Source: Eunapius fragilis
Lineage: Eukaryota; Porifera; Demospongiae; Spongillida; Spongillidae
Direction: 5' to 3'
DNA length: 64,000 nt
Assembly (NCBI GenBank): GCA_963681505.1
Contig: OY811971.1
Coordinates: 17,438,234 to 17,502,233, forward strand
This document shows positions 1 to 64,000 of this stretch, one piece after another. The notes beneath the pieces were generated by a model. That model was not told where the DNA came from, did not search any database, and saw only the letters and a program-made list of their open reading frames with translations. How positions within the stretch are numbered: position 1 is the stretch's first letter; every line of letters starts with the position of its first letter. The position numbers were made by a program, and so were the translations under genes.

Positions 1-59
1 TGACAAATCAATTGAAATTCAAGAATTGATTCGACGCGTTTTTTCCTATTCACTCGCGC

Positions 60-700
60 AGAAGTCATACCTAGAGATACATGACTCAAGCAGGGGTCAT
101 GCGTAGTGATACATGACTCCTACAGGAGTTATACATAGAGATACTTGACTCCTGCAGGAGTCATACATAGAGTTACTTGACTCCGGCATGAAGGAGTCAT
201 GCGTAGTGATACATGACTCCCACAGGAGTCATACATAGATATACTTGACTCCTGCAGGAGTAATACACACAGAGATGCTCGACTCCTGCAAGAGTCATAC
301 ATAAAGAGATACATGACTCCTGCATGAGTCATGTATAGTAATCCATGACTCCTACAGGAGTCATACATAGAAATACTTGACTCCTGAAGGAGTCACATAA
401 AGAGACAATCGACTCCTGCAAGAGTCAATATACTCGACTCCTGCAGGAGTCATACATAGCGATACTCAACACCTGCAGGAGTCATACAAAGAGATACTTG
501 ACTTCTGCAGGAATCATTCATAGAGATACATATAGAGATACTTGACTCCTGCAAGAGTCATTCATACAAAGATACTTGACTCAAGCAGGTGTCATGCATA
601 GTGATACATGACTCCAACAGGAGTCGTACATAGAGATACTTGACTACTGAAGGAGACATACATATAGAGATACTTGACTCCTGCAAGAGTAATACATATG
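60..700. repeat. Tandem array of a palindromic ~30-60 bp unit
   Basis: Roughly twenty degenerate copies of a unit built on the self-complementary core CTCCTGCAGGAG, usually followed by tcatacatagagatact. Copies vary in spacing, and some lose one half of the palindrome. Short ORFs across the array simply translate the repeat and are not genes. The array starts near the window edge, so its full length may not be seen. Confidence 0.85.
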
Positions 701-1150
701 ACCGCATATCTTATCCGCGTCTGATTGGCACCGATTCTCAGCGTATGGAACAAATATGTAATTCAAATTTGTACGGATCACATTTATGATGCAGTGGTGC
801 TTCATATTTGTTCCAAAGCGGAGGGAGGGATCCAGAGGAACATTGTCAAATATTACGTTTTCAGTTAGAACACAAGGAGTAACAAATGGCTTATCGTACG
901 TCGCATACAGGCCAGAGCTAATTGTAAGAAGAGTCTTCTCTCCAGCAATGTTGGCACGCATACAAGGTGGTGAGGTATTGCGCATTGAAAAAGGTGAATT
1001 CGAACGAAGTACTACTTGCATGGGGTTCTCTGCATGTCCTGGCTGACTCTCCTTAGTAGGTAACACTGCTGCTTGTGCATGATACTTCTTTTTATGCGAG
1101 TACAGGGCACTATTGCTATTGTATTTTATTATTACACATTGTGCATGCAA
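700..1150 (-). CDS. Unidentified minus-strand open frame, possible exon
   Basis: About 150 codons are open on the minus strand. The stretch around residues 70-110 (LTISSGLYATYDKPF, then NVIFDNVPLDPSLRFG) looks protein-like, whereas the C-terminal end runs into the tandem array and is clearly non-coding. The plus strand is open here as well (786-1046), so strand choice is uncertain. No family recognised; it could be an exon of the same minus-strand gene as the exons at 1.8-2.8 kb, or a transposon remnant. Confidence 0.2.
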
Positions 1151-1245
1151 AGGACAAAGTCAGCTCGGATTCTGTTCTTCGCCGTTTTCTTCCGCATCCT
1201 TCATCTTCACTGCACTCAAGTTGAAGTGGTGGCACACAACCAACG

Positions 1246-1405
1246 ACCTGGGGAAGAGGCAGTGAGCTCACTGACCAGGGGATACAGCAGTACACACAGT
1301 GACCTGGGGAAGAGGCAGTGAACTCACTGACAGGATATACAATAGTATGCACAGTGACCTGGGGAGGAGGCAGCGTGCTCAATGACCAGGAGATACAGTT
1401 TCAAA
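1246..1405. repeat. ~55-bp tandem repeat, three copies
   Basis: The motif acctggggaagaggcagtg begins at 1246, 1302 and (slightly diverged) 1357, each time followed by a ctcactgacc/ggatacag block. Period is about 55 bp. The third copy carries several substitutions. Confidence 0.8.
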
Positions 1406-1792
1406 CACCTTGAATTATTTTGGTACTCCAACATAGACATGCAATGTACATGTATGTTGGGTGGGGGAGATGTAGCAATACAACCTATGTTTGGTTACTA
1501 AAAAGGTGACAATACAGCAACCTACCAAGGCACTGGGGAGGGACATCAGATGTTACAGCCCCACACCTCCTGTTTCCTCCTCTCCTTATTTGTGGTGTAC
1601 AAAAACCTTAGTGCATATACATGTAGTTCAAAACTACTTGTACTAACTTCCATGTAGAACATGTACAAGGTACATGTGATTCTGTGTCACTGCAGTCTAA
1701 TATTGAAAGTGTTATCACCATTTGGCTTGCTTGTCTATGTAAACCACTGAACACCCACAATCTGTATTGATAAGAGTTCATAAAAGGCTTAC

Positions 1793-2832
1793 CCCATGTA
1801 ATGTTATACATCTTCTTGTAGAGTTCACTCTCAAACACAGTTCTTGTGAAGGTTCTTCGGGGTGGATGCAATGGGAAAAAAGCAGGAGGAAGGAAGAGGA
1901 GGAGAGGAGGGAGGATGAGGGGAGGAGGGGGAGGAGGAGGGGGGGAAGGGGGGGGGGGAGGAGAAGGGAGAGATGGACGCAATAAGAAGGAAGGTAGGAG
2001 GAGGAGGGGGAGGGGTGAATGCAATTGGAAGAAAGGAACAAGGAGGAGGGGAAGGAGGAGGAGAGGGAGGAGGGGGAGGAGAGGGAGGAGGGGAGGAGAG
2101 GAGGAGGAGGGGGAGGAAGAGGGGAGGAGGAGACGGAGGAGGGGTGAACGGGAAGGAAGGTAGAAAGAGGAGGAGGTGGAGGTGATAGCGGAGTGTGAGG
2201 AGGAGGGGGATGCAATTGAAAGCAAGGTAGATGGGGAGGGGAGAGGAGGAGGAAGAGGAAAAGGAGCGGAGGAGGAGGTGGAGAAGGAAGCAGAGGAGAA
2301 GGAGGAGGAGGAAGGGAGGATGGGAGGATGGGAGGATGGGAGGGAGGGGAGGATGGGAAGGAGGGGGAAGAGGTAGAGGAGGAGGGTGGATGCAATGGGA
2401 AGGAAGGTAGAAGGAGGAGAAAGAGGAGATGAAGCAAGAGGAGGAAGAGGAGGAGGAGGTATAGAAAACCTGGTGTTGGTTGACTTGTAGGTGAGCACAA
2501 ACGTCTTGTGCTAGCCATAACGTACCAACTGCATGGCCATCTAGCAGAGGGATGGTAGGGGAGAGAGGGAGTGAGTGTACCACATGCTAACATACATGCA
2601 CCAGATAAGTAAGAATGTAAATCAATTGATGCACCTAGCTTAAGATTAATGGCAGGTATTTCTAGACACACTGACAACAGCTTATCAAGACATAATGGAC
2701 ACACTACAAACACACCCCACTCTTACTCACCACTCTGTCAATGTCATAGAACACCATGTTCATCATTGGGGTCAACATGACCAAGTGGTGGGGAATGCCA
2801 GTGTCTCCTCCCATCTGGGTGTGACAGGTGCT
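1793..2832 (-). CDS. Unidentified gene, two to three candidate exons
   Basis: Minus strand. Exon 2731-2832 ends HLVMLTPMMNMVFYDIDRV and is followed by a strong donor (gtgagtaag). Exon 1793-1854 encodes TFTRTVFESELYKKMYNITW, ends at a gtaagcc donor, and is preceded by a very long pyrimidine tract. A middle candidate near 2470-2512 encodes KTFVLTYKSTNTR with a weaker donor. Splice phases were not fully reconciled. The first exon has a hydrophobic stretch that could be membrane-spanning. I do not recognise the family. The separating introns are microsatellites and purine/pyrimidine tract. Confidence 0.35.
1868..2460. repeat. ~600-bp purine tract (GGA/GAG-rich)
   Basis: The plus strand is almost entirely A and G with interspersed short unique islands (for example gatgcaat motifs repeated near 1866, 1973, 2018, 2210 and 2390). 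All long ORFs across it (Arg/Gly/Glu-rich on plus, Pro/Ser/Leu-rich on minus) are compositional artefacts. On the minus strand it forms a pyrimidine tract just before a candidate splice acceptor. Confidence 0.9.
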
Positions 2833-2887
2833 CTTGCATTCCAGCAATAGGATGCAATAAGAAACTGGGAGTGGTGGATGGACAGGA

Positions 2888-2950
<63 letters not shown>

Positions 2951-3126
2951 CATACACCCTCTGACACCACACAAGGCATCCACGTACATGTCATCTGATA
3001 AGCTAAGGTACACCTGTGCAATCCACCTTCGTACACACCCTGTGTGTGTATGTATGTGTGCGTGTGAAAAGGGCGGCCATGAAGGGTGGCCATGAGTGCA
3101 GAGAAGGGTGACCATTGTATGCATGC

Positions 3127-3167
<41 letters not shown>

Positions 3168-4458
3168 AGTCATAGATACAATAATTGCTAACAAGGAAGC
3201 ATCTGATGTTTGATTTATGCCAAAGTACTCTTGAACAGACATGAGAGGCCCTCTTATTTCACTTATTATTCCTCTTATTCCTCCTATTTGCTTTCCCTTG
3301 CCATTATGAGTTTGCAGACAAGTGGGGGTGGCACAGGATCAACATCCCAATTAACCAACCTTTCAGTGTCCAATGGTGATGCTGAAGGTGATAATGGTGC
3401 AGCACCAGGTAAAGGTTGCGACCATGTGGCTCTAGTATACTAGGAGGAAGTTGTGTCCACCTACTACAGTGAGAGATGAAGACTCCTTCGATCATCACCT
3501 AGATGTCTTGGTTAGATTGCAAATAGCAATGCACAAGGTATCGAACAACAAAAAAAGGAGAATAGGAGCACGTAAAAAGAAAATCAATGGACAGCAATAG
3601 GAGGTGAATTAATGCACGTAGCACATAAAATACAGCATGTATACATATAGGCTTATGGTAAGAGCAAATTAATTTTTGGGTAGAAAAAAAATGAATGGTC
3701 TAGAGGGATATGCCATACAGAGTAGAGGTAGTCTGTGTACCGGATAACTGAAGACATCCGGTCCCAAGACTTGTGTGGAGGGTGAAGAAGGTAGTCCCAT
3801 AATTAGAAGGCATGGTACATGCAAAAAACTGAGCAAGTATAGAAAAAGGATGACAATATAAACTACCATGAACACATAGGCATCCATCATTTCACATATA
3901 CAAGCGATACATACGAAGTCGAGGATACTGGTTCATATTGAAACATACCGTACGGAACACGATCGACTGATCTACTATATACCACGTAGCACTGGTAGCA
4001 GTTAGTTGAGAGCGGGCCGGGTTCATACCTAAATTTTGGGGGAAAAGACGTGACCGTTACATAATCGCATATCTGAAGATTAGAATGGGAATTGGGTTGC
4101 TCAATGAATGGCGCGAAATGAAGGGCTACTTTGAAAATCTATATTTCCGTATCGGATAAGAAAAAACTTAACGATCTGCAGAAATCAATAGCTAGATGAC
4201 TCTTCTATGTACACTCCGAATTTGACGTGTTATCGACACTCGGTCGTATCTGGACTCTGGAGAAATGTGCAATTTTTACCCATTGGGTTAGAGACCTTTG
4301 CAACCATGGCATGGAAAAATATGTAGAGCACCAGAATCGATTTGCACAGAGAGAAATGATGTGTGAACAAGTGTACGAAATTTGAAACGAAAATATAAAA
4401 CCGTTGTGAATATATAATGCTTTGTGTAACGTACAATTTTTATAGTGATAAAATTTAA
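2833..4458. other. Non-coding stretch with two microsatellites
   Basis: Contains (CA)n at about 2890-2946 and (TG)n at about 3130-3162, then mostly unique A/T-rich DNA. A short open stretch at 3306-3410 (+) starts MSLQTSGGG and ends at a gtaaag donor. It could be a first exon, but no continuation was found. Otherwise nothing recognisable. Confidence 0.5.
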
Positions 4459-6269
4459 CCTTTAATCTCCAACCGTCCTAGATCTAGGACGATCGTCCTA
4501 GATCTAGGACGACTAACTAAGCTGCTGAAAATGAGGAACGCCGGCCTGTTTTGAAAATTCTGAAACAGCTCTGCCTTATCTAGATAAGTCCATGCTACTT
4601 AGAAATGGTTTTTTTTCCATTATGGTTTATCTTGTGTCAAGAGATAAAAGCATTCTAATGTTGCGCATCCATCAATTTGCGGGCATTGCCGCGAAAACGA
4701 ACTTCGCCGTCGACGAGGTAGTTGTAGGGAAGATTAAAAGGAATCTGATTTGTTCTAGAAGTATTGCACATGTCGTAGGAGCATGTCATAAGTGTCGGAT
4801 TAACTTTAACTTTTCTCTGATGGTCGTGTCGTTTGTGGTCAAACGACACGACTACAGAGGAAAAAGTCGAGGGGGTTCATAAAGACGGCTTAATTGGAGA
4901 GATCAGGCGGTACAATAAACAGAAGAGTTGTGATCTTGGTGAGAATGCTGAATAAGGTTGTTCAGCGGCCTCTACTAGTCACAAGGAAAGCTACAGCGCC
5001 CTCAGCAGTAATGAGGAGCCGACAAGAGAAGCGATCAAAGGGAATAGGTTTGTATAAATGGGTGGGCGTGGTTTATGCGATATGGAATTACTTTCGCATG
5101 ATCTTGTTACATTTAGGGACGAAATGGAAAATGACCACTACAGCCGGACTACTTAGGGGGAAGAGCATGGTATTGCTGCAGTTGTCAGAGGAAGTGGCAT
5201 AGTGCAGCAGATACTCTGTACTGCCGCCATGCGTGCACAGAATAACATTATTGTATAGCGAGTCTGTAGCATTGAATGTCTCTATAAAAAGGGGCTGTTT
5301 GCATGGGTATTGGCTGTACAACCAAAAAGTGAAGAAGGAACTGTTCAAGTTTAGTCTAACTGCATCAATTATGGCATCATGCATGTTGTGCCATCTTTTT
5401 CAAGATATTACGTACAAGTCCTTTGCATTTTGCTCCACTAGCTCAAATTTACTCCGTTTCAGAGCTTCAAAAGGTGTGTAATGATTTGATGAATTCACCA
5501 TTCCTTGGTATCCATTCATCCATTGATTTGCCCCAATGTTGTTGCCATGCCTATCATTGCATGATACACCAGGTTTAAGTAATTATAATTATGCTGCTGG
5601 GTATCTACGGAGAATTGGCCAGGGAATGTGTGGTTGATTCCCCGGAGCAGGATCAATATGAATTTCCTTCAGATGAAAACTACATCAACTTTACTTGGGT
5701 GCACAACCTGCCATTTGAAATGCTTCTATGTGTTGGTTGCAGCAATGTTGACAATAGTACCACAATTTTCCATACTTGCTTTGTCTATCAGTATTAAAAA
5801 TACACCTTACAAGATGTTAGCCACTAACAACATTGAAAACATTATATTACATCTGATTAACAGCTGATTGTATTCATTATATTCCAACAATATTTGATAT
5901 CATTAAACTAACATGTAAACACAAAATGCGTGCAAATCATTTATGGTATACTGGTATTGGCAGATATCTATTTTCGTAGTTTGAAAGGCTTAAATCCTAA
6001 TTTGTTTACAAAATAATTGTTACATTAGATTATTGCTTTTGTAAAATGTTTATTAAAGTCCATGTTTAACTCTTTATTAATTAATTCATAAAACTTGCAT
6101 ATTAAAATCACAACACGTAATTGGTTAATTAATTTGAGGAAAGAGCATTAACTAGCAGAACTATACAGGATTGGATCTGGCTAGGTCAATTATAAAAATT
6201 CTCCTCCTGAATGCTAATTTTGCTAATCATGTAAATGCAATCATTTATAGATGTCACTCAAACCGCTCG

Positions 6270-6888
6270 TCTAATACTATAATTTCCAACGTACGTACGT
6301 CCGCGTAACTCATTTAAATACTCGGCCTAGCGCCTTTTGGTTGCTAGGTACGCGTACCTTACCTAGCAACCAATAGGAACGACCACCTCCCACAAAGGTA
6401 CATAGCAACGCGTACTTAGCGACCATGCCTGCCACAAAACCTGTACAGGTAATAATGTCATCACATGCAGAAAGAATAAAAGCAACGCTTTTCACTCTCA
6501 AGTCTCATCTACAGGCCGAGAACATGTAGTTATTATCTGACATAATAATTCCATAAAGTATTTGTGCAGCAGGTGGATGAACTTTGTGTGTAATTGTTTG
6601 TATTGTGTGTGGTTATATACTGTAAGTTCTTATAAAGTATTTGTATATTTTTTATAGAGGTTGCGTAGTAACCGTACGCGCGTATGTTAGAACAGGTGGT
6701 AGATTATATATGCAACATTGGGTAAAACAGTAAAAAAAGAGGAGCTAGGAGGTAGACCAACTGTTCATTCGCGGGCTGATTATTCGTCTCGCTGCTATTC
6801 GTCTCGATTGCTATTCATGAATAGCGATCGAGACGAATAACAGCGAGACGAATAATCAGCCCGCGATTTTTCACGGGGAAACGCTAGT
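6270..6888. repeat. Dispersed repeat family, copy 1 (Helitron-like candidate)
   Basis: Shares an extended, diverged match with 36099-36466. Common blocks include taatactataatttcca, ctcggcctag, ggttgctaggtacg, cttagcgaccatgc, tgccacaaaacct, cactctcaagtctcat and ttagaacaggtggta. Both copies end in a ttttcacgg..gctagt block. A CTAG|T end with a hairpin just upstream would fit a non-autonomous Helitron (3' CTRR before a target T), but the 5' TC end was not established. This copy is longer and carries the 96-bp hairpin. Confidence 0.55.
6770..6865. repeat. 96-bp near-perfect palindrome
   Basis: Two 48-base arms with only two mismatches and no spacer. The arms start cgcgggctgattattcgtct and contain two attcgtctcg motifs. 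It lies 20 bases before the gctagt end of the repeat copy 1 and is absent from copy 2, where only aataatcagc remains. Confidence 0.9.
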
Positions 6889-7564
6889 CATATATAATTT
6901 TTGAAGCATAATGTATGCATAAATCAGAGTACAGTTATAGGGCAGTGTTTTACTAATGTTAAAATGTGTTCCCCTGAAATAGAGCACATATGGGTGTGAA
7001 GTTACAAGCAAAAACAAAAACCGATTAACTTTTTTGCAATGAACTCATTCTGATGCAATGATAAACGAATTGTTACAATGATTTCTTCTTAACTATTATT
7101 TATCCAAATAGTATTGGAGACTATAATAAAATATTAAAAGTTAGAGAATACAATGTTTATTAATTTCAATTAATTTCGAAGCTGTAATATGGTGGTCCTA
7201 GATCTAGGACCGTAGCGGTCTAGATCTAGGATCGCTGCCTGGAGATTAAAGGTTAAACTCCAGAAGGGTGATTTTGCTGGATATCGTCCCATATATTCAT
7301 AAAATCAATAACACATTTCTCGACATTTTTTAATTCATATGAATACATCGCTAACTACGGCCGTTATTAATATTTTGGCGCCGCCTGTTTTTAGGACCTC
7401 TGGGAGGGCAATATCCCATCCCCGCCCCTCCGCCCCCTCCCCACCCCCCACCCCCCACCCCCGCGCCATGACCGTCGTTCGACGTCGCAGTGTTTATCTC
7501 GTTCCCAGTCCGCCGTGGGTAATATTTCCTAACCAACCACGTGTGGCCCTCGCTCAATATCTCC

Positions 7565-8218
7565 ATGGTATTCTTGGTACCCTTGGTGGCATGTATGGTT
7601 TTGGTGTCCTGCTGCTGTAACGTCGTCGTCTTGGAGCTCATGGTCAGGTATCAAGGGGAGGGGGAGGAGGAGGAGATAAGGGCCACCATTGTTTATTTAT
7701 CTCACCTCCGCAGGCAGGACCCGGGTGTGGGAATAACGATCACATTCGCTCAGTTCCTCTTCGTTGCCACGGAAGGTCTGCTGGTGGCGGGAAGCCTCAA
7801 GTACCCGCCAAAGATTCCCCTGAAGGAGTACGGGTGGCTGGTGATGCTGTTCTTCGTGGTCAGCGTCATCAGTAACTATGCCTTCTCGTTGGACGTCCCA
7901 ATGCCTCTTGTTTTGATCCTCAAGTCGGTTAGTTAGAGTCTATAGCTGTTTTATTTTTCTTTCGGGGAGGGGGCAATGAATGTCAATCGTATATACCTGT
8001 AGCGTGGATACCTCCTCCCCAGGCCGTATAGTTGTGTTACATCGATTTGGTTTTTGTCTCTTCTCACGTTGACCCCTGGCGTTGTGGCATCTCCACACCA
8101 CTGTCACCTCATCTCCATCCCTTCCAGGGCTCCCTCATGACAAACCTCCTGTTGGGTGTGGTCGTTTTGAAGAAAAGGTGTGTTGTGCAAGGCCTGTGTG
8201 TGACAGCTGCATTACATC

Positions 8219-8271
<53 letters not shown>

Positions 8272-9262
8272 GTGTGTGTGCAACCATTCAACCAATCAGG
8301 TATCCAATATCGCAGTATGTTGGGCTGGTTCTCATCACCCTGGGTATTGTCATAGCAACACTAGCCTCATCCGGAGGGAAGGTAAGGTTACCCTGGTAAA
8401 TAAAATAGGTTGAGGGGAATGTTTACTGAACCAACCAAACGTCTCAGCACCACATTAGCAATGATGTTACCGTCTCGCAGCTAGGCAGTGTCAATGTACT
8501 GACAGGTCAGTGAACACAAAGGGCTGGGCCCCTGCCATCCATATGACATTGGACCTCTAGAATAATATGCACTTTCTTATCTTCAATCCTACCACCACCA
8601 CCACCCCTCTCTCTCCCTCTCTCCCCTATCCTCCCTCTCTCCCTCCTTCCCTCTCTCCTTCCCCTCTCCCTCCCCTCTCCCCTCCCGTCCCTCTCTCCCT
8701 CCTTCCCTCTCTCCCTCCTTCCCTCTCTCCCTCCCCTCTCCCTCCCCTCTCCCCTCTCCTCCCTCTCCCTCTACTCAGGAGTTGCACTACTCCTCTTGTC
8801 ACTTGTCCTTTCTTCATGGATGGGCATTATCCAAGTACGTAGCCTGTGTTGTTGCCATGGTAATCAGTTGTGAATTGGGGGGCTGGGCGGGGAACCGTTG
8901 TGGGATCACCACAGAAGGGTTTATTATTAATGGTTAGCAGTGAGATACTAATAACTTCATCAATGAGATGCGCAGGAGTTGATGTATCGTCAACACGGGA
9001 AGCACATCAGGGAAGCCATGTTCTACACGGTGAGTTATTGAGGTATATGGGAGGGGCATCCTCTGTGGATGATTGTCAGGACTCCCTCTTCTTCCATCTC
9101 TCTCTCTCTATTCTTCTCTCCCTCTCTTACCCTACCTGTCCTTTCCTCACCTCCCTCCCTTTTTCCTGCAGCATGCTCTGCCTATCCCAGGATTCCTCGT
9201 CTTTGCGCCAGAAATGTGGAGGCATGCTGTGTCGTTCACAACATCAGGTGTGCATGTGTGTG

Positions 9263-9322
<60 letters not shown>

Positions 9323-9486
9323 TGTCACATGTATGTGTACATGTATGTGTGTCGGTGTATATCTGTGTGTTCATGCTATTTTACCTGCTGGCTCTCATCC
9401 GTTGCCTTCTCTGAAGCTCCCATCAACATCGGACCCCTCTCCATGCCCAGCATGTGGCTATACCTACTGGTCAATACCATTACACA
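7565..9486 (+). CDS. SLC35B4: SLC35B4-type UDP-sugar transporter, exons 1-9
   Basis: Homologue of SLC35B4, a multi-pass antiporter carrying UDP-xylose and UDP-N-acetylglucosamine into the Golgi/ER lumen. Exons read from the sequence: 7565-7647, 7714-7927, 8128-8177, 8300-8381, 8481-8505, 8779-8834, 8976-9029, 9172-9247 and 9417-9486, with the last at 20551-20773. All introns are GT-AG and all phases match, giving 310 aa (human about 331). Family landmarks are CCCNVVVLEL, TFAQFLFVATEG, VSVISNYAF, GSLMTNLLLGVVVLKKR, a YRQHGKHIREAMFY block, HALPIPGF and MWLYLLVNTITQ. The start is the first ATG in frame, fitting the human N-terminus. The 25-bp exon 5 is the least certain piece; the segment it covers is shorter than in vertebrates. 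The upstream region is C-rich. Confidence 0.93.
8220..8280. repeat. (TG)n microsatellite in SLC35B4 intron 3
   Basis: About 30 TG units with one interruption, ending 19 bases before the exon 4 acceptor. A second TG tract (about 9250-9319) directly follows the exon 8 donor. Confidence 0.95.
8588..8776. repeat. Pyrimidine (CT/CCT) tract before SLC35B4 exon 6
   Basis: Nearly uninterrupted C/T on plus, running straight into the ctctactcag acceptor of exon 6. It acts as an exceptionally long polypyrimidine tract; the open frames within it are artefacts. Confidence 0.9.
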
Positions 9487-9512
9487 GTACGTTTTTATTA
9501 TTACAAGTGATA

Positions 9513-9680
9513 AAAATGAAATAGACCTATATTAACGCATGATGGCTACAAATATAGGTCTATTTCATTTCTCCTTTTCAATCAGAAGTCTTGTTCCCTT
9601 GCTTTTTACACCACCATCACCTTTGATTCCTATATACCACCAACCTTCTCGTATACAGAACGTTTTAATCACTTGTTTCA
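9513..9680. repeat. Dispersed repeat family B, copy 1, with terminal hairpin
   Basis: A hairpin (aaatgaaatagacctat and its inverse, 9513-9567) leads into a block also found, diverged, at 29925-30055 and 44450-44540. Shared pieces include ggtctatttca, ttacaccaccat, tcctatata.accaac and ctctcgt..agaa.g.ttta. Three copies in 64 kb point to a short interspersed element. Confidence 0.65.
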
Positions 9681-10280
9681 TTAATTTTTTCCTCATTCCT
9701 CTGTATGTTTAAAATTGCATTAATTTTTATTTTCATACCATGAAATCATGGATGGCATTGTATCAGAAAATTAATTACTGTGGTTAGAGCCTTATGCCCA
9801 TAAAGCAGTAGTGATAGAGTGTAGTTGGATATACAGGTGGTCATCACTCTGATCAGATAGTATTATCTGATCAGAACGTAGCCAGAAGGTGGCTAGTCTA
9901 ACTAATAGTAATACTTGAATGCAACTCTCGTTTTAAAAATTGCACATTGTATGGACCACACTGACTTAAACTGTTTTTTTGATTGCCCACTGCTTTAGTT
10001 TGGTCCTCTGCTAGTCTGGGGACCCGACTGATGGCTGTACTATCAGTCTGGTGACTTGATCGCATCCGTTTTGTAGGCTATATGAAATCTCATGAATATG
10101 ATAATGTGGGTAACGGTTTACCTATCACTGCACAAACAGTACTAGTCCCCAGACTAATTAGCATTAGTATGGTGGATAATCTATCTGTCCTTTGTCTTGT
10201 GGATATGACCATACCAACCGTCCATTTGAAAGGCGGAGCCTTAAGGAGCATCTTCATCTAGCATTGTACGTTTATGGCGG

Positions 10281-10568
10281 GTGTTCGCGCAAGATGAGCT
10301 GTCGCTAGGAGGTTTCCCTGTCGGTATTGTTGAGGATTTATTTGATCCTGTCAGCTGTAAAATGTGTTGTGCATGTTTTACTGCCTACACCAGTATGGTA
10401 AAACAAGAGGGAAAATTGAGGAGCAAAATTCAGGCAACATTGCATACAACTGTGGCGCATCCAGCAAGAAAGAGAAGCCGTGGACAAAGTACTGCAGTAC
10501 CTGGTGGAGGGTTGATGCAATCACGAGATAAAACTTCAGACATACCCGTTTCAGTAAGCTGTTTATAA
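10281..10568 (+). pseudogene. Unidentified ORF fragment inside the TIR element
   Basis: About 90 codons are open, with the protein-like segment FAQDELSLGGFPVGIVEDLF followed by a cysteine-rich stretch (CKMCCACF) and basic residues. There is no in-frame ATG; the open frame begins at GTG. It may be an N-terminal piece of the element's transposase or an accessory DNA-binding protein. Family not recognised. Confidence 0.35.
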
Positions 10569-10660
10569 TTATTCTCTTGAACGTACATGTATAATGACAT
10601 CTCGTGTGACATATTTACCACAATCCAGATTGTTGTCGTATATTCTCGCAAACAGTACTG

Positions 10661-11396
10661 TTATGTAATGGAAGTTACAAAACATCCTAATTTTCTTATG
10701 ATGGCATTTCGAGCTTCTTTTGTAGCTGTAGTCAGAGCCATAATTTTGACACTTTCTGGCAAAGTACTTCTTATTTCTCCAATTCTATATAGGGCACCTT
10801 TAAATGTTTTACCCCTGAAAACAAGTTTAAATAGTGATATGAGCTTTAATTCAGCTAAAGGTAACATGTACCACTTCTTTACACAGTGGGCTTCATCGAC
10901 AACCAAAGCCTTAACCCTCTTTTTGAAGCAACTTTTTATAAATAATTCACGCCATTTTCTTACTTCCAATTGCATCTCAGGGGTGAAGTATATTCACCCC
11001 TTTCAACACCTTCCTTCATGCACCTTGTTGTATTACTGGTCACAGCAGCAACCCTTGCTGAGAAGCTCTGAACCTATGCATGCGTGCAAGACCAGCAATG
11101 GACTTGTAAACATACAACTTTTAAGTAGCCTTTAATTGCCATACTTGGTCTTCAATTATTGGGGTAAGAGGAGATACCACAATATCAATGGAGTGTTGCT
11201 CTTCTTGAGTCTTACACAAAATAGGAAGGCAGGCATAACAAAGACTCTTGCCATATCCAGTTGGTAACACTCCAAAAACGTCCTGTCCAGTGGCTATAGC
11301 TAGAACTACTTCCAACTGAGGGCTCTTTATCTCAATAAACCCAAGTCTTTCCACAGCATAATGGATAGCATCAACGTACATCTGTATATTGGCCAT
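10661..11396 (-). pseudogene. RecQ-type DNA helicase fragment (transposon-borne)
   Basis: Two frames on the minus strand. 11121-11396 starts at ATG and carries a Walker A block (VFGVLPTGYGKSLCYACLP), which binds ATP. 10661-10975 carries the DEAH box (VVDEAHCVKKW) and a motif III-like stretch (IMALTTATKEA). The two pieces are in different frames, separated by about 145 bases that include a stop, so the gene is broken. The second helicase lobe (motifs IV-VI) is absent altogether. The family unwinds DNA 3' to 5'; this copy should be inactive. It lies inside the 9-bp-TSD element, opposite in strand to the ORF at 10281. Confidence 0.75.
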
Positions 11397-11584
11397 TACA
11401 AAAACACGTGGTATAGATTTATATTATTCATAATGTTATGGCTTATAGTTAATGACATACATGCTCGTAGGTGGGGCACAAAATGCTACTGCACAAATTC
11501 GTGCAGTAGTCCACAACACGGATGCGAGCTAGTCACCAGACTGATAGTACAGCCAACAGTCGGGTCCCCAGACTAGTCCTCTGC

Positions 11585-12812
11585 ATGGACTGGAGGCAAC
11601 CGATGGGTAACGAATGTTTCCTTCTGCAGACTGTAGTTGTACAAGTGGCTAGTTGTTGCCAGGTTTTGTTCAATTAGGTCAAAACAATTACATGTACATG
11701 TGATAGTGTCAGGTACTTACGTATATGGTGGTTTTGGCTTTCATTTCAAGCTGCATAATGAATGATAAAGTTGATAGTAATGCACAGGCATCATGCTTAA
11801 AATGATACCTTGAATTTTCATCAGGAGGCTTCCTCGCAAATCACTGCTCCATTCAGTTTCTCAACCGTTTGGCAAAATGGTCGGACATGTACACATGGAG
11901 CCGTATGGAATGGACTCTAAAATCATAAATAGGGCCTCAGATGTTCTTAGATTCAGTACTTACCTCTGGTTCCACAGCATGCAGAAAAAGAATTTGAATC
12001 ACACCCACGACACGTGATTATTATTTTATTTATTGCATTTGAAAATAGCTAGCTGATGTAATTGGGTATTTTTAACTGAATACCAAATAAGGTACTATTC
12101 GCTTTAGTTATTTGCCCTAACAGTTAGGCGTCTAATAGACACCTGAAGATAACTTGTGGACGCAGCCTGAAGCAATTCGTACACTTGGCGTGCTTTAAAA
12201 ACGTTCCTGTTGTGAGTTATGCTATCCCGAAGGAAAAAGAAGAGGACGACGACGACGGAGAAAGTTTAGGTGGGACTGGGTACGGACAATGGGGGTGAGT
12301 ATTTTTGTTATCTAAAAGCACAGTCTTATGACACAGAAGCAACGCAGAACTGTTCTCCATTTTGATATCGCTCGATTGCCACTAAGAGTGTGAAGTGGCC
12401 TGACTCTTGGCTGTCCCACTCGATGCTAGTGATGTTTTTTAATGACATTCATCATACTGCAGGATTCCAATATGGAATCTACTTGCGTAGGTTCCGATTT
12501 ATTTTCAGAGCCCTTCACTTATCACCTAAATAAGAATTGATTTTTAAATTTATAATTTTTTATTTTAACACCGGATCCGTGAAAATTGAATACGTTTTCT
12601 GTCGAACCCAACTTTAGGAAAATTAGTCGGAAAAGCGACAATTGATGGGAATTTAAGTACTTTTTAAACTATCGCAGAAATGTGTGTCGTTATTCCTAGT
12701 CTCGTATGTCGAGTGTTGGCTAAACTGAATGCACTCATAGTGATGCGGTTTGCTGATTTTTAGGTCCTCGAGCATAGCCGAGTACACTTTTTTCTAGAAC
12801 TGTCTATATAGC
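11585..12812. other. Intronic DNA without a recognised gene
   Basis: Mostly A/T-rich. Near 12225-12294 a lysine/arginine- or aspartate-rich short open stretch ends at a gtgagt donor. Its frame is ambiguous, and it may be the first exon of the transposase-like gene that follows. Nothing else recognised. Confidence 0.4.
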
Positions 12813-14690
12813 ATGTCTGAATGCACTTTTAGACTTCATTTGGTACAAACTAAAATCCTGAAAGGGAAGCCAGAGCCACTCCTGAGCGTGGAACAGATGC
12901 ATCTCCTGGGATGGCGGTTGAGGATTGCAGTAGGCCTAGCGCACGCACACACGCATACGCAGGCACACTCTCGAGTTACACAGGGACATGATACACTGTG
13001 CTGTTGATTTCGTTTACAGCAATGATAACATTGGTCCTCTTGCGTGGGAAGCCCGTAAACGTTCTCTAAACAGACACCCCAGGGGGGGGGGGGGGGGGGG
13101 GGGGAAAGACCTGGAGAACGTATGTGCTATGAGGTCCCTAGTGCTGAAGCATGATGTCGCCATGTAAAGGGTGTATATACAACAATGCTGTGCCAGGGAA
13201 GCCACCTTTTGGAGGTCTACTCCATTGCCAAAAACATCTCTGGAGGAGGTAAGCAGCAGGAAGCACGTGCAGGGGTGGACTATATCAATGTCAACTTTCA
13301 CTTTGACAACTTAGCCATTGTGGACAAGATCATTGATGTGCTTGCACCACTATCAGCACACCCTTTGTCATGAGCTGTGTGGTCTCTGTTCCCATGTTTG
13401 CACGGTCCTCAGTTGCTTTAATGCTGTAAATGTGAGGGAGGGAGTGAGGGTAGCAGAGGACAGGGAGGGAGTGAGGGTAGCAGAGGACGGGGAGGGAGTG
13501 AGGGTAGCAGAGGACACTGAAGAGCACAGCCACATCACCCAGGAACATGAAGCCATTCAGTTTAAAGCATACCAGGATCTGGAGATCTTGGTTTCAGAGC
13601 CTGACATGTACGATGAGTGAGAGCAACATTGCCAATGTCCACTCACCAATCTTTGCACTGGACCTGTCATCAAACAGGAAATCGAACAGGAGTCTTGAGG
13701 TGGTCAACTGGAGTGCAACGCCTGCAGGAGTACTTTTCTATTCTACGACCGGCTGAGGTGAGTGGCTCTGGCTAGGTTAGATGAGGGCCCTAACAGATTG
13801 GCTGATGTGCTGCTTGCCATACACCAGTGTACCAGTGCCGCTCGTATCGGTGTATGGCCCATGTCATGCTACCAGCCCAACAGGCATACCGTATGAAGAT
13901 GGCCATACCTGAAATGGACTGTAACACCACCTACATCGTATTCGACTTCAAGCAGAAGTTCCTGGCAAAAGGATACCGCGAAGGAGGTGACTCGTACAAT
14001 GGAAAGAAAGGAATGCTGTGGTGGGGAGCATATGAAGGCTAACAATTTGCAAGATGCGTGGATTGATGATTCCATTGAGAAATCTTATGTGGAGATAGAC
14101 TTCACAGCAGAAAAGGTATGGTCGAAGGGCCTGTAGGGAAATGAGACGGGTGGTTTTTGGGAAGACGATGATTGTGGAGAAGGGATGAAAGAAGAGGATT
14201 ACATGCGGGGGGAGGATGTTTGGGAGGAGGTAGTGGGTGGTGGGGAGGAGATGGGATGGTGAGGAGGTGTGATATGGTGGGGAGGAGGGGGAGGGTGATG
14301 AGGATGATGAGGGGATGGATTGTGCTGAGGAGATGGAGGAAGGTGATCTTCCTTTCATTGTCTGTATCATCCAAGATGAGCAGAAGGCTGATGCCAATGT
14401 TGTGCTGACTTGCTTGGAGGCAGCCATGCATGCTTTGTGGCGTCAATTTCCCTATTTGACCAAGGTTATTGTGCAGAGTAACAATGCCTGCAAAAAACCT
14501 TGCTGGCAAGCAGACCAAGTTGTTCCTGCCTCATGTGTGCTGTGCTGATGCTGGTGACCTACTACCACAACGAGGCACAGAGTCATAAGGATGTGTGTAA
14601 CACACACTTTTTCCACCAACAGACTAGAGTGGATGCCTACCTGGTGCAGGGAGACGGTGGAAGTGTTACTGGTGAATCCTGATTTTCAGG
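12813..14690 (+). pseudogene. Decayed transposase-like gene fragments (plus strand)
   Basis: Protein-like segments in changing frames, on plus: DYINVNFHFDNLAIVDKIID (near 13290), TTYIVFDFKQKFLAKGYREG (near 13940), LPFIVCIIQDEQKADANVVL (near 14350), ALWRQFPYLTKVIVQSNNA (near 14450) and YYHNEAQSHKDVCNTHF (near 14560). The spacing of an Asp (IVFDF), an Asp-to-Asn position (VQSNNA) and a Glu (HNEAQ) suggests an RNase-H-fold DDE enzyme whose second acid is changed; that reading is inference. Several stops and frame changes, a 23-base poly(G) run (13082-13104) and a short tandem repeat (13433-13512) mark it as non-functional. Family not identified. Confidence 0.5.
13433..13520. repeat. ~33-bp tandem repeat, about 2.5 copies
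   Basis: The unit gagggagtgagggtagcagaggacaggga appears at 13436, 13466 and 13493 with small changes, inside the transposase-like fragment. It encodes repeated GVRVAED. Confidence 0.8.
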
Positions 14691-14986
14691 CTCCATTCCG
14701 CTCCACACACATACCTTCAGTATCGGAATTGTATGCAACCCAGTACATCACATCTGCAGGTAAACAGCAGATGACAAGGTACTATAGCCTTGACCAAAAG
14801 GTACCACCTGTAGTTGTGTCCATTCCTCTGTGCCATGCTGCATTACTTATTGCCACAGTGGGTGAGGAGGAGGGCATTAATTTTACAGGTGTTAGTCTCA
14901 TCAAAATTGATCCTGGACTTCCAGGCCTTCCTTGCTTACAACCACCAGATACCAAGGCCTTGGGCTTTGTTCCTATGCTTTGGTAT

Positions 14987-15321
14987 TGTTATGGACCCGC
15001 TTCGCCACCGCTTAGCTCGCACACCCCAACGATACGATTAACGGCAAATCTTTATATCTTTAAGAATACATGCACGCACATCACATGTAATCTACGCAAG
15101 CTAAAGCTTTCACTGCTTATTCACTCTCTGCTTCTACAACACTTTTCTCTCCTTTTATATATTCTGGTGCTACCCAGATACAGGGTTCACTGTCACCCTT
15201 TCACTGTATGGCACCCCTTTCATCCGTCCACACTCTTTAGACTCAACCTCCTGGCACCTATTCATCGGGTCATGCTCTGTAGACTCTCCCTTCTCTTCCT
15301 GGTCACCTTCGCTCCGTGACA
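14987..15321 (-). repeat. 3' LTR (335 bp)
   Basis: Begins tgttatggac and ends ctccgtgaca on the plus strand. It differs from the other LTR by about five substitutions and a 2-bp indel (roughly 98% identity), so the insertion is fairly young. Confidence 0.95.
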
Positions 15322-15680
15322 CTCCACCACCCTTCTCCAGCGACACACCTGTCGCTCCAGCACTAAACGCTCTGGACAAAGCATCCGCATTGGCGTTAGC
15401 CTTTCCTTTTCGATATTGCACGGTGAACTGGAATGGCTGCAGTGCAAGACTTCATCGCATCAGTCTATTATTGGTATCCTTTAGTCGATCAAGCCACTCC
15501 AATGACCTGTGATCCGTCTGGATAGTAAATGGTCTTCTTAACAGGTACACCCTGAACACTGCCAACCGTATCGCCAGGCACTCCTTTTCCACAACTGAGT
15601 ATTTCTCTTCTCTAGGCAATAGCTTCCGGCTGAAATACGCCACTGATCCTCTTCTTTTTCCTCTTGTCATGCATGTTGAC
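15322..15680 (-). pseudogene. pol: RNase H remnant downstream of integrase
   Basis: A frame change right after the integrase tail opens YFSRKLLPREEKYSVVEKE (catalytic Glu), then FTIQTDHRSLEWL (catalytic Asp), then YRKGKANANADALSR, the typical end of gypsy-type RNase H. The first RNase H acid and all of reverse transcriptase are missing. An in-frame TGA near 15452 interrupts it. It runs to the purine tract and 3' LTR. Confidence 0.85.
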
Positions 15681-17375
15681 TTCATAGGTGACTGGAGTAA
15701 CCTTTTTGGTAATACCATACGGACCCTGCCAACTCGCCATCAATTTGCTAGTACTTGTCGGTAGTAATACCAGCACCTGGTCTCCATCTTTGAACTCACA
15801 CTCTCTTGCATTTTGGTCGTACCACTGCTTCTGCTCAGCTTGAGCCTGCGCCAGGTTCTCCTTCACGAGTTCAGACATTTTCGACAACCTCTCCTGCACG
15901 CTCAACACATACGATACTATGCTCTCGTCACTTCCTTGCCTAGGTGCTTCCCACGTCTCCTTCAGGATATCGAGCGGTCCTCTCACTTGCCTTCCATACA
16001 CCAGTTCAAACGGTGAAAATCCTGTGGATGCTTGAGGTACATCTCGATACGCGAACAGCACATACGGTAGCCACTTATCCCAATCTTGACCCTCAGCGGT
16101 CGCAACTTTTCTCAGCATGGCCTTCGGCGTTCCATTGAAACGCTCGACCAACCCATCCGTTTGAGGGTGATATGGGCTGGTCCTGATTGGCCTCACATGT
16201 AAGAGTCGATACAGCTCCTCCAGTAGTCTGGATGTAAAATTCGACCCTTGGTCCGTCAGAATCTCTCTCGGGACCCCAACTCTGGCGAACAATGGAATCA
16301 GTTCTTCGGCCACATGTTCCGCATCTATTGATTTTAATGCCACAGCCTCTGGGTACCTCGTAGCATAGTCACAGACGACTAGGACATACTTGTTTCCCGA
16401 CTAGCTCCTCGGAAGAGGTCCAACTATGTCCATCGCGATCCTTCCAAATGGCTCTTCTATAATCGGTAGGGGCATAAGGGGAGCGTATCGTTTTCTCCCC
16501 TTGGAACACTTCTGGCATATCGCACAGCACTTACACCACTCTGCCACATCACGATAAACTGACAGCCAGTAGAACCGCTGTAGTACTCGCTGCACCGTCT
16601 GTTTCTTTCCCATATGTCCAGCCAACGGGATTTCGTGAGCCACCGTCATGACCGTTCTTCGAACTAGAACCGGCAACACCAATTGCTCAATTGCCAGGCC
16701 TTCTCCTTCCACAAGTGGCTGCCAATGTCGATACAGCATCCCGTTCTCTTCATAGAACCACACATTCCCCTCCGTGCGCTCTCCTTTTGCCGCTTTCCAC
16801 AATGGCTGCAAAGTAGGGTCTTCACGCTGCAATCTCTGGATCTCTTCCACATTGAACAACTTCTTCCCCTCTGCATCGAGGTGTTCAGGCTTCTCTGGTG
16901 CCTTCAAGCCTTCCGCTTTATGTTGCACTGCCGCGTTGTCCAAACTATTCTTTAACTGCACTCTGCTTTCCATTGCAACGTTGCTATCCACCTGTTCCAC
17001 CACAGGAGTGGCCTTTGCCCCACTCTGCTTCTCTTTTTGTTTGGTACGTTCATCTTCTTCCATCCGCTTCTTTGCCTGAGCCCACGTAGTCGTTGCCATC
17101 ACCAAACTCTTCTTGGGACCTTGAACCGTCGGACCGATCTTCACCAGCTCCGGTACATCTCTTCCCAACAGCACTGACATAGGAAGCTTTTTAACAGCTG
17201 CTGCCTCCAACCAGTAGTGCTTCTCGTCCACAATGACCTCGACTCGGGCTAACGGATAAGATACTCTATCCCCGTGTACGCACTCCACCATTATGTTCCT
17301 TCCCAACAGTCTCTTCCTGGGTACCAGACACGCCCGCACCAGCGTTCTCAGTATCCAAAACGATATCCGAGACAT
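15665..17375 (-). pseudogene. pol: Protease-integrase region of the LTR element
   Basis: The protease part is damaged: the catalytic Asp-Thr is followed by a disruption and frame change near 17350, while the later LLGRDVPELV block survives. The integrase follows directly, with no reverse transcriptase in between. It has an H-x-H zinc module (AHEIPLAGHMGKKQ, then CKCCAICQKC) and a DDE core: Asp in VCDYATRYP, Asp in LTDQGSNF and Glu in GLVERFNGT, all present. A GPY/F-type tail (WQGPYGITKKVTP) closes it. One in-frame TAG near 16401 splits it. The frame ends near 15665 at the junction with RNase H. Confidence 0.85.
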
Positions 17376-17452
17376 CCGTTCCCTCTACCTTTCCGCTCCT
17401 CACAGGAACCAAGGTATCTCCATTTTCTGTCCTTCGGAACTTCTGACCACGT

Positions 17453-18457
17453 CCTCCATAGTAGCTCCCTCGACTGGGACACTTACTCGAGATATGCCCA
17501 AACTGATGGCATGAATAACACCTCGGACCCCTACCCGGACCCTCTCTGCTCTGGCCTCCTTAGTACAGGTGTATCTCTCGGAGCTTTTTCGCTTTCTTGC
17601 AAGGTATCCACTTCACCACCTTGCCTCTGTTTGACCGGGATGCCTTCCTTTCGTCTAGCCTGTTCGTACAAATCCAACTCTCCCGCCTTCACACACCCCT
17701 TTGGCTTCCGCTCCAGTAGCCACAGCCGCTTCTCCATCGGGAGACTGTTCACTAATTGTTCGATACCGAACTCTTGCTGAATATCCTCTACGGTCTTATA
17801 CTCCCGCAGCCACTTTGCCAGTAGATCCATCAATCATACGCAGAACTCGCGATATGTCTCCCCTACTTTCCGTGCTGCTTTCCGAAAGTAATTGCGGTAC
17901 GCCTACTCGTTCAGATCGTAACGCATCAAGATCGCCGCTTTGATTGCATCATAGTTCGACGAGTCCATGATCGATAATTCCACAAAGGCTAACTGCGCCC
18001 TTCCGCTCAGCTGTGGAGCCAGATAATGCAGCCATCGACCTTGGACGATTTTGTGTGCCGCCATTATACGTTCGAAGGTCGCTAGATACGCTTCGATGTC
18101 GTCGCTATCCCGCAGGGCCACTAATTTGATTCCCAACTCCGCAGGAGTCCACTCTCCTGCTGCGAGGACGGACCGTTCGACCATCTTCGCCAGTTGCTCC
18201 ATTTGGTTCCTCATTGCCTCTCTCTCTTCACCGCGACTTTGGCGTTCTTCTTCTAACCTTTTCGACATTGCCGACTCTCTTGCGACGTTCTCTTCGTCTC
18301 TGCGCCGCCTTTCTTCTACAATTTCGGCTTCCCACCGCACTCGCACGCCTTCTATCTCTTCTTCGCATCTCTTTCTGTCTTCCGCCAAACCCTGCAACAT
18401 CTCTTGCCAGTTAACTTCTGCCATCGTCTTGTATGCACGTCCTGACCGAGTGGTCAT
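17453..18457 (-). pseudogene. gag: Gag of the LTR element (broken)
   Basis: Starts at ATG 18457 (MTTRSGRAYK). A long charged coiled-coil-like stretch (about residues 20-95, rich in E/R) leads to a capsid-like region (IEAYLATFERIMAAHKI). Two in-frame stops (near 17903 and 17834) interrupt it; the downstream segment has a SCAN-like look (FGIEQLVNSLP). After a frame change near 17531 comes a CCHC zinc knuckle (CYSCHQFGHISSKC, about 17479-17520), which binds RNA in functional gag. Not translatable as one protein. Confidence 0.8.
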
Positions 18458-18502
18458 ACAGCTTTATGCGCAGTTGATCTCACAACCATCAGACGAACAG
18501 AT

Positions 18503-18518
18503 CCCACCGCTGCCACCA
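18503..18518 (-). promoter_or_regulatory. Primer-binding site complementary to tRNA-Leu 3' end
   Basis: Three bases inside the 5' LTR, the minus strand reads TGGTGGCAGCGGTGGG. This is the exact complement of CCCACCGCTGCCA plus CCA, the 3' end of a common animal tRNA-Leu. It would prime minus-strand DNA synthesis. Confidence 0.75.
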
Positions 18519-18521
18519 AAT

Positions 18522-18854
18522 TGTTATGGACCCGCTTCGCCACCGCTTAGCTCGCACACCCCAACGATACGATTAACGGCAAATCTTTATCTTTAAGAAT
18601 ACATGCATGCACATCGCATGTAATCTACACAAGCTAAAGCCTTCACTGCTTATTCACTCTCTGCTTCTACAACACTTTTCTCTCCTTTTATATATTCTGG
18701 TGCTACCCAGATACAGGGTTCACTGTCACCCTTTCACTGTATGGCACCCCTTTCATCCATCCACACTCTTTAGACTCAACCTCCTGGCACCTATTCATCG
18801 GGTCATGCTCTGTAGACTCTCCCTTCTCTTCCTGGTCACCTTCGCTCCGTGACA
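18522..18854 (-). repeat. 5' LTR (333 bp)
   Basis: Paired with 14987-15321. Same TG..CA termini, followed directly by the second ggtat target copy. It would hold the promoter for the minus-strand transcript. Confidence 0.95.
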
Positions 18855-19399
18855 GGTATACACCACGGATCTTCCCATCAAGTGGCTGCTCACTCAAGTG
18901 AATTATCTTCTGTGACTGCATCTCCTTCAGCCTGGTAAACACACCATCGGCAGATATCTTCACCTTGCCTGAATCTTTGCATTCCCCAGCCTTTCAGTAC
19001 TCATTGATGATACGTGTTACTGTAGAGGTCAGCTCAGGGTGCATATTCTTACTGGTGTGTGAGCCCAACCAGAATAGTTGGTTTCAAATGTTGCATATGC
19101 ATGGAATCTCACCACCATCATCCACAAATATGTCCGATGCACATGCTATAGCAGCACCATCAACAGACAGGTTCATCTTGGACAGCTTCTGAAGCTCATT
19201 AGCATGCGTCATTGCGATGCTCAGGACATCCTGAGGCTCTCTTACGCCGTCACACTTGTGCATGTCCAGCAACGTCTGAGACTTGAAGTGATAGTGGCAA
19301 TCAGCACACTGTGGATAAACTGCTTGTATGGTCTTCATAGCCTCCTCATCCACATGTACATTGTAGATTTTGTACTCTTAACTCCTCTCTCTGGCTGAT

Positions 19400-20550
19400 A
19401 CCTTCCTGTATCTCCTCTTTTCCTTTCTTACTTGCACACATGTATCTTGGCTGTCACTGTTTAACATCACACTGAGGTGTCAAATGACCTACTGAAGTGG
19501 ACCATACTTAATCCACCACCACATCAAAAAGATTGGCAATAAACCTGAGCTTATCAGGCACATTCAGGAACATATGGCAAACGCTTTGCAATGATTATGT
19601 ATCAGAACATTGTTATTCACATATACATTAACACTGTACGTTCATATCGCACAAGCTTTTTAGCACATGACCAATATTTGGGTCTGGGAACGAGATCAAA
19701 AATGAGTATAGTGTTTGTTTCGAAGGTAGGACGATATTTTAATGCCAAAATCTTTTTACGGTTCTTGTGAACATCTCCCCCCCCCCCCCCCCTCCCCTCG
19801 CACATATATTTATACGGTACAGATATTCAATTAAATTTTATTATCACCTTATTCACACCTCAATGACATAATACATTCTGCATCTGTATTACATTATACA
19901 TCTCAAACAGGGTACTGTTCTGTTATATATTGTGTACGATGGGCAAATACAGACGGTCCGTCAAACAATCTTCAGCTGTACTTCATTTTCCCCCCACCCC
20001 CCCTGATTTTGTAATTTGTAAACTTACCATTCATACCGCTGAACCTAAGCTAAACTAAGCCCAGCTAGATGGGCGTACCCTAAACTAAGCCCATCTAGAC
20101 GGGGGAACAGTTGGCTGATCCGCTAACAAATCCAGCTAGACGTAGGTCCTTATTGGAAGTAGTTACAAGGCTGGAAATAGCTCTAAACATTGTCTAGAGA
20201 GTTGAACACTAAGTACAACAGTATTTGTTGCAATTAAAACCCTTCCGACTTATTTTCCAAAAAGTGATTCGACAAAATAGGCGAAAAAAGTATTCAATTT
20301 TCACGGACGTGGGGTAAAAACCATATGCAGTAATGTAACGTGTACAGGTTGGCTTGCAGCTATACTTGTGCATGCTGTTAGGTATGAACGCATGTGATCC
20401 CAACATTTAGTTAATTAACCCTCTTTAAATATACTATATTCAAGTCTGTACTTTTCAAATGGATCATTCAAATAAATTCTGTATCATTTAAATTTCCTAC
20501 CCTCATGCACACTGTATGGTTTTCTTGACCCCTCCCCTCCCTGCGTGCAG
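19400..20550. other. End of SLC35B4 intron 9, no gene seen
   Basis: A/T-rich with a poly(C) run near 19777-19792 and a short direct duplication of ctaaactaagcccagctaga near 20050-20100. The last 30 bases are C/T-rich and lead to the exon 10 acceptor. Confidence 0.6.
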
Positions 20551-20773
20551 ATATGGGTGCATTAGGGCAGTGTTCACGCTGTCTGCCACCGCCCCCTCCC
20601 TCACCGTTACCCTGGTGGTCACACTGAGGAAGTTCCTTAGCCTGCTGGTCTCCATCTTCTACTTCAGCAACCCCTTCACCCCCTACCACTGGGCCGGCAC
20701 GGTGGCCGTATTCCTGGGGACCCTGCTCTTCTCATTGAACGACCTGCTGCCCACCAAACGCAAAGTGGATTGA
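20551..20773 (+). CDS. SLC35B4: SLC35B4-type transporter, terminal exon 10
   Basis: Continues the split Gln codon from exon 9. Encodes YGCIRAVFTLSA, then SLTVTLVVTLRKFLSLL (the most conserved block of the family), FYFSNPFTPYHWAGTVAVFL and a lysine-rich tail ending in TGA at 20771. Together with exons 1-9 it gives about ten membrane segments. The tail lacks an obvious extended ER-retention motif beyond KRKVD; vertebrate proteins end in lysine-rich tails too. Confidence 0.93.
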
Positions 20774-22084
20774 ATAATGTGTTGTGTTGTGAAATGCACA
20801 TGCCCATAACTAAGGGCAGTGTGTGTTTTTGTGTACTTATTTATGCCAATTCAACTCCCTTCTTCCCATATCCGGTATACACACACCTCCTTCATATCTA
20901 CCAGTCAATTACAGGTCCCCAGGCTAAATAATTAATGCTTTGGTTCCTTAAAATGAGCTCTGTAGTCAAAAAGACGTGACTGTGTACATTGTTCACTCGT
21001 TAAAATATGACACTAGTTTGTTCTGATTATAATATTTAAAAACTGGCAGCTTTATGTCGATCAGGGCAATGGAGGCGCTGTGAGTGAGGGTCTGGGTACG
21101 AGACTAGGATATCGATTGGTTCGAACGACCCCTTCCATGAATTTGCGACGAACAAAGTCAGGGGGGATTTGGGGGTATTTCGTATAAGTTTACTACCCCT
21201 CTTCCGCTAGGCAGCATCACCCCTTCGTATACATATATATCGGACCTAAAGCGTACAGCTCCACCCCGGCTCTACCCCTCCCACTATGGAACGCCATATG
21301 TTTCAAAACTTTCACCAGGGAGCGGGCCATGCATGTAGTCGGCAATGAATTATATTTCAGCGCCCCCTAATGTGCACGTTACGCGCCAAAGAAACTCAAC
21401 CCCGTACCCCCTAATACTCCATGAATTTCATTAACGTGATTTGGGGGGGGAGGTGAAAGAGGGGTTCGTTGGTTTAAACGATTGATATGCCACCGGTTCT
21501 GTGTGTACAGGTGTAAGTAATGTGTATTCAGACAGGGATTGGAGAACCTGAAATGAAAAATATTTCTATTATATAATAACTCAACAATGTAAATAGACTA
21601 ATAGCTCTCAAATTATGTTGTATTGTATTATATGTAGTGGTCATGTATTTTCATTAACCAAAAGTAAAATGGAATGCATATGAGACACTTACCATTTTTA
21701 TCGTGCATTGGCCCCCAATTAGTCTTCATCCAGATAATAATGTCTAACAATTCTTCCTTGCATGTTGAGATGTTCTACTCCATGTCTACTGCATGTGAGC
21801 TTTTCTTCACGGACAATTAATACTTGTTTTAATTCAATTAAACTGGTAATAACGTTCATGCATGCATGCTTGCAAAAAAAATTTATTTCTCACTGCACAC
21901 TAGCAGTGCTCTAGCATTGGCCCTAAGTGATGACCTGGGATTTGGTACAGCTCAGCTGAGAAGTCACAAACATGTTCCAAGCTATGTTTACCTACATTGT
22001 TTCATATTGGCAACATGCGTAATAATGACTGCAAAGGGTGCACAGACCCAAACAATTTTCTTGCACCAACAACATGTTTCATAA
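20774..22084. other. Intergenic, 3' flank of SLC35B4
   Basis: No gene recognised. The stretch at 21110-21440 is G/C-richer than its surroundings but has no convincing exon. The rest is A/T-rich. Confidence 0.5.
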
Positions 22085-22513
22085 TTACTTCAATTCAAGC
22101 TGCTGATGCTCACTTTGGATAAAATATTTCTTCCTATTATGCCAGTCAACTGTAAATACTGCGTGGACGATTTTGCAAAGAAAAGGGTTGGCATCAGTAT
22201 TCGGCCAGTTTCGTCCAATAGAGTCTATGATACAGTTTCTAATCATGCACATGCATATATGGGTAGCATCATTGTAATGGGAGAAGAAATGTGATGCACA
22301 ATACACTAGAAAGTGAAGTAAAATAGTATGCACCAAATTGCATTCTCCTATATAAACAGTTTCTACAGAGCCATAAATAGCCTGCCAGTTCTTCCTGGAT
22401 ATTGAACGGTCACATTTCAAGTGAAACCATTCCTTACAATTGCAACATTGAATCATATTTTCTTCTTGTGTTGTTCTGCAATAACAGTAAACTGGAATGC
22501 CTTCTTCAGCCAA
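22085..22513 (-). pseudogene. PHD-finger fragment
   Basis: The open frame starts MAEEGIPVYCYCRTTQ and shows most of a PHD finger: CYC, then CCNCKEWFHLKC. The final Cys-x2-Cys pair expected after the conserved aromatic is not clear (only GEC), and the remaining 90 residues look like read-through of intron. PHD fingers bind histone H3 tails. It may be one exon of a host chromatin gene, with the donor not identified, or the tail of a transposon protein. It abuts the giant foldback. Confidence 0.45.
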
Positions 22514-22639
22514 AGGGATCCATTTATTCTGTGTGTACTCGGAGATTGATTTATAATGCCTGTATCAAGGCAGTGTATCAAATGTGGTCTCATTTCAGTA
22601 CAGTTATACTTCATTTTAGAAACATCATCACCATGACCA

Positions 22640-24989
22640 CACACTTGTACACTTGTGCGGCATGCACTGTACAGTGCACACACACGCTGTTAAGTTCACA
22701 CACACACACATGCCCGCACTGTTCAGTACTGTACACATGCATTTTCAGTCTGCACCACACACACTGTTCAGTTCACACACTCATCACACAATTCCACCCT
22801 CACCACACGCACTATTTAATCCACACACACTACACCACAATCACACTGTTCAGTCCTCACCACACACACTGTTCATTCATCACACACACAACCATCCACC
22901 ACTTTCACTGCACATATGCACCCATGCACATGCTACACACACACACACTGCACCACACAATTTTTAGTTCACACACGCACACACATACACTGTTTAGTCC
23001 TCATCGCGCACACAAACACTGTTCAGTCTACACATCACACATGACACTGCAGTTCACAGCAGCACACACACAAATCTTTTAGTCCACACACACTATACCA
23101 CACCGTTCCATTCACACACACACGCACAATTTTTAGAAACACCACACACTGTTCATTTCACATACACATTGTTCAGGTGTGGTGTGTAGGTGTGTTCCTA
23201 GTGTGTAGGTGTGTCCCTGGTATGTAGGTGTGTCCATGGTGTGTGGGTGTGTCCCTGGTGTGTAGCTGTGTCCCTTGTGTGTAGGTGTGTCCTGTGTGTA
23301 GCTCTGTCCCTGGTGTGTAGGTGTGCTCTTGACGTTTATAATAACTCTTTGACTTCAAGTGCATCTTAAATATCCTTGTATGGATGTCAGTTCAAATACA
23401 GGCAAGTGACAAACCCAAGTAATCACTCAACTGTGAAATGCATACATTTCACACCCCAGGACAAACGCTGTTGGTCCAATACAAGAGCCTACCACGAGGG
23501 CAGTAATGATGCACTATGGGCCAGGAGCTGTACAGTACGGTAACCCTTTGCGATTTATGTCCCATCTCACAGCTCCAGGCCCTTAGTACGTTATTACTGT
23601 CCTCGGTAGGCTCTTGTATTGAACCTTGAGGACAACAACGTTTATGATTGCATTGAAAGCTATTTCTACAACAAAGGGAAGTTCGTCTATACCTCAGCTA
23701 GTCCAACATCAGTGGCTTTTATATCGCAACCCAGCTATGTGCCATAGATGTCTCAGCTCAGGTGCGTACAAGAGTCCCTACAGTGTGTGTGTCTCTGGAG
23801 TGTAGGTGTGTCCCTATTCGTTCCTTCCTGCAGAATGCTTCCATCCCCGCTCAAGTGTTCTTGCATTGCCCTAGTAGAGTGTTGTCTTCCTTATAGGAGT
23901 ACAGGCAAATGGTTTAGGATTTTGTGTGTGTGGGGGGGAGGAGGAGGGGGAGCTAATTGAAATCTGCAGCCTATGAACACATCACTACATAAAATTTAGC
24001 CATTTAAATACCTATCTGTGCACAGGAAAAATTGAAAAATATCCAGGTGGATTTGGCGAACATATTCCGTGCAGGTTCTGGTGGTTCAAACAAAAAACCC
24101 AGTGGGTTCAAGGCCTTCTTTCTCAGCCTTGAATAAACAGTGTTTTAAAAATCCCTTATAGTAAATAATTTGGTTGATATGTCGAACAAATTTTTGTCAA
24201 GCCATTGGTTCAAAATATGGCTGGTTTAAAGGTCATACCAATATTTCAAAACAATACTGAATTAACACTGTATCAACAACATTGGGTAATTTCTAAGTCC
24301 GGCTTATGAAATTTTAGCAGTACACCAAACACGAATAGGTTTAGTTCTTTAGGTCCTAATACTAAGTATCATGCATGCATGGTTTAGGACCTCAAGCAAT
24401 GCCCATATATGGACTCGTTCCATGTTAATCAATATATGTTTCATTTGTATTGTAACCCTTAGCGATTTATTCCCATATGTATCTAGGCCCTAAGTATGTC
24501 ACTACTGCATACTGTTGTCAAATGTATATTTTTTGCAATCAGTGTATTGTGCCTAGTTAAGTGTAAGCGCGGCATTAACCCGCAAGCTACATATTCCAGG
24601 AATGTGAGGGGAGTTAATTCCTTCCTACTACGTGCATGCAGTCATCCATTTACATAACTGGCACTTACAACTCATGCTCAACCATTTGGCTGCATAGGTC
24701 CATATATGGTGAAAAATTCTACTTCAGAATAACCCATGACACCATTTAAATTCCTTGATGCTAATCAATGGGCTGCCTGTATTTGAACTGACATCCAGGA
24801 TAGGGCATTTAAGATGCACTTGAAGTCAAAGAGTTATTATCAACGTCAAGAGCACACCTACACACCAAGGGAACACGCCTACACACCAGGGACACAGCTA
24901 CACATCAGGGACACACCTACACACCACACCTGAACAATGTGTATGTGAACTGAACAGTGTGTGTGTGTGAGTGTGTTTCTTGGACTAAA

Positions 24990-25074
<85 letters not shown>

Positions 25075-25520
25075 GAACAGTGTGTGATGTAGTGTGTGTA
25101 GACTAAAAAGTGTGTGCTGTGAACTGCAGTGTCATGTGTGGTGTGTGCGATGAGGACTGAACAGTGTGTGTATGTGTTTATGTGTGTGTGTGCATGTGTG
25201 AACTAAAAATTGTGTGGTGCGGGTGTGTGTAGCATGTGCATGGGTGCATATGTGCAGTGAAAGTGTGTGGATGGTTGTGTGTGTGATGAATGAACAGTGT
25301 GTGTGGTGAGGACTGAACAGTGTGACTGGTGTAGTGTGTGTGTGCCGGTGGATTAAATAGTGCGCGTGGTGAGGGTGCATGGAATTGTGTGAGGAGTGTG
25401 TGAACTGAACAGTGTAGACTGAAAATGCATGTGCACAGTACTGAACAGTGTGGGCATGTGTGTGTGAACTTAACAGCGTGTGTGTGCACTGTACAGTGCG
25501 TGCCGCGCGCGTGTGTGTGT
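22640..25520. repeat. Giant foldback: ~0.75-kb CA/TG-rich inverted arms
   Basis: The left arm (about 22640-23405) is CA-rich and the right arm (about 24775-25520) is its diverged inverse. Matching landmarks, read inward, are gcactgtacagtgcacaca, catgcccgcactgttcagt, tgcacccatgcacatgct, a ~19-bp ccctggtgtgtaggtgtgt minisatellite (23190-23330), gtgctcttgacgtttataat and cttcaagtgcatcttaaat. The 1.4-kb loop has its own inverted repeat. Long His/Thr-rich ORFs on either arm are artefacts. A pure TG tract has expanded in the right arm (24987-25070). Confidence 0.8.
23477..23622. repeat. 146-bp inverted repeat (MITE-like) in the foldback loop
   Basis: Ends caatacaagagcctacc and its exact inverse ggtaggctcttgtattg. 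The match extends inward with small gaps (gagggcagtaat against attactgtcctc). Confidence 0.75.
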
Positions 25521-26681
25521 GGGTGAAAGCCACGGACAGGCAGGAGTCTTAAAAAGTACTAACCTTTGTTGTACTCATTCTAAAAAACATTCGGTGCGAC
25601 CAACCACGTACTATCTGGCGAGGGGTACAATAGCCACGGAAAGGCAGACTTGCAGACATAGAATCGAATCTTTAAAATCTACCAACCTTAGGCTTAGATT
25701 ATTGTAGAATCACTTTCGGTGCATCGCTCACGTTTAAACATACTCTCTCTGTTCTATAGACCCATGCAGACCAAATACTCCTTAGTTGTGACCTATTTTA
25801 GCTAGGGCCTGGTCCACGAAAGTTAGGATGTACTGACATAGGCGGCCCCAGCAAGGGAGGGGCCAACCCCACGAATGGCGCCAAAGGGGGAAAGGGCATC
25901 AACGATTTTGCAATCTTAGATCTAGTCAGTTGTTAATCGCTAATTTGTACGCTCAGATGCGTGCTAGGAGCTATTTTACTTCAGAAACACATAGCCACAT
26001 GCTGTAAATCTTATAGCAACACTAGTACAGTAAAAATTACTTATAGGGTTGGGGGGGTGGATTATTGTCCCGGGGGGTTACATTTGCAATTATTGTCATC
26101 TGTAGGGGTGTATTTTTAAATGATGGGATAGCCCATTATAGTTTAGGCCCTAAACATTAAGCATTGCATCATAATTCATGAAACTACCATTGGAGCGCAT
26201 GTTGATACCCGAATAATCAGTGCAATGCACCCGTCACACCGTATAAACTATTTTTATCGATGAGAATATGGCCAAAGAATCTTTAACAACAGAGCTGTTA
26301 CACCACAAAGAAAATTCATGCTAAGTTTGGATTAAATCGACGAAGAAAAAAACTGCGTTCTTCATTTGTAAAACTTAGACTACACACTGAAATAACTGTT
26401 AAATCGGAGAATCGATTGATAGCTCCAACATCACTTAGGCAAAGCTGTGTAGATATTTCTCTGATCAACTCCAAGAAATCCACCCCTTGCGACACCTTTT
26501 GAGGTATGAATACCACGCGCGTTCTGAATGGATCACGTGATTGTTGGCAATCGAGCATACCCATTGACTAATTTTTAAATTTGCTGCACTGCTTATAAGT
26601 TCATGTATATTTCATACACAAATGCAAGGCGGTCTATTGGAGTACATGTAGAAACTATTCTATAATTTGTAGCCAATTTCC
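25521..26681. other. Intergenic between foldback and CLN8 copy A
   Basis: No gene recognised. An 82-codon ATG-started frame on minus (26316-26564) has no family resemblance or splice context. Short G-runs occur near 26050. Confidence 0.5.
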
Positions 26682-27559
26682 TCAGCTGCTCTTCACGTGT
26701 GAGGCCTTTTCTTCAGAGCTATGTCCCTTACCCTTCCTATCATGACCGCTGACACCCTCAGCGGTGGGGGCGTGGTTCCAGTCAACGGGGTTGAAGAACT
26801 GTTGGGTCTTCCTGTAGGTCCAGTACGGAGTGAGGCACACAAACTGGAGGACTACCTGGGTGTACAGGAGGACAAACACCAACACAGGCATGTTGGCCAC
26901 CACGTTGTCCCACTGGCGGTAGGTCATGACCAGCATGTAACCCTCTATGAGGGTGCGCATGTGGAAGAGGTGGATGAGGAACAGCTGGTTACACTTCCAG
27001 AGGGTGGTGTCGGCCATCTTTGACTTCAGGAGCACCCAACACAGGCAGGAGAAAGGCGTGGTCATTTCCAGCATGACTCCCTGGATGCCAAAGAAGTGTG
27101 CCTTCTCGTAGTAGAGGCACATGGTGCTGCAACCGACGAGACACAACCAGTGGTGAGCGAAGAGGTAAGGGTCGAAGGTTTTAAAGACGACGTCCGAGAG
27201 GGCGAGGGCGACCACCTCGAAGACGAAGAAACCCACGATGACGGAGGCCGTGTGGAGGCTGGTCTGCGTAGCACCGTCCACGACGTTCTCGCTCAGGGCG
27301 GGGTCCATCACCCAGTACCAACCCGACAGCACGATGAAGACGGCTCCGAAGACGGCTCTGACCAGCGACAGGCACCAGAACACCTTTTCTTTGGCTTTCA
27401 GCGTGCGGAAGATGTGGAGGTTGAACGAGGCGAGGTACGCCAGCAGGAAGATGGAGGCTGACGCGGCCGTGGTGCACGCAGCCACAGTAAGCTTGGTCTG
27501 CACATCTCGAGCGTCGACTGCCCTGAGACTTGGGAACAGTCGCAGCAGCGGGTGGTCGC
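26682..27559 (-). CDS. CLN8: CLN8-type TLC-domain protein, copy A
   Basis: About 291 codons form a single open exon. Landmarks of CLN8 (an ER-to-Golgi shuttle for lysosomal enzymes, with a TLC domain) are KAKEKVFW, LVRAVFGAVF, FDPYLFAHHWLCLVG, MLEMTTPFSCLCWVLLK, NQLFLIHLFHMR and TPYWTYRKTQQFFNPVDWN. The order and length match human CLN8 (286 aa). Several hydrophobic segments fit a multi-pass ER membrane protein. The frame continues upstream of 27559 without any ATG, and a consensus-like acceptor (catgcag) lies there, so an upstream start exon is expected but was not found. It ends SEEKASHVKSS with no KKxx signal. Near-identical to copy B in inverse orientation. Confidence 0.9.
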
Positions 27560-28190
27560 CTGCATGTCGCGGTGGTTGCAAATAAGAGCGGGATAAATCA
27601 TAGGGAGGGGCTGATCTCACTTTCCCCAGCAATTCAGGTAAAATTCGTTCTCCCGGCTACCCGCCCGAGTTAGCATGCAAGCACACACTCCACTATCTCA
27701 CCTTCGAATTCCGTCCACTTAACCATTCTGCTTAAAGTCACCTATGACCGAATCACATGACCACTTTTTTTAGTTATTCATCTGGGCTATAATCTGTGAT
27801 TGAGGGTTGATGAATGTCATTAATAATACATCACAAGCGTCTGGAGGGACAACGGAGAAACGGATCGCTTATCTCTTTATCGCGATGGAATGAGAGCGCA
27901 ACAATCTACAGTTCTACGTTGTTTCCGTGTCAAAAAAAACGGTGTGGTTACAGAGAAACAATTTCCTGTTTCTCGTGCCCAGTCCTAAAATAATTCTCCA
28001 TCGTCGTCGTCTTCTTCTTCTTTATAGGAAGGTATAACTCGAGCTTGGAACGGTTTAGAAGGACGGGAATAGTACCAATCGCTTCAAAATTAACCGGCAC
28101 GTTATCCTTACATGTCATAAAGACACATATCAAGTTCTATTTGATAATGTAAATAATAGATTTTATTAATAAGTCTCTATCGCAGTTTAG
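27560..28190. other. Upstream of CLN8 copy A, no gene seen
   Basis: Should contain the promoter and first exon of copy A. No match to the start exon proposed for copy B was found. Unique A/T-rich DNA otherwise. Confidence 0.5.
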
Positions 28191-28800
28191 TTGTTACCTT
28201 GGCTAGTGAAGTTGTTTAAAATACCTTCGTGTAATCAAAAGAAGAGATCTAAGCAACGAGCGGAATACCTCCAGAAGCAAGACGAGAACAAAGTTAAAGC
28301 CCGAGCGCTCTACAAGGCCAATCCCGAAAATAAGAAGGCCTCTGTTAGCGACAGCTACAAGGCCGATCCCGAAAAGAAGAAGGCCTCTGTACGCGACAAC
28401 TACAAGGCCGATCCCGAAAAGAAGGCTTCTGTACGCGACAGCTACAAGACCGATCCCGAAAAGAAGAAGGCCTAGTATGCGACAACTACAACGAATCTAA
28501 GTGATCTGCTAAAAGGCGGCGATATGAAGAGGACCTCGAGGAGAACCGTGCTGCTAAAAGGCGGCGATATGAAGAGGACCTCGAGGAGAACCGTGCTGCT
28601 AAAAGGCGGCGATATGAAGAGGACCTCGAGGGAAACCGCGCTGCTAACAGGCAGAAATACGAGGATAATTCAGCTGCCATTAAAGCATATAAAAGGAGTC
28701 GGTATTGGAATGACCCCGCTGTCCGATTGGCTAAATGTGCTTCCGAGAGGACGCGGTACCGCAGGGGTCACAGAACTAACCACTATACCACCCAATGGTA
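28191..28800 (+). pseudogene. Transposon-type protein N-terminus with two peptide repeats, broken
   Basis: 28191-28475 encodes a basic lead-in (NQKKRSKQRAEYLQKQ), then about four 15-residue repeats of the type DSYKADPEKKKASVR (45 bp each, DNA nearly identical). A one-base loss near 28473 and a TGA near 28504 break the frame. In the shifted frame come three 48-bp repeats of RRRYEEDLEENRAAK (28508-28650), then SRYWNDPAVRLAKCASERTR and YRRGHRTNHYTTQW. To my knowledge repeats of this type occur in predicted transposon-associated proteins of sponges. The catalytic domain is not present. Confidence 0.7.
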
Positions 28801-28855
28801 TGTTATGGCATGTTGTATTAACATTAGAAAGCTGTGCATGCAACATTTGTACAGC

Positions 28856-28930
28856 ATAGTCGGGCGGTGTTTGGTCGGGCTTGTCACCCTACTGCCTGAC
28901 CAAACGCGGTAGTAGGGCCCGCCCGACTAT
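28856..28930. mobile_element. 75-bp MITE with 7-bp target duplication
   Basis: Ends atagtcgggcg / cgcccgactat, with further inner complementarity (ggtttggtc.. against ..gaccaaac). The direct repeat gtacagc lies on both sides (28849-28855 and 28931-28937). Confidence 0.8.
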
Positions 28931-29420
28931 GTACAGCACACAAAACCATTCACTTCACATGTAAAGCATGCATGGTGACTCAACTGTGTGTACAGTAGTG
29001 TCTATTGTTTTAATCTGATAAGGCTTCCTTACTTACCGATCTATACACTGAGCCATGTAGTTCACTTCCTGAGTTCCCACACTTTCCATCTATACAACTT
29101 TTAACTGCATGTATAGGCTACATGTTTAGATGGGAGCATTATTACTGGATCAAATTTGACCAATAGATTTTTAGCATTACTGACACACATACACCCCTTC
29201 CCTCCCTGTCATTTATATGATAGAATTGGACCAATATAATTATAGCACAGTCTACACACGTGTTAAGGCTTTGCAAGGTATATAAAAGTCACTCACCCGC
29301 TGAATAGTGCACTTTGCAAAAAGAGGTAAAAATTTCTGCATGTGGATTCTAGGTTTTGCACTTTGCTTGAAAAAAGAAAGAGGTAAAAATTTAATCATAC
29401 TCTTTGTCACGTACATGTGT
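28931..29420. other. Non-coding spacer with a local duplication
   Basis: The block gcactttgc...aaaaagaggtaaaaattt occurs twice (29309-29335 and 29356-29392), directly before the proline-rich ORF. Otherwise nothing recognised. Confidence 0.5.
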
Positions 29421-30104
29421 ATGGCAGCTGAAGACATTAGAGGTTTTTTCACCAACGAGGGGTCGGAGGAGGAAGAGGATGATGACTACATTCATCCTCC
29501 GACTCCTCTCCCCTTCACCCCGCCACCTCCTGAAGCAGTGCTGCCCCCGCCTGCGCTCCCGCCGGCACCACCAGCGCTGCCCCCACCACCACCACCAGCG
29601 CTGCCCCCACCACCACCACCAGTGCTGCCCCCACCACCACCACCAGCACTGCCCCCACTACCACAACCAGCACTGCCCCCACCACCACCACCAGTGCTGC
29701 CCCCGCCTGTGCTTCCGCCAGCACCACCAGGACTGCCCCCACCACCACCAGTGCTTCCCCCCTGGCCTGCATGGCCACTGCCACCCTGGCCCGCCTGGTC
29801 AGAACAAGCATGGCAGGGAGGCCGGGGAGGAGGATGGCCCCGAAGAAGAGGGTGCGGGCGAGGACACATCATCATACATATAGCACACTCACAATATAAC
29901 AGTGCATGCCTTTGTAATGGGCTAAATATAGGCCTATTTCAATTTTACAGTAAAATTTATGTCACTCTTGTTTCCGTGCTTCTTACACCACCATTAGTCA
30001 ATCCTATATATACCAACAACTCTCTCGTTAGAGAATGGTTTTATTTACTTGTAATATTTAGCTTGCAGGCAGCTTCGTTTGACCGACTACAAATTTGGTC
30101 CTAG
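29421..30104 (+). CDS. Proline-rich repeat ORF with acidic start
   Basis: Starts MAAEDIRGFFTNEG, then an acidic run (SEEEEDDDY), about 100 residues of PPPPPALPP-type repeats coded by near-identical 24-27 bp units (29560-29760), a Trp/Pro patch, and a Gly/Arg-rich end (GGRGGGWPRRRGCGRG). After about residue 153 the frame runs into repeat family B and is probably not coding. The acidic plus RGG-like layout resembles N-termini of some piggyBac-type transposases, but no catalytic domain follows. Function unknown. Confidence 0.4.
   Translation: MAAEDIRGFFTNEGSEEEEDDDYIHPPTPLPFTPPPPEAVLPPPALPPAPPALPPPPPPALPPPPPPVLPPPPPPALPPLPQPALPPPPPPVLPPPVLPPAPPGLPPPPPVLPPWPAWPLPPWPAWSEQAWQGGRGGGWPRRRGCGRGHIIIHIAHSQYNSACLCNGLNIGLFQFYSKIYVTLVSVLLTPPLVNPIYTNNSLVREWFYLLVIFSLQAASFDRLQIWS
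29925..30055. repeat. Dispersed repeat family B, copy 2
   Basis: Diverged copy of 9553-9680, sharing ggcctatttca, ttacaccaccat, atcctatatataccaacaac and ctctcgttagagaa. Confidence 0.65.
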
Positions 30105-30128
30105 ATAAGCTTATACACTCTCATTTTG

Positions 30129-30647
30129 CAGTGGCGGATCCAGGGGGGGTGGGGGTATAGAGGGGTTGCAGTGTCATCCCGGGAAGGTTCATAACAATAG
30201 CAATAACAATCGCCGCCATGTTTTTTGGTGCCCTAACCATTGATTTTTTCAATAAGTGTCGAGCACGTACGTTCACGTACGTGACACGCATTTATAAACG
30301 ATGACGTTTAATAGTTAAGACACCAAAAAACATGGCGGCGACACCAAACAAACATGGCGGCAACCTTCCCGGGATGACACTGCAACCCCTCTATACCCCC
30401 TCCCGCCAAGTTAGAAGTTAAATATTCAAAGCTACAAGGGGCGGTGTCTTATGTCGCGCTGATGATATAAATACAACGAAAACGCGCCGAAGTAACATGA
30501 TAACAGTAAAAAGCGGCTGGGGCGAAGCCCCAGACCCCATGTACATCTTCCTCTCTTACGCGCAGTATTTCGTAGCCACGCCCAAACCATGATTATTAAC
30601 GCCCCTCCCCTTTGCCCCCCTCGCAAAAAAATTCTGGATCCGCCCCT
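30129..30647. mobile_element. hAT-like non-autonomous element (MITE), 519 bp
   Basis: Ends CAGTGGCGGATCCAGG and its inverse (ctggatccgcccctg), the typical hAT-type terminus. Flanks share only ttttg, so the 8-bp target duplication is eroded. It carries a second element nested inside (30156-30395). Confidence 0.7.
30156..30395. mobile_element. Nested 240-bp palindromic MITE
   Basis: The outermost 34 bases (tatagaggggttgcagtgtc...) are exact inverses of each other. A second matched pair (gccgccatgttttttggtg) lies further in. It sits inside the hAT-like element, probably by a TA-target insertion. Confidence 0.75.
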
Positions 30648-31610
30648 GTTTTGGTATGTCACGGGCCTCACGGCTGATTTGTCCTATAAATGGTGTATAA
30701 GGCCGCATCAGCACTGATGCAGGGTCGGGACCATCATAGGCTTTGCCTATTACAGGTGTTATAATTAATTAATTAGTGATTTTACGATCGGACAGACGAC
30801 ACTCCCACTATAACATACACCCCCCCCCCCCCCCCTCCCTCATTTTGTAACCCTGCATCCGCCCGGCCTGTGTTTGAACAATTGGGACAATTTCGGCGAA
30901 TTAATTATAATATGTCCGTGCATGGGGGACAACCATTATACACGCTGAGAGAGATACGTATACATTGCACACAATATAATTAATATTATCTTTACATTGC
31001 ACTCAATGAGGTACCTCAGAAAACATGAGTGCATTTCAGGACTCCATTTGTCACAATTAAGGCTTATATTCCAAAAGCTTATTGAGCTCTTACACGAAGC
31101 ATGTCCTCCAGCTAGCTCTTGAGTCATAGGCAAGCTTAAGGCTACATGAGCTGTGGTTCTGAATTTGAGAAGTACCGGTGTCGGAGCAGATTCTGTCCCC
31201 CCCCCCCCCCCCCCCGCTAGCTGATTTTGTATCTCTCAGCATGCACAATGGTTGCAGCTCTCTGCATGCTTATAACAGCTACACCTAACCTTTTGCTTCC
31301 TTTGATAGTTAAATGGGGTTTGGCACTCTAAAAAAAAAATCTGGGGGCGGATCTCAACAACTCGCAAGCAACATCAATCCCCCCCCCCCCCCCCCCCGAA
31401 CTTTCTATGGCTGCCCGTGTAATGTTATATCCGGTCAGCTGACCGTCCAGACCTGGTCCAACCAATGAGCCCGCCCGCAAAACGTTCAATACTGCTCGAT
31501 TCGGCAGGAAACGCGAGGGTGCACCCCATTCATATGTAAGGCCGCAAGTTCTAAATTTCCGGGTCACGGGATATATTATTAACACATGTCTGGTCTTGTA
31601 TAGCGGGAAA
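30648..31610. other. Spacer with poly(C) runs, upstream of CLN8 copy B
   Basis: Three poly(C) tracts (about 30823, 31197-31215 and 31380-31397), no recognised gene. The last 100 bases should contain the promoter of copy B. Confidence 0.5.
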
Positions 31611-32722
31611 ATGGTAGCGTTGACGGAGCTAGAAGGTAAGGTCCTTTTGTTGCACCCATGGTGCGTACACACCACACACACACGCGCGCGCGCGCGCGCA
31701 CACACACTCACACACGCTCCGCGCCAATTAAGTGCATAGCGAGCAGCTGTGCGATTGCGCCGTGCGGGTTGACTATGTAGCTAAAACGTATTTTATTTGT
31801 GTTCCGCTCTATTTTGCAACCACCGCAACATGCAGGCGACCATCCGCTGCTGCGACTGTTCCCAAGTCTCAGGGCAGTTGACGCTCGAGATGTGCAGACC
31901 AAGCTTACTGTGGCTGCGTGCACCACGGCCGCGTCAGCCTCCATCTTCCTGCTGGCGTACCTCGCCTCGTTCAACCTCCACATCTTCCGCACGCTGAAAG
32001 CCAAAGAAAAGGTGTTCTGGTGCCTGTCGCTGGTCAGAGCCGTGTTCGGAGCCGTCTTCGTCGTGCTGTCGGGTTGGTACTGGGTGATGGACCCCGCCCT
32101 GAGCGAGAACGTCGTGGACGGTGCTACGCAGACCAGCCTCCACACGGCCTCCGTCATCGTGGGTTTCTTCGTCTTCGAGGTGGTCGCCCTCGCCCTCTCG
32201 GACGTCGTCTTTAAAACCTTCGACCCTTACCTCTTCGCTCACCACTGGTTGTGTCTCGTCGGTTGCAGCACCATGTGCCTCTACTACGAGAAGGCACACT
32301 TCTTTGGCATCCAGGGAGTCATGCTGGAAATGACCACGCCTTTCTCCTGCCTGTGTTGGGTGCTCCTGAAGTGCAAGATGGCCGACACCACCCTCTGGAA
32401 GTGCAACCAGCTGTTCCTCATCCACCTCTTCCACATGCGCACCCTCATAGAGGGTTACATGCTGGTCATGACCTACCGCCAGTGGGACAACGTGGTGGCC
32501 AACATGCCTGTGTTGGTGTTTGTCCTCCTGTACACCCAGGTAGTCCTCCAGTTTGTGTGCCTCACTCCGTACTGGACCTACAGGAAGACCCAACAGTTCT
32601 TCAACCCCGTTGACTGGAACCACGCCCCCACCGCTGAGGGTGTCAGCGGTCATGACAGGAAGGGTAAAGGACATAGCCTTGAGGGGAAGAATGGAGTGTC
32701 CCAACACGTGAAGAGTGGCTGA
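31611..32722 (+). CDS. CLN8: CLN8-type TLC-domain protein, copy B
   Basis: Proposed as two exons. 31611-31635 (ATG; MVALTELE plus one base) ends at a gtaagg donor. 31836-32722 starts after a tgcag acceptor in the matching phase. The sum is 303 aa. Exon 2 contains the whole TLC-type membrane domain with the same landmarks as copy A (KAKEKVFW, MLEMTTPFSC, KTQQFFNPVDWN). Protein differences from copy A are few (Val/Ile, Cys/Ser) until the tail, which here ends LEGKNGVSQHVKSG. The exon is G/C-rich with strong C/G at third positions, unlike the A/T-rich surroundings. The small first exon is a prediction; the alternative is an unknown upstream start. Convergent with COMMD7. Confidence 0.9.
31675..31712. 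repeat. CA/CG dinucleotide run in CLN8 copy B intron
   Basis: An alternating purine-pyrimidine block (cacacacacacgcgcgcgcg...) within the proposed 200-bp intron. Such runs can adopt Z-DNA. Confidence 0.8.
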
Positions 32723-33042
32723 GGGAGCCTTGTGTCCAGCGTGCAGATGCGTTGGGTTTGGGGGGGGGGGGGGGGGGATGGAGTGCATATGTCAATATTG
32801 TGTGTTGATCATTACAAAATATTACATAGTTGCAACCAAAGGTGGAACATTGGGGGAGGAAGGATGGGGTCAAGGAAGTAAGCATGCTATTATTTTTTTA
32901 AACATCTCTGAAGTATTTGTATGGGAAATTGAAATATTTGAGAACACAAACAATATCCAAAACAGGACACACACCATGCAGTACAGCAAACACTGTCATG
33001 GAATTTGTTTCTACCAACATATATATATATATCTCAAAAGAA
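32723..33042. other. Convergent 3' flank of CLN8 copy B and COMMD7
   Basis: Contains a poly(G) run (about 32760-32777) and an (AT)n run near 33020. No gene. Confidence 0.6.
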
Positions 33043-36000
33043 TTAGCTAAAATAATCTAGACTTGATTTCACCTTCTCCATTTCATGTAGAAAGGCATAG
33101 AACTGGTTCAGGGTGAGCTCTAATTGGAAGTAAGGTGCACATGCAGGTGTCACCATTTAGATATAAGTGCACCTACGAAAACTGCCAACTCCACCCCTCC
33201 CTCTCCCTCTTCAACGTACCCATAAACACGTCCTCTGTCCTTCCTCCCTTGTTCAGTACTAGCTTCAGCTGCAGGAAGCTGTTCCCTACTTTCTTCATGT
33301 CACTGTCAGCAGCTGTCACTGTAACAAAAATAAAAATAATAAAATAATGGAGGATGTGAAGCCATAGAAGCATTACTAGTGATGGTGCAGCAGTAGCTGG
33401 CTAGTTGTGGTAGCCATTGTTAGGTACAGACAATGACCATGCACATCTTATGGGATTCATCAGTTCACAATACAATTGTCATTTGTGTCCCCTACTCCAC
33501 TTGTACACACACACAGACACACACAAACACATCCACACACAGACACACACACACATTAGGGGCGGATACAGGATTTTCCAAAAGGGTGGGTTGAGATCCG
33601 CGATACGAGATGCTGGGGGGAGGGGGGGGGGGGGGGAGGGGGTGCCCACTTCAGGTCTGATACGAAAAGCAGGGGGGTGCTAGCAGTGCACTTAAGGCCC
33701 GATACGAAAAGCGGAGGGGGGGGACCGGAGGGGGGGACCGGGGGGCTGCTTAGCAGAAGAGGGGGAGGTACCTTATATAAAAGGGGGGATTGCAACCCCC
33801 AAACCCCCCCTCCCCCCCCTGGATTCGCCTCTGCACATACACACACACATACACACACACACACACACAGGAATAAGAAAAAAGCATACAATACAAGAGG
33901 CATTCATGAGGGGTGGGCTGGAGACCACAGAGATCATATGTCTGAACACCTTTGTACACACATGCTTACAATGTACACTGGGAATGTAGAGGTTATGGTA
34001 AGGAAGGCTGGGGAGGAGGTATGTGGTGGCCAGACCTCTCTAAGATGTTTTTTTCCAGGGGCATAAGGAGATGTACATAGGTGGAACAGGTGTTAATAAG
34101 GGTGTTCATAGGGGTGTAATAGGTGTTAATAAGGGCGTTCTTAGGGGTGTAACAGGTGTTAATAAGGGCGTTCTTACAAGGTGTTTACAACAGTGTGTTC
34201 ATGGAAAATCCATAACCCACAGATGGGACAGACAGGCTGGGGAAGAGGAATAGAAGGGACGGAGAAGAGGGACAGAAGGGCTGGGGAAGAGGGAGAGGGC
34301 GGGACCAATACCTCCAAATCTCCACTCCATATCCACCAGCTGGTTGACAGTCAGAGTCTGGCCAGCAGCTGCCCTCACCATGGAGCCGACACTACCCCGC
34401 CACTGAGAGAGAGGGGGAGAGGGAGGTGGGCTACATGACATTGATCTAACCACACTCCATATAAGGCCTGCATATGTTGGTTAGCAAGTGACAAGTTTAC
34501 AACATTGCATGCCCACATATGCCCTGCCTGTACATGTGTGTGTCCAGCTACATCACCTCAACCATGAGTGTAGGAGCAGCTAAGGCTCTTTATCCCCTCA
34601 GTACACTCCTGACCAACCACATAGTATTAGATTAGTAATACAATCAAACCATCAGACAGCACGCATTAAAAAAAAAAGGGTCAAAGAAAGTTGGTGGCAA
34701 GCAGATATGCAAATTAGCACAGTAACGAGGTCAAGGTTTAATAACTCGACATTAACATTGACATTACGTCAATGGATGTCTAGTCCATTCTAACGTAACG
34801 TCAACATATCTCAGGTCAGGTAATTGTTTGCAATTGTGACACCACTGCTGTGCTGGTGAAGTAATGTCACAAGTCCCAAACATATGCAGACGCAGAGTTA
34901 GGAAATTTCCTAGGTCCGCCTCTGATTTGGACGTCACTATCACCACAACACTTGGACACTATAATTGTATACACCCAGCTCACATGTGTGCATTTAGTGA
35001 AGTCCATTTTCCCATTGCAATCCTACAGTTGTTAAGTGTGTAAACATGTGCAAATCGTAGGGAGATTATGTCTATAGTGCTTGTGGGGTGTCCGTAGCGT
35101 TTTGAGTATATTATCCCTTTATAGGATTGTCAGTCTACCTGAATTTATAAATGTACAATAACCACAATACGCAAGTATTATTAGAATTTGACAGTTAAAA
35201 TCAAATAATTAAATCGACACAACACTGTAAGACAACTAATGATTAATAATTAATTTATACACTGTGGAATAACATCCATGAAAGTATGAAATAAATTTGA
35301 TTGGTGATTTACTAGTTAATATTCAAAACGACAATCAAACTTGAAAAAGCTAAATGACCACTACAATTTTACTTAATAACACACCATTACATAATGTGTT
35401 CCGAATTGGATAGTGTTTTTGACCAATTAGTGATGGTTATTAAAAATAACAGCTTCAACCTTAATAACCTTAAAGCAAATTATGTTCATAGATATTAATT
35501 AACTAGACATCTCTGATGTCCCACCCCCATATTTAGATCTTATTATTTAGTTATTTATTAGCAGTTATTGTCGATAACCATAATCTTGAATAACTTTTGA
35601 ATGCTTTGATTTATGAAGGTTTTGATACAATTACTTACATTAATTGAAGTGTAATTTGATTGTTCCTGAGTTTTAAAACAGTTGCCTTCTCTTGTGAATA
35701 CCCTGTATGCTACCAGGTACGTCATAGATCCATAAAGAAGAAATAACTGACTCTTAACGTGGTTTTTTTTATTTTAGGGATTTAGTTAGTGTATTATTGC
35801 TATGCAATATTATATGGGACAATGTCCCTTCTGAACTTTGTCCCTTCTGGACAGTGTCCCTTCTGGATAGTTTTTCAAGTTTTTGATTTTCCGTGAACTC
35901 CCAAGAGCTTCTATCAAATATGCATCCTAAATTCGACTACCTATCCTAAAGTTATTAGGCACTAAATTTATAATTAACCATATATATTTCAATGCGAGTA

Positions 36001-36907
36001 TTACTTTTCTTTTACTTGTCCTGGAAAATTTGATAAAGTATCATTAGGGTGATTTTGCTGGACACTGTTCCATATATTTAAATTCGACAGGAATTTAATA
36101 CTATAATTTCCAATGTGCATACGTACGTCTGCGTAACTTGTTTATATACTCGGCCTAGTGCCTATTGGTTGCTAGGTACGTACGCGTACCTAGGAACAAC
36201 CACCTCCCTCTAAAAAGTACATAACAACACGTACTTAGCGACCATGCTTGCCACAAAACCTACATGCCTGTACAGTAACAATTAATAAAGTAATGCTATT
36301 GTGGTGGTTCACTCTCAAGTCTCATAGTACAGGCCGAAAACTTGTAGTTACTAATAATTCCATATTTGTATTGTGTGGGCATGTTATAGAGATTGCGTAG
36401 TAGCCGTATATTAGAACAGGTGGTAAATTAAAAATAATCAGCAATTTTTCACGGGTGCAAGCTAGTAATTTGTAACTATTAAACAAGAGTGGTGGTCCCA
36501 TGGTAACACAGGGAATAAAAACCAATATTTTTTATGTCACTTCGGTTCCAAAGTGCATTGAGTTCATCCATGGCAACCCCCCCCCCCCCCACACACACAC
36601 ACACACACATATCGGGAAACAAATGTGTTACCTGTGTGGCCACCATACTGGAGTTCTGTTCTGACAGACCTGAAGGGTTATTCTAATTAAAGCACAAAAT
36701 AACCTTAACACAAATGCCCACTTACATTCATGTGCAAAACACACTTACCACATGCACACACACACACCCTCTCACACACAACTCACCCAGCAGTTGCATG
36801 TCCTCCTTTATATAGTTGGGGGACAGGTTTTGCTTGAGGGCAGCCTTAAAATAGTGATGCTGCTGTCAAGGTAACGTCTTGGGTAGGAGGGACACACGCG
36901 CGCGCAC

Positions 36908-36978
<71 letters not shown>

Positions 36979-37412
36979 GTATTGAGGATATTACTAGAAC
37001 AGATTTCACTAGGTTCTTTAGAGCGCTGAGTCCTAGCGAGTGCTTCGAAGCAATCTCCTCTAACTGAGAAAGAAACTGCGCAGACTTTTAATAGTACGCG
37101 GAGAGTTACATAAAGACGAGGAAAAAGGCTGTCACACAGGAGTTGCTTCGGTGAAGAACGTTGCACAAACGTACTTACCTGCTGGGGGTCCATCAAGAAG
37201 CCGAAAACGAGTCCACATATCTGAGCAAACGCCTGGAACGGAGGGGCAGTGACGGGAGCAAGCGAGTCGCACAAAGGCACAATAAACATACACGGTGGGC
37301 TTCAGTTGGAGATAGAAGTGACGGGGCCTACCTCATCGCTCAACTTATTTAGGTTGCCAAAGTCCACGCTCAACTGTTCTTCAGGGGCCTCTCCGCTAAC
37401 GTGAAGAGCCAT
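33043..37412 (-). CDS. COMMD7: COMMD7 homologue, complete eight-exon gene
   Basis: Exons on minus, in order: 37332-37412, 37179-37232, 36995-37063, 36787-36859, 36632-36669, 34312-34402, 33220-33318 and 33043-33119. All splice sites are GT-AG and all phases agree, giving 193 aa plus TAA (human 200). The start ATG (MALHVSGEAPEE) opens exon 1. Family landmarks are GLSALKNLVKSVL, QTLTVNQLVDMEWRFG, KVGNSFLQLKLVL, then the COMM-domain end ELTLNQFYAFLHEMEKVKSS. COMMD7 is part of the Commander/CCC complex for endosomal recycling and is reported to modulate NF-kB. The exon 3/exon 4 junction has alternatives a few bases away. Intron 5 (34403-36631) holds repeats. Confidence 0.95.
33557..33833. mobile_element. 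hAT-like MITE in COMMD7 intron 6
   Basis: Ends ggggcggatacagg and cctggattcgcctctg, matching the termini at 30129 and 51515. The interior is G-rich with repeated gatacgaaaagc blocks. It is flanked on both sides by CA-rich DNA, so the target duplication cannot be read. Confidence 0.65.
34084..34178. repeat. 33-bp tandem repeat, three copies
   Basis: The unit aggtgttaataagggcgttc plus ttaggggtgtaac is repeated almost exactly, within COMMD7 intron 6. Confidence 0.85.
35945..36085. repeat. Dispersed repeat family C, copy 1
   Basis: Matches 63270-63400 over about 125 bases (ttaggcact, attacttttcttt, cttgtcctggaa, tttgataaagtatcat, agggtgattttgctgg). The last part also recurs at 7266-7290. Confidence 0.7.
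36099..36466. repeat. Dispersed repeat, copy 2 of the 6270-6888 family
   Basis: Shorter copy lacking the 96-bp hairpin, ending at the same gctagt. It lies in COMMD7 intron 5. Confidence 0.6.
36911..36976. repeat. (CA)n microsatellite in COMMD7 intron 3
   Basis: About 32 CA units, starting some 20 bases after the likely donor of exon 3. Confidence 0.95.
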
Positions 37413-38223
37413 TTGTTTGGCTACAGGAGTGGGCGTGGCTAGAAAATCCTATTCCAATTACGTCAGCAGTTTCAGCTTGTGTACGTTTGTGTTAAAAGGG
37501 GGCGTGCGTACGTGCGTGCAGAACATGCCAGTTAAGTCATCGGTGGATTCTATTAGTATCAATTCGACTGGCTCTGCAACATGCACCTTTTTATCATATC
37601 CATGTATATGTAAGTAGTGGTTTTTGTGTCATGCAGACCCAAAGGTGGTGGTGGCAGATAATGGATCAAGCATGTTTGTTATTTTAATAGGTATGAATGA
37701 ACATTTTAAATAACATCGATTTAGGATAGTAAATGTATATTGATTGCAAATTTTGCTTGCATGCATATCACATGCATACATAAATTTTAGGGTCTATTGT
37801 GGTAGTATCACTTAGTTATCATTAAAACACTGAAACTAATTTATTTCGACCGAGGAAGTATATTGATTATAGGTTATACTATAGTTAAACATCTAACGTT
37901 CCTCCAAGCATTATTTTTAGGTCAGCTGTACAGCAAGCCAATGTGGTGTCATCATGAATGCCCATGCAGGCAATACTCTGAACAGAATCATGAGTTCATC
38001 TAACTTCAGGTTATACAATTACTTTCTGTGATTATGCCCAATAGCAATCAGTATGTCTAAATAAGCAAAAGTTCTAATTCCACAACAAGAGTTTATGCAC
38101 TGTGTGCAAAGTGTTTATCTTACTTTCCAATAAGTACTCATATACAATGGCATGTAGCCATTTAAAGATTTTTTTGAATAAATGCCAACTGAATGCATTG
38201 GTGAGTACTGAAATTACACATAC
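37413..38223. other. COMMD7 promoter side and intergenic DNA
   Basis: No gene recognised. It should hold the COMMD7 promoter and the 3' part of the minus-strand gene above 38.2 kb, whose remaining exons were not found. Confidence 0.5.
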
Positions 38224-39266
38224 CAGAATCAGCAGCCACCAGAGGGAAATTAGTTGTTAAGCTGAAGAACATCTTCACACCTCCAACAACAGAGTCAAGG
38301 CAATTTGTAGAGTTACCAATGTTAGTGGCCGCTGCCTTGCAGTAGTACATCTGACCACTGGTGAGGCCACCAAGGTCCACAGTCACCTCTGTGCCTCTGG
38401 TAGAGGAGATGTTGTGTACACTTGTGTCAGGAGGGACAGAGGGATCAGTACTGCAGCACACCATGCAGTAGAAGGACTGATTGTTCAGGAATGAACAGCC
38501 AATGGTTGTGGTAGCTAGAGTATTTCAGAAGTGATGCATTTCGAAACACAGCATTCAGGGTATCTGTGCATGTAGTGGTATGCAAAGGTATGCAAAGTCC
38601 TACTAATGAATGATATAAATGGCGAAGTACTTATTTTATGTGATATTTTAATATCATGCGTATGACATAATGCATTTTGCAATGTAAAGTAAACCACAAA
38701 GTTTTAGCGAAGTATGTTTTTTTAAAATGATCATTAAATACTTTTGGATCTGCTGCAATTAATATTTATCCAGGATTTACCAAAATCTGATAAAGTTCTG
38801 ATGGGCATGCAAAGTTCTACAAATGAATGATACAAATAGCTAACCACTTATAATTTAAATGAATGCCTATGATATAATGCATTTTGAAATGAAAAGTAAG
38901 CCATAAAATTTTAGCAAAGTATTTAAATATATTTGGATCTGCTGCAGAATAAATACGCAGCATTTATAGCAATATTTGCATATGTGCCCTGTACACTTAT
39001 ATCACAATCTGATGTAGTTCTGATTTGCATGATAATTATTAATAAAGTCATAAGGTGAATTACTCACATTGATTTGTTGTGCTGTTCTGCGCTACATCTC
39101 CATTTATGGATGTCATCCATCACAATGGTGACATTGGTAACCATGACTGTGACTTGTTGGACATACATGTAGTAGCAGGGTACGTTGGAACAAGTAGAAC
39201 AGCCTTGGCCAATAACAGAGGTACCGTCACTGACAGCCTTCACTGTGTACATGATCAATTGCTTTT
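38224..39266 (-). CDS. Extracellular-type protein, two exons (partial)
   Basis: Exon 38224-38514 (97 codons, phase 1-1, ctag acceptor, gtatgt donor) encodes GCSFLNNQSFYCMVCC, then a beta-sandwich-like stretch with LGGLTSGQMYYCKAAATN, which resembles the end of a fibronectin type III repeat. Exon 39068-39266 encodes KQLIMYTVKAVSDGTSV, GCSTCSNVPCYYMYV and VTVMVTNVTIVMDD, with a gtgagt donor. The donor phase (2) does not match the next acceptor (1), so an exon between them is missing or unrecognised. Paired cysteines and a symmetric phase-1 exon suit a secreted or receptor ectodomain. The family is unknown. Confidence 0.5.
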
Positions 39267-39411
39267 CTAGAGAGGTCAAAAGGTCTATTTAATGTCTATC
39301 TGCGCAAGCATTACGTTCCCCAGGGGTAATGCGTATAACATTATACATTACAATGTAGCAAAATTATACTACTCATATGCTCCTTAGTGCTACATGTAAA
39401 AGTGCATAGTT

Positions 39412-41458
39412 TTAGAGTTCAGGTATGCCACGCTCCCTATGCCAATCCATGCAGCAAGAGCCTCTATCTGATGACATTCCACATACAGTCACTATTAAAC
39501 CTTCAGGAGGTCGACTGCATGTTGAGCAGAAGTCGTGGCCATTGTTCTGGTCTTTGAACACACGTACACACACCAGGCACTTTCTCCTAGCCCCTCCAGC
39601 ACTGCCCTGCTTTGACTCATACTGGTGTAGTGTGGTCAGGGGCATAAAGAGATGAGCTGTATCTGTAGATGCACTTTCAGATTGTTGTGGTGACCTTAGG
39701 GACCTAGTATGGGGCGACACTGGAACACCATATGTATTGGTAATGAGAGACAGTGACAATCTCTCTGTGAATGTGCGGTGTTCCATGCTTTTACCATCTA
39801 AATGAAGGGCTGAATACAATAGGAAGGCATCCACCTCCACCATTCCCAAAATGCTTGCAAAGACACGGTGATGCCATTTCCAATTGCCCCCCCCAAGCTT
39901 CCTCAAGTGCCAGTGAACCCTGGCGAAGGTGGTTATGTACATCAATCTTGTTAGCACTATCAAAGTATTCTTCTACTAGCTTCGGTCTTTTCACAGTCTT
40001 GTATAATATCTCTGATGACTCTCCATCTTCAGACACACGGTGTCTTTTCTTCGTGTGTGGCTGGCTTTCCACTGTTGTCCCACATGTTCACAAGAACCTT
40101 TTTAGTGTCTTATCTTTCCAGCCCAGTGCAATCATTGGGACACCTTCAATTGTTGCAGTTGCAGCATGGTGGTCACCCCTCTGGTACTGACAATTGTCCA
40201 AGTACTTTGCAGGGAACTCTTTAGTTGCCCCTTTCACGATGACCTGTAAGAACAAGCCTCTTTTTCCCAGCAATACAGCCGCTGTTGTACTAGTGAATGC
40301 AGAGTCTGCCCTAACTATCCGATGGCTTCCGAAGTAGGGCTCACATAACCGAAGCAACCATGCTGTGCCAGCAGGGAGTGCTGACCAGTCTTTGTCTGCC
40401 ATATCACTTTTCTTTTCTTGTATCTCGAATCTCAGCATGACACCAGTCACACCATCAGCAAGGTTTTTAAACTCTGTGCCAACACCTTTTGGCTTGCGAA
40501 TTATCTTTTGGGTGTGTGGGAGAGCATCTGGCATATCATCTGGCTTTCTACTAATCCAGGATGCAAAAGACTCATCTACAACAAGACAGCTCGAAGGACG
40601 AACCTTATCAAGCCTGCGCTGACTGAAAGTATCAACAAGTGTGCGAACTGGGTGCCACCTGTCACTTTCTTTGAAAGTTGAAGGATCATGAAAAGTCAAA
40701 TGACGGAGAACAGTTTCGAACCTTCTTTGCCCCATACCAAATCAATTTCCCCATGCTGGAGCAGGAAGGAGGCTATCTTCACTGTTTTCAACACTCCAAT
40801 ACTTGCGACGGTCCCCATATGGATGCACAGTCATGCCATACAAAAACCCAAGCACCTTCAGTACCTCCTGCGGTGATGTTTCTGCCTGCCCAGCATCTTT
40901 CAGCACTGTTGATGTCCAAAATGCAAAATCAGCCAGCATATGGGTTGGAAACATCATCAGGAAAAAGTCATACACAGATCTACTGGAAATGTGTGCACCA
41001 TCTCCCCACAGAATCCTCATGCTGTGATGATCTCCATCGAAGTGGTTAGCAGTGATGGCATCAACTGCTGTCCATTGTATTCCATCCACAATGAGCGGAT
41101 TATCGGAAGGGTCGGGTCTTGCTAGAGTATCTTCAATAACGGGGTTCTCTTCAGGAGCATCATCTGAAGACTCATTTTTATCTTCATCGTCGCTCGAACT
41201 GTTCATATCGTCATCTTCAGGCTCGAGATCGTGTGTCTCACGAATGAGACTGCGAGCGTTCAGTAACATATCGATCTCAGGTTTGTCCCACCTTACGCGC
41301 CATTTTGCCGACGGTCCTGCTCCTACCATTTCAGTTACCTTTCCACGCAATTGGACCTTAGATGCCTGTTTCCCAAACTCGGCTGTAGCTTTTCTGGCGC
41401 CAAGAACCTTTGTAGCATTTGCGCACACTCTATCTCCAACACTCAAACCCTTCGCCAT
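39412..41458 (-). pseudogene. piggyBac-type transposase (DDE_Tnp_1_7), broken
   Basis: Length about 680 codons from ATG 41458 (MAKGLSVGDRVC). The N-terminal module contains KWRVRWDKPE and an acidic run (EPEDDDMNSSSDDED), then the transposase core: VVDESFASWISR (first Asp), RIVRADSAFTSTTAA (second Asp), and KRPKLVEEYFDSANKIDVHN. A C-terminal Cys-rich ribbon follows (CLVCVRVF, then FCSTCS). Two in-frame TGA stops (near 40742 and 40088) and one frameshift at a C8 run near 39889 inactivate it. Such enzymes cut and paste at TTAA sites. Confidence 0.85.
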
Positions 41459-42014
41459 TATCGTCACGTACAAGGAACAAAAGAAGCATAGCGCAATGCG
41501 CAGATACACAACCAGTTCTCCACACTTCTGAATCTCACCTGATTTAAAGATCTCGTGCGTTACGGCTGTGATATTACGGACGTAACGGAGGTGATTTCCC
41601 AAAGGGTCCGATTCAGACATTATATGTGCGGTCTGAATCACCTGGATTATTATAACCATTGCTAGTTACTATTAATTTGAACTTAACAAACGATACACGG
41701 CTGGTTTTCACCTCTGAATCGCATGCTTGATCACGTGACCGCGATTGTGTCCGAGAAAGCGAGCCTTTATTGCCCAATCGCCATCGTGTAAGCTTGGATT
41801 CGAGTTCAGAAACAAGTATTTGCGTCATCTGAAGGCGGCTGGTTACGAAGCATACCTGGAGCAAAATAGGCGAAGAAACAAACACAGCCGTGTTAGTGCC
41901 TCCACATGTACAGATTGTGGTTCAACCTCCTTTTGCCACACAGGGTGAATCCTGCTCTAGTAAGTAGCAGTGTAATGAGATTTTGGACACATTTTTTTGC
42001 GAATTTATAGGCCT

Positions 42015-42132
42015 AGGCGACGATTTCGAAGGTGCTGTCGTCGAGAATACTCTACCGGCTGTAGTCAGTTCCGAAAGAGAAGAGACTCTACCAGCTGTAG
42101 TCAGTTCCGAAAGAGAAGAGAGTGCTGTTGGT
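42015..42132 (+). pseudogene. Exon with a 36-bp internal duplication
   Basis: Between a tttatag acceptor and a gtaagat donor, the frame encodes two copies of TLPAVVSSEREE. The DNA repeat is nearly perfect. Probably the start of the plus-strand transposon gene that continues downstream; an earlier candidate piece lies at 41790-41957. Confidence 0.45.
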
Positions 42133-42297
42133 AAGATAACCATTGCACTTAAGTAAACGTGTTCTTTGTATACTATTATGGTAGATTGTAAGTGCTACTT
42201 TTATATTCAGATGGCCCTTACCCAGTTATTCATTTCATGTCAAGGTTGATGTTTGCACTGGTCTCCAAGGCATAATTTCTTTAATTTCAAAACACAT

Positions 42298-43786
42298 AGG
42301 GCTACACCAGCGGAGGTTTTGCATACTCTAACTCTGGGCCCTTACAAGTATCTACTTAGATTCCGGGATGGCTCAGTTTTCACCACAGCAATACAAAGAG
42401 GTTTTGGCTTGCATTAACTCATTTAACTTCTCTGGTCAGCTCTCTCAGGAGATATCTCTAAGTACTACTATAAATCATTTGTGGGGCGTGATTTCAAAAC
42501 TTTGGCACAACTAGCACACTGTGTTTCCACCATTGTTAACACCTAGTGAAGCAGAAGTATGGTTGGCTCTTTCAAAGGTATGTGTTACACATTTATGTAT
42601 GTGTCTTCATTTGTATCGTCTGTCAGGTGTTCAAGCGGGTATAATTGTGAGAAGTTTACATCATGAAGTCTGTGTTGTTTTGAATTTGCTCGAGCCACTG
42701 ATAGACACTGTCCAGAGCTGAGGGAAAAGCTCAAAATCCATCTCCTTCATCTACCTGATCACATGCTTCAGTTTGGACCTGCATCAGGGTTTAACACCTA
42801 AAGGTAAGACTTAATTCTGGCTCAGAGTCTGTGACATTACTAATCATTCTTTAGATGTGAGAGCTATAATGGTGCGATCAGGTCTCGTAACACATACGGC
42901 AATAAATATGCTCCGAGCAAAGACATTGCCAACAGTTTTGCAATCCAGGAGAGCATACGATTTTTCTGTTCAGGAGGTCGTTTTGATCCATCAGAAATGC
43001 AGTGAGTATTGGTTTTGCCATTTATTTTTAATAATGACTCCTCATCAGGTGTGGTGATGGCCTGCTACAGTTATATCAGTCAGCAGAAGTTGTTGAGTTC
43101 CTGACGGGACGGTTACCTACTAGTGATACAGCCATCTGTAGTCATGGGGCACTTCGTAAGGTATTCAGTTGGCTTTCGTTTTCATTGTGTTGCTACATTA
43201 TGGTGATACTCTGCAACCTTAGATCAGTGTATGTAAGCCAACTAAGTTGGGATCTGTGTTGCTTCAAGTACATGGACTTGGGGAGATGTCTGTCACAACT
43301 CTGATAGATGAACGTATGTTGACTACTGACCTGCAAATTAAGTCATGTCACCTGGGGCAAAGCAACAGTGACAGCTGAATGTGACACTGTTAATGTGGGT
43401 GACTTTGTGCTCAATAATGACAGAGCTGGGTCTCCAGTAAGTCCTCCAGATAGTGTATTCATTATTACATGTGCAGTACTATAGATGGAGGTAGGGATCC
43501 TACTGAGCTAACAGCACCCGCTACTACATATGGATCGTGAAATGGCCAGTGGACAGCCATGCCTCAACGAGTTTGATTGCCCACTTCTGATGCTTACAAA
43601 GGTCCTTCAGGTCATTTCTCCTACAGCCATCGTTCGTGCTGTTTCAGTGGTTCATCAGTGCACTCAACATGTGTTGTGGATTTCATGCGTATTGCTACCA
43701 GGACAGAACGACAGGGAGCAACTGAAAACAAACTGCGTTTAAAACATGACTGGAGTAATACTATGTTTTGTTATAATGTTTACTGA
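42298..43786 (+). pseudogene. Multi-exon transposon gene, C-terminal region, broken
   Basis: Protein-like exons on plus: ATPAEVLHTLTLGPYKYLLR (42301), KSFVGRDFKTLAQLAHC (about 42470), KLKIHLLHLPDHMLQFGPAS (about 42732), CESYNGAIRSRNTYGNKYAP then SKDIANSFAIQESIRFF (42856-42970), GDGLLQLYQSAEVVEF (43050) and TERQGATENKLRLKHDW near the end. GT-AG borders are seen at 42806/42855 and before 43028. A TAA interrupts the frame near 42799. The 'LH.L.LGP.KYL' and 'FGPA..F...E.YN..IR.R' signature belongs, to my knowledge, to a protein family common in eukaryotic transposons (possibly KDZ-like); the name is not certain. Confidence 0.6.
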
Positions 43787-44449
43787 ATTGCAAATGATGT
43801 TTTGACATAAAAGCGAAAAATATAAAAACATATGAATGCGCTCAATAAGGGATACGGTATACTTTGAACTTCGTTGATGATTCATCAGCTATACGGACAT
43901 GAATCAGGTGCGGTTGATAATGATTCACCCGAGATAATTTAAGAAGCGTATCACCGCGCTGCCAAAAGGATCTGATTCGCCCGCGTGCTAATAGAGACGT
44001 TACGCAAGCGTTAACAGCTCTGATTCGTTGTAAAAAAACTGGCCGTGTATCACAATCACTTTTTAACCTCAGGCGGATGTTGGGATCAGATAATAATGCC
44101 ACACAGTGGAAAATTTGTGCGTAGCCATTATTTCTAGTGAGAGTCAGAGGGCAGCAAATGTGCGTTACCCTTGGGGACGTTCGTTCCCCAAGGGTAACGC
44201 GTGATCATTTAAACATTAATGTAAGTAATTGAAGTGCTCAATTCTTACCATAGGATTCCATCTAATCTCAAGATGGAGACTCTTAGTAGTGTTGAATACG
44301 TATGCTGTTTCTATTGTCAATGGAGGGACTTGGCCTATAATATGAATGGTTATTGCACACATCAGTATCACTTCAGGTCATACATGTTTACATGCTGATG
44401 TGTTTTAAATAAGTGGCAGCGGCTGAAAAGCTTTCCCGTCAGACGCCTT

Positions 44450-44540
44450 GCTTAATTCCTTGCGTTTTACAACACTATAGTCTTGGACCATTCCTATACA
44501 CCACCAACTTTCTCGTAGAGAATGTTTAAGTACTCGTGTT
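44450..44540. repeat. Dispersed repeat family B, copy 3
   Basis: Shares ttacaaca, attcctatacaccaccaact and ttctcgtagagaatg with the copies at 9553 and 29925. Confidence 0.6.
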
Positions 44541-45830
44541 AATAAAAACTGCCTTTGAATTGTCGTAATATTAAACCTCTATCGTACTTTCAATCAATAA
44601 ATTCATAGATAATTTAGCAATCACTTCGCAGATCACGTGCCTTTTCATCGATGCTGTCTTAAGCGTAAAGTGGTTTACATTCAAAGTTCTAGGGTGGGTA
44701 ACCGGTTATCATTATTCGGGTTATTAGGATATTCGCAAAAATATATCCGTTAGAATACCAAATCGGCAAGTATTATTCGGAAAAATCGGTTATTGGTTAT
44801 TTTATATTAGAAATAACTGGTTTATGTTCTCTGATCGGAGGTACTTATAGGTATTCGTTTCACAATTCTCGTTCATTGTTCAAATACCTGTAATATCCGG
44901 ATATCCTCGGGAATTATGTATCGCATAATTAGAGTTCTAATTCTCAACGTTTGTTCAATATTAACAAGTCAACCATGCACAGGGTGTGTCTCAGCAGACA
45001 TATAAGCAATGGCGCCGCGAAGCCTATCAGGTCCTCTCGGGCCTGATAGGCTTCGCCCCATGCAGAGAATATAGACAGAACTTATATTTGCATACTACAT
45101 GTATAAGGCTGTAAGAAAACCTTCGATAACAAAATTGACAAAACCTATTCGGGAAAATCGATTTTTTTTCTTCGGAAAACCGATATTCAGATCAGAATTG
45201 ACCTGAAAAATTGATTAGCTTTTTTTTTTTTTTAACTATTCGAAAAAACCAATTTTCATTCTTTAGGTGAGGTTACACACCCTAAAATTTCAAACCTATC
45301 ATCACAAACCTTGATAAAGTATTGTCGAAGGCGAATAATTTGGCGTTTCCTGCGCTGGTAAACAGCAATGAGCGTGCGACTCAGAATCAAACTAATTCTT
45401 CTGCAAACACCGTACCGTGAGTGTATGACACAGAGTACGCGACAAAGAAAGCCTTATATAGCTCCTTGCATTGTATGCACGTGAAGATAACAACAGGACG
45501 CAAAGTCTGCAAAGTGAACATATTACACTTAACCCACATTGAGATGAAGTCAGAATCGTGATTGCTTTACAACCTTACCGCTGCCAGTGAATGAACTACC
45601 TCAGCTATTACAATATTGTATAGAGAACTTAACGGATGAAAATGCATATTGAATGAATTGAGGACGTGGCTGGTCCTCAATTGACGGTTAAAGGGTTTGC
45701 ATACCTTTCCGATTGTGGATTAAACAAACGGGCCTCTTAAAAATTACCGTCGCATTGAGGGCTTGGGGCATGCGCACGTTTCGTACCAGGGTTCCCGAAG
45801 GCCAGCCCGGCCTGCCAGGTCGGCCTGCAG
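44541..45830. other. A/T-rich spacer with a 40-bp hairpin
   Basis: The hairpin at 45017-45056 has two exact 15-base arms (gcgaagcctatcagg) and a 10-base loop. Nearby, degenerate gttattcgg/cggttat repeats (44700-44830) are visible. No gene. Confidence 0.6.
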
Positions 45831-46045
45831 TGGCGTAGGAAGGGAATAAAAAGTGCAGCGGCCAAAGTTAAATGGCGGAGTCCCCCGGGGAGGGTGCGGG
45901 AGGGGGGTGCCCCTCCCGCCCAGCCAATGGGGGAGCGCTGTAAGCTCCCCCATGGGGGTCTGGGGCTCCGCCCCAGAAGCCAACGCTTTTTGCGTAGAAG
46001 AACACCCCCCAAAACGCTCTTGTTTTTAAGTGAAAACATTATTCC
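45831..46045. mobile_element. Truncated element with a CAGTGGCG-type end
   Basis: Starts gcagtggcgtaggaag, like the other hAT-type ends. The G/C-rich interior has self-complementary blocks (gcccctcccgcccagcc; agctcccccatgggggt). No right terminus was found. Confidence 0.4.
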
Positions 46046-47149
46046 GAAAAAAAATCCGTGTCTAATGAACAATAGCAAGCATGCATGGAACAGAGCAATG
46101 TACCAGCAATTAACACGTTAAATGTCTGTTAGCAAAAAGTTTCAAAAAAAGGCTTCACGATGGCTACAACCTTTTGAAAACAATGTGCAAAAAACGTAGT
46201 ATACGATAGCGTATATTATTGCGTATATTTTGCGTATACCATCAATATGCCAAGGGTAGTGTATATTACGAATATCCACCTGGTATATTTTAAGAATCCA
46301 CAGGTGACAATTATTCATTGCGCGTATTCTCGAAGTATTAAGAATACGCAAACCACAATGAATTTGCAAATTAGATAACTTACGTAAAAATAGAAATGAC
46401 TTTGATATGACTCTTCAGATTATAAGTTTGAACCTCTCGATCAAGAATGTATGGCTGTATGTTTCCAATGTGATTTCGAACGTAGAGCATTATGGACATA
46501 CAGTAGTGGTCAATAAAAACTTCATGGATCGGATTCGTAGTCGGTATTAAAGGAATTGGTAGTTGCCAGCATGGGAACGCCTCTATAGACTTGGATCAAG
46601 AGGCAAATATCAAGAATCGTATGAAGACTCGTAGCGCGAGTCGTAGGCAGTATGCTCGATATCCACGTAGATATGAATTATCAAATTTAAAACATTAAAT
46701 TTCTTAATAACCCTCTAACTATTTTGATGGTTTTAATTCGAATACCTATACCTTCAACAAAAAATTTACAAGGTATGTGATCAGATAGTTTTGATGCCAG
46801 AATTATAAGCTGTAGTGGGACCACATGCGTAATATTCGATTCGGACAATGCAGGATCATACATAGCCAGCCACTTGAAAGTGGCCGGGGTGTCGACATCG
46901 TTCTGTTTGGGACTCGACTTATAGCGAGCGGTGGATTCACAACTGGGCCAATGGAGGGGGGGGGGGGGCGCTTCAGGTCCGAGTTATGGCAGCCTAGTAC
47001 CACACCCGGGAGCCGTCCATTTCTATATATAACTTGTAGTGGATGGTAGTCGTCGGGAGGGGGTCGTTCGACCGACCCGACCCAACAACCCCCCCCCCCC
47101 CCCCTCCCCCATCTCCTGGCTAGGTTTGGTGTATATGCTTCAAATTGGT
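46046..47149. other. Spacer with TATACG-rich partial palindromes and G/C runs
   Basis: 46190-46350 contains gtatac/gcgtata motifs in inverse order, related to 50675-50830. Poly(G) near 46957 and poly(C) near 47091. No gene. Confidence 0.5.
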
Positions 47150-47535
47150 CGAGTTGTCACCCCAATTGTCTCCTAAGAGTCATGTGACTCTGATGGGTGT
47201 GGCTATCTAAAGTGAGTGGTTTACTTTTAATAATGCAATTTACAACCTTTCATGTCTATCTGTGTAGATATGTGACACATGGTTTGGTGTTTAAATTGGT
47301 CAGAGTTGTCACCCGGTCAAGTAGAGGTCATGTGACTCTAATGGGGATGTGACTGTCTGATGGTGACACTGATGGGTATAGCTATCTCAGGTGAGTGGTT
47401 TGCTTCTAATGACAAACTTTCATGTCTGCACATTCAAGTGTATGTGATGCAAGGTTTGCTGTTTAAGCTCCCACCCCAATGGTAGGGGTCAAGTGACTGA
47501 TGGTTATGAGTGGTTTGCTTCACGTTCACATTCAA
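47140..47535. repeat. Degenerate ~130-bp repeats
   Basis: Three diverged copies of a block with gttgtcacccc, gtcatgtgactc, tgatgggt.tggctatct and gtgagtggttt. They lead straight into the 154-bp array. Confidence 0.7.
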
Positions 47536-48191
47536 AATGTGAAATTGAGCTCTAAATTCTGTCACAATTCAGAGCAGCATGTCACCACGACAGTCCACAT
47601 TGCAGGGTGAAGAGAGTGACCCACCCCCATGATGAGCCTGTGACCGGAAGTGGGCGTTACCGCCACGTGAGTCATAGTGTCTCTGTTTAAATGTGAAATT
47701 GAGCTCTAAATTCTGTCACAATTCAGAGCAGCATGTCACCACGACAGTCCACATTGCAGGGTGCAGAGAGTGACCCACCCCCAAGATGAGCCTGTGACCG
47801 GAAGTGGGCGTTACCGCCACGTGAGTCATAGTGTCTCTGTTAAAATGTGAAATTGAGCTCTAAATTCTGTCACAATTCAGAGCAGCATGTCACCACGACA
47901 GTCCACATTGCAGGGTGAAGAGAGTGACCCACCCCCAAGATGAGCCTGTGACCGGAAGTGGGCGTTACCGCCACGTGAGTCATAGTGTCTCTGTTAAAAT
48001 GTGAAATTGAGCTCTAAATTCTGTCACAATTCAGAGCAGCATGTCACCACGACAGTCCACATTGCAGGGTGAAGAGAGTGACCCATCCCCAAGATGAGCC
48101 TGTGACCGGAAGTGGGCGTTACTGCCACGTGAGTCATAGTGTTTCTGTTCAAATGTGGAATTGAGCCCTAAATTCTGTCTCAATTCAGGAC
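47536..48191. repeat. 154-bp satellite-like tandem array, 4.3 copies
   Basis: Units start at 47536, 47690, 47844, 47998 and 48152 (partial), an exact 154-bp period with only a few substitutions. Each unit has an imperfect palindrome (ctctaaattctgtcacaatt then cagag) and the motif ccacgtgagtcat, which overlaps a CACGTG E-box with a TGAGTCA AP-1-like site. Near-identity points to recent expansion or homogenisation. Confidence 0.95.
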
Positions 48192-48490
48192 ATCATGGCT
48201 GGCTACTTTAAAGGGCAAGGAAGCTTTGACATCACACCACTATTGACACCAGACCATCATCATTGTACATCAGCACATGCGTGTATATATGTACATATTG
48301 ATTAACACATGTGTAACTTTAGTATCGTGGTCATTACCATCACATGGTTCATGGACATTACAATGAGATTGTTACGACCTTCAACACTTAGAACAGCCTA
48401 ATATAAATATGTGAACACCTCAGTATAAACCTACAGTCCCTGAGAAAGACCAAAATGAGAGTTAATGGAACATCAATTATAAATATAAAC

Positions 48491-48765
48491 ATCCCAACCA
48501 ATCATGTTTCAATGGCTATACCATGTACTAGGTATGTGTAAACATAGGGGAAACAGTTCAGAATGGCTTTCTACATGGGTCATGATCATCACATGCAAAA
48601 GGAAAAGGGGCTCGCGATCGGGTACCCAGGATTAACACCTGAAGAATGCCTGTTGAATATCCCAACAAAGCATGTTTCAATGCGTATACCATGTGATAAG
48701 TATGCATAAACATAGAAGCAGCAGTTCTGAATGACTTTCTACTTGGGTCATGATTATCACAGCTC
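48491..48765. repeat. Direct duplication of a ~100-bp block
   Basis: The block beginning catgtttcaatg and ending gggtcatgat.atcaca occurs twice (about 48508-48593 and 48672-48762) with about 15% difference. Confidence 0.7.
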
Positions 48766-49505
48766 TCGCACATAGCACCTATCGGATTGAATCATGTATA
48801 AAAATTAAGAACGCGCGTGCATTCTTTTCGCATGTATCGAATTATGAATTAATGCCGGCACAGTTAGAACAACACCTCAAGGTTTGCATCCTATATGATG
48901 CAGTTCTAAGATTCATAAACATAAAATAACAATATTAATAGTAATAATATGCAATGCATGCACATTAATGTTTTGTTCAGTGCATGATTAATACCTATTA
49001 GCGGCTGATCATGTACAAGTATAGATGCATACAACATACACTTGTGGCTCTAGACCATGTGACGGTGCATAGAAAGCATTTTGCATTGAGGAGCTATGCA
49101 TCTGATCGAACTTATATAGACGGCTGTATTTGTTATTATGCCACGCCCCCACCTTGTGCCATAGATTATATACATATATCATCATGGGAAAGCTGAGCTG
49201 CTCATTGTGGTTACGTGACACTGGAATACCCTTCACAACTTCAACCGGCTACCGAGCGTCTTACCAATCAGAACACAAATAGCACAATGCATGCTAATCT
49301 CATACTACAAAATAGTCTAGCAAACCCAGCTACGCGTTTCTTCAGAAGTGGATTACCGTGAATATTAGTGCACTTCACAAGCCCCACACATACGTGATAC
49401 CATAGATAGTAAAACTATCTAGTGAATTGAAAGTTTGAAACGACATTTGTCATACATGTTGACTACGTTTATAAACTTATTAAATTAATTACAAGTGTAC
49501 TAGTA
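48766..49505. other. A/T-rich spacer, no gene seen
   Basis: Nothing recognised beyond short ATG-started frames without family resemblance. Confidence 0.5.
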
Positions 49506-50465
49506 ATTTGGCGCCAAACTACCACGCGGAGTGGGCGATCGAGGTCGCAGGGATATCAGGCAGCTGCCAGCACACCAGAAAGAACTGGATGACGGACGTC
49601 AGGTTAGTCCAAAAGTATATAGAGATGTTCATAGTTCGTAAACCATTTTGTTTATGCCAAGACATTTTGACGATGCCTCACCCGGCAAATTGCCAGGACA
49701 GCGCAGCGTCCGCGGACTTGGATTTCAGGTAAGTTCACCGGCCATGGAATAGCAAGTCGTCGCTGATATACTAAGACACATCGATGAAGCTGTATTGCAT
49801 CGCAAGGATATGGTGGAAGCCCCACTGAAATATAGGTAAGGCATATTTCAGAATTCTAGCAGTCAGAAGGAAGATCAGCACTTCAGTTCGGCTTGATGAA
49901 AGGTAAGCGATTGTGCGCTTGTTTCTAACGCAATCACGACCATGTATCGCGGCAGAGTTCGATGAAGACCTTCACGCTATTGTCGCTACAGTTAAAGGTA
50001 GAGCCTATTTATTCACCCTACCACCATATCCTCCTTTTACTAGGTGGTACAAGCGAACTCAGGGTAATTGAAGGCTATTAAGCTCAACAGCGTACGTCCT
50101 ACCTATGTCTTGTTATGCTCTTTTCCTGCTGTAGCATTTGGTTGTTATGCAGACAGAAGAAAGGCTATTGTGGCGTAGTTGTGGGAGAAAGGGTGCCAAA
50201 TGCTGATAGAAGAAGAGAAGCAGTTATGGGGGACATCAAGCCTACAATGATGTCAGAAGAGGAGAGCGACGACCAGAACGCTCAAACTCTACAACGTCGC
50301 CGTCCGTTGTGACGTTCTGACACGCTAAATGACTTGATTGATGACTTGGATGAACGAATAAAAGGAACCAGCAACTCGAGGCTCCATCCATAGAAGCAGA
50401 AAGTTGAAGGACCGCTCTTAGACGCATCCAGTCCACCAACTGCACAACCCTGGATGATTCGAGAG
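49506..50465 (+). pseudogene. Possible decayed transposon gene tail
   Basis: The late part is protein-like: KPTMMSEEESDD, then in the same frame past a TGA, RSDTLNDLIDDLDERIKGTS, and a further stop. Upstream, GT-AG-like pieces at 49508-49730 are too short to judge. Family not recognised. Confidence 0.25.
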
Positions 50466-51143
50466 AAAGCTTGAACGTTATAACGCATTTTATGTTTTCT
50501 TTTATCGATTGCATTGATAATTTTATTATAAATTTGATCATGAGTACACAAATAGAAACAAGCTAGTATACAGTGAACAGTTTCGGAGACGTTTCCAAAT
50601 ATGTGCTGAGTACGGAAGCGGACATGGTGCACGGAGACATATGTTAACAAACCCATAATAAGCGCACGTGATAGTATCGAGTATACGCAAAATATACGAC
50701 ATGAGATTCTGGTTCTATCCGCAAAATATACCAATGCGTATTCTTTGCGTATAGCATGTGTATATTCATATGTATATTTAGCATATACGCAGAGTATACA
50801 CTATCGTATATCCAACTTGTAGCACAGTGAAATTCATTGCCGATTTCAATATAGCAGATCCGGTCTGTTAGGTGTTTGTGAACATGTATAGAACCATGAT
50901 ATGATTCAGCCTCTCTTGGGACATGGTTGCTCTCAGGTAGGACTTTATTCGGCGTAAACGAACCTTATTACCGAAGCTTCTTTCGGAAAGGGATACAATC
51001 TTGGTTGGTGCACTGGTTCAGGAAGTCGCTGAAGCTGAAGTCGCCATAATGACACTTGCAACAGCATGTAATTCACTAGCAGCAGCTGCTCAGCTGATTT
51101 GAATTACATCAATACATGCTCGTATAATGGTAAATATACGTGA
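50466..51143. other. Spacer with TATACG-type partial palindromes
   Basis: 50675-50830 mirrors the TATACG-rich stretch at 46190-46350. No gene. Confidence 0.5.
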
Positions 51144-51147
51144 TATT

Positions 51148-51305
51148 TGTTACCTCTGTCAACACCCAATAGAGTGTACTGGCTACACTTCAGGGGTGTT
51201 GGCCATAACACTCCTGAGCGGTTACCACTACACCCCAGGGGGTGTCATTTTTAAATATCCATACGAACACCCCTAAGTGTGTTGCGGTAACACCTTTTTT
51301 TTAAC
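51148..51305. repeat. Dispersed repeat family D, copy 1
   Basis: Matches 53652-53803: ttacctctgtcaacac, atagagtgta.tggctacact, tcaggggtgttggc, catacgaacacc, taagtgtg.tgcggtaacac. Both ends read (g)ttacc/ggtaac, so it may be a palindromic MITE. Confidence 0.75.
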
Positions 51306-51399
51306 AGTGTACCTTCGACTTGAGGGTCGTTCCGATGAAGAGCCATTCAACGAGAATTCTAATTGACACGCTTCGCAAGGCACCGCCCACAATTCGACC

Positions 51400-51960
51400 A
51401 CTGCACAGCGCACAAGTCGACTACTGCACTCCGCACTACTGCACTCCGTAATACTGCGCTCCGCGATCCGCATTCCGCAACTCTGTAATACTGCGCTCCG
51501 CATTCCGCACTACTCAGTGGCGGACGCAGGATTTAAAGAAAGGGGGGGTTGTAGTGGAGGGGGGTCACCAATAGGCGGAGGGTGCGTGAGGGGGATGTGC
51601 CCCCTCCCGCGCGAAGCGCGGAAGCTTTTGAAAACGTTAATTCGGTGTGCTAAAAATGCATGAAAAAATTACGAGTTTTTTTTACTTAAGCCGCATTTTG
51701 GGTATTATGTAATAGGAGGAAAGGGGGGGTTGCAACCCCCCAACCCCCCCCCCCCCCCCCCCCCTCCGTCCGCCAGTGCTACTGCACTCCGTAATACTGC
51801 ACTCCGCATTTCCGCACTACTGTACTCCGTAATACTGCACTACGCACTACGTCATTTCGTGCTCGTGCACTCCGTCAACTGTTTGGCTGCGCTGCGTCTA
51901 CTGTTTGGCTGCGCTGCGTCTACTGTTTCTAGGATCTGCGTGCATTGTTCGCGCGCGCGA
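51400..51960. repeat. ~13-15 bp minisatellite, split by a MITE
   Basis: Many variants of tactgcactccgtaa on both sides of the element at 51515-51778, which therefore landed inside the array. Confidence 0.75.
51515..51778. mobile_element. hAT-like MITE, 264 bp
   Basis: Ends cagtggcggacgcagg and tccgtccgccagtg. The interior has a cgcgcgaagcgcgg hairpin and ends in a 21-base poly(C) run next to the right terminus. Confidence 0.75.
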
Positions 51961-52700
51961 CCTACCGGGTCACCGTACCTTATGCGTGTCATGAGTTCTG
52001 TGAGACATCCAAATACACGTGTTGCCATAAGGTTCTACTAATTTTATTATTTCTGTCATGCACCATGCATTTTCATTTTCGCATGCACACAGACACCCCT
52101 GAAAGCTGAAGGTTGCCATAGAGGGGTGTGACTTGGATGTGTGGGTCACCATGGAGATCATATGATGGGTGTGATACCTCATTAAGAGCTTAGTGAGTCA
52201 ATAGCTGGGTGGGGTTTCATTTTCATGGCATGAAGACTGTTCACCCTTTTACTTCACCAAAGGTTGCCATGGAGGGATCATGCATGACTGGTTGCCTACA
52301 TGCTTTCCTTCCCCCCTCCCTCCTACCTCCTCCTTTCTCCTCCTCCCCCTCCCTCCTACCTCCTCCCTCTTCCTCCTCCTCCCCCAAATGACTCAGGGTC
52401 AGTCAGTAGACCAAATGGTCTTCCCTTTCCTACCAACATAACATGTCAACGTTGCTCTGGTCCTAACCTCCTACTTAAGTGGTAAATGCTAACATGCACA
52501 TGAATGCACCTATCCATGATGGTCTGAGGCTGTTGGCATCATTACCTTCACCCCACAGAGGGTGCGGTCTTTAGTTTACCTGAGCGGTGCTATGCTGGAG
52601 GAGAGTGGGTGGAGCTTATATATGGAACCTTCACTGACTACACAGGGTAAGTTCCCTTACCACCATCATTACCATTAATTTAATAATGTAAATAAGTGCA

Positions 52701-52701
<1 letters not shown>

Positions 52702-52734
<33 letters not shown>
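52702..52734. repeat. 33-base poly(G) run
   Basis: Longest of at least nine long poly(G)/poly(C) runs in the window. Confidence 0.9.
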
Positions 52735-52736
<2 letters not shown>

Positions 52737-54185
52737 TATCATAATTGGATCAACTGTTTATCAGTAAAAATTTATCTGTATAAATATTCATCATGTTTTG
52801 TATTCGTGTTGGGTTATGTTGAACGTGCGACAAGGTGAACTTGTGGAACGTCGCGGGAATCAACCAGGAATGGACCCTGCAAAACATTGATATCATCTTG
52901 AGTATTTGGCTGTGTATTATATTTAATTGCGCATGCGTCACCCTTTACACGTACTTCTCTGTTCGTGACCATTAATGGCGCGTTCAAATCTGTTTGTAAA
53001 AGGTAGGTTTGCATTGTGATTTTATGCTTGGTTTTAACCCAGTTGTTTTCTTCCAACGTTTAGCAATGTATCATTCGAGTAAAAAAGTTGAGCGCTTTAA
53101 TTGGAGAGTGTATCTAGTTTTTCGTGGTGAGAATACTAGTACAGCAGTTCGGAATGCCTGTATAACTCCTTCTCTCTGCAGACTATAGATAGCTGCCATA
53201 TTTACGCTAAGAAAGAATTTACTGCTGTGCTACCCAGCTACTGCAGTGTACCTACCGCGAGCCACTGCATAAGGAATCGAGGTTCCTTTTCACAGTTCAA
53301 ATACGCCATTACAAAGTTCATAAGACTAAAAGGACACGCCCTACCAAGCTTTCGAGGTACGCTTCACTATCAGTACGGTTGACGTTATTATTACAGTATG
53401 GTCTCTGCTTCTCGAACGGGACGGCTGCATGCACCCAAAATTTAAGGTCAGACATGTCTTGTACTGTAACCTGACCTTTACTTATTTCTCTTAATTTTTG
53501 TAGTCAGAGAAACAACCTCCTTGATCGTCATAGCGTGTAAAGACACCTTTATATGTGTTTTCTTTATGTTGTATTTATTTATCAAAATTTTATTAAAATC
53601 AATTGAACCTGTTGTTGTATAGTTTATTAATATCAATTTATGTTGAGATCATCAATATACCTCTGTCAACACGCATAGAGTGTATTGGCTACACTTCAGG
53701 GGTGTTGGCTGTAACAATCCTGAGCAGTTACCATGGGGCATTTTTAAACATGCATACGAACACCACTAAGTGTGCTGCGGTAACACCTTTAAAAAAAATA
53801 GGGTGAGTGCATAGGGAGGAAGTGTGGGTGCATAGGGAAGGTGTGTGCATATGGATATATATGTGCATGGGGGAGATCTGGGTACATAGGCACAGTCAGC
53901 TACTGGAATAAGCTGAAATAGAGAATGTGCTGTGTAATGGTGAGGTCATCTCACATCAATGGTCCACTGCCACTATCACTCCATTTACCCCATCACTATT
54001 CCTTCATACTCCCATCACTAACCCCTCACATCCCCCATCACTAGGCCCCTCCCATCCCCATCACTAGGCCCCTCCCATCTCCCTCAAGCTTATGTAATGT
54101 AGGCATTCCTTGTACATGTATACACATGCGCATGCATGCACACTCACATGCACACACACATACAACACACTCTATACACTTACAT
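52735..54185. other. Spacer with repeat family D copy 2
   Basis: 53652-53803 is a diverged copy of 51148-51305. 53990-54090 has short catcactaggcccctcccat repeats. No gene recognised. Confidence 0.55.
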
Positions 54186-54189
54186 CAGC

Positions 54190-54690
54190 AGTGATGTCAA
54201 CATTCACCTCTTCTATATATCTCTGTAGGCTCCCTGGTACTGGATAGTCCTTCATCTTTTCCCACAGCTTTGCACTACTGGTCCGTAGTGTTGGGGCAAA
54301 AGAAATGAAATAAAAACAGATGCATGCGCATACATGTAGGCCATCTTTGCATGGTCACAGGCTATCATTGCCTATCTTGGAATCTACATGTGGCACATTC
54401 AGTGAAGATGTGCCCCCAGATAAGTCCTGGAAGCTTGCACACACTGCCATCATGCTCTGATAGGAGTGTTCTGTGTATCTCTCAAATGATGGTGGTGGTA
54501 AGGACCACTGGGCAGCAGAGCACAAACACACATCCCCAGTACAATTACTTCAGCAAGTTTTGGCTCTACAGCAGTGATGTCAACATTCAACTCTGGTACA
54601 GGATAGTCCTTCATCTTATTCCACACATTTTTGTCATCAATGCGCTGGTGAATCTTGCTGCAGGAGTGTCGAAGTTACTGATTGGGATTC
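54190..54690 (-). CDS. Two related exon-like segments of unknown family
   Basis: Minus strand. 54560-54690 encodes IDDKNVWNKMKDYPVPELNV then DITAVEP. 54190-54300 encodes AKLWEKMKDYPVPGSLQRYI then EEVNVDITADV. The shared W.KMKDYPVP and NVDITA blocks suggest a duplicated exon or a two-copy gene. Both tgatgtcaacattca stretches are nearly identical in DNA. Splice borders unclear. Confidence 0.3.
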
Positions 54691-55765
54691 AGTTCAAACA
54701 ACAGATTGTTGGGAATCTTAGGTCATAACCATTAGAGAACCTAGACAATGAGGCATTGATAAAACCATATGACCGTTTGGACTCTGAAGAACTTAAGAGC
54801 CCTTGTACGCTTTATTTTTGTTACAATCATGTGATATTCCTGCAGTGCATAATATTGGAGAGGGATTACTTTGTGACTCGACCAATCTCTTCTGAACCAC
54901 GAAGACCTATTTTGTCTACCGTATGCATGGCGAACTTGAAAGGAGATAACTCAGGTATGTATGTTTACTGTATAGCGCGTTATATCACCAAGTTTACATA
55001 CAAGCTAGAATGGGTGGTTCGGCGAACTGCCATACACAGCTAGAAATTGTGTATGGAATTTGAAAGGGAAAGTTGCATGATGTAAAAAACTTTTGCGAAC
55101 AATATATTGATATCTCGACTTCGCTAAGTTATCAGAGAGGCTCATCGAAATTTACGCGTGCGCATAATTGTAACTCCACGATGGGCTGGCTAATTTCCGA
55201 AGTTGTAGAAGACATAGGTGCCTCTTGGAAAATACGAAATAATGTTCTTTTCGTACAACGTCTGAATGTACATAAATTCGACCAGAGAAACAGCTGTTAT
55301 TACCGATAAAACAATATGCGGTGATATTATAAAAACTGTGATCCCCGTAATGACTATATTCTAACGGTCATACGATTTTTGTCTTTCAACATTTCTATTC
55401 CAAAAATGGCATGTTGTAGGCCTAATGCGCATTAAATACTCATTATAAGTTATATGTAGTGGAATTTCTACGTGCATTTATCGATGTATTATATATGTAA
55501 ATTTTTGACGTCCACTTGAAAAATAAAATTACCCCAGGTAATGAATAACCTGAAAGAGTTTGGAGTATATAAAACCTTATTTTAAAATAGAAGTGTAAAT
55601 TACATCAGTAACAAACTGCACCAATGTTATAGATTCATCTTCTCCATCATCAGTTTTTTCCACTGTCCAATATGAAATAATGAATTTAATACCTCGATTA
55701 CTGTTCCTTACAAACAGCACTTTTCTTTTTTGTTTTTTTTTCTTGTTATATATTTTTTACATGTT
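54691..55765. other. No recognised gene
   Basis: Possible first exon at 54929-54954 (MANLKGDNS, then a gtatgt donor) with no continuation found. The rest is A/T-rich. Confidence 0.4.
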
Positions 55766-55769
55766 ACTA

Positions 55770-56423
55770 CACACAAAGTTGCACAAAACTAGCCTTCAAG
55801 CAAGTAGCCAACCTAGCATTGAACGCACGTGCATTGGCTCGAACTAGTATGAGACCTAGTCTCCCATAGACGTTATTCAACATTGTTGTCTTTGAGGAAT
55901 GGCTTTGAGCCGCAAGTCGTGATGCGAGTTCTCCAAAAAAACTGGCCTGCAGTTCTTCCCCAAGAACCAAATGTCTCCACCACTAATGGTGCACACTTCC
56001 ATCCCAATTCGGAGCAGATTGTATCATTGCATGTGTGCTTTCTCTCTCCTGTTTGCCTTGCTGCTGCACCTGCCACCACACCCACTTCAGACGAAATGTT
56101 TGATATAAGCGGGGAGGTGATGGACACATCAATGGCTGCAGGCTTATCACTATTGGACCAGCTTGGGGTGAGTATATCTGCTGGTCTGTTAGTCTCCTTT
56201 CATGACCCAAACCTGCATCTGCTTGGAGTTTTGGGTTCAGAAGGCTTCGCTTGTAAAAATCAAAAATAGCATTGTGCAGAGCATTGTGGCGCACCACTAC
56301 ATCTCCTCCAAATTTGTAAGTAATTTTTTGTTCATTCCAGGTGACATGTTCTGCTCCTGCTCTATGAATAACATGAAGGGTTTTTATAACTTCCAATGGA
56401 TCTGAGGAAATGTTAATTTGCAT
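55770..56423 (-). pseudogene. Non-LTR retrotransposon-type C-terminal fragment
   Basis: On minus: VVVRHNALHNAIFDFYKRSL, then in another frame VSITSPL..., KHTCNDTICSELGWKCAPLV and VETFGSWG, and in a third FFGELASRLAAQSHS, NVYGRLGLILVRANAR. The 'RHN.L...I.....' and 'GW...PLVVE.FG.WG' patterns are typical of the region after reverse transcriptase in many invertebrate retroelement proteins. At least two frame changes. No RT core found upstream (56.4-57.3 kb). Confidence 0.6.
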
Positions 56424-59224
56424 TCGTTAGCAAGTGTAGACTCTACATTTTTTCAGGTTTGCCTCTTGGTTATCTTGCTTACTTCTTGAAGTCTAAAATG
56501 TTGAATTTTTATTCTCAGTTCATCATTGGCTTTTCTTTGCTGCCATGTAAATCTTGCTGTCTTTATTGCAAATAGTATAAGTTTTTCTTGAATTTTATCA
56601 GCTTTGCCCTGAAGCTAGGATAGAGTTTGATTTTTTGTACATTCGCCTTCCCATCAATGATGCCCATGTAAGCATTAGGTACATGACAAACATGGTAATC
56701 GACAAGACCAAGGACATTTAGAAGTACCGCATCTTTTATGTGCACAAGTTGGCTCCTAGCAGAACTGTACAAAAGTGGTACTCTTAGGTTGGAACCTTTT
56801 CCCAATGCTACAGAAGACACATAATACATTCTAATGGGAGGCCTTACCAAGGGTCTGATCAGATGGCATATTATGCAATGGAGTGGCTTAACTTCTTACT
56901 AGAATATCTTATTGGGAGAGCCATGCAAGTATGGCTCCAGCTGATGCTCAAGAACTTCAAGAGTGCTTCTTACAGCCAAGCTCATAACTTCATGAAATTG
57001 GGATTCCTCATCACTTGATAATTGTGCTTGCATACACAGTAGAGTCACATCTTCTTGACTGAGCTTCTCTCCAAATTAATAACATTTGACGTTGCAGTTA
57101 GAAAGTATCAGGTCCCACACTGTTTTTGCAGTAACACATATTCTGCAGATAATATACCAATCTCTCTTTGATCTTAAAAAGAACTTCGGAATCCAGCCAA
57201 ATAATATAAAACATTGAAACCACTTCCTACATATCGAATAACAGTCCTGGCTTAATATTTTCACAATGCAAAAATTGCTTAAAGCCACTTGGGTCTCCTG
57301 TGCTGTTTGATTTGTATCTTAGATAGCTCATGAATAACTTTTGCCACTGCGCAATCACTGCCAAATGTGCAACATTGGAATGTCATATACTTTTAATGTA
57401 CTTCTAATATTATTTGATATAACATCCAGTGGATGCACCTTACATTTAAGTGTACGCTGAAATAGTTATTCGAGTTTTAACCATTCACAGTGATTGACAC
57501 TAACTCCTTCACTCTTAGTACATCTGAAAAGAGATATGGTATGCGATTGAATCATGTTAAGCATTCACACTTCAAGCTGATAGAATGATCTTGGATGCAT
57601 CCCGCAGTCCTATAACTTGGCCTATGGAGAAAATAAATCATTGCGCACAGTCCAAAAAATTCTGAAAGTTGTATACAACAGCGTTCATAGTTCAATACAA
57701 CAATGCAATATGTGTATTCATAGGACCCAAGTATACATTCCCAAAAAGGGTGTATGTATATCATAATGTGTGGCTCAAAGGTTGATTGGATTACACAATT
57801 CTACAAAGAAGTGTATTATAAATCCAATTACTATTACTCCTAACAGAGTATTGATTCCTTTCTATGAAAACCAAATTCTGTTTTAAAAGGGATAAGCAAA
57901 GACATAGCTGTAACACATTCAAAGGCAAGCTGAAGCATAGTCAGATCATCCTACAAGTTTCATGGTAGATAGAAATTACTTGCTTGCAACATTATTGAGG
58001 AGGACCCATCATTGGAAGAGTACAATAAACAACGTTAATGGACTCTTTAATCAGAAAGCAGTGCATCCTTAATTTAGATATTGCGTTCGATGGTAAAATC
58101 AATACTGCATGAAAGAGTGCTCAAAGCTTCATGATCCAGGCAAATTTGACATAGTCTTTAAACTATTGAGAACTTTATTTTCAACATTACCTAAATCTAC
58201 TTAACCTTCATTACAATCAGTCACAATTTTTACAGCAGATGATTGGATATGCGTAATTGCTATACGTGAAATGGTTTGAAAGTACCTAATAGGTGTTGGA
58301 CTATAAATGTTCAGGGGGACAAATTATGATAAGTTCCGATTGATATACTGTTCCAAATGAATCACTGTAAATTATGTTAACACCGCATCCACGCGAAACG
58401 CGGGGAAATTTAATCTATTTTGGGGCAAAATGATGTATGATTAATTCCCTCTTAAAGAACTGCCTGGTTTTGAGTGGAGATTTCACTACATGTACCATTA
58501 TGAGGCATATTTTTTTTGTATTACAAACAGAGGCATACCATTGGCGCAGTGGTTCTATAGCGTTATCGCTAAGAATAACATATTCCTTCTAGAACATTAC
58601 AATAAATGCATAAAAACGTTGTGACAATGGTTTTAAATAATGGCTCTAAGTTAAATACATGTAATCAACTCGTGGTCAAGAGTGATATGCAGTGCAAGGT
58701 AATGAAAACGGCATTGCTTTTGCAAGGGCAGATTTCAAGAATCTTTCTTCCTGTCTTACTAAATAACATACCATGACTCTATCCAGACAGGTACAGGGTG
58801 GATGTTTTGGTAGAACTTGCAAAACCTGCTTTCACTGGCACCTTAGATGAGCAGACACAGCCCCCTGCCTACCACTAGTGAAAATGTCTTGTAACTTACT
58901 GCTGAAATCAAGTGCAATAGAAGCTTTGGTTTGTTTGATTATGAACCCTCCTATAGTTGTATAACCCATATTTAATCATACATTGATCAATGATAACCGC
59001 AGTTATTGTATGATAACTGGGGTTTTGTTTTCGATTTGTCTTTCGTGGAGCTAGAGTGATTTGCGCTGAAACCTATTGGCATTGATCTCTAGTGTACTAG
59101 AGATCAATATCTCTAGTGTGCAGGATGTGTTTTTCCCATTTCATTACCTGCAGTTGCGGTGTAGATAAAACAGGGTAGCAGTTGGACTGAGAAATTGCGC
59201 TTCGGTACAATAAAAGCGCCAAAG
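56424..59224. other. A/T-rich region with no recognised gene
   Basis: Short frames only. 58385-58460 (accgcatccacgcgaaacgcgg) recurs, diverged, at 62428-62475 and, inverted, near 60290-60325, so it is a repeat family with a small CGCG hairpin. 59080-59120 contains the direct repeat agagatcaatatctctagtg. Confidence 0.5.
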
Positions 59225-59533
59225 GTTGGGGACAGAGTACGGACAACTGCAGCAGCAGTGATGGGCAAAAAGTTAGCAATACAACACTACGGGGCTAATG
59301 CAAAGGTCAAAAGCTTTCAGGTGAAATTATAGCTTCAGAGGGTAGTCGATGTGGGCGCAAATGGAGGGTACGCTGGGACGATGTCATAATCAGCAAATCG
59401 GTTTACAGTTCTAAGGTACTGGAGAATGCTGGTACTTTTGAAGAGATCGAAGATGATGTAGTCATGGCTGAACATGATTCAGACGAAGAGCTGCCGGCAG
59501 AAGAGCTAGCAGAGGCGGAACCAAAAAAGGAAG
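59225..59533 (+). pseudogene. N-terminal fragment of a second piggyBac-type transposase
   Basis: VGDRVRTTAAAVMGKKLAIQ leads, after a one-base frame change near 59323, to EIIASEGSRCGRKWRVRWDD and an acidic tail (EEIEDDVVMAEHDSDEELP). This parallels the N-terminus of the 41.4-kb transposase (VGDRVC..., KWRVRWDKPE, acidic run). No catalytic core follows. Only short open frames continue to 59.7 kb. Confidence 0.6.
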
Positions 59534-61392
59534 AAGGCGGGGAACCATAATCATCAATTGACCTGTTGGTTGTCAGAAGCATCAAATGGACCATATAGTC
59601 GATAATATGATCGATACTCGTTACAGTCCCCAAGCAATGTGGGCACATACTACACAACAGAACACAACAACTGGATTCTGAGAGTAGTAGAAGGGAATGG
59701 GACTACTTTTTGTGGTCATTTCCAGACAAGGCAGTAGCAGATATGTCAGACTATACTGGTGGTGGCTCTATGCTAAAATCAAAACCAAATAATTAATTCC
59801 TGTGAGTAAAGGAGAGCTGTTCATATGCTAGGTTTTCTGTTTTCACTGTCCAGAACACATTCAAAACGTCATGAGCCCACTGATGGTTACACCTGTATAA
59901 TGTCATTCTTATGAGTATTTTCATCAGGGTGATGAAAATACTCATAGGACACCTTTTAGTGCAATTGCTAGTTCTGGGGCTCAAAAAGTAGTCCTGAAGT
60001 TTGATAACTGGAGTTATCGAATCTTGATCAATCTATCATTAATGCAATTTTGATTCAGTAATGATGGGAAACATGACTCTGAAAAAAGTGTATCTGGGGG
60101 CATTTACCACATCAAAAACTATGTACTGGTTCAACATTTACATTTTCATGTAACGGGGAGTTATTTATAGAGCACCGTTACAAATAAAAGTAGAAGTTAC
60201 TCTTTACAAATGTGTGAGCTTTCTGATTATATATTTTTCTAGTCAAATAAACGATAGAAGGGATTTATCAATATCCACAAATGCCTCCAAATTTCCTCGC
60301 GATTTTCGTGGATGCAGCGTTGAAATCTACGAAATCATGCACAAACAATAACAATGCCCGATTTCACACTAGGGAGTTTGAAGCCAAGGCTCTTTTTTAG
60401 CTTAGTCTTCTTACAATGGTGATCTTCATCTTAAAACAACATTACATCTTTCAGTGTTCGTGCATCTATATTCAATTCTTGAGATGAATCGGGAGAGTTT
60501 AAGTTAGGTTGGCTAACAGTGATCTCATTGGAGGTACATTAGTGCGGACACAACTAGATTCACTGTTAATACTAACATGGGCAACTAGAAATAAACTTAT
60601 ACCACATTGTGTGACGTCACTTGCTGTAAGTTGTTTTTATTCTAAAATGGATCGATTCCAAATTAATAAGTCATTCAAAAATCTCGAATCCAATAGTTTT
60701 GGCCCCAATATAATTTCATGCTCTTGCAGTACCTGCGTGTCCGTTGCACAGTTTGGTGCATAATCATTGGTGTCAATCGAGCATGGAAAATCTACGCTTT
60801 GTACAGTGACCTTACTAATTGCGAGAGGACTTCTATTTCACACAGAGTTCAAAATGATTTGAATCCATAGCAAATGACTATTATGTTCTGAATCCCAGGG
60901 GTAACACCCTTTGTATATATCATACAGTGAGGACTAATAAAATGTATACCATAGAGAAATGATGTGGGAGGGTGCACTGTGTACTGAGTTGGTAGCCTTA
61001 ATCGGATGTAAGTTGAAGTGCAGCCTGATGTGGCAGCAATTGTGGAGGACATGGGTCATCATATAGGTATGACATTTTATAGTGGTTATATTAAATAGCA
61101 CAGAAGATGTAATTGAAAATAGCCAAAATGTACCAGAGTGAAAGTTCTTGCTGTTCTTAAATAAAGAGCAGATTGTACACCACCCTGCAATAAAAGAAAC
61201 TGTCATGCAAATTATTTTCCTTATCCAAGGGACGACGTTTTTAAATGCTACGACAAACACTTTCTTAAACATTTTACTGACATACGAGTACAAAAATGAT
61301 AGGACATATGTAGCAATAGACTGGACATAACAATTACACAATTAACATAGATTTATGTTCTTTTAAACAATTTTTAAGTTGGCATAAATAAT
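59534..61392. other. No recognised gene
   Basis: A/T-rich. A short hairpin (tgagtattttcatca / tgatgaaaatactca, 59910-59946). Scattered ATG frames without family resemblance. Confidence 0.5.
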
Positions 61393-61590
61393 TATTTGAA
61401 CTGCGAAAAGGGTAAATGATTATTTCACTGCGGAAAGGGTAAATGATTATTTCACTGCGGAAAGGGTAGATGATTATTTCAACTGTGGAAAGATAAACTG
61501 TTAGTGTTCTTAGCCAGATTAATCCATATACTTTTGAACAAGTTCTAAGTTGACATAAATGATTACTTCAACTGCGGGAAAGGTGGTGTT
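61393..61590. repeat. ~30-bp tandem repeat, about four copies
   Basis: The unit aaatgattatttcactgcggaaagggt begins near 61388, 61420, 61450 and, partially, 61483, with a diverged copy at 61556. Confidence 0.8.
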
Positions 61591-61873
61591 CTTAGGCAAA
61601 GCTCTGGGTCGCTACCCCTACCTCTCACAAAGTGTTCATTGGTTATAAATCAGCGAAGTCAATTCTCAACGCGTTCATGTAAAGTGTTAATAATGCTTCG
61701 AGAATTAATAGCGCTTAATTGCAACTTGTAGACACAATCAATCGTGCATGTGTGTGTGCATTCTCCAATTGAATAAAATTAGCCGATTTAAATTATACGC
61801 GTGTGAGCGGTTTTGTATATAAGTGAGCTACTGCTGTATGGACATGTGCATTGTGCTGTATCTTTCATTGCAG

Positions 61874-62143
61874 ATCCTACTTTGACACACAAAAATATTT
61901 ACAATGCTCTGAAGGATGTGGTGGACTGGAAGTTGTTGGCGATGCAGTTGGAGATTAAGGTTACAAAGATAGAAGAGATTGATGTTAATAATCGAGGACA
62001 AGTAGCACAATGCAGATTTGATTTAATTCAGTTCTGGTTGGAGTCAGATGTGTCATGCTCCTGGAAAAAGCTCGTTGATGCTATCAGGAAAATGGATAAA
62101 AATGTTTTGGCTAATAAAATTATAGACACCTACTGTCCACAAG
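61874..62143 (+). CDS. Death-domain exon
   Basis: A 270-bp exon with a tttcattgcag acceptor, a gtaatt donor and both borders in phase 1, so it can be shuffled as a module. It encodes about 90 residues typical of a death domain: VVDWKLLAMQLEIKVTKIEE, then RFDLIQFWL, CSWKKLVDAIRKMD, and NVLANKII. Death domains mediate adaptor contacts in apoptosis and innate immunity. Sponge and cnidarian genomes carry many such exons in NLR-like and receptor genes. Flanking exons were not identified, so the full protein is unknown. Confidence 0.8.
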
Positions 62144-64000
62144 GTAATTAATGTAGTATGTACCATGAAGTATAAACTCATCTCATTTTCTCTTGCTATT
62201 GACACTATATATACTGGACACTACCTGCATGTCTGTCCAATTCAGTCAACATCCTCTCACATTCATGAGGTTACAGAGGTTATAAATATACCTCACAACC
62301 TTTCGATTTTGTGCTGTGTTTTTATGTGCTGTTTGAATGGGATTGTGTTTCATATTAGGGGTTTCAAAATTAATAAAATACTGTTCCAAAATAAACATTT
62401 TTTTGTTCTGTTTATTGCATTTTTTAACACCGCATCCATGAGAGAGTTTGGGGATTTCTGTACATACTGGTAATTCCCTCCCTTTGCATTTTCGAATGGA
62501 AATAAAAAATGTAATGAAAATGCTTATTCATATTTAAAGATAAGTTTATACCTTTCGTGGGACGATACACCCTGATGCGGGAAAATATTGCTGGAGCAGG
62601 TTATACTTCTGGATGTGGCTAGAACGCCTTTGGGTAAACATATTTCGGGCACGTTTCTCATCACCTGAATCAAAATTACATTAAACATGGATTATGCAGT
62701 TCAGTTTTCTAACCAAGCAAAGCTTGTATTGTTACACACTCCATTTTGCAAGTCCCAACAAATCCAGTCTGTACCAACCTGAATCACGGGAGTTTAGCGT
62801 TGTTTTTTTAGTTGTGAAGAAGGCTCTAAAGTCCGCCCATGCATCTATTCACTTGCGGTAATGCTGCATTCCCATTTCTAAACTTGCGCTGCCTAATACG
62901 CCTGCTTTGAGAGTTGATTACATGTATTTATAGCTCAACTAAAAACCAATTACTTGACATTTGTAACAGCATTGAATGACTACGTTGTTTTATCTCTGCC
63001 CAATTATGCAATAATACTTTGAGCCAAAGGTATGTCAGTCTTGAGATACAAAAAGGAATATCCCTCATAATGGTTGAAATCTTCAAACAAAACCAACCAA
63101 TTGTAATGTTTTGAAGGGAATTAATCCTGTTTCAGTTCCCTCAAAATGCACTAACCACTTCTCATGAATGGGGTGGGTATTAAAATGTATTAACTAAATT
63201 TTAATGATGCTTAATTTGCAATAATATAGAATGATGCAACATAAAATGTATACTTATAGTGCGTAACACACTGTAAAATTGTTAGGCACTGGATTTATGA
63301 TTATAATTAGCCATGCATTTGTGAGCATTACTTTTCTTTTGCTTGTCCCGGAATATTTGATAAAGTATCATAAGGGTGATTTGCTAGACACTGTTACATA
63401 CATAATTATATTTATTTATACATAATATTTCACATTTGAATTACCTTGTGACCCACCACCGGTAAAAGGCTATGACTTGGTGTATTCAACACTTATGTTT
63501 ATCTATGGTAGAACAAGTTTTGAGCTCTTGCATTACACCATGCACTGTTGTAACGTCCATTACCCCTCAAAAGTATAAACTCAAAAGCATATCTGTCAGC
63601 AGGATCTGGCTGAGATCATTTCATAACAGCATAATATTTAGCATGGCATTTCAGGGGCAGAAAAAAATATTCAAAGTGTTTATTCATGTGTGTGATATAG
63701 TGCAAAATTTCTTTCCTGTACCAATTAGTAGCTGCTAAAAATTGCTATTATAAAATGAGTACCACGGTAGCTGGGATCACATATTCAAACATCACTGCTT
63801 CCTGGTATGTATAAAACTTCATAACATACAATGATTATTTTTCATCATCCTTTACTTGCAGGAATGCTGGTAACTTATAAGTCAAATTTAGCAATAAGAA
63901 TGCGTCCTAAATAACACATCACTCAAAAACTATGACATAATCATTGCTATCTAACCAGATAGAGAGTGAAGGTAAATTTTCATAAAGAAATTTCCTTTTA
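62144..64000. other. A/T-rich flank with repeats
   Basis: Contains repeat family C copy 2 (63270-63400) and a diverged copy of the accgcatcca repeat (62428). No further exon of the death-domain gene recognised. The window ends inside this stretch. Confidence 0.5.

What the first reader, a model, noticed from the sequence alone, without database searches (positions are those of the whole stretch)
15322..18521. Gypsy-type retroelement with protease-integrase-RNase H order and no reverse transcriptase
Directly seen: integrase motifs (zinc module, DDE core, GPY/F-like tail) lie upstream of RNase H, and nothing resembling reverse transcriptase is present. Gmr1-like elements are the known gypsy group with integrase before RT-RH. 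This copy fits that order with RT and the start of RNase H deleted exactly between the integrase tail and RNase H.
Basis: partly seen in the sequence, partly recalled or inferred. Interest (0 to 1): 0.75.

Follow-up and report, generated by a model that had tools for sequence, protein, structure and literature searches.

The report
Sponge jumping gene missing reverse transcriptase
This is one broken copy of a known but unusual kind of retrotransposon (Gmr1-like, with integrase ahead of reverse transcriptase) in what is probably a freshwater-sponge genome; a 1.2 kb internal deletion removed its reverse transcriptase, while relatives elsewhere in the genome keep it in the same unusual order.

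Summary
On the minus strand, an LTR element (14987-18854; LTRs 98.5% identical; 5-bp target duplication GGTAT) encodes a SCAN-like capsid, zinc knuckle, integrase and a truncated RNase H, with no reverse transcriptase. Relatives in the same genome read INT-RT-RH, and the closest carries 1,226 bp at window 15645/15644 that this copy lacks: integrase end, linker, RT and the start of RNase H. A genome search with an INT-RT piece scored 62 places: 61 run from INT into RT, and the window copy alone stops at INT. A SCAN capsid, a published Gmr1 marker, lies upstream of 56 of 62 INT-first places but 1 of 149 other listed RT places. Ten RT-RH-INT loci form a separate clade in the RT tree, seven in the INT tree. 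So this is a dead, internally deleted Gmr1-like Ty3/gypsy copy, not a new architecture. The order is published. The likely sponge host, inferred only, modestly extends what I found described. No published Gmr1 sequence was available for the trees.

The parts
18855..18859 (.). target-site duplication GGTAT (ATACC in element sense), 5' side
18522..18854 (-). 5' LTR, TG...CA ends
18500..18518 (-). primer-binding-site-like stretch TGGTGGCAGCGGTGGGATC; resemblance to a tRNA-Leu 3' end is recalled and was not confirmed
   Evidence: sequence; tRNA not found
17531..18463 (-). gag: N-terminal part and capsid, interrupted by stops and frame changes
17675..17902 (-). SCAN-like capsid domain
   Evidence: 38.9 bits, over cut-off 27, with one stop inside; open piece alone 6.4e-05, 23.1 bits, below cut-off
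17473..17523 (-). nucleocapsid CCHC zinc knuckle
   Evidence: zf-CCHC 0.0016, 18.9 bits, below cut-off 20.8
17145..17384 (-). putative protease region (motif only)
   Evidence: no Pfam call in window; same-order homologue P0022 has gag-asp_proteas between SCAN and H2C2
16503..16667 (-). integrase zinc-binding H2C2 module
   Evidence: PF17921 2.9e-16
15645..16400 (-). integrase DDE core and GPY/F-like C-terminal module, end clipped by the deletion; a stop separates it from the H2C2 piece
   Evidence: PF00665 1.8e-10, PF22938 8.5e-07
15644..15645 (-). deletion junction: 1,226 bp present in the closest relative (integrase end, linker, RT, start of RNase H) is absent; 1-nt overlap at the joint, inside an imperfect 11-bp repeat GAGGATCWTCC
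15339..15644 (-). truncated RNase H and C-terminal tail
   Evidence: PF17917 4.9e-18, profile 28-97 of 105
15322..15338 (-). polypurine-tract-like stretch
   Evidence: sequence
14987..15321 (-). 3' LTR
14982..14986 (.). target-site duplication GGTAT, 3' side

Best explanation
A decayed, internally deleted copy of a Gmr1-like Ty3/gypsy LTR retrotransposon in an animal (probably freshwater sponge) genome. Its ancestors carried gag (SCAN-type capsid and zinc knuckle), protease (inferred), integrase, reverse transcriptase and RNase H in that order (shown by relatives), and integrated with a 5-bp target duplication (shown). That they replicated through an RNA copy follows from established knowledge of LTR retrotransposons. 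A single 1,226-bp deletion relative to the closest relative fused the integrase tail to the middle of RNase H out of frame (shown). It most likely arose by a template jump during reverse transcription or a short-repeat deletion at GAGGATCWTCC (inferred; the two are not separable here). The copy cannot make RT and is probably inert.
For: Domain order in the window. Relatives on C3, C5, C4 and C9 read INT-RT-RH. All 61 other scored places, the query's own included, run from INT into RT. Gap size and junction. 5-bp duplications at this copy, at the C3 and C5 relatives and at three isolated LTRs. SCAN capsid upstream of 56 of 62 INT-first places against 1 of 149 other listed RT places. RT and INT trees each separate INT-first from RT-RH-INT rows with 100/100 support. 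119 of the 120 listed database homologues have INT before RT, the other RT only. Two paralogous repeat copies show the empty site.
Against: No named Gmr1 reference sequence was in the trees. The protease was not called by Pfam in this copy. The homologue and genome searches used a collinear INT-RT query, so they favour that order. Hit lists are capped (62 scored of 5,786 candidates; 120 of 2,502 listed). At the C4 relative no clear target duplication was seen, and one isolated LTR (L041) matches at 4 of 5 bases.
Confidence: 0.95

Rival explanations
1. An ordinary RT-RH-INT gypsy element whose domains were rearranged by recombination or misassembly, giving only the appearance of INT before RNase H.
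For: The locus does carry an inversion of about 4.6 kb (14897-19473) relative to paralogous flanking repeats, so rearrangement happened nearby.
Against: The inverted block takes in the whole element, LTRs included, and does not reorder its inside. Relatives on other contigs have the same inner order, and the trees keep this family apart from the ordinary elements.
Confidence: 0.01
2. A selected non-autonomous derivative that spreads using RT from intact relatives.
For: It keeps both LTRs, PBS-like and PPT-like stretches and a clean target duplication, and relatives with long open frames exist in the genome.
Against: No second copy with this junction among the 46 matches listed in the genome search (40 of 149 candidates scored). 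Gag and integrase also carry stops.
Confidence: 0.03
3. A Ty1/copia element, which also has INT before RT.
For: Same domain order.
Against: The integrase tail and RNase H match gypsy-type Pfam families (Integrase_p58_C, RT_RNaseH). The C5 relative's RT is 50-52% identical to RTs of RT-RH-INT elements of this genome, a C4 relative's RT piece matches RVT_1, and gag has a SCAN-type capsid.
Confidence: 0.01

Closest known systems
Gmr1-like clade of Ty3/gypsy LTR retrotransposons (Goodwin and Poulter 2002, seen only as a cited reference; cod Gmr1)
   Same: Integrase upstream of RT-RNase H in a gypsy-type element; SCAN-type capsid as reported for Gmr elements.
   Different: This copy lacks RT and part of RNase H by deletion. 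The host is probably a sponge; the passages I read named fish, frogs, lizards, a tunicate, crustaceans and an annelid.
RT-RH-INT Ty3/gypsy elements of the same genome
   Same: Related RT, RNase H and integrase domains (RT 50-52% identical to the C5 relative's).
   Different: RT-RH-INT order where checked; a SCAN match upstream in 1 of 149 other listed RT places; separate clade in both trees.
Ty1/copia
   Same: INT before RT.
   Different: Gypsy-type domains and a SCAN-type capsid here.

Membership tests
Gmr1-like Ty3/gypsy | integrase upstream of RT and RNase H | tested here: met
   In the window for INT and RNase H; in relatives for INT-RT-RH
Gmr1-like Ty3/gypsy | RT present | tested here: not met
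   Absent in this copy through a 1,226-bp deletion; present in relatives of the same family, so membership is claimed for the family and for this copy only as its deleted derivative
Gmr1-like Ty3/gypsy | SCAN-type capsid (reported for Gmr elements, PMC4131045 and PMC4592553, passages) | tested here: met
   Window 38.9 bits with one stop inside, open piece alone 23.1 bits, below cut-off 27; C5 relative 42.8 bits; PEG3 SCAN structure E 0.0017 and ZNF24 E 0.043, both weak
Gmr1-like Ty3/gypsy | RT/INT phylogeny inside the published Gmr1 clade | tested here: inconclusive
   Groups with INT-first elements, apart from RT-RH-INT ones; no published Gmr1 sequence available
LTR retrotransposon | paired LTRs, PBS, PPT, short target duplication | tested here: met
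   LTRs and duplication. PBS and PPT by eye only; primer tRNA not confirmed
LTR retrotransposon | aspartic protease | tested here: inconclusive
   No Pfam call in window; present in same-order homologue P0022

The most novel reading that the evidence does not exclude
The integrase-first gypsy lineage, already carrying its SCAN-type capsid, is as old as animals: many such elements live in what is probably a sponge, next to ordinary gypsy elements, so both the domain move and the capsid later borrowed by vertebrate SCAN zinc-finger genes predate the sponge/other-animal split. Horizontal transfer is the alternative and was not tested.
Probability: 0.4. Interest if true: 0.45.

Novelty: new member of a known kind. 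Interest (0 to 1): 0.25.

Why it matters
The copy itself is an ordinary dead transposon. What is useful is its setting: an animal genome, probably a sponge's, with 61 other places of Gmr1 order found in one capped search, 56 of the 62 with a SCAN match upstream, beside RT-RH-INT gypsy elements. That gives a place to date the integrase move and the SCAN capsid within animals.

Tried and rejected
Primer tRNA: the PBS-like stretch resembles the 3' end of a tRNA-Leu (recalled). An exact 20-base pattern found nothing. A shorter pattern with one mismatch found 34 places, of which I looked at seven: ARAGORN found no tRNA in the six loci returned nor in L091, and Rfam found none in L078. Not confirmed.

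Species name: not determined. The best match of a host CLN8-like protein is Ephydatia muelleri at 74%, and the two retroelement homologues listed with an organism name are also E. muelleri, so a freshwater-sponge relative is inferred.

Dating: LTR K2P 0.0152, but no sponge rate was at hand, so no age is given. Whether the deletion preceded or followed insertion could not be settled.

Literature on sponges: 'Gmr1' with 'Porifera' gave 2 papers; their passages that I saw do not report a sponge Gmr1. 'Gmr1' with 'Amphimedon' gave 0. A broader search listed 25 of 803, and a word-start search for 'Gmr1' with 'sponge' listed 20 of 92, none on retroelements by title. Goodwin and Poulter 2002 was seen only in reference lists, and Emerson and Thomas 2011 is not held. 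So I do not claim that sponge Gmr1-like elements are unpublished.

Full report
What is there. The element lies on the minus strand of the window, 14987-18854, between 5-bp copies of GGTAT (14982-14986 and 18855-18859). Its LTRs begin TG and end CA and differ by 5 transitions over 335 compared sites, plus 2 gap columns (K2P 0.0152). A PBS-like stretch follows the 5' LTR and a purine-rich stretch precedes the 3' LTR. The finding's coordinates 15322-18521 are exactly the internal region.

Domains. Open pieces were scanned separately: a SCAN match in gag (6.4e-05, below its cut-off), a CCHC knuckle (0.0016, below cut-off), Integrase_H2C2 (2.9e-16), rve (1.8e-10), Integrase_p58_C (8.5e-07) and RT_RNaseH (4.9e-18). 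No RT was found. The genome-wide SCAN search scores the window gag at 38.9 bits, over cut-off, with one stop inside. The protease was not called in this copy. Gag and integrase are split by stops and frame changes, so no working set of proteins is expected.

What is missing. The whole-genome search with the internal region shows relatives that match on both sides of one point and carry about 1.1-1.2 kb more there (C3, C5, C4, C9). Against the closest relative (C3, 97% over the first 2,875 bases) the window lacks 1,226 bp at 15645/15644. The relative's extra block encodes the end of the integrase, a linker, the RT and the start of RNase H. The joint has 1 nt of overlap and sits in an imperfect 11-bp repeat, GAGGATCTTCC on one side and GAGGATCATCC on the other. 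The deletion is not a multiple of three. Of the 46 matches listed (40 of 149 candidates scored), none but the window runs through the joint; one on C15 starts 9 bases before it, but that locus keeps RT upstream of its RNase H.

The order of relatives. tblastn with separate H2C2, INT, RT and RNase H pieces over the held loci gives INT-RT-RH in the C3, C5, C4 and C9 relatives and in nine more distant loci (L028 and L030-L037; in L034 no RNase H was reached within the locus), and RT-RH-INT in L001-L008. Several further loci of the family hold only RT and RNase H, or RNase H alone, within the stretch fetched (L022, L025, L029, L018, L019). An INT-RT piece of the C5 relative searched against the genome gave 62 scored places of 5,786 candidates. 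61, including the query's own place, run from INT into RT; the window copy matches INT only, residues 2-436. 40 of the 62 report open frames of 1,400 or more residues, one of them with a stop inside, so copies with long unbroken frames exist. In the protein database, 119 of the 120 listed homologues (of 2,502 found) have INT before RT and one has RT only. The collinear query favours these results.

Controls. Eight RT loci picked from the PF00078 list (L069-L076) all have RNase H and integrase downstream of RT: L070 within its own stretch and seven in fetched downstream stretches. L001 and L005 do too. Of 149 listed PF00078 places that are not INT-first, 31 have a listed rve match 0.5-3.5 kb downstream and 0 have one upstream; the lists hold only the best 150 of each. 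A SCAN match lies within 6 kb upstream of 56 of 62 INT-first places and of 1 of 149 other listed RT places; that one (C4:3918533) was not examined further and may itself be INT-first. Of the 150 listed SCAN places (193 candidates), 56 have a listed INT-first place within 6 kb downstream; the other 94 were not examined.

Trees. RT: 25 INT-first rows and 10 RT-RH-INT rows separate with 100/100 support. INT: 24 INT-first rows, the window among them, and 7 RT-RH-INT rows separate with 100/100, and the window groups with the C3 and C5 relatives at 100/99; two of the RT-RH-INT rows have long end branches. The rows are a chosen subset of the loci and homologues held. The two domains agree, which argues against a recent domain swap. 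No published Gmr1 sequence was available for either tree.

Comparison with what is known. Passages of PMC3587641, PMC8220671 and PMC6238403 describe Gmr1 elements as gypsy elements with integrase upstream of RT, and a passage of PMC2774666 speaks of the copia-like INT order of the Gmr1 lineage. A passage of PMC4131045 reports the SCAN domain in over half of frog Gmr elements only, and one of PMC4592553 describes SCAN as similar to the C-terminal part of the Gmr1-like capsid. A relative's gag here matches SCAN at 42.8 bits against a cut-off of 27 and the PEG3 and ZNF24 SCAN structures weakly (E 0.0017 and 0.043).

Host. The genome is 218.9 Mb in 24 contigs. A host CLN8-like protein has its best match in Ephydatia muelleri, 74% over 95%, and two E. 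muelleri proteins show the INT-RT order. A freshwater sponge is inferred, not shown.

Insertion site. The flanks belong to an older repeat with many copies. Two paralogous copies, L094 and L095, show the two flanks meeting without the element, which is the empty site. Relative to them, window 14897-19473 is inverted as a block that contains the whole element; the inside of the element is not affected.

Verdict. A real, ordinary, dead copy of a known kind. Interest is low to moderate, chiefly because of the likely sponge host and the strong link between integrase-first order and the SCAN capsid.

Noticed in passing
window 14897-19473: About 4.6 kb, holding the whole element, is inverted relative to two paralogous copies of the flanking repeat (L094, L095).
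   Followed up: partly
window 12563-12598 and 20285-20320: A 36-nt inverted repeat pair (83% complementary) brackets the element and its repeated flanks; it may be the ends of an older DNA transposon into which the element inserted, or chance.
   Followed up: no
window 26682-27656 (-) and 31781-32722 (+): Two CLN8-like TLC-domain reading frames, very alike by eye, in opposite orientation.
   Followed up: partly
window 40088-41665 (-): Two adjoining reading frames, the downstream one matching DDE_Tnp_1_7 at 1e-25 (piggyBac-type, recalled); the upstream one had no Pfam match.
   Followed up: no
G000:C4:5161093-5161572 (L074, L088): A gypsy RT match reported inside an open frame of 6,499 residues, far longer than the other listed frames; RNase H and integrase follow it downstream.
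   Followed up: partly
G000:C8:4041939-4042829 and 4045849-4046739: Two pieces of the same family 3.9 kb apart with identical match patterns, with RNase H and part of an LTR but no INT or RT hit within the held flanks; they look like a tandem duplication of one decayed copy.
   Followed up: no
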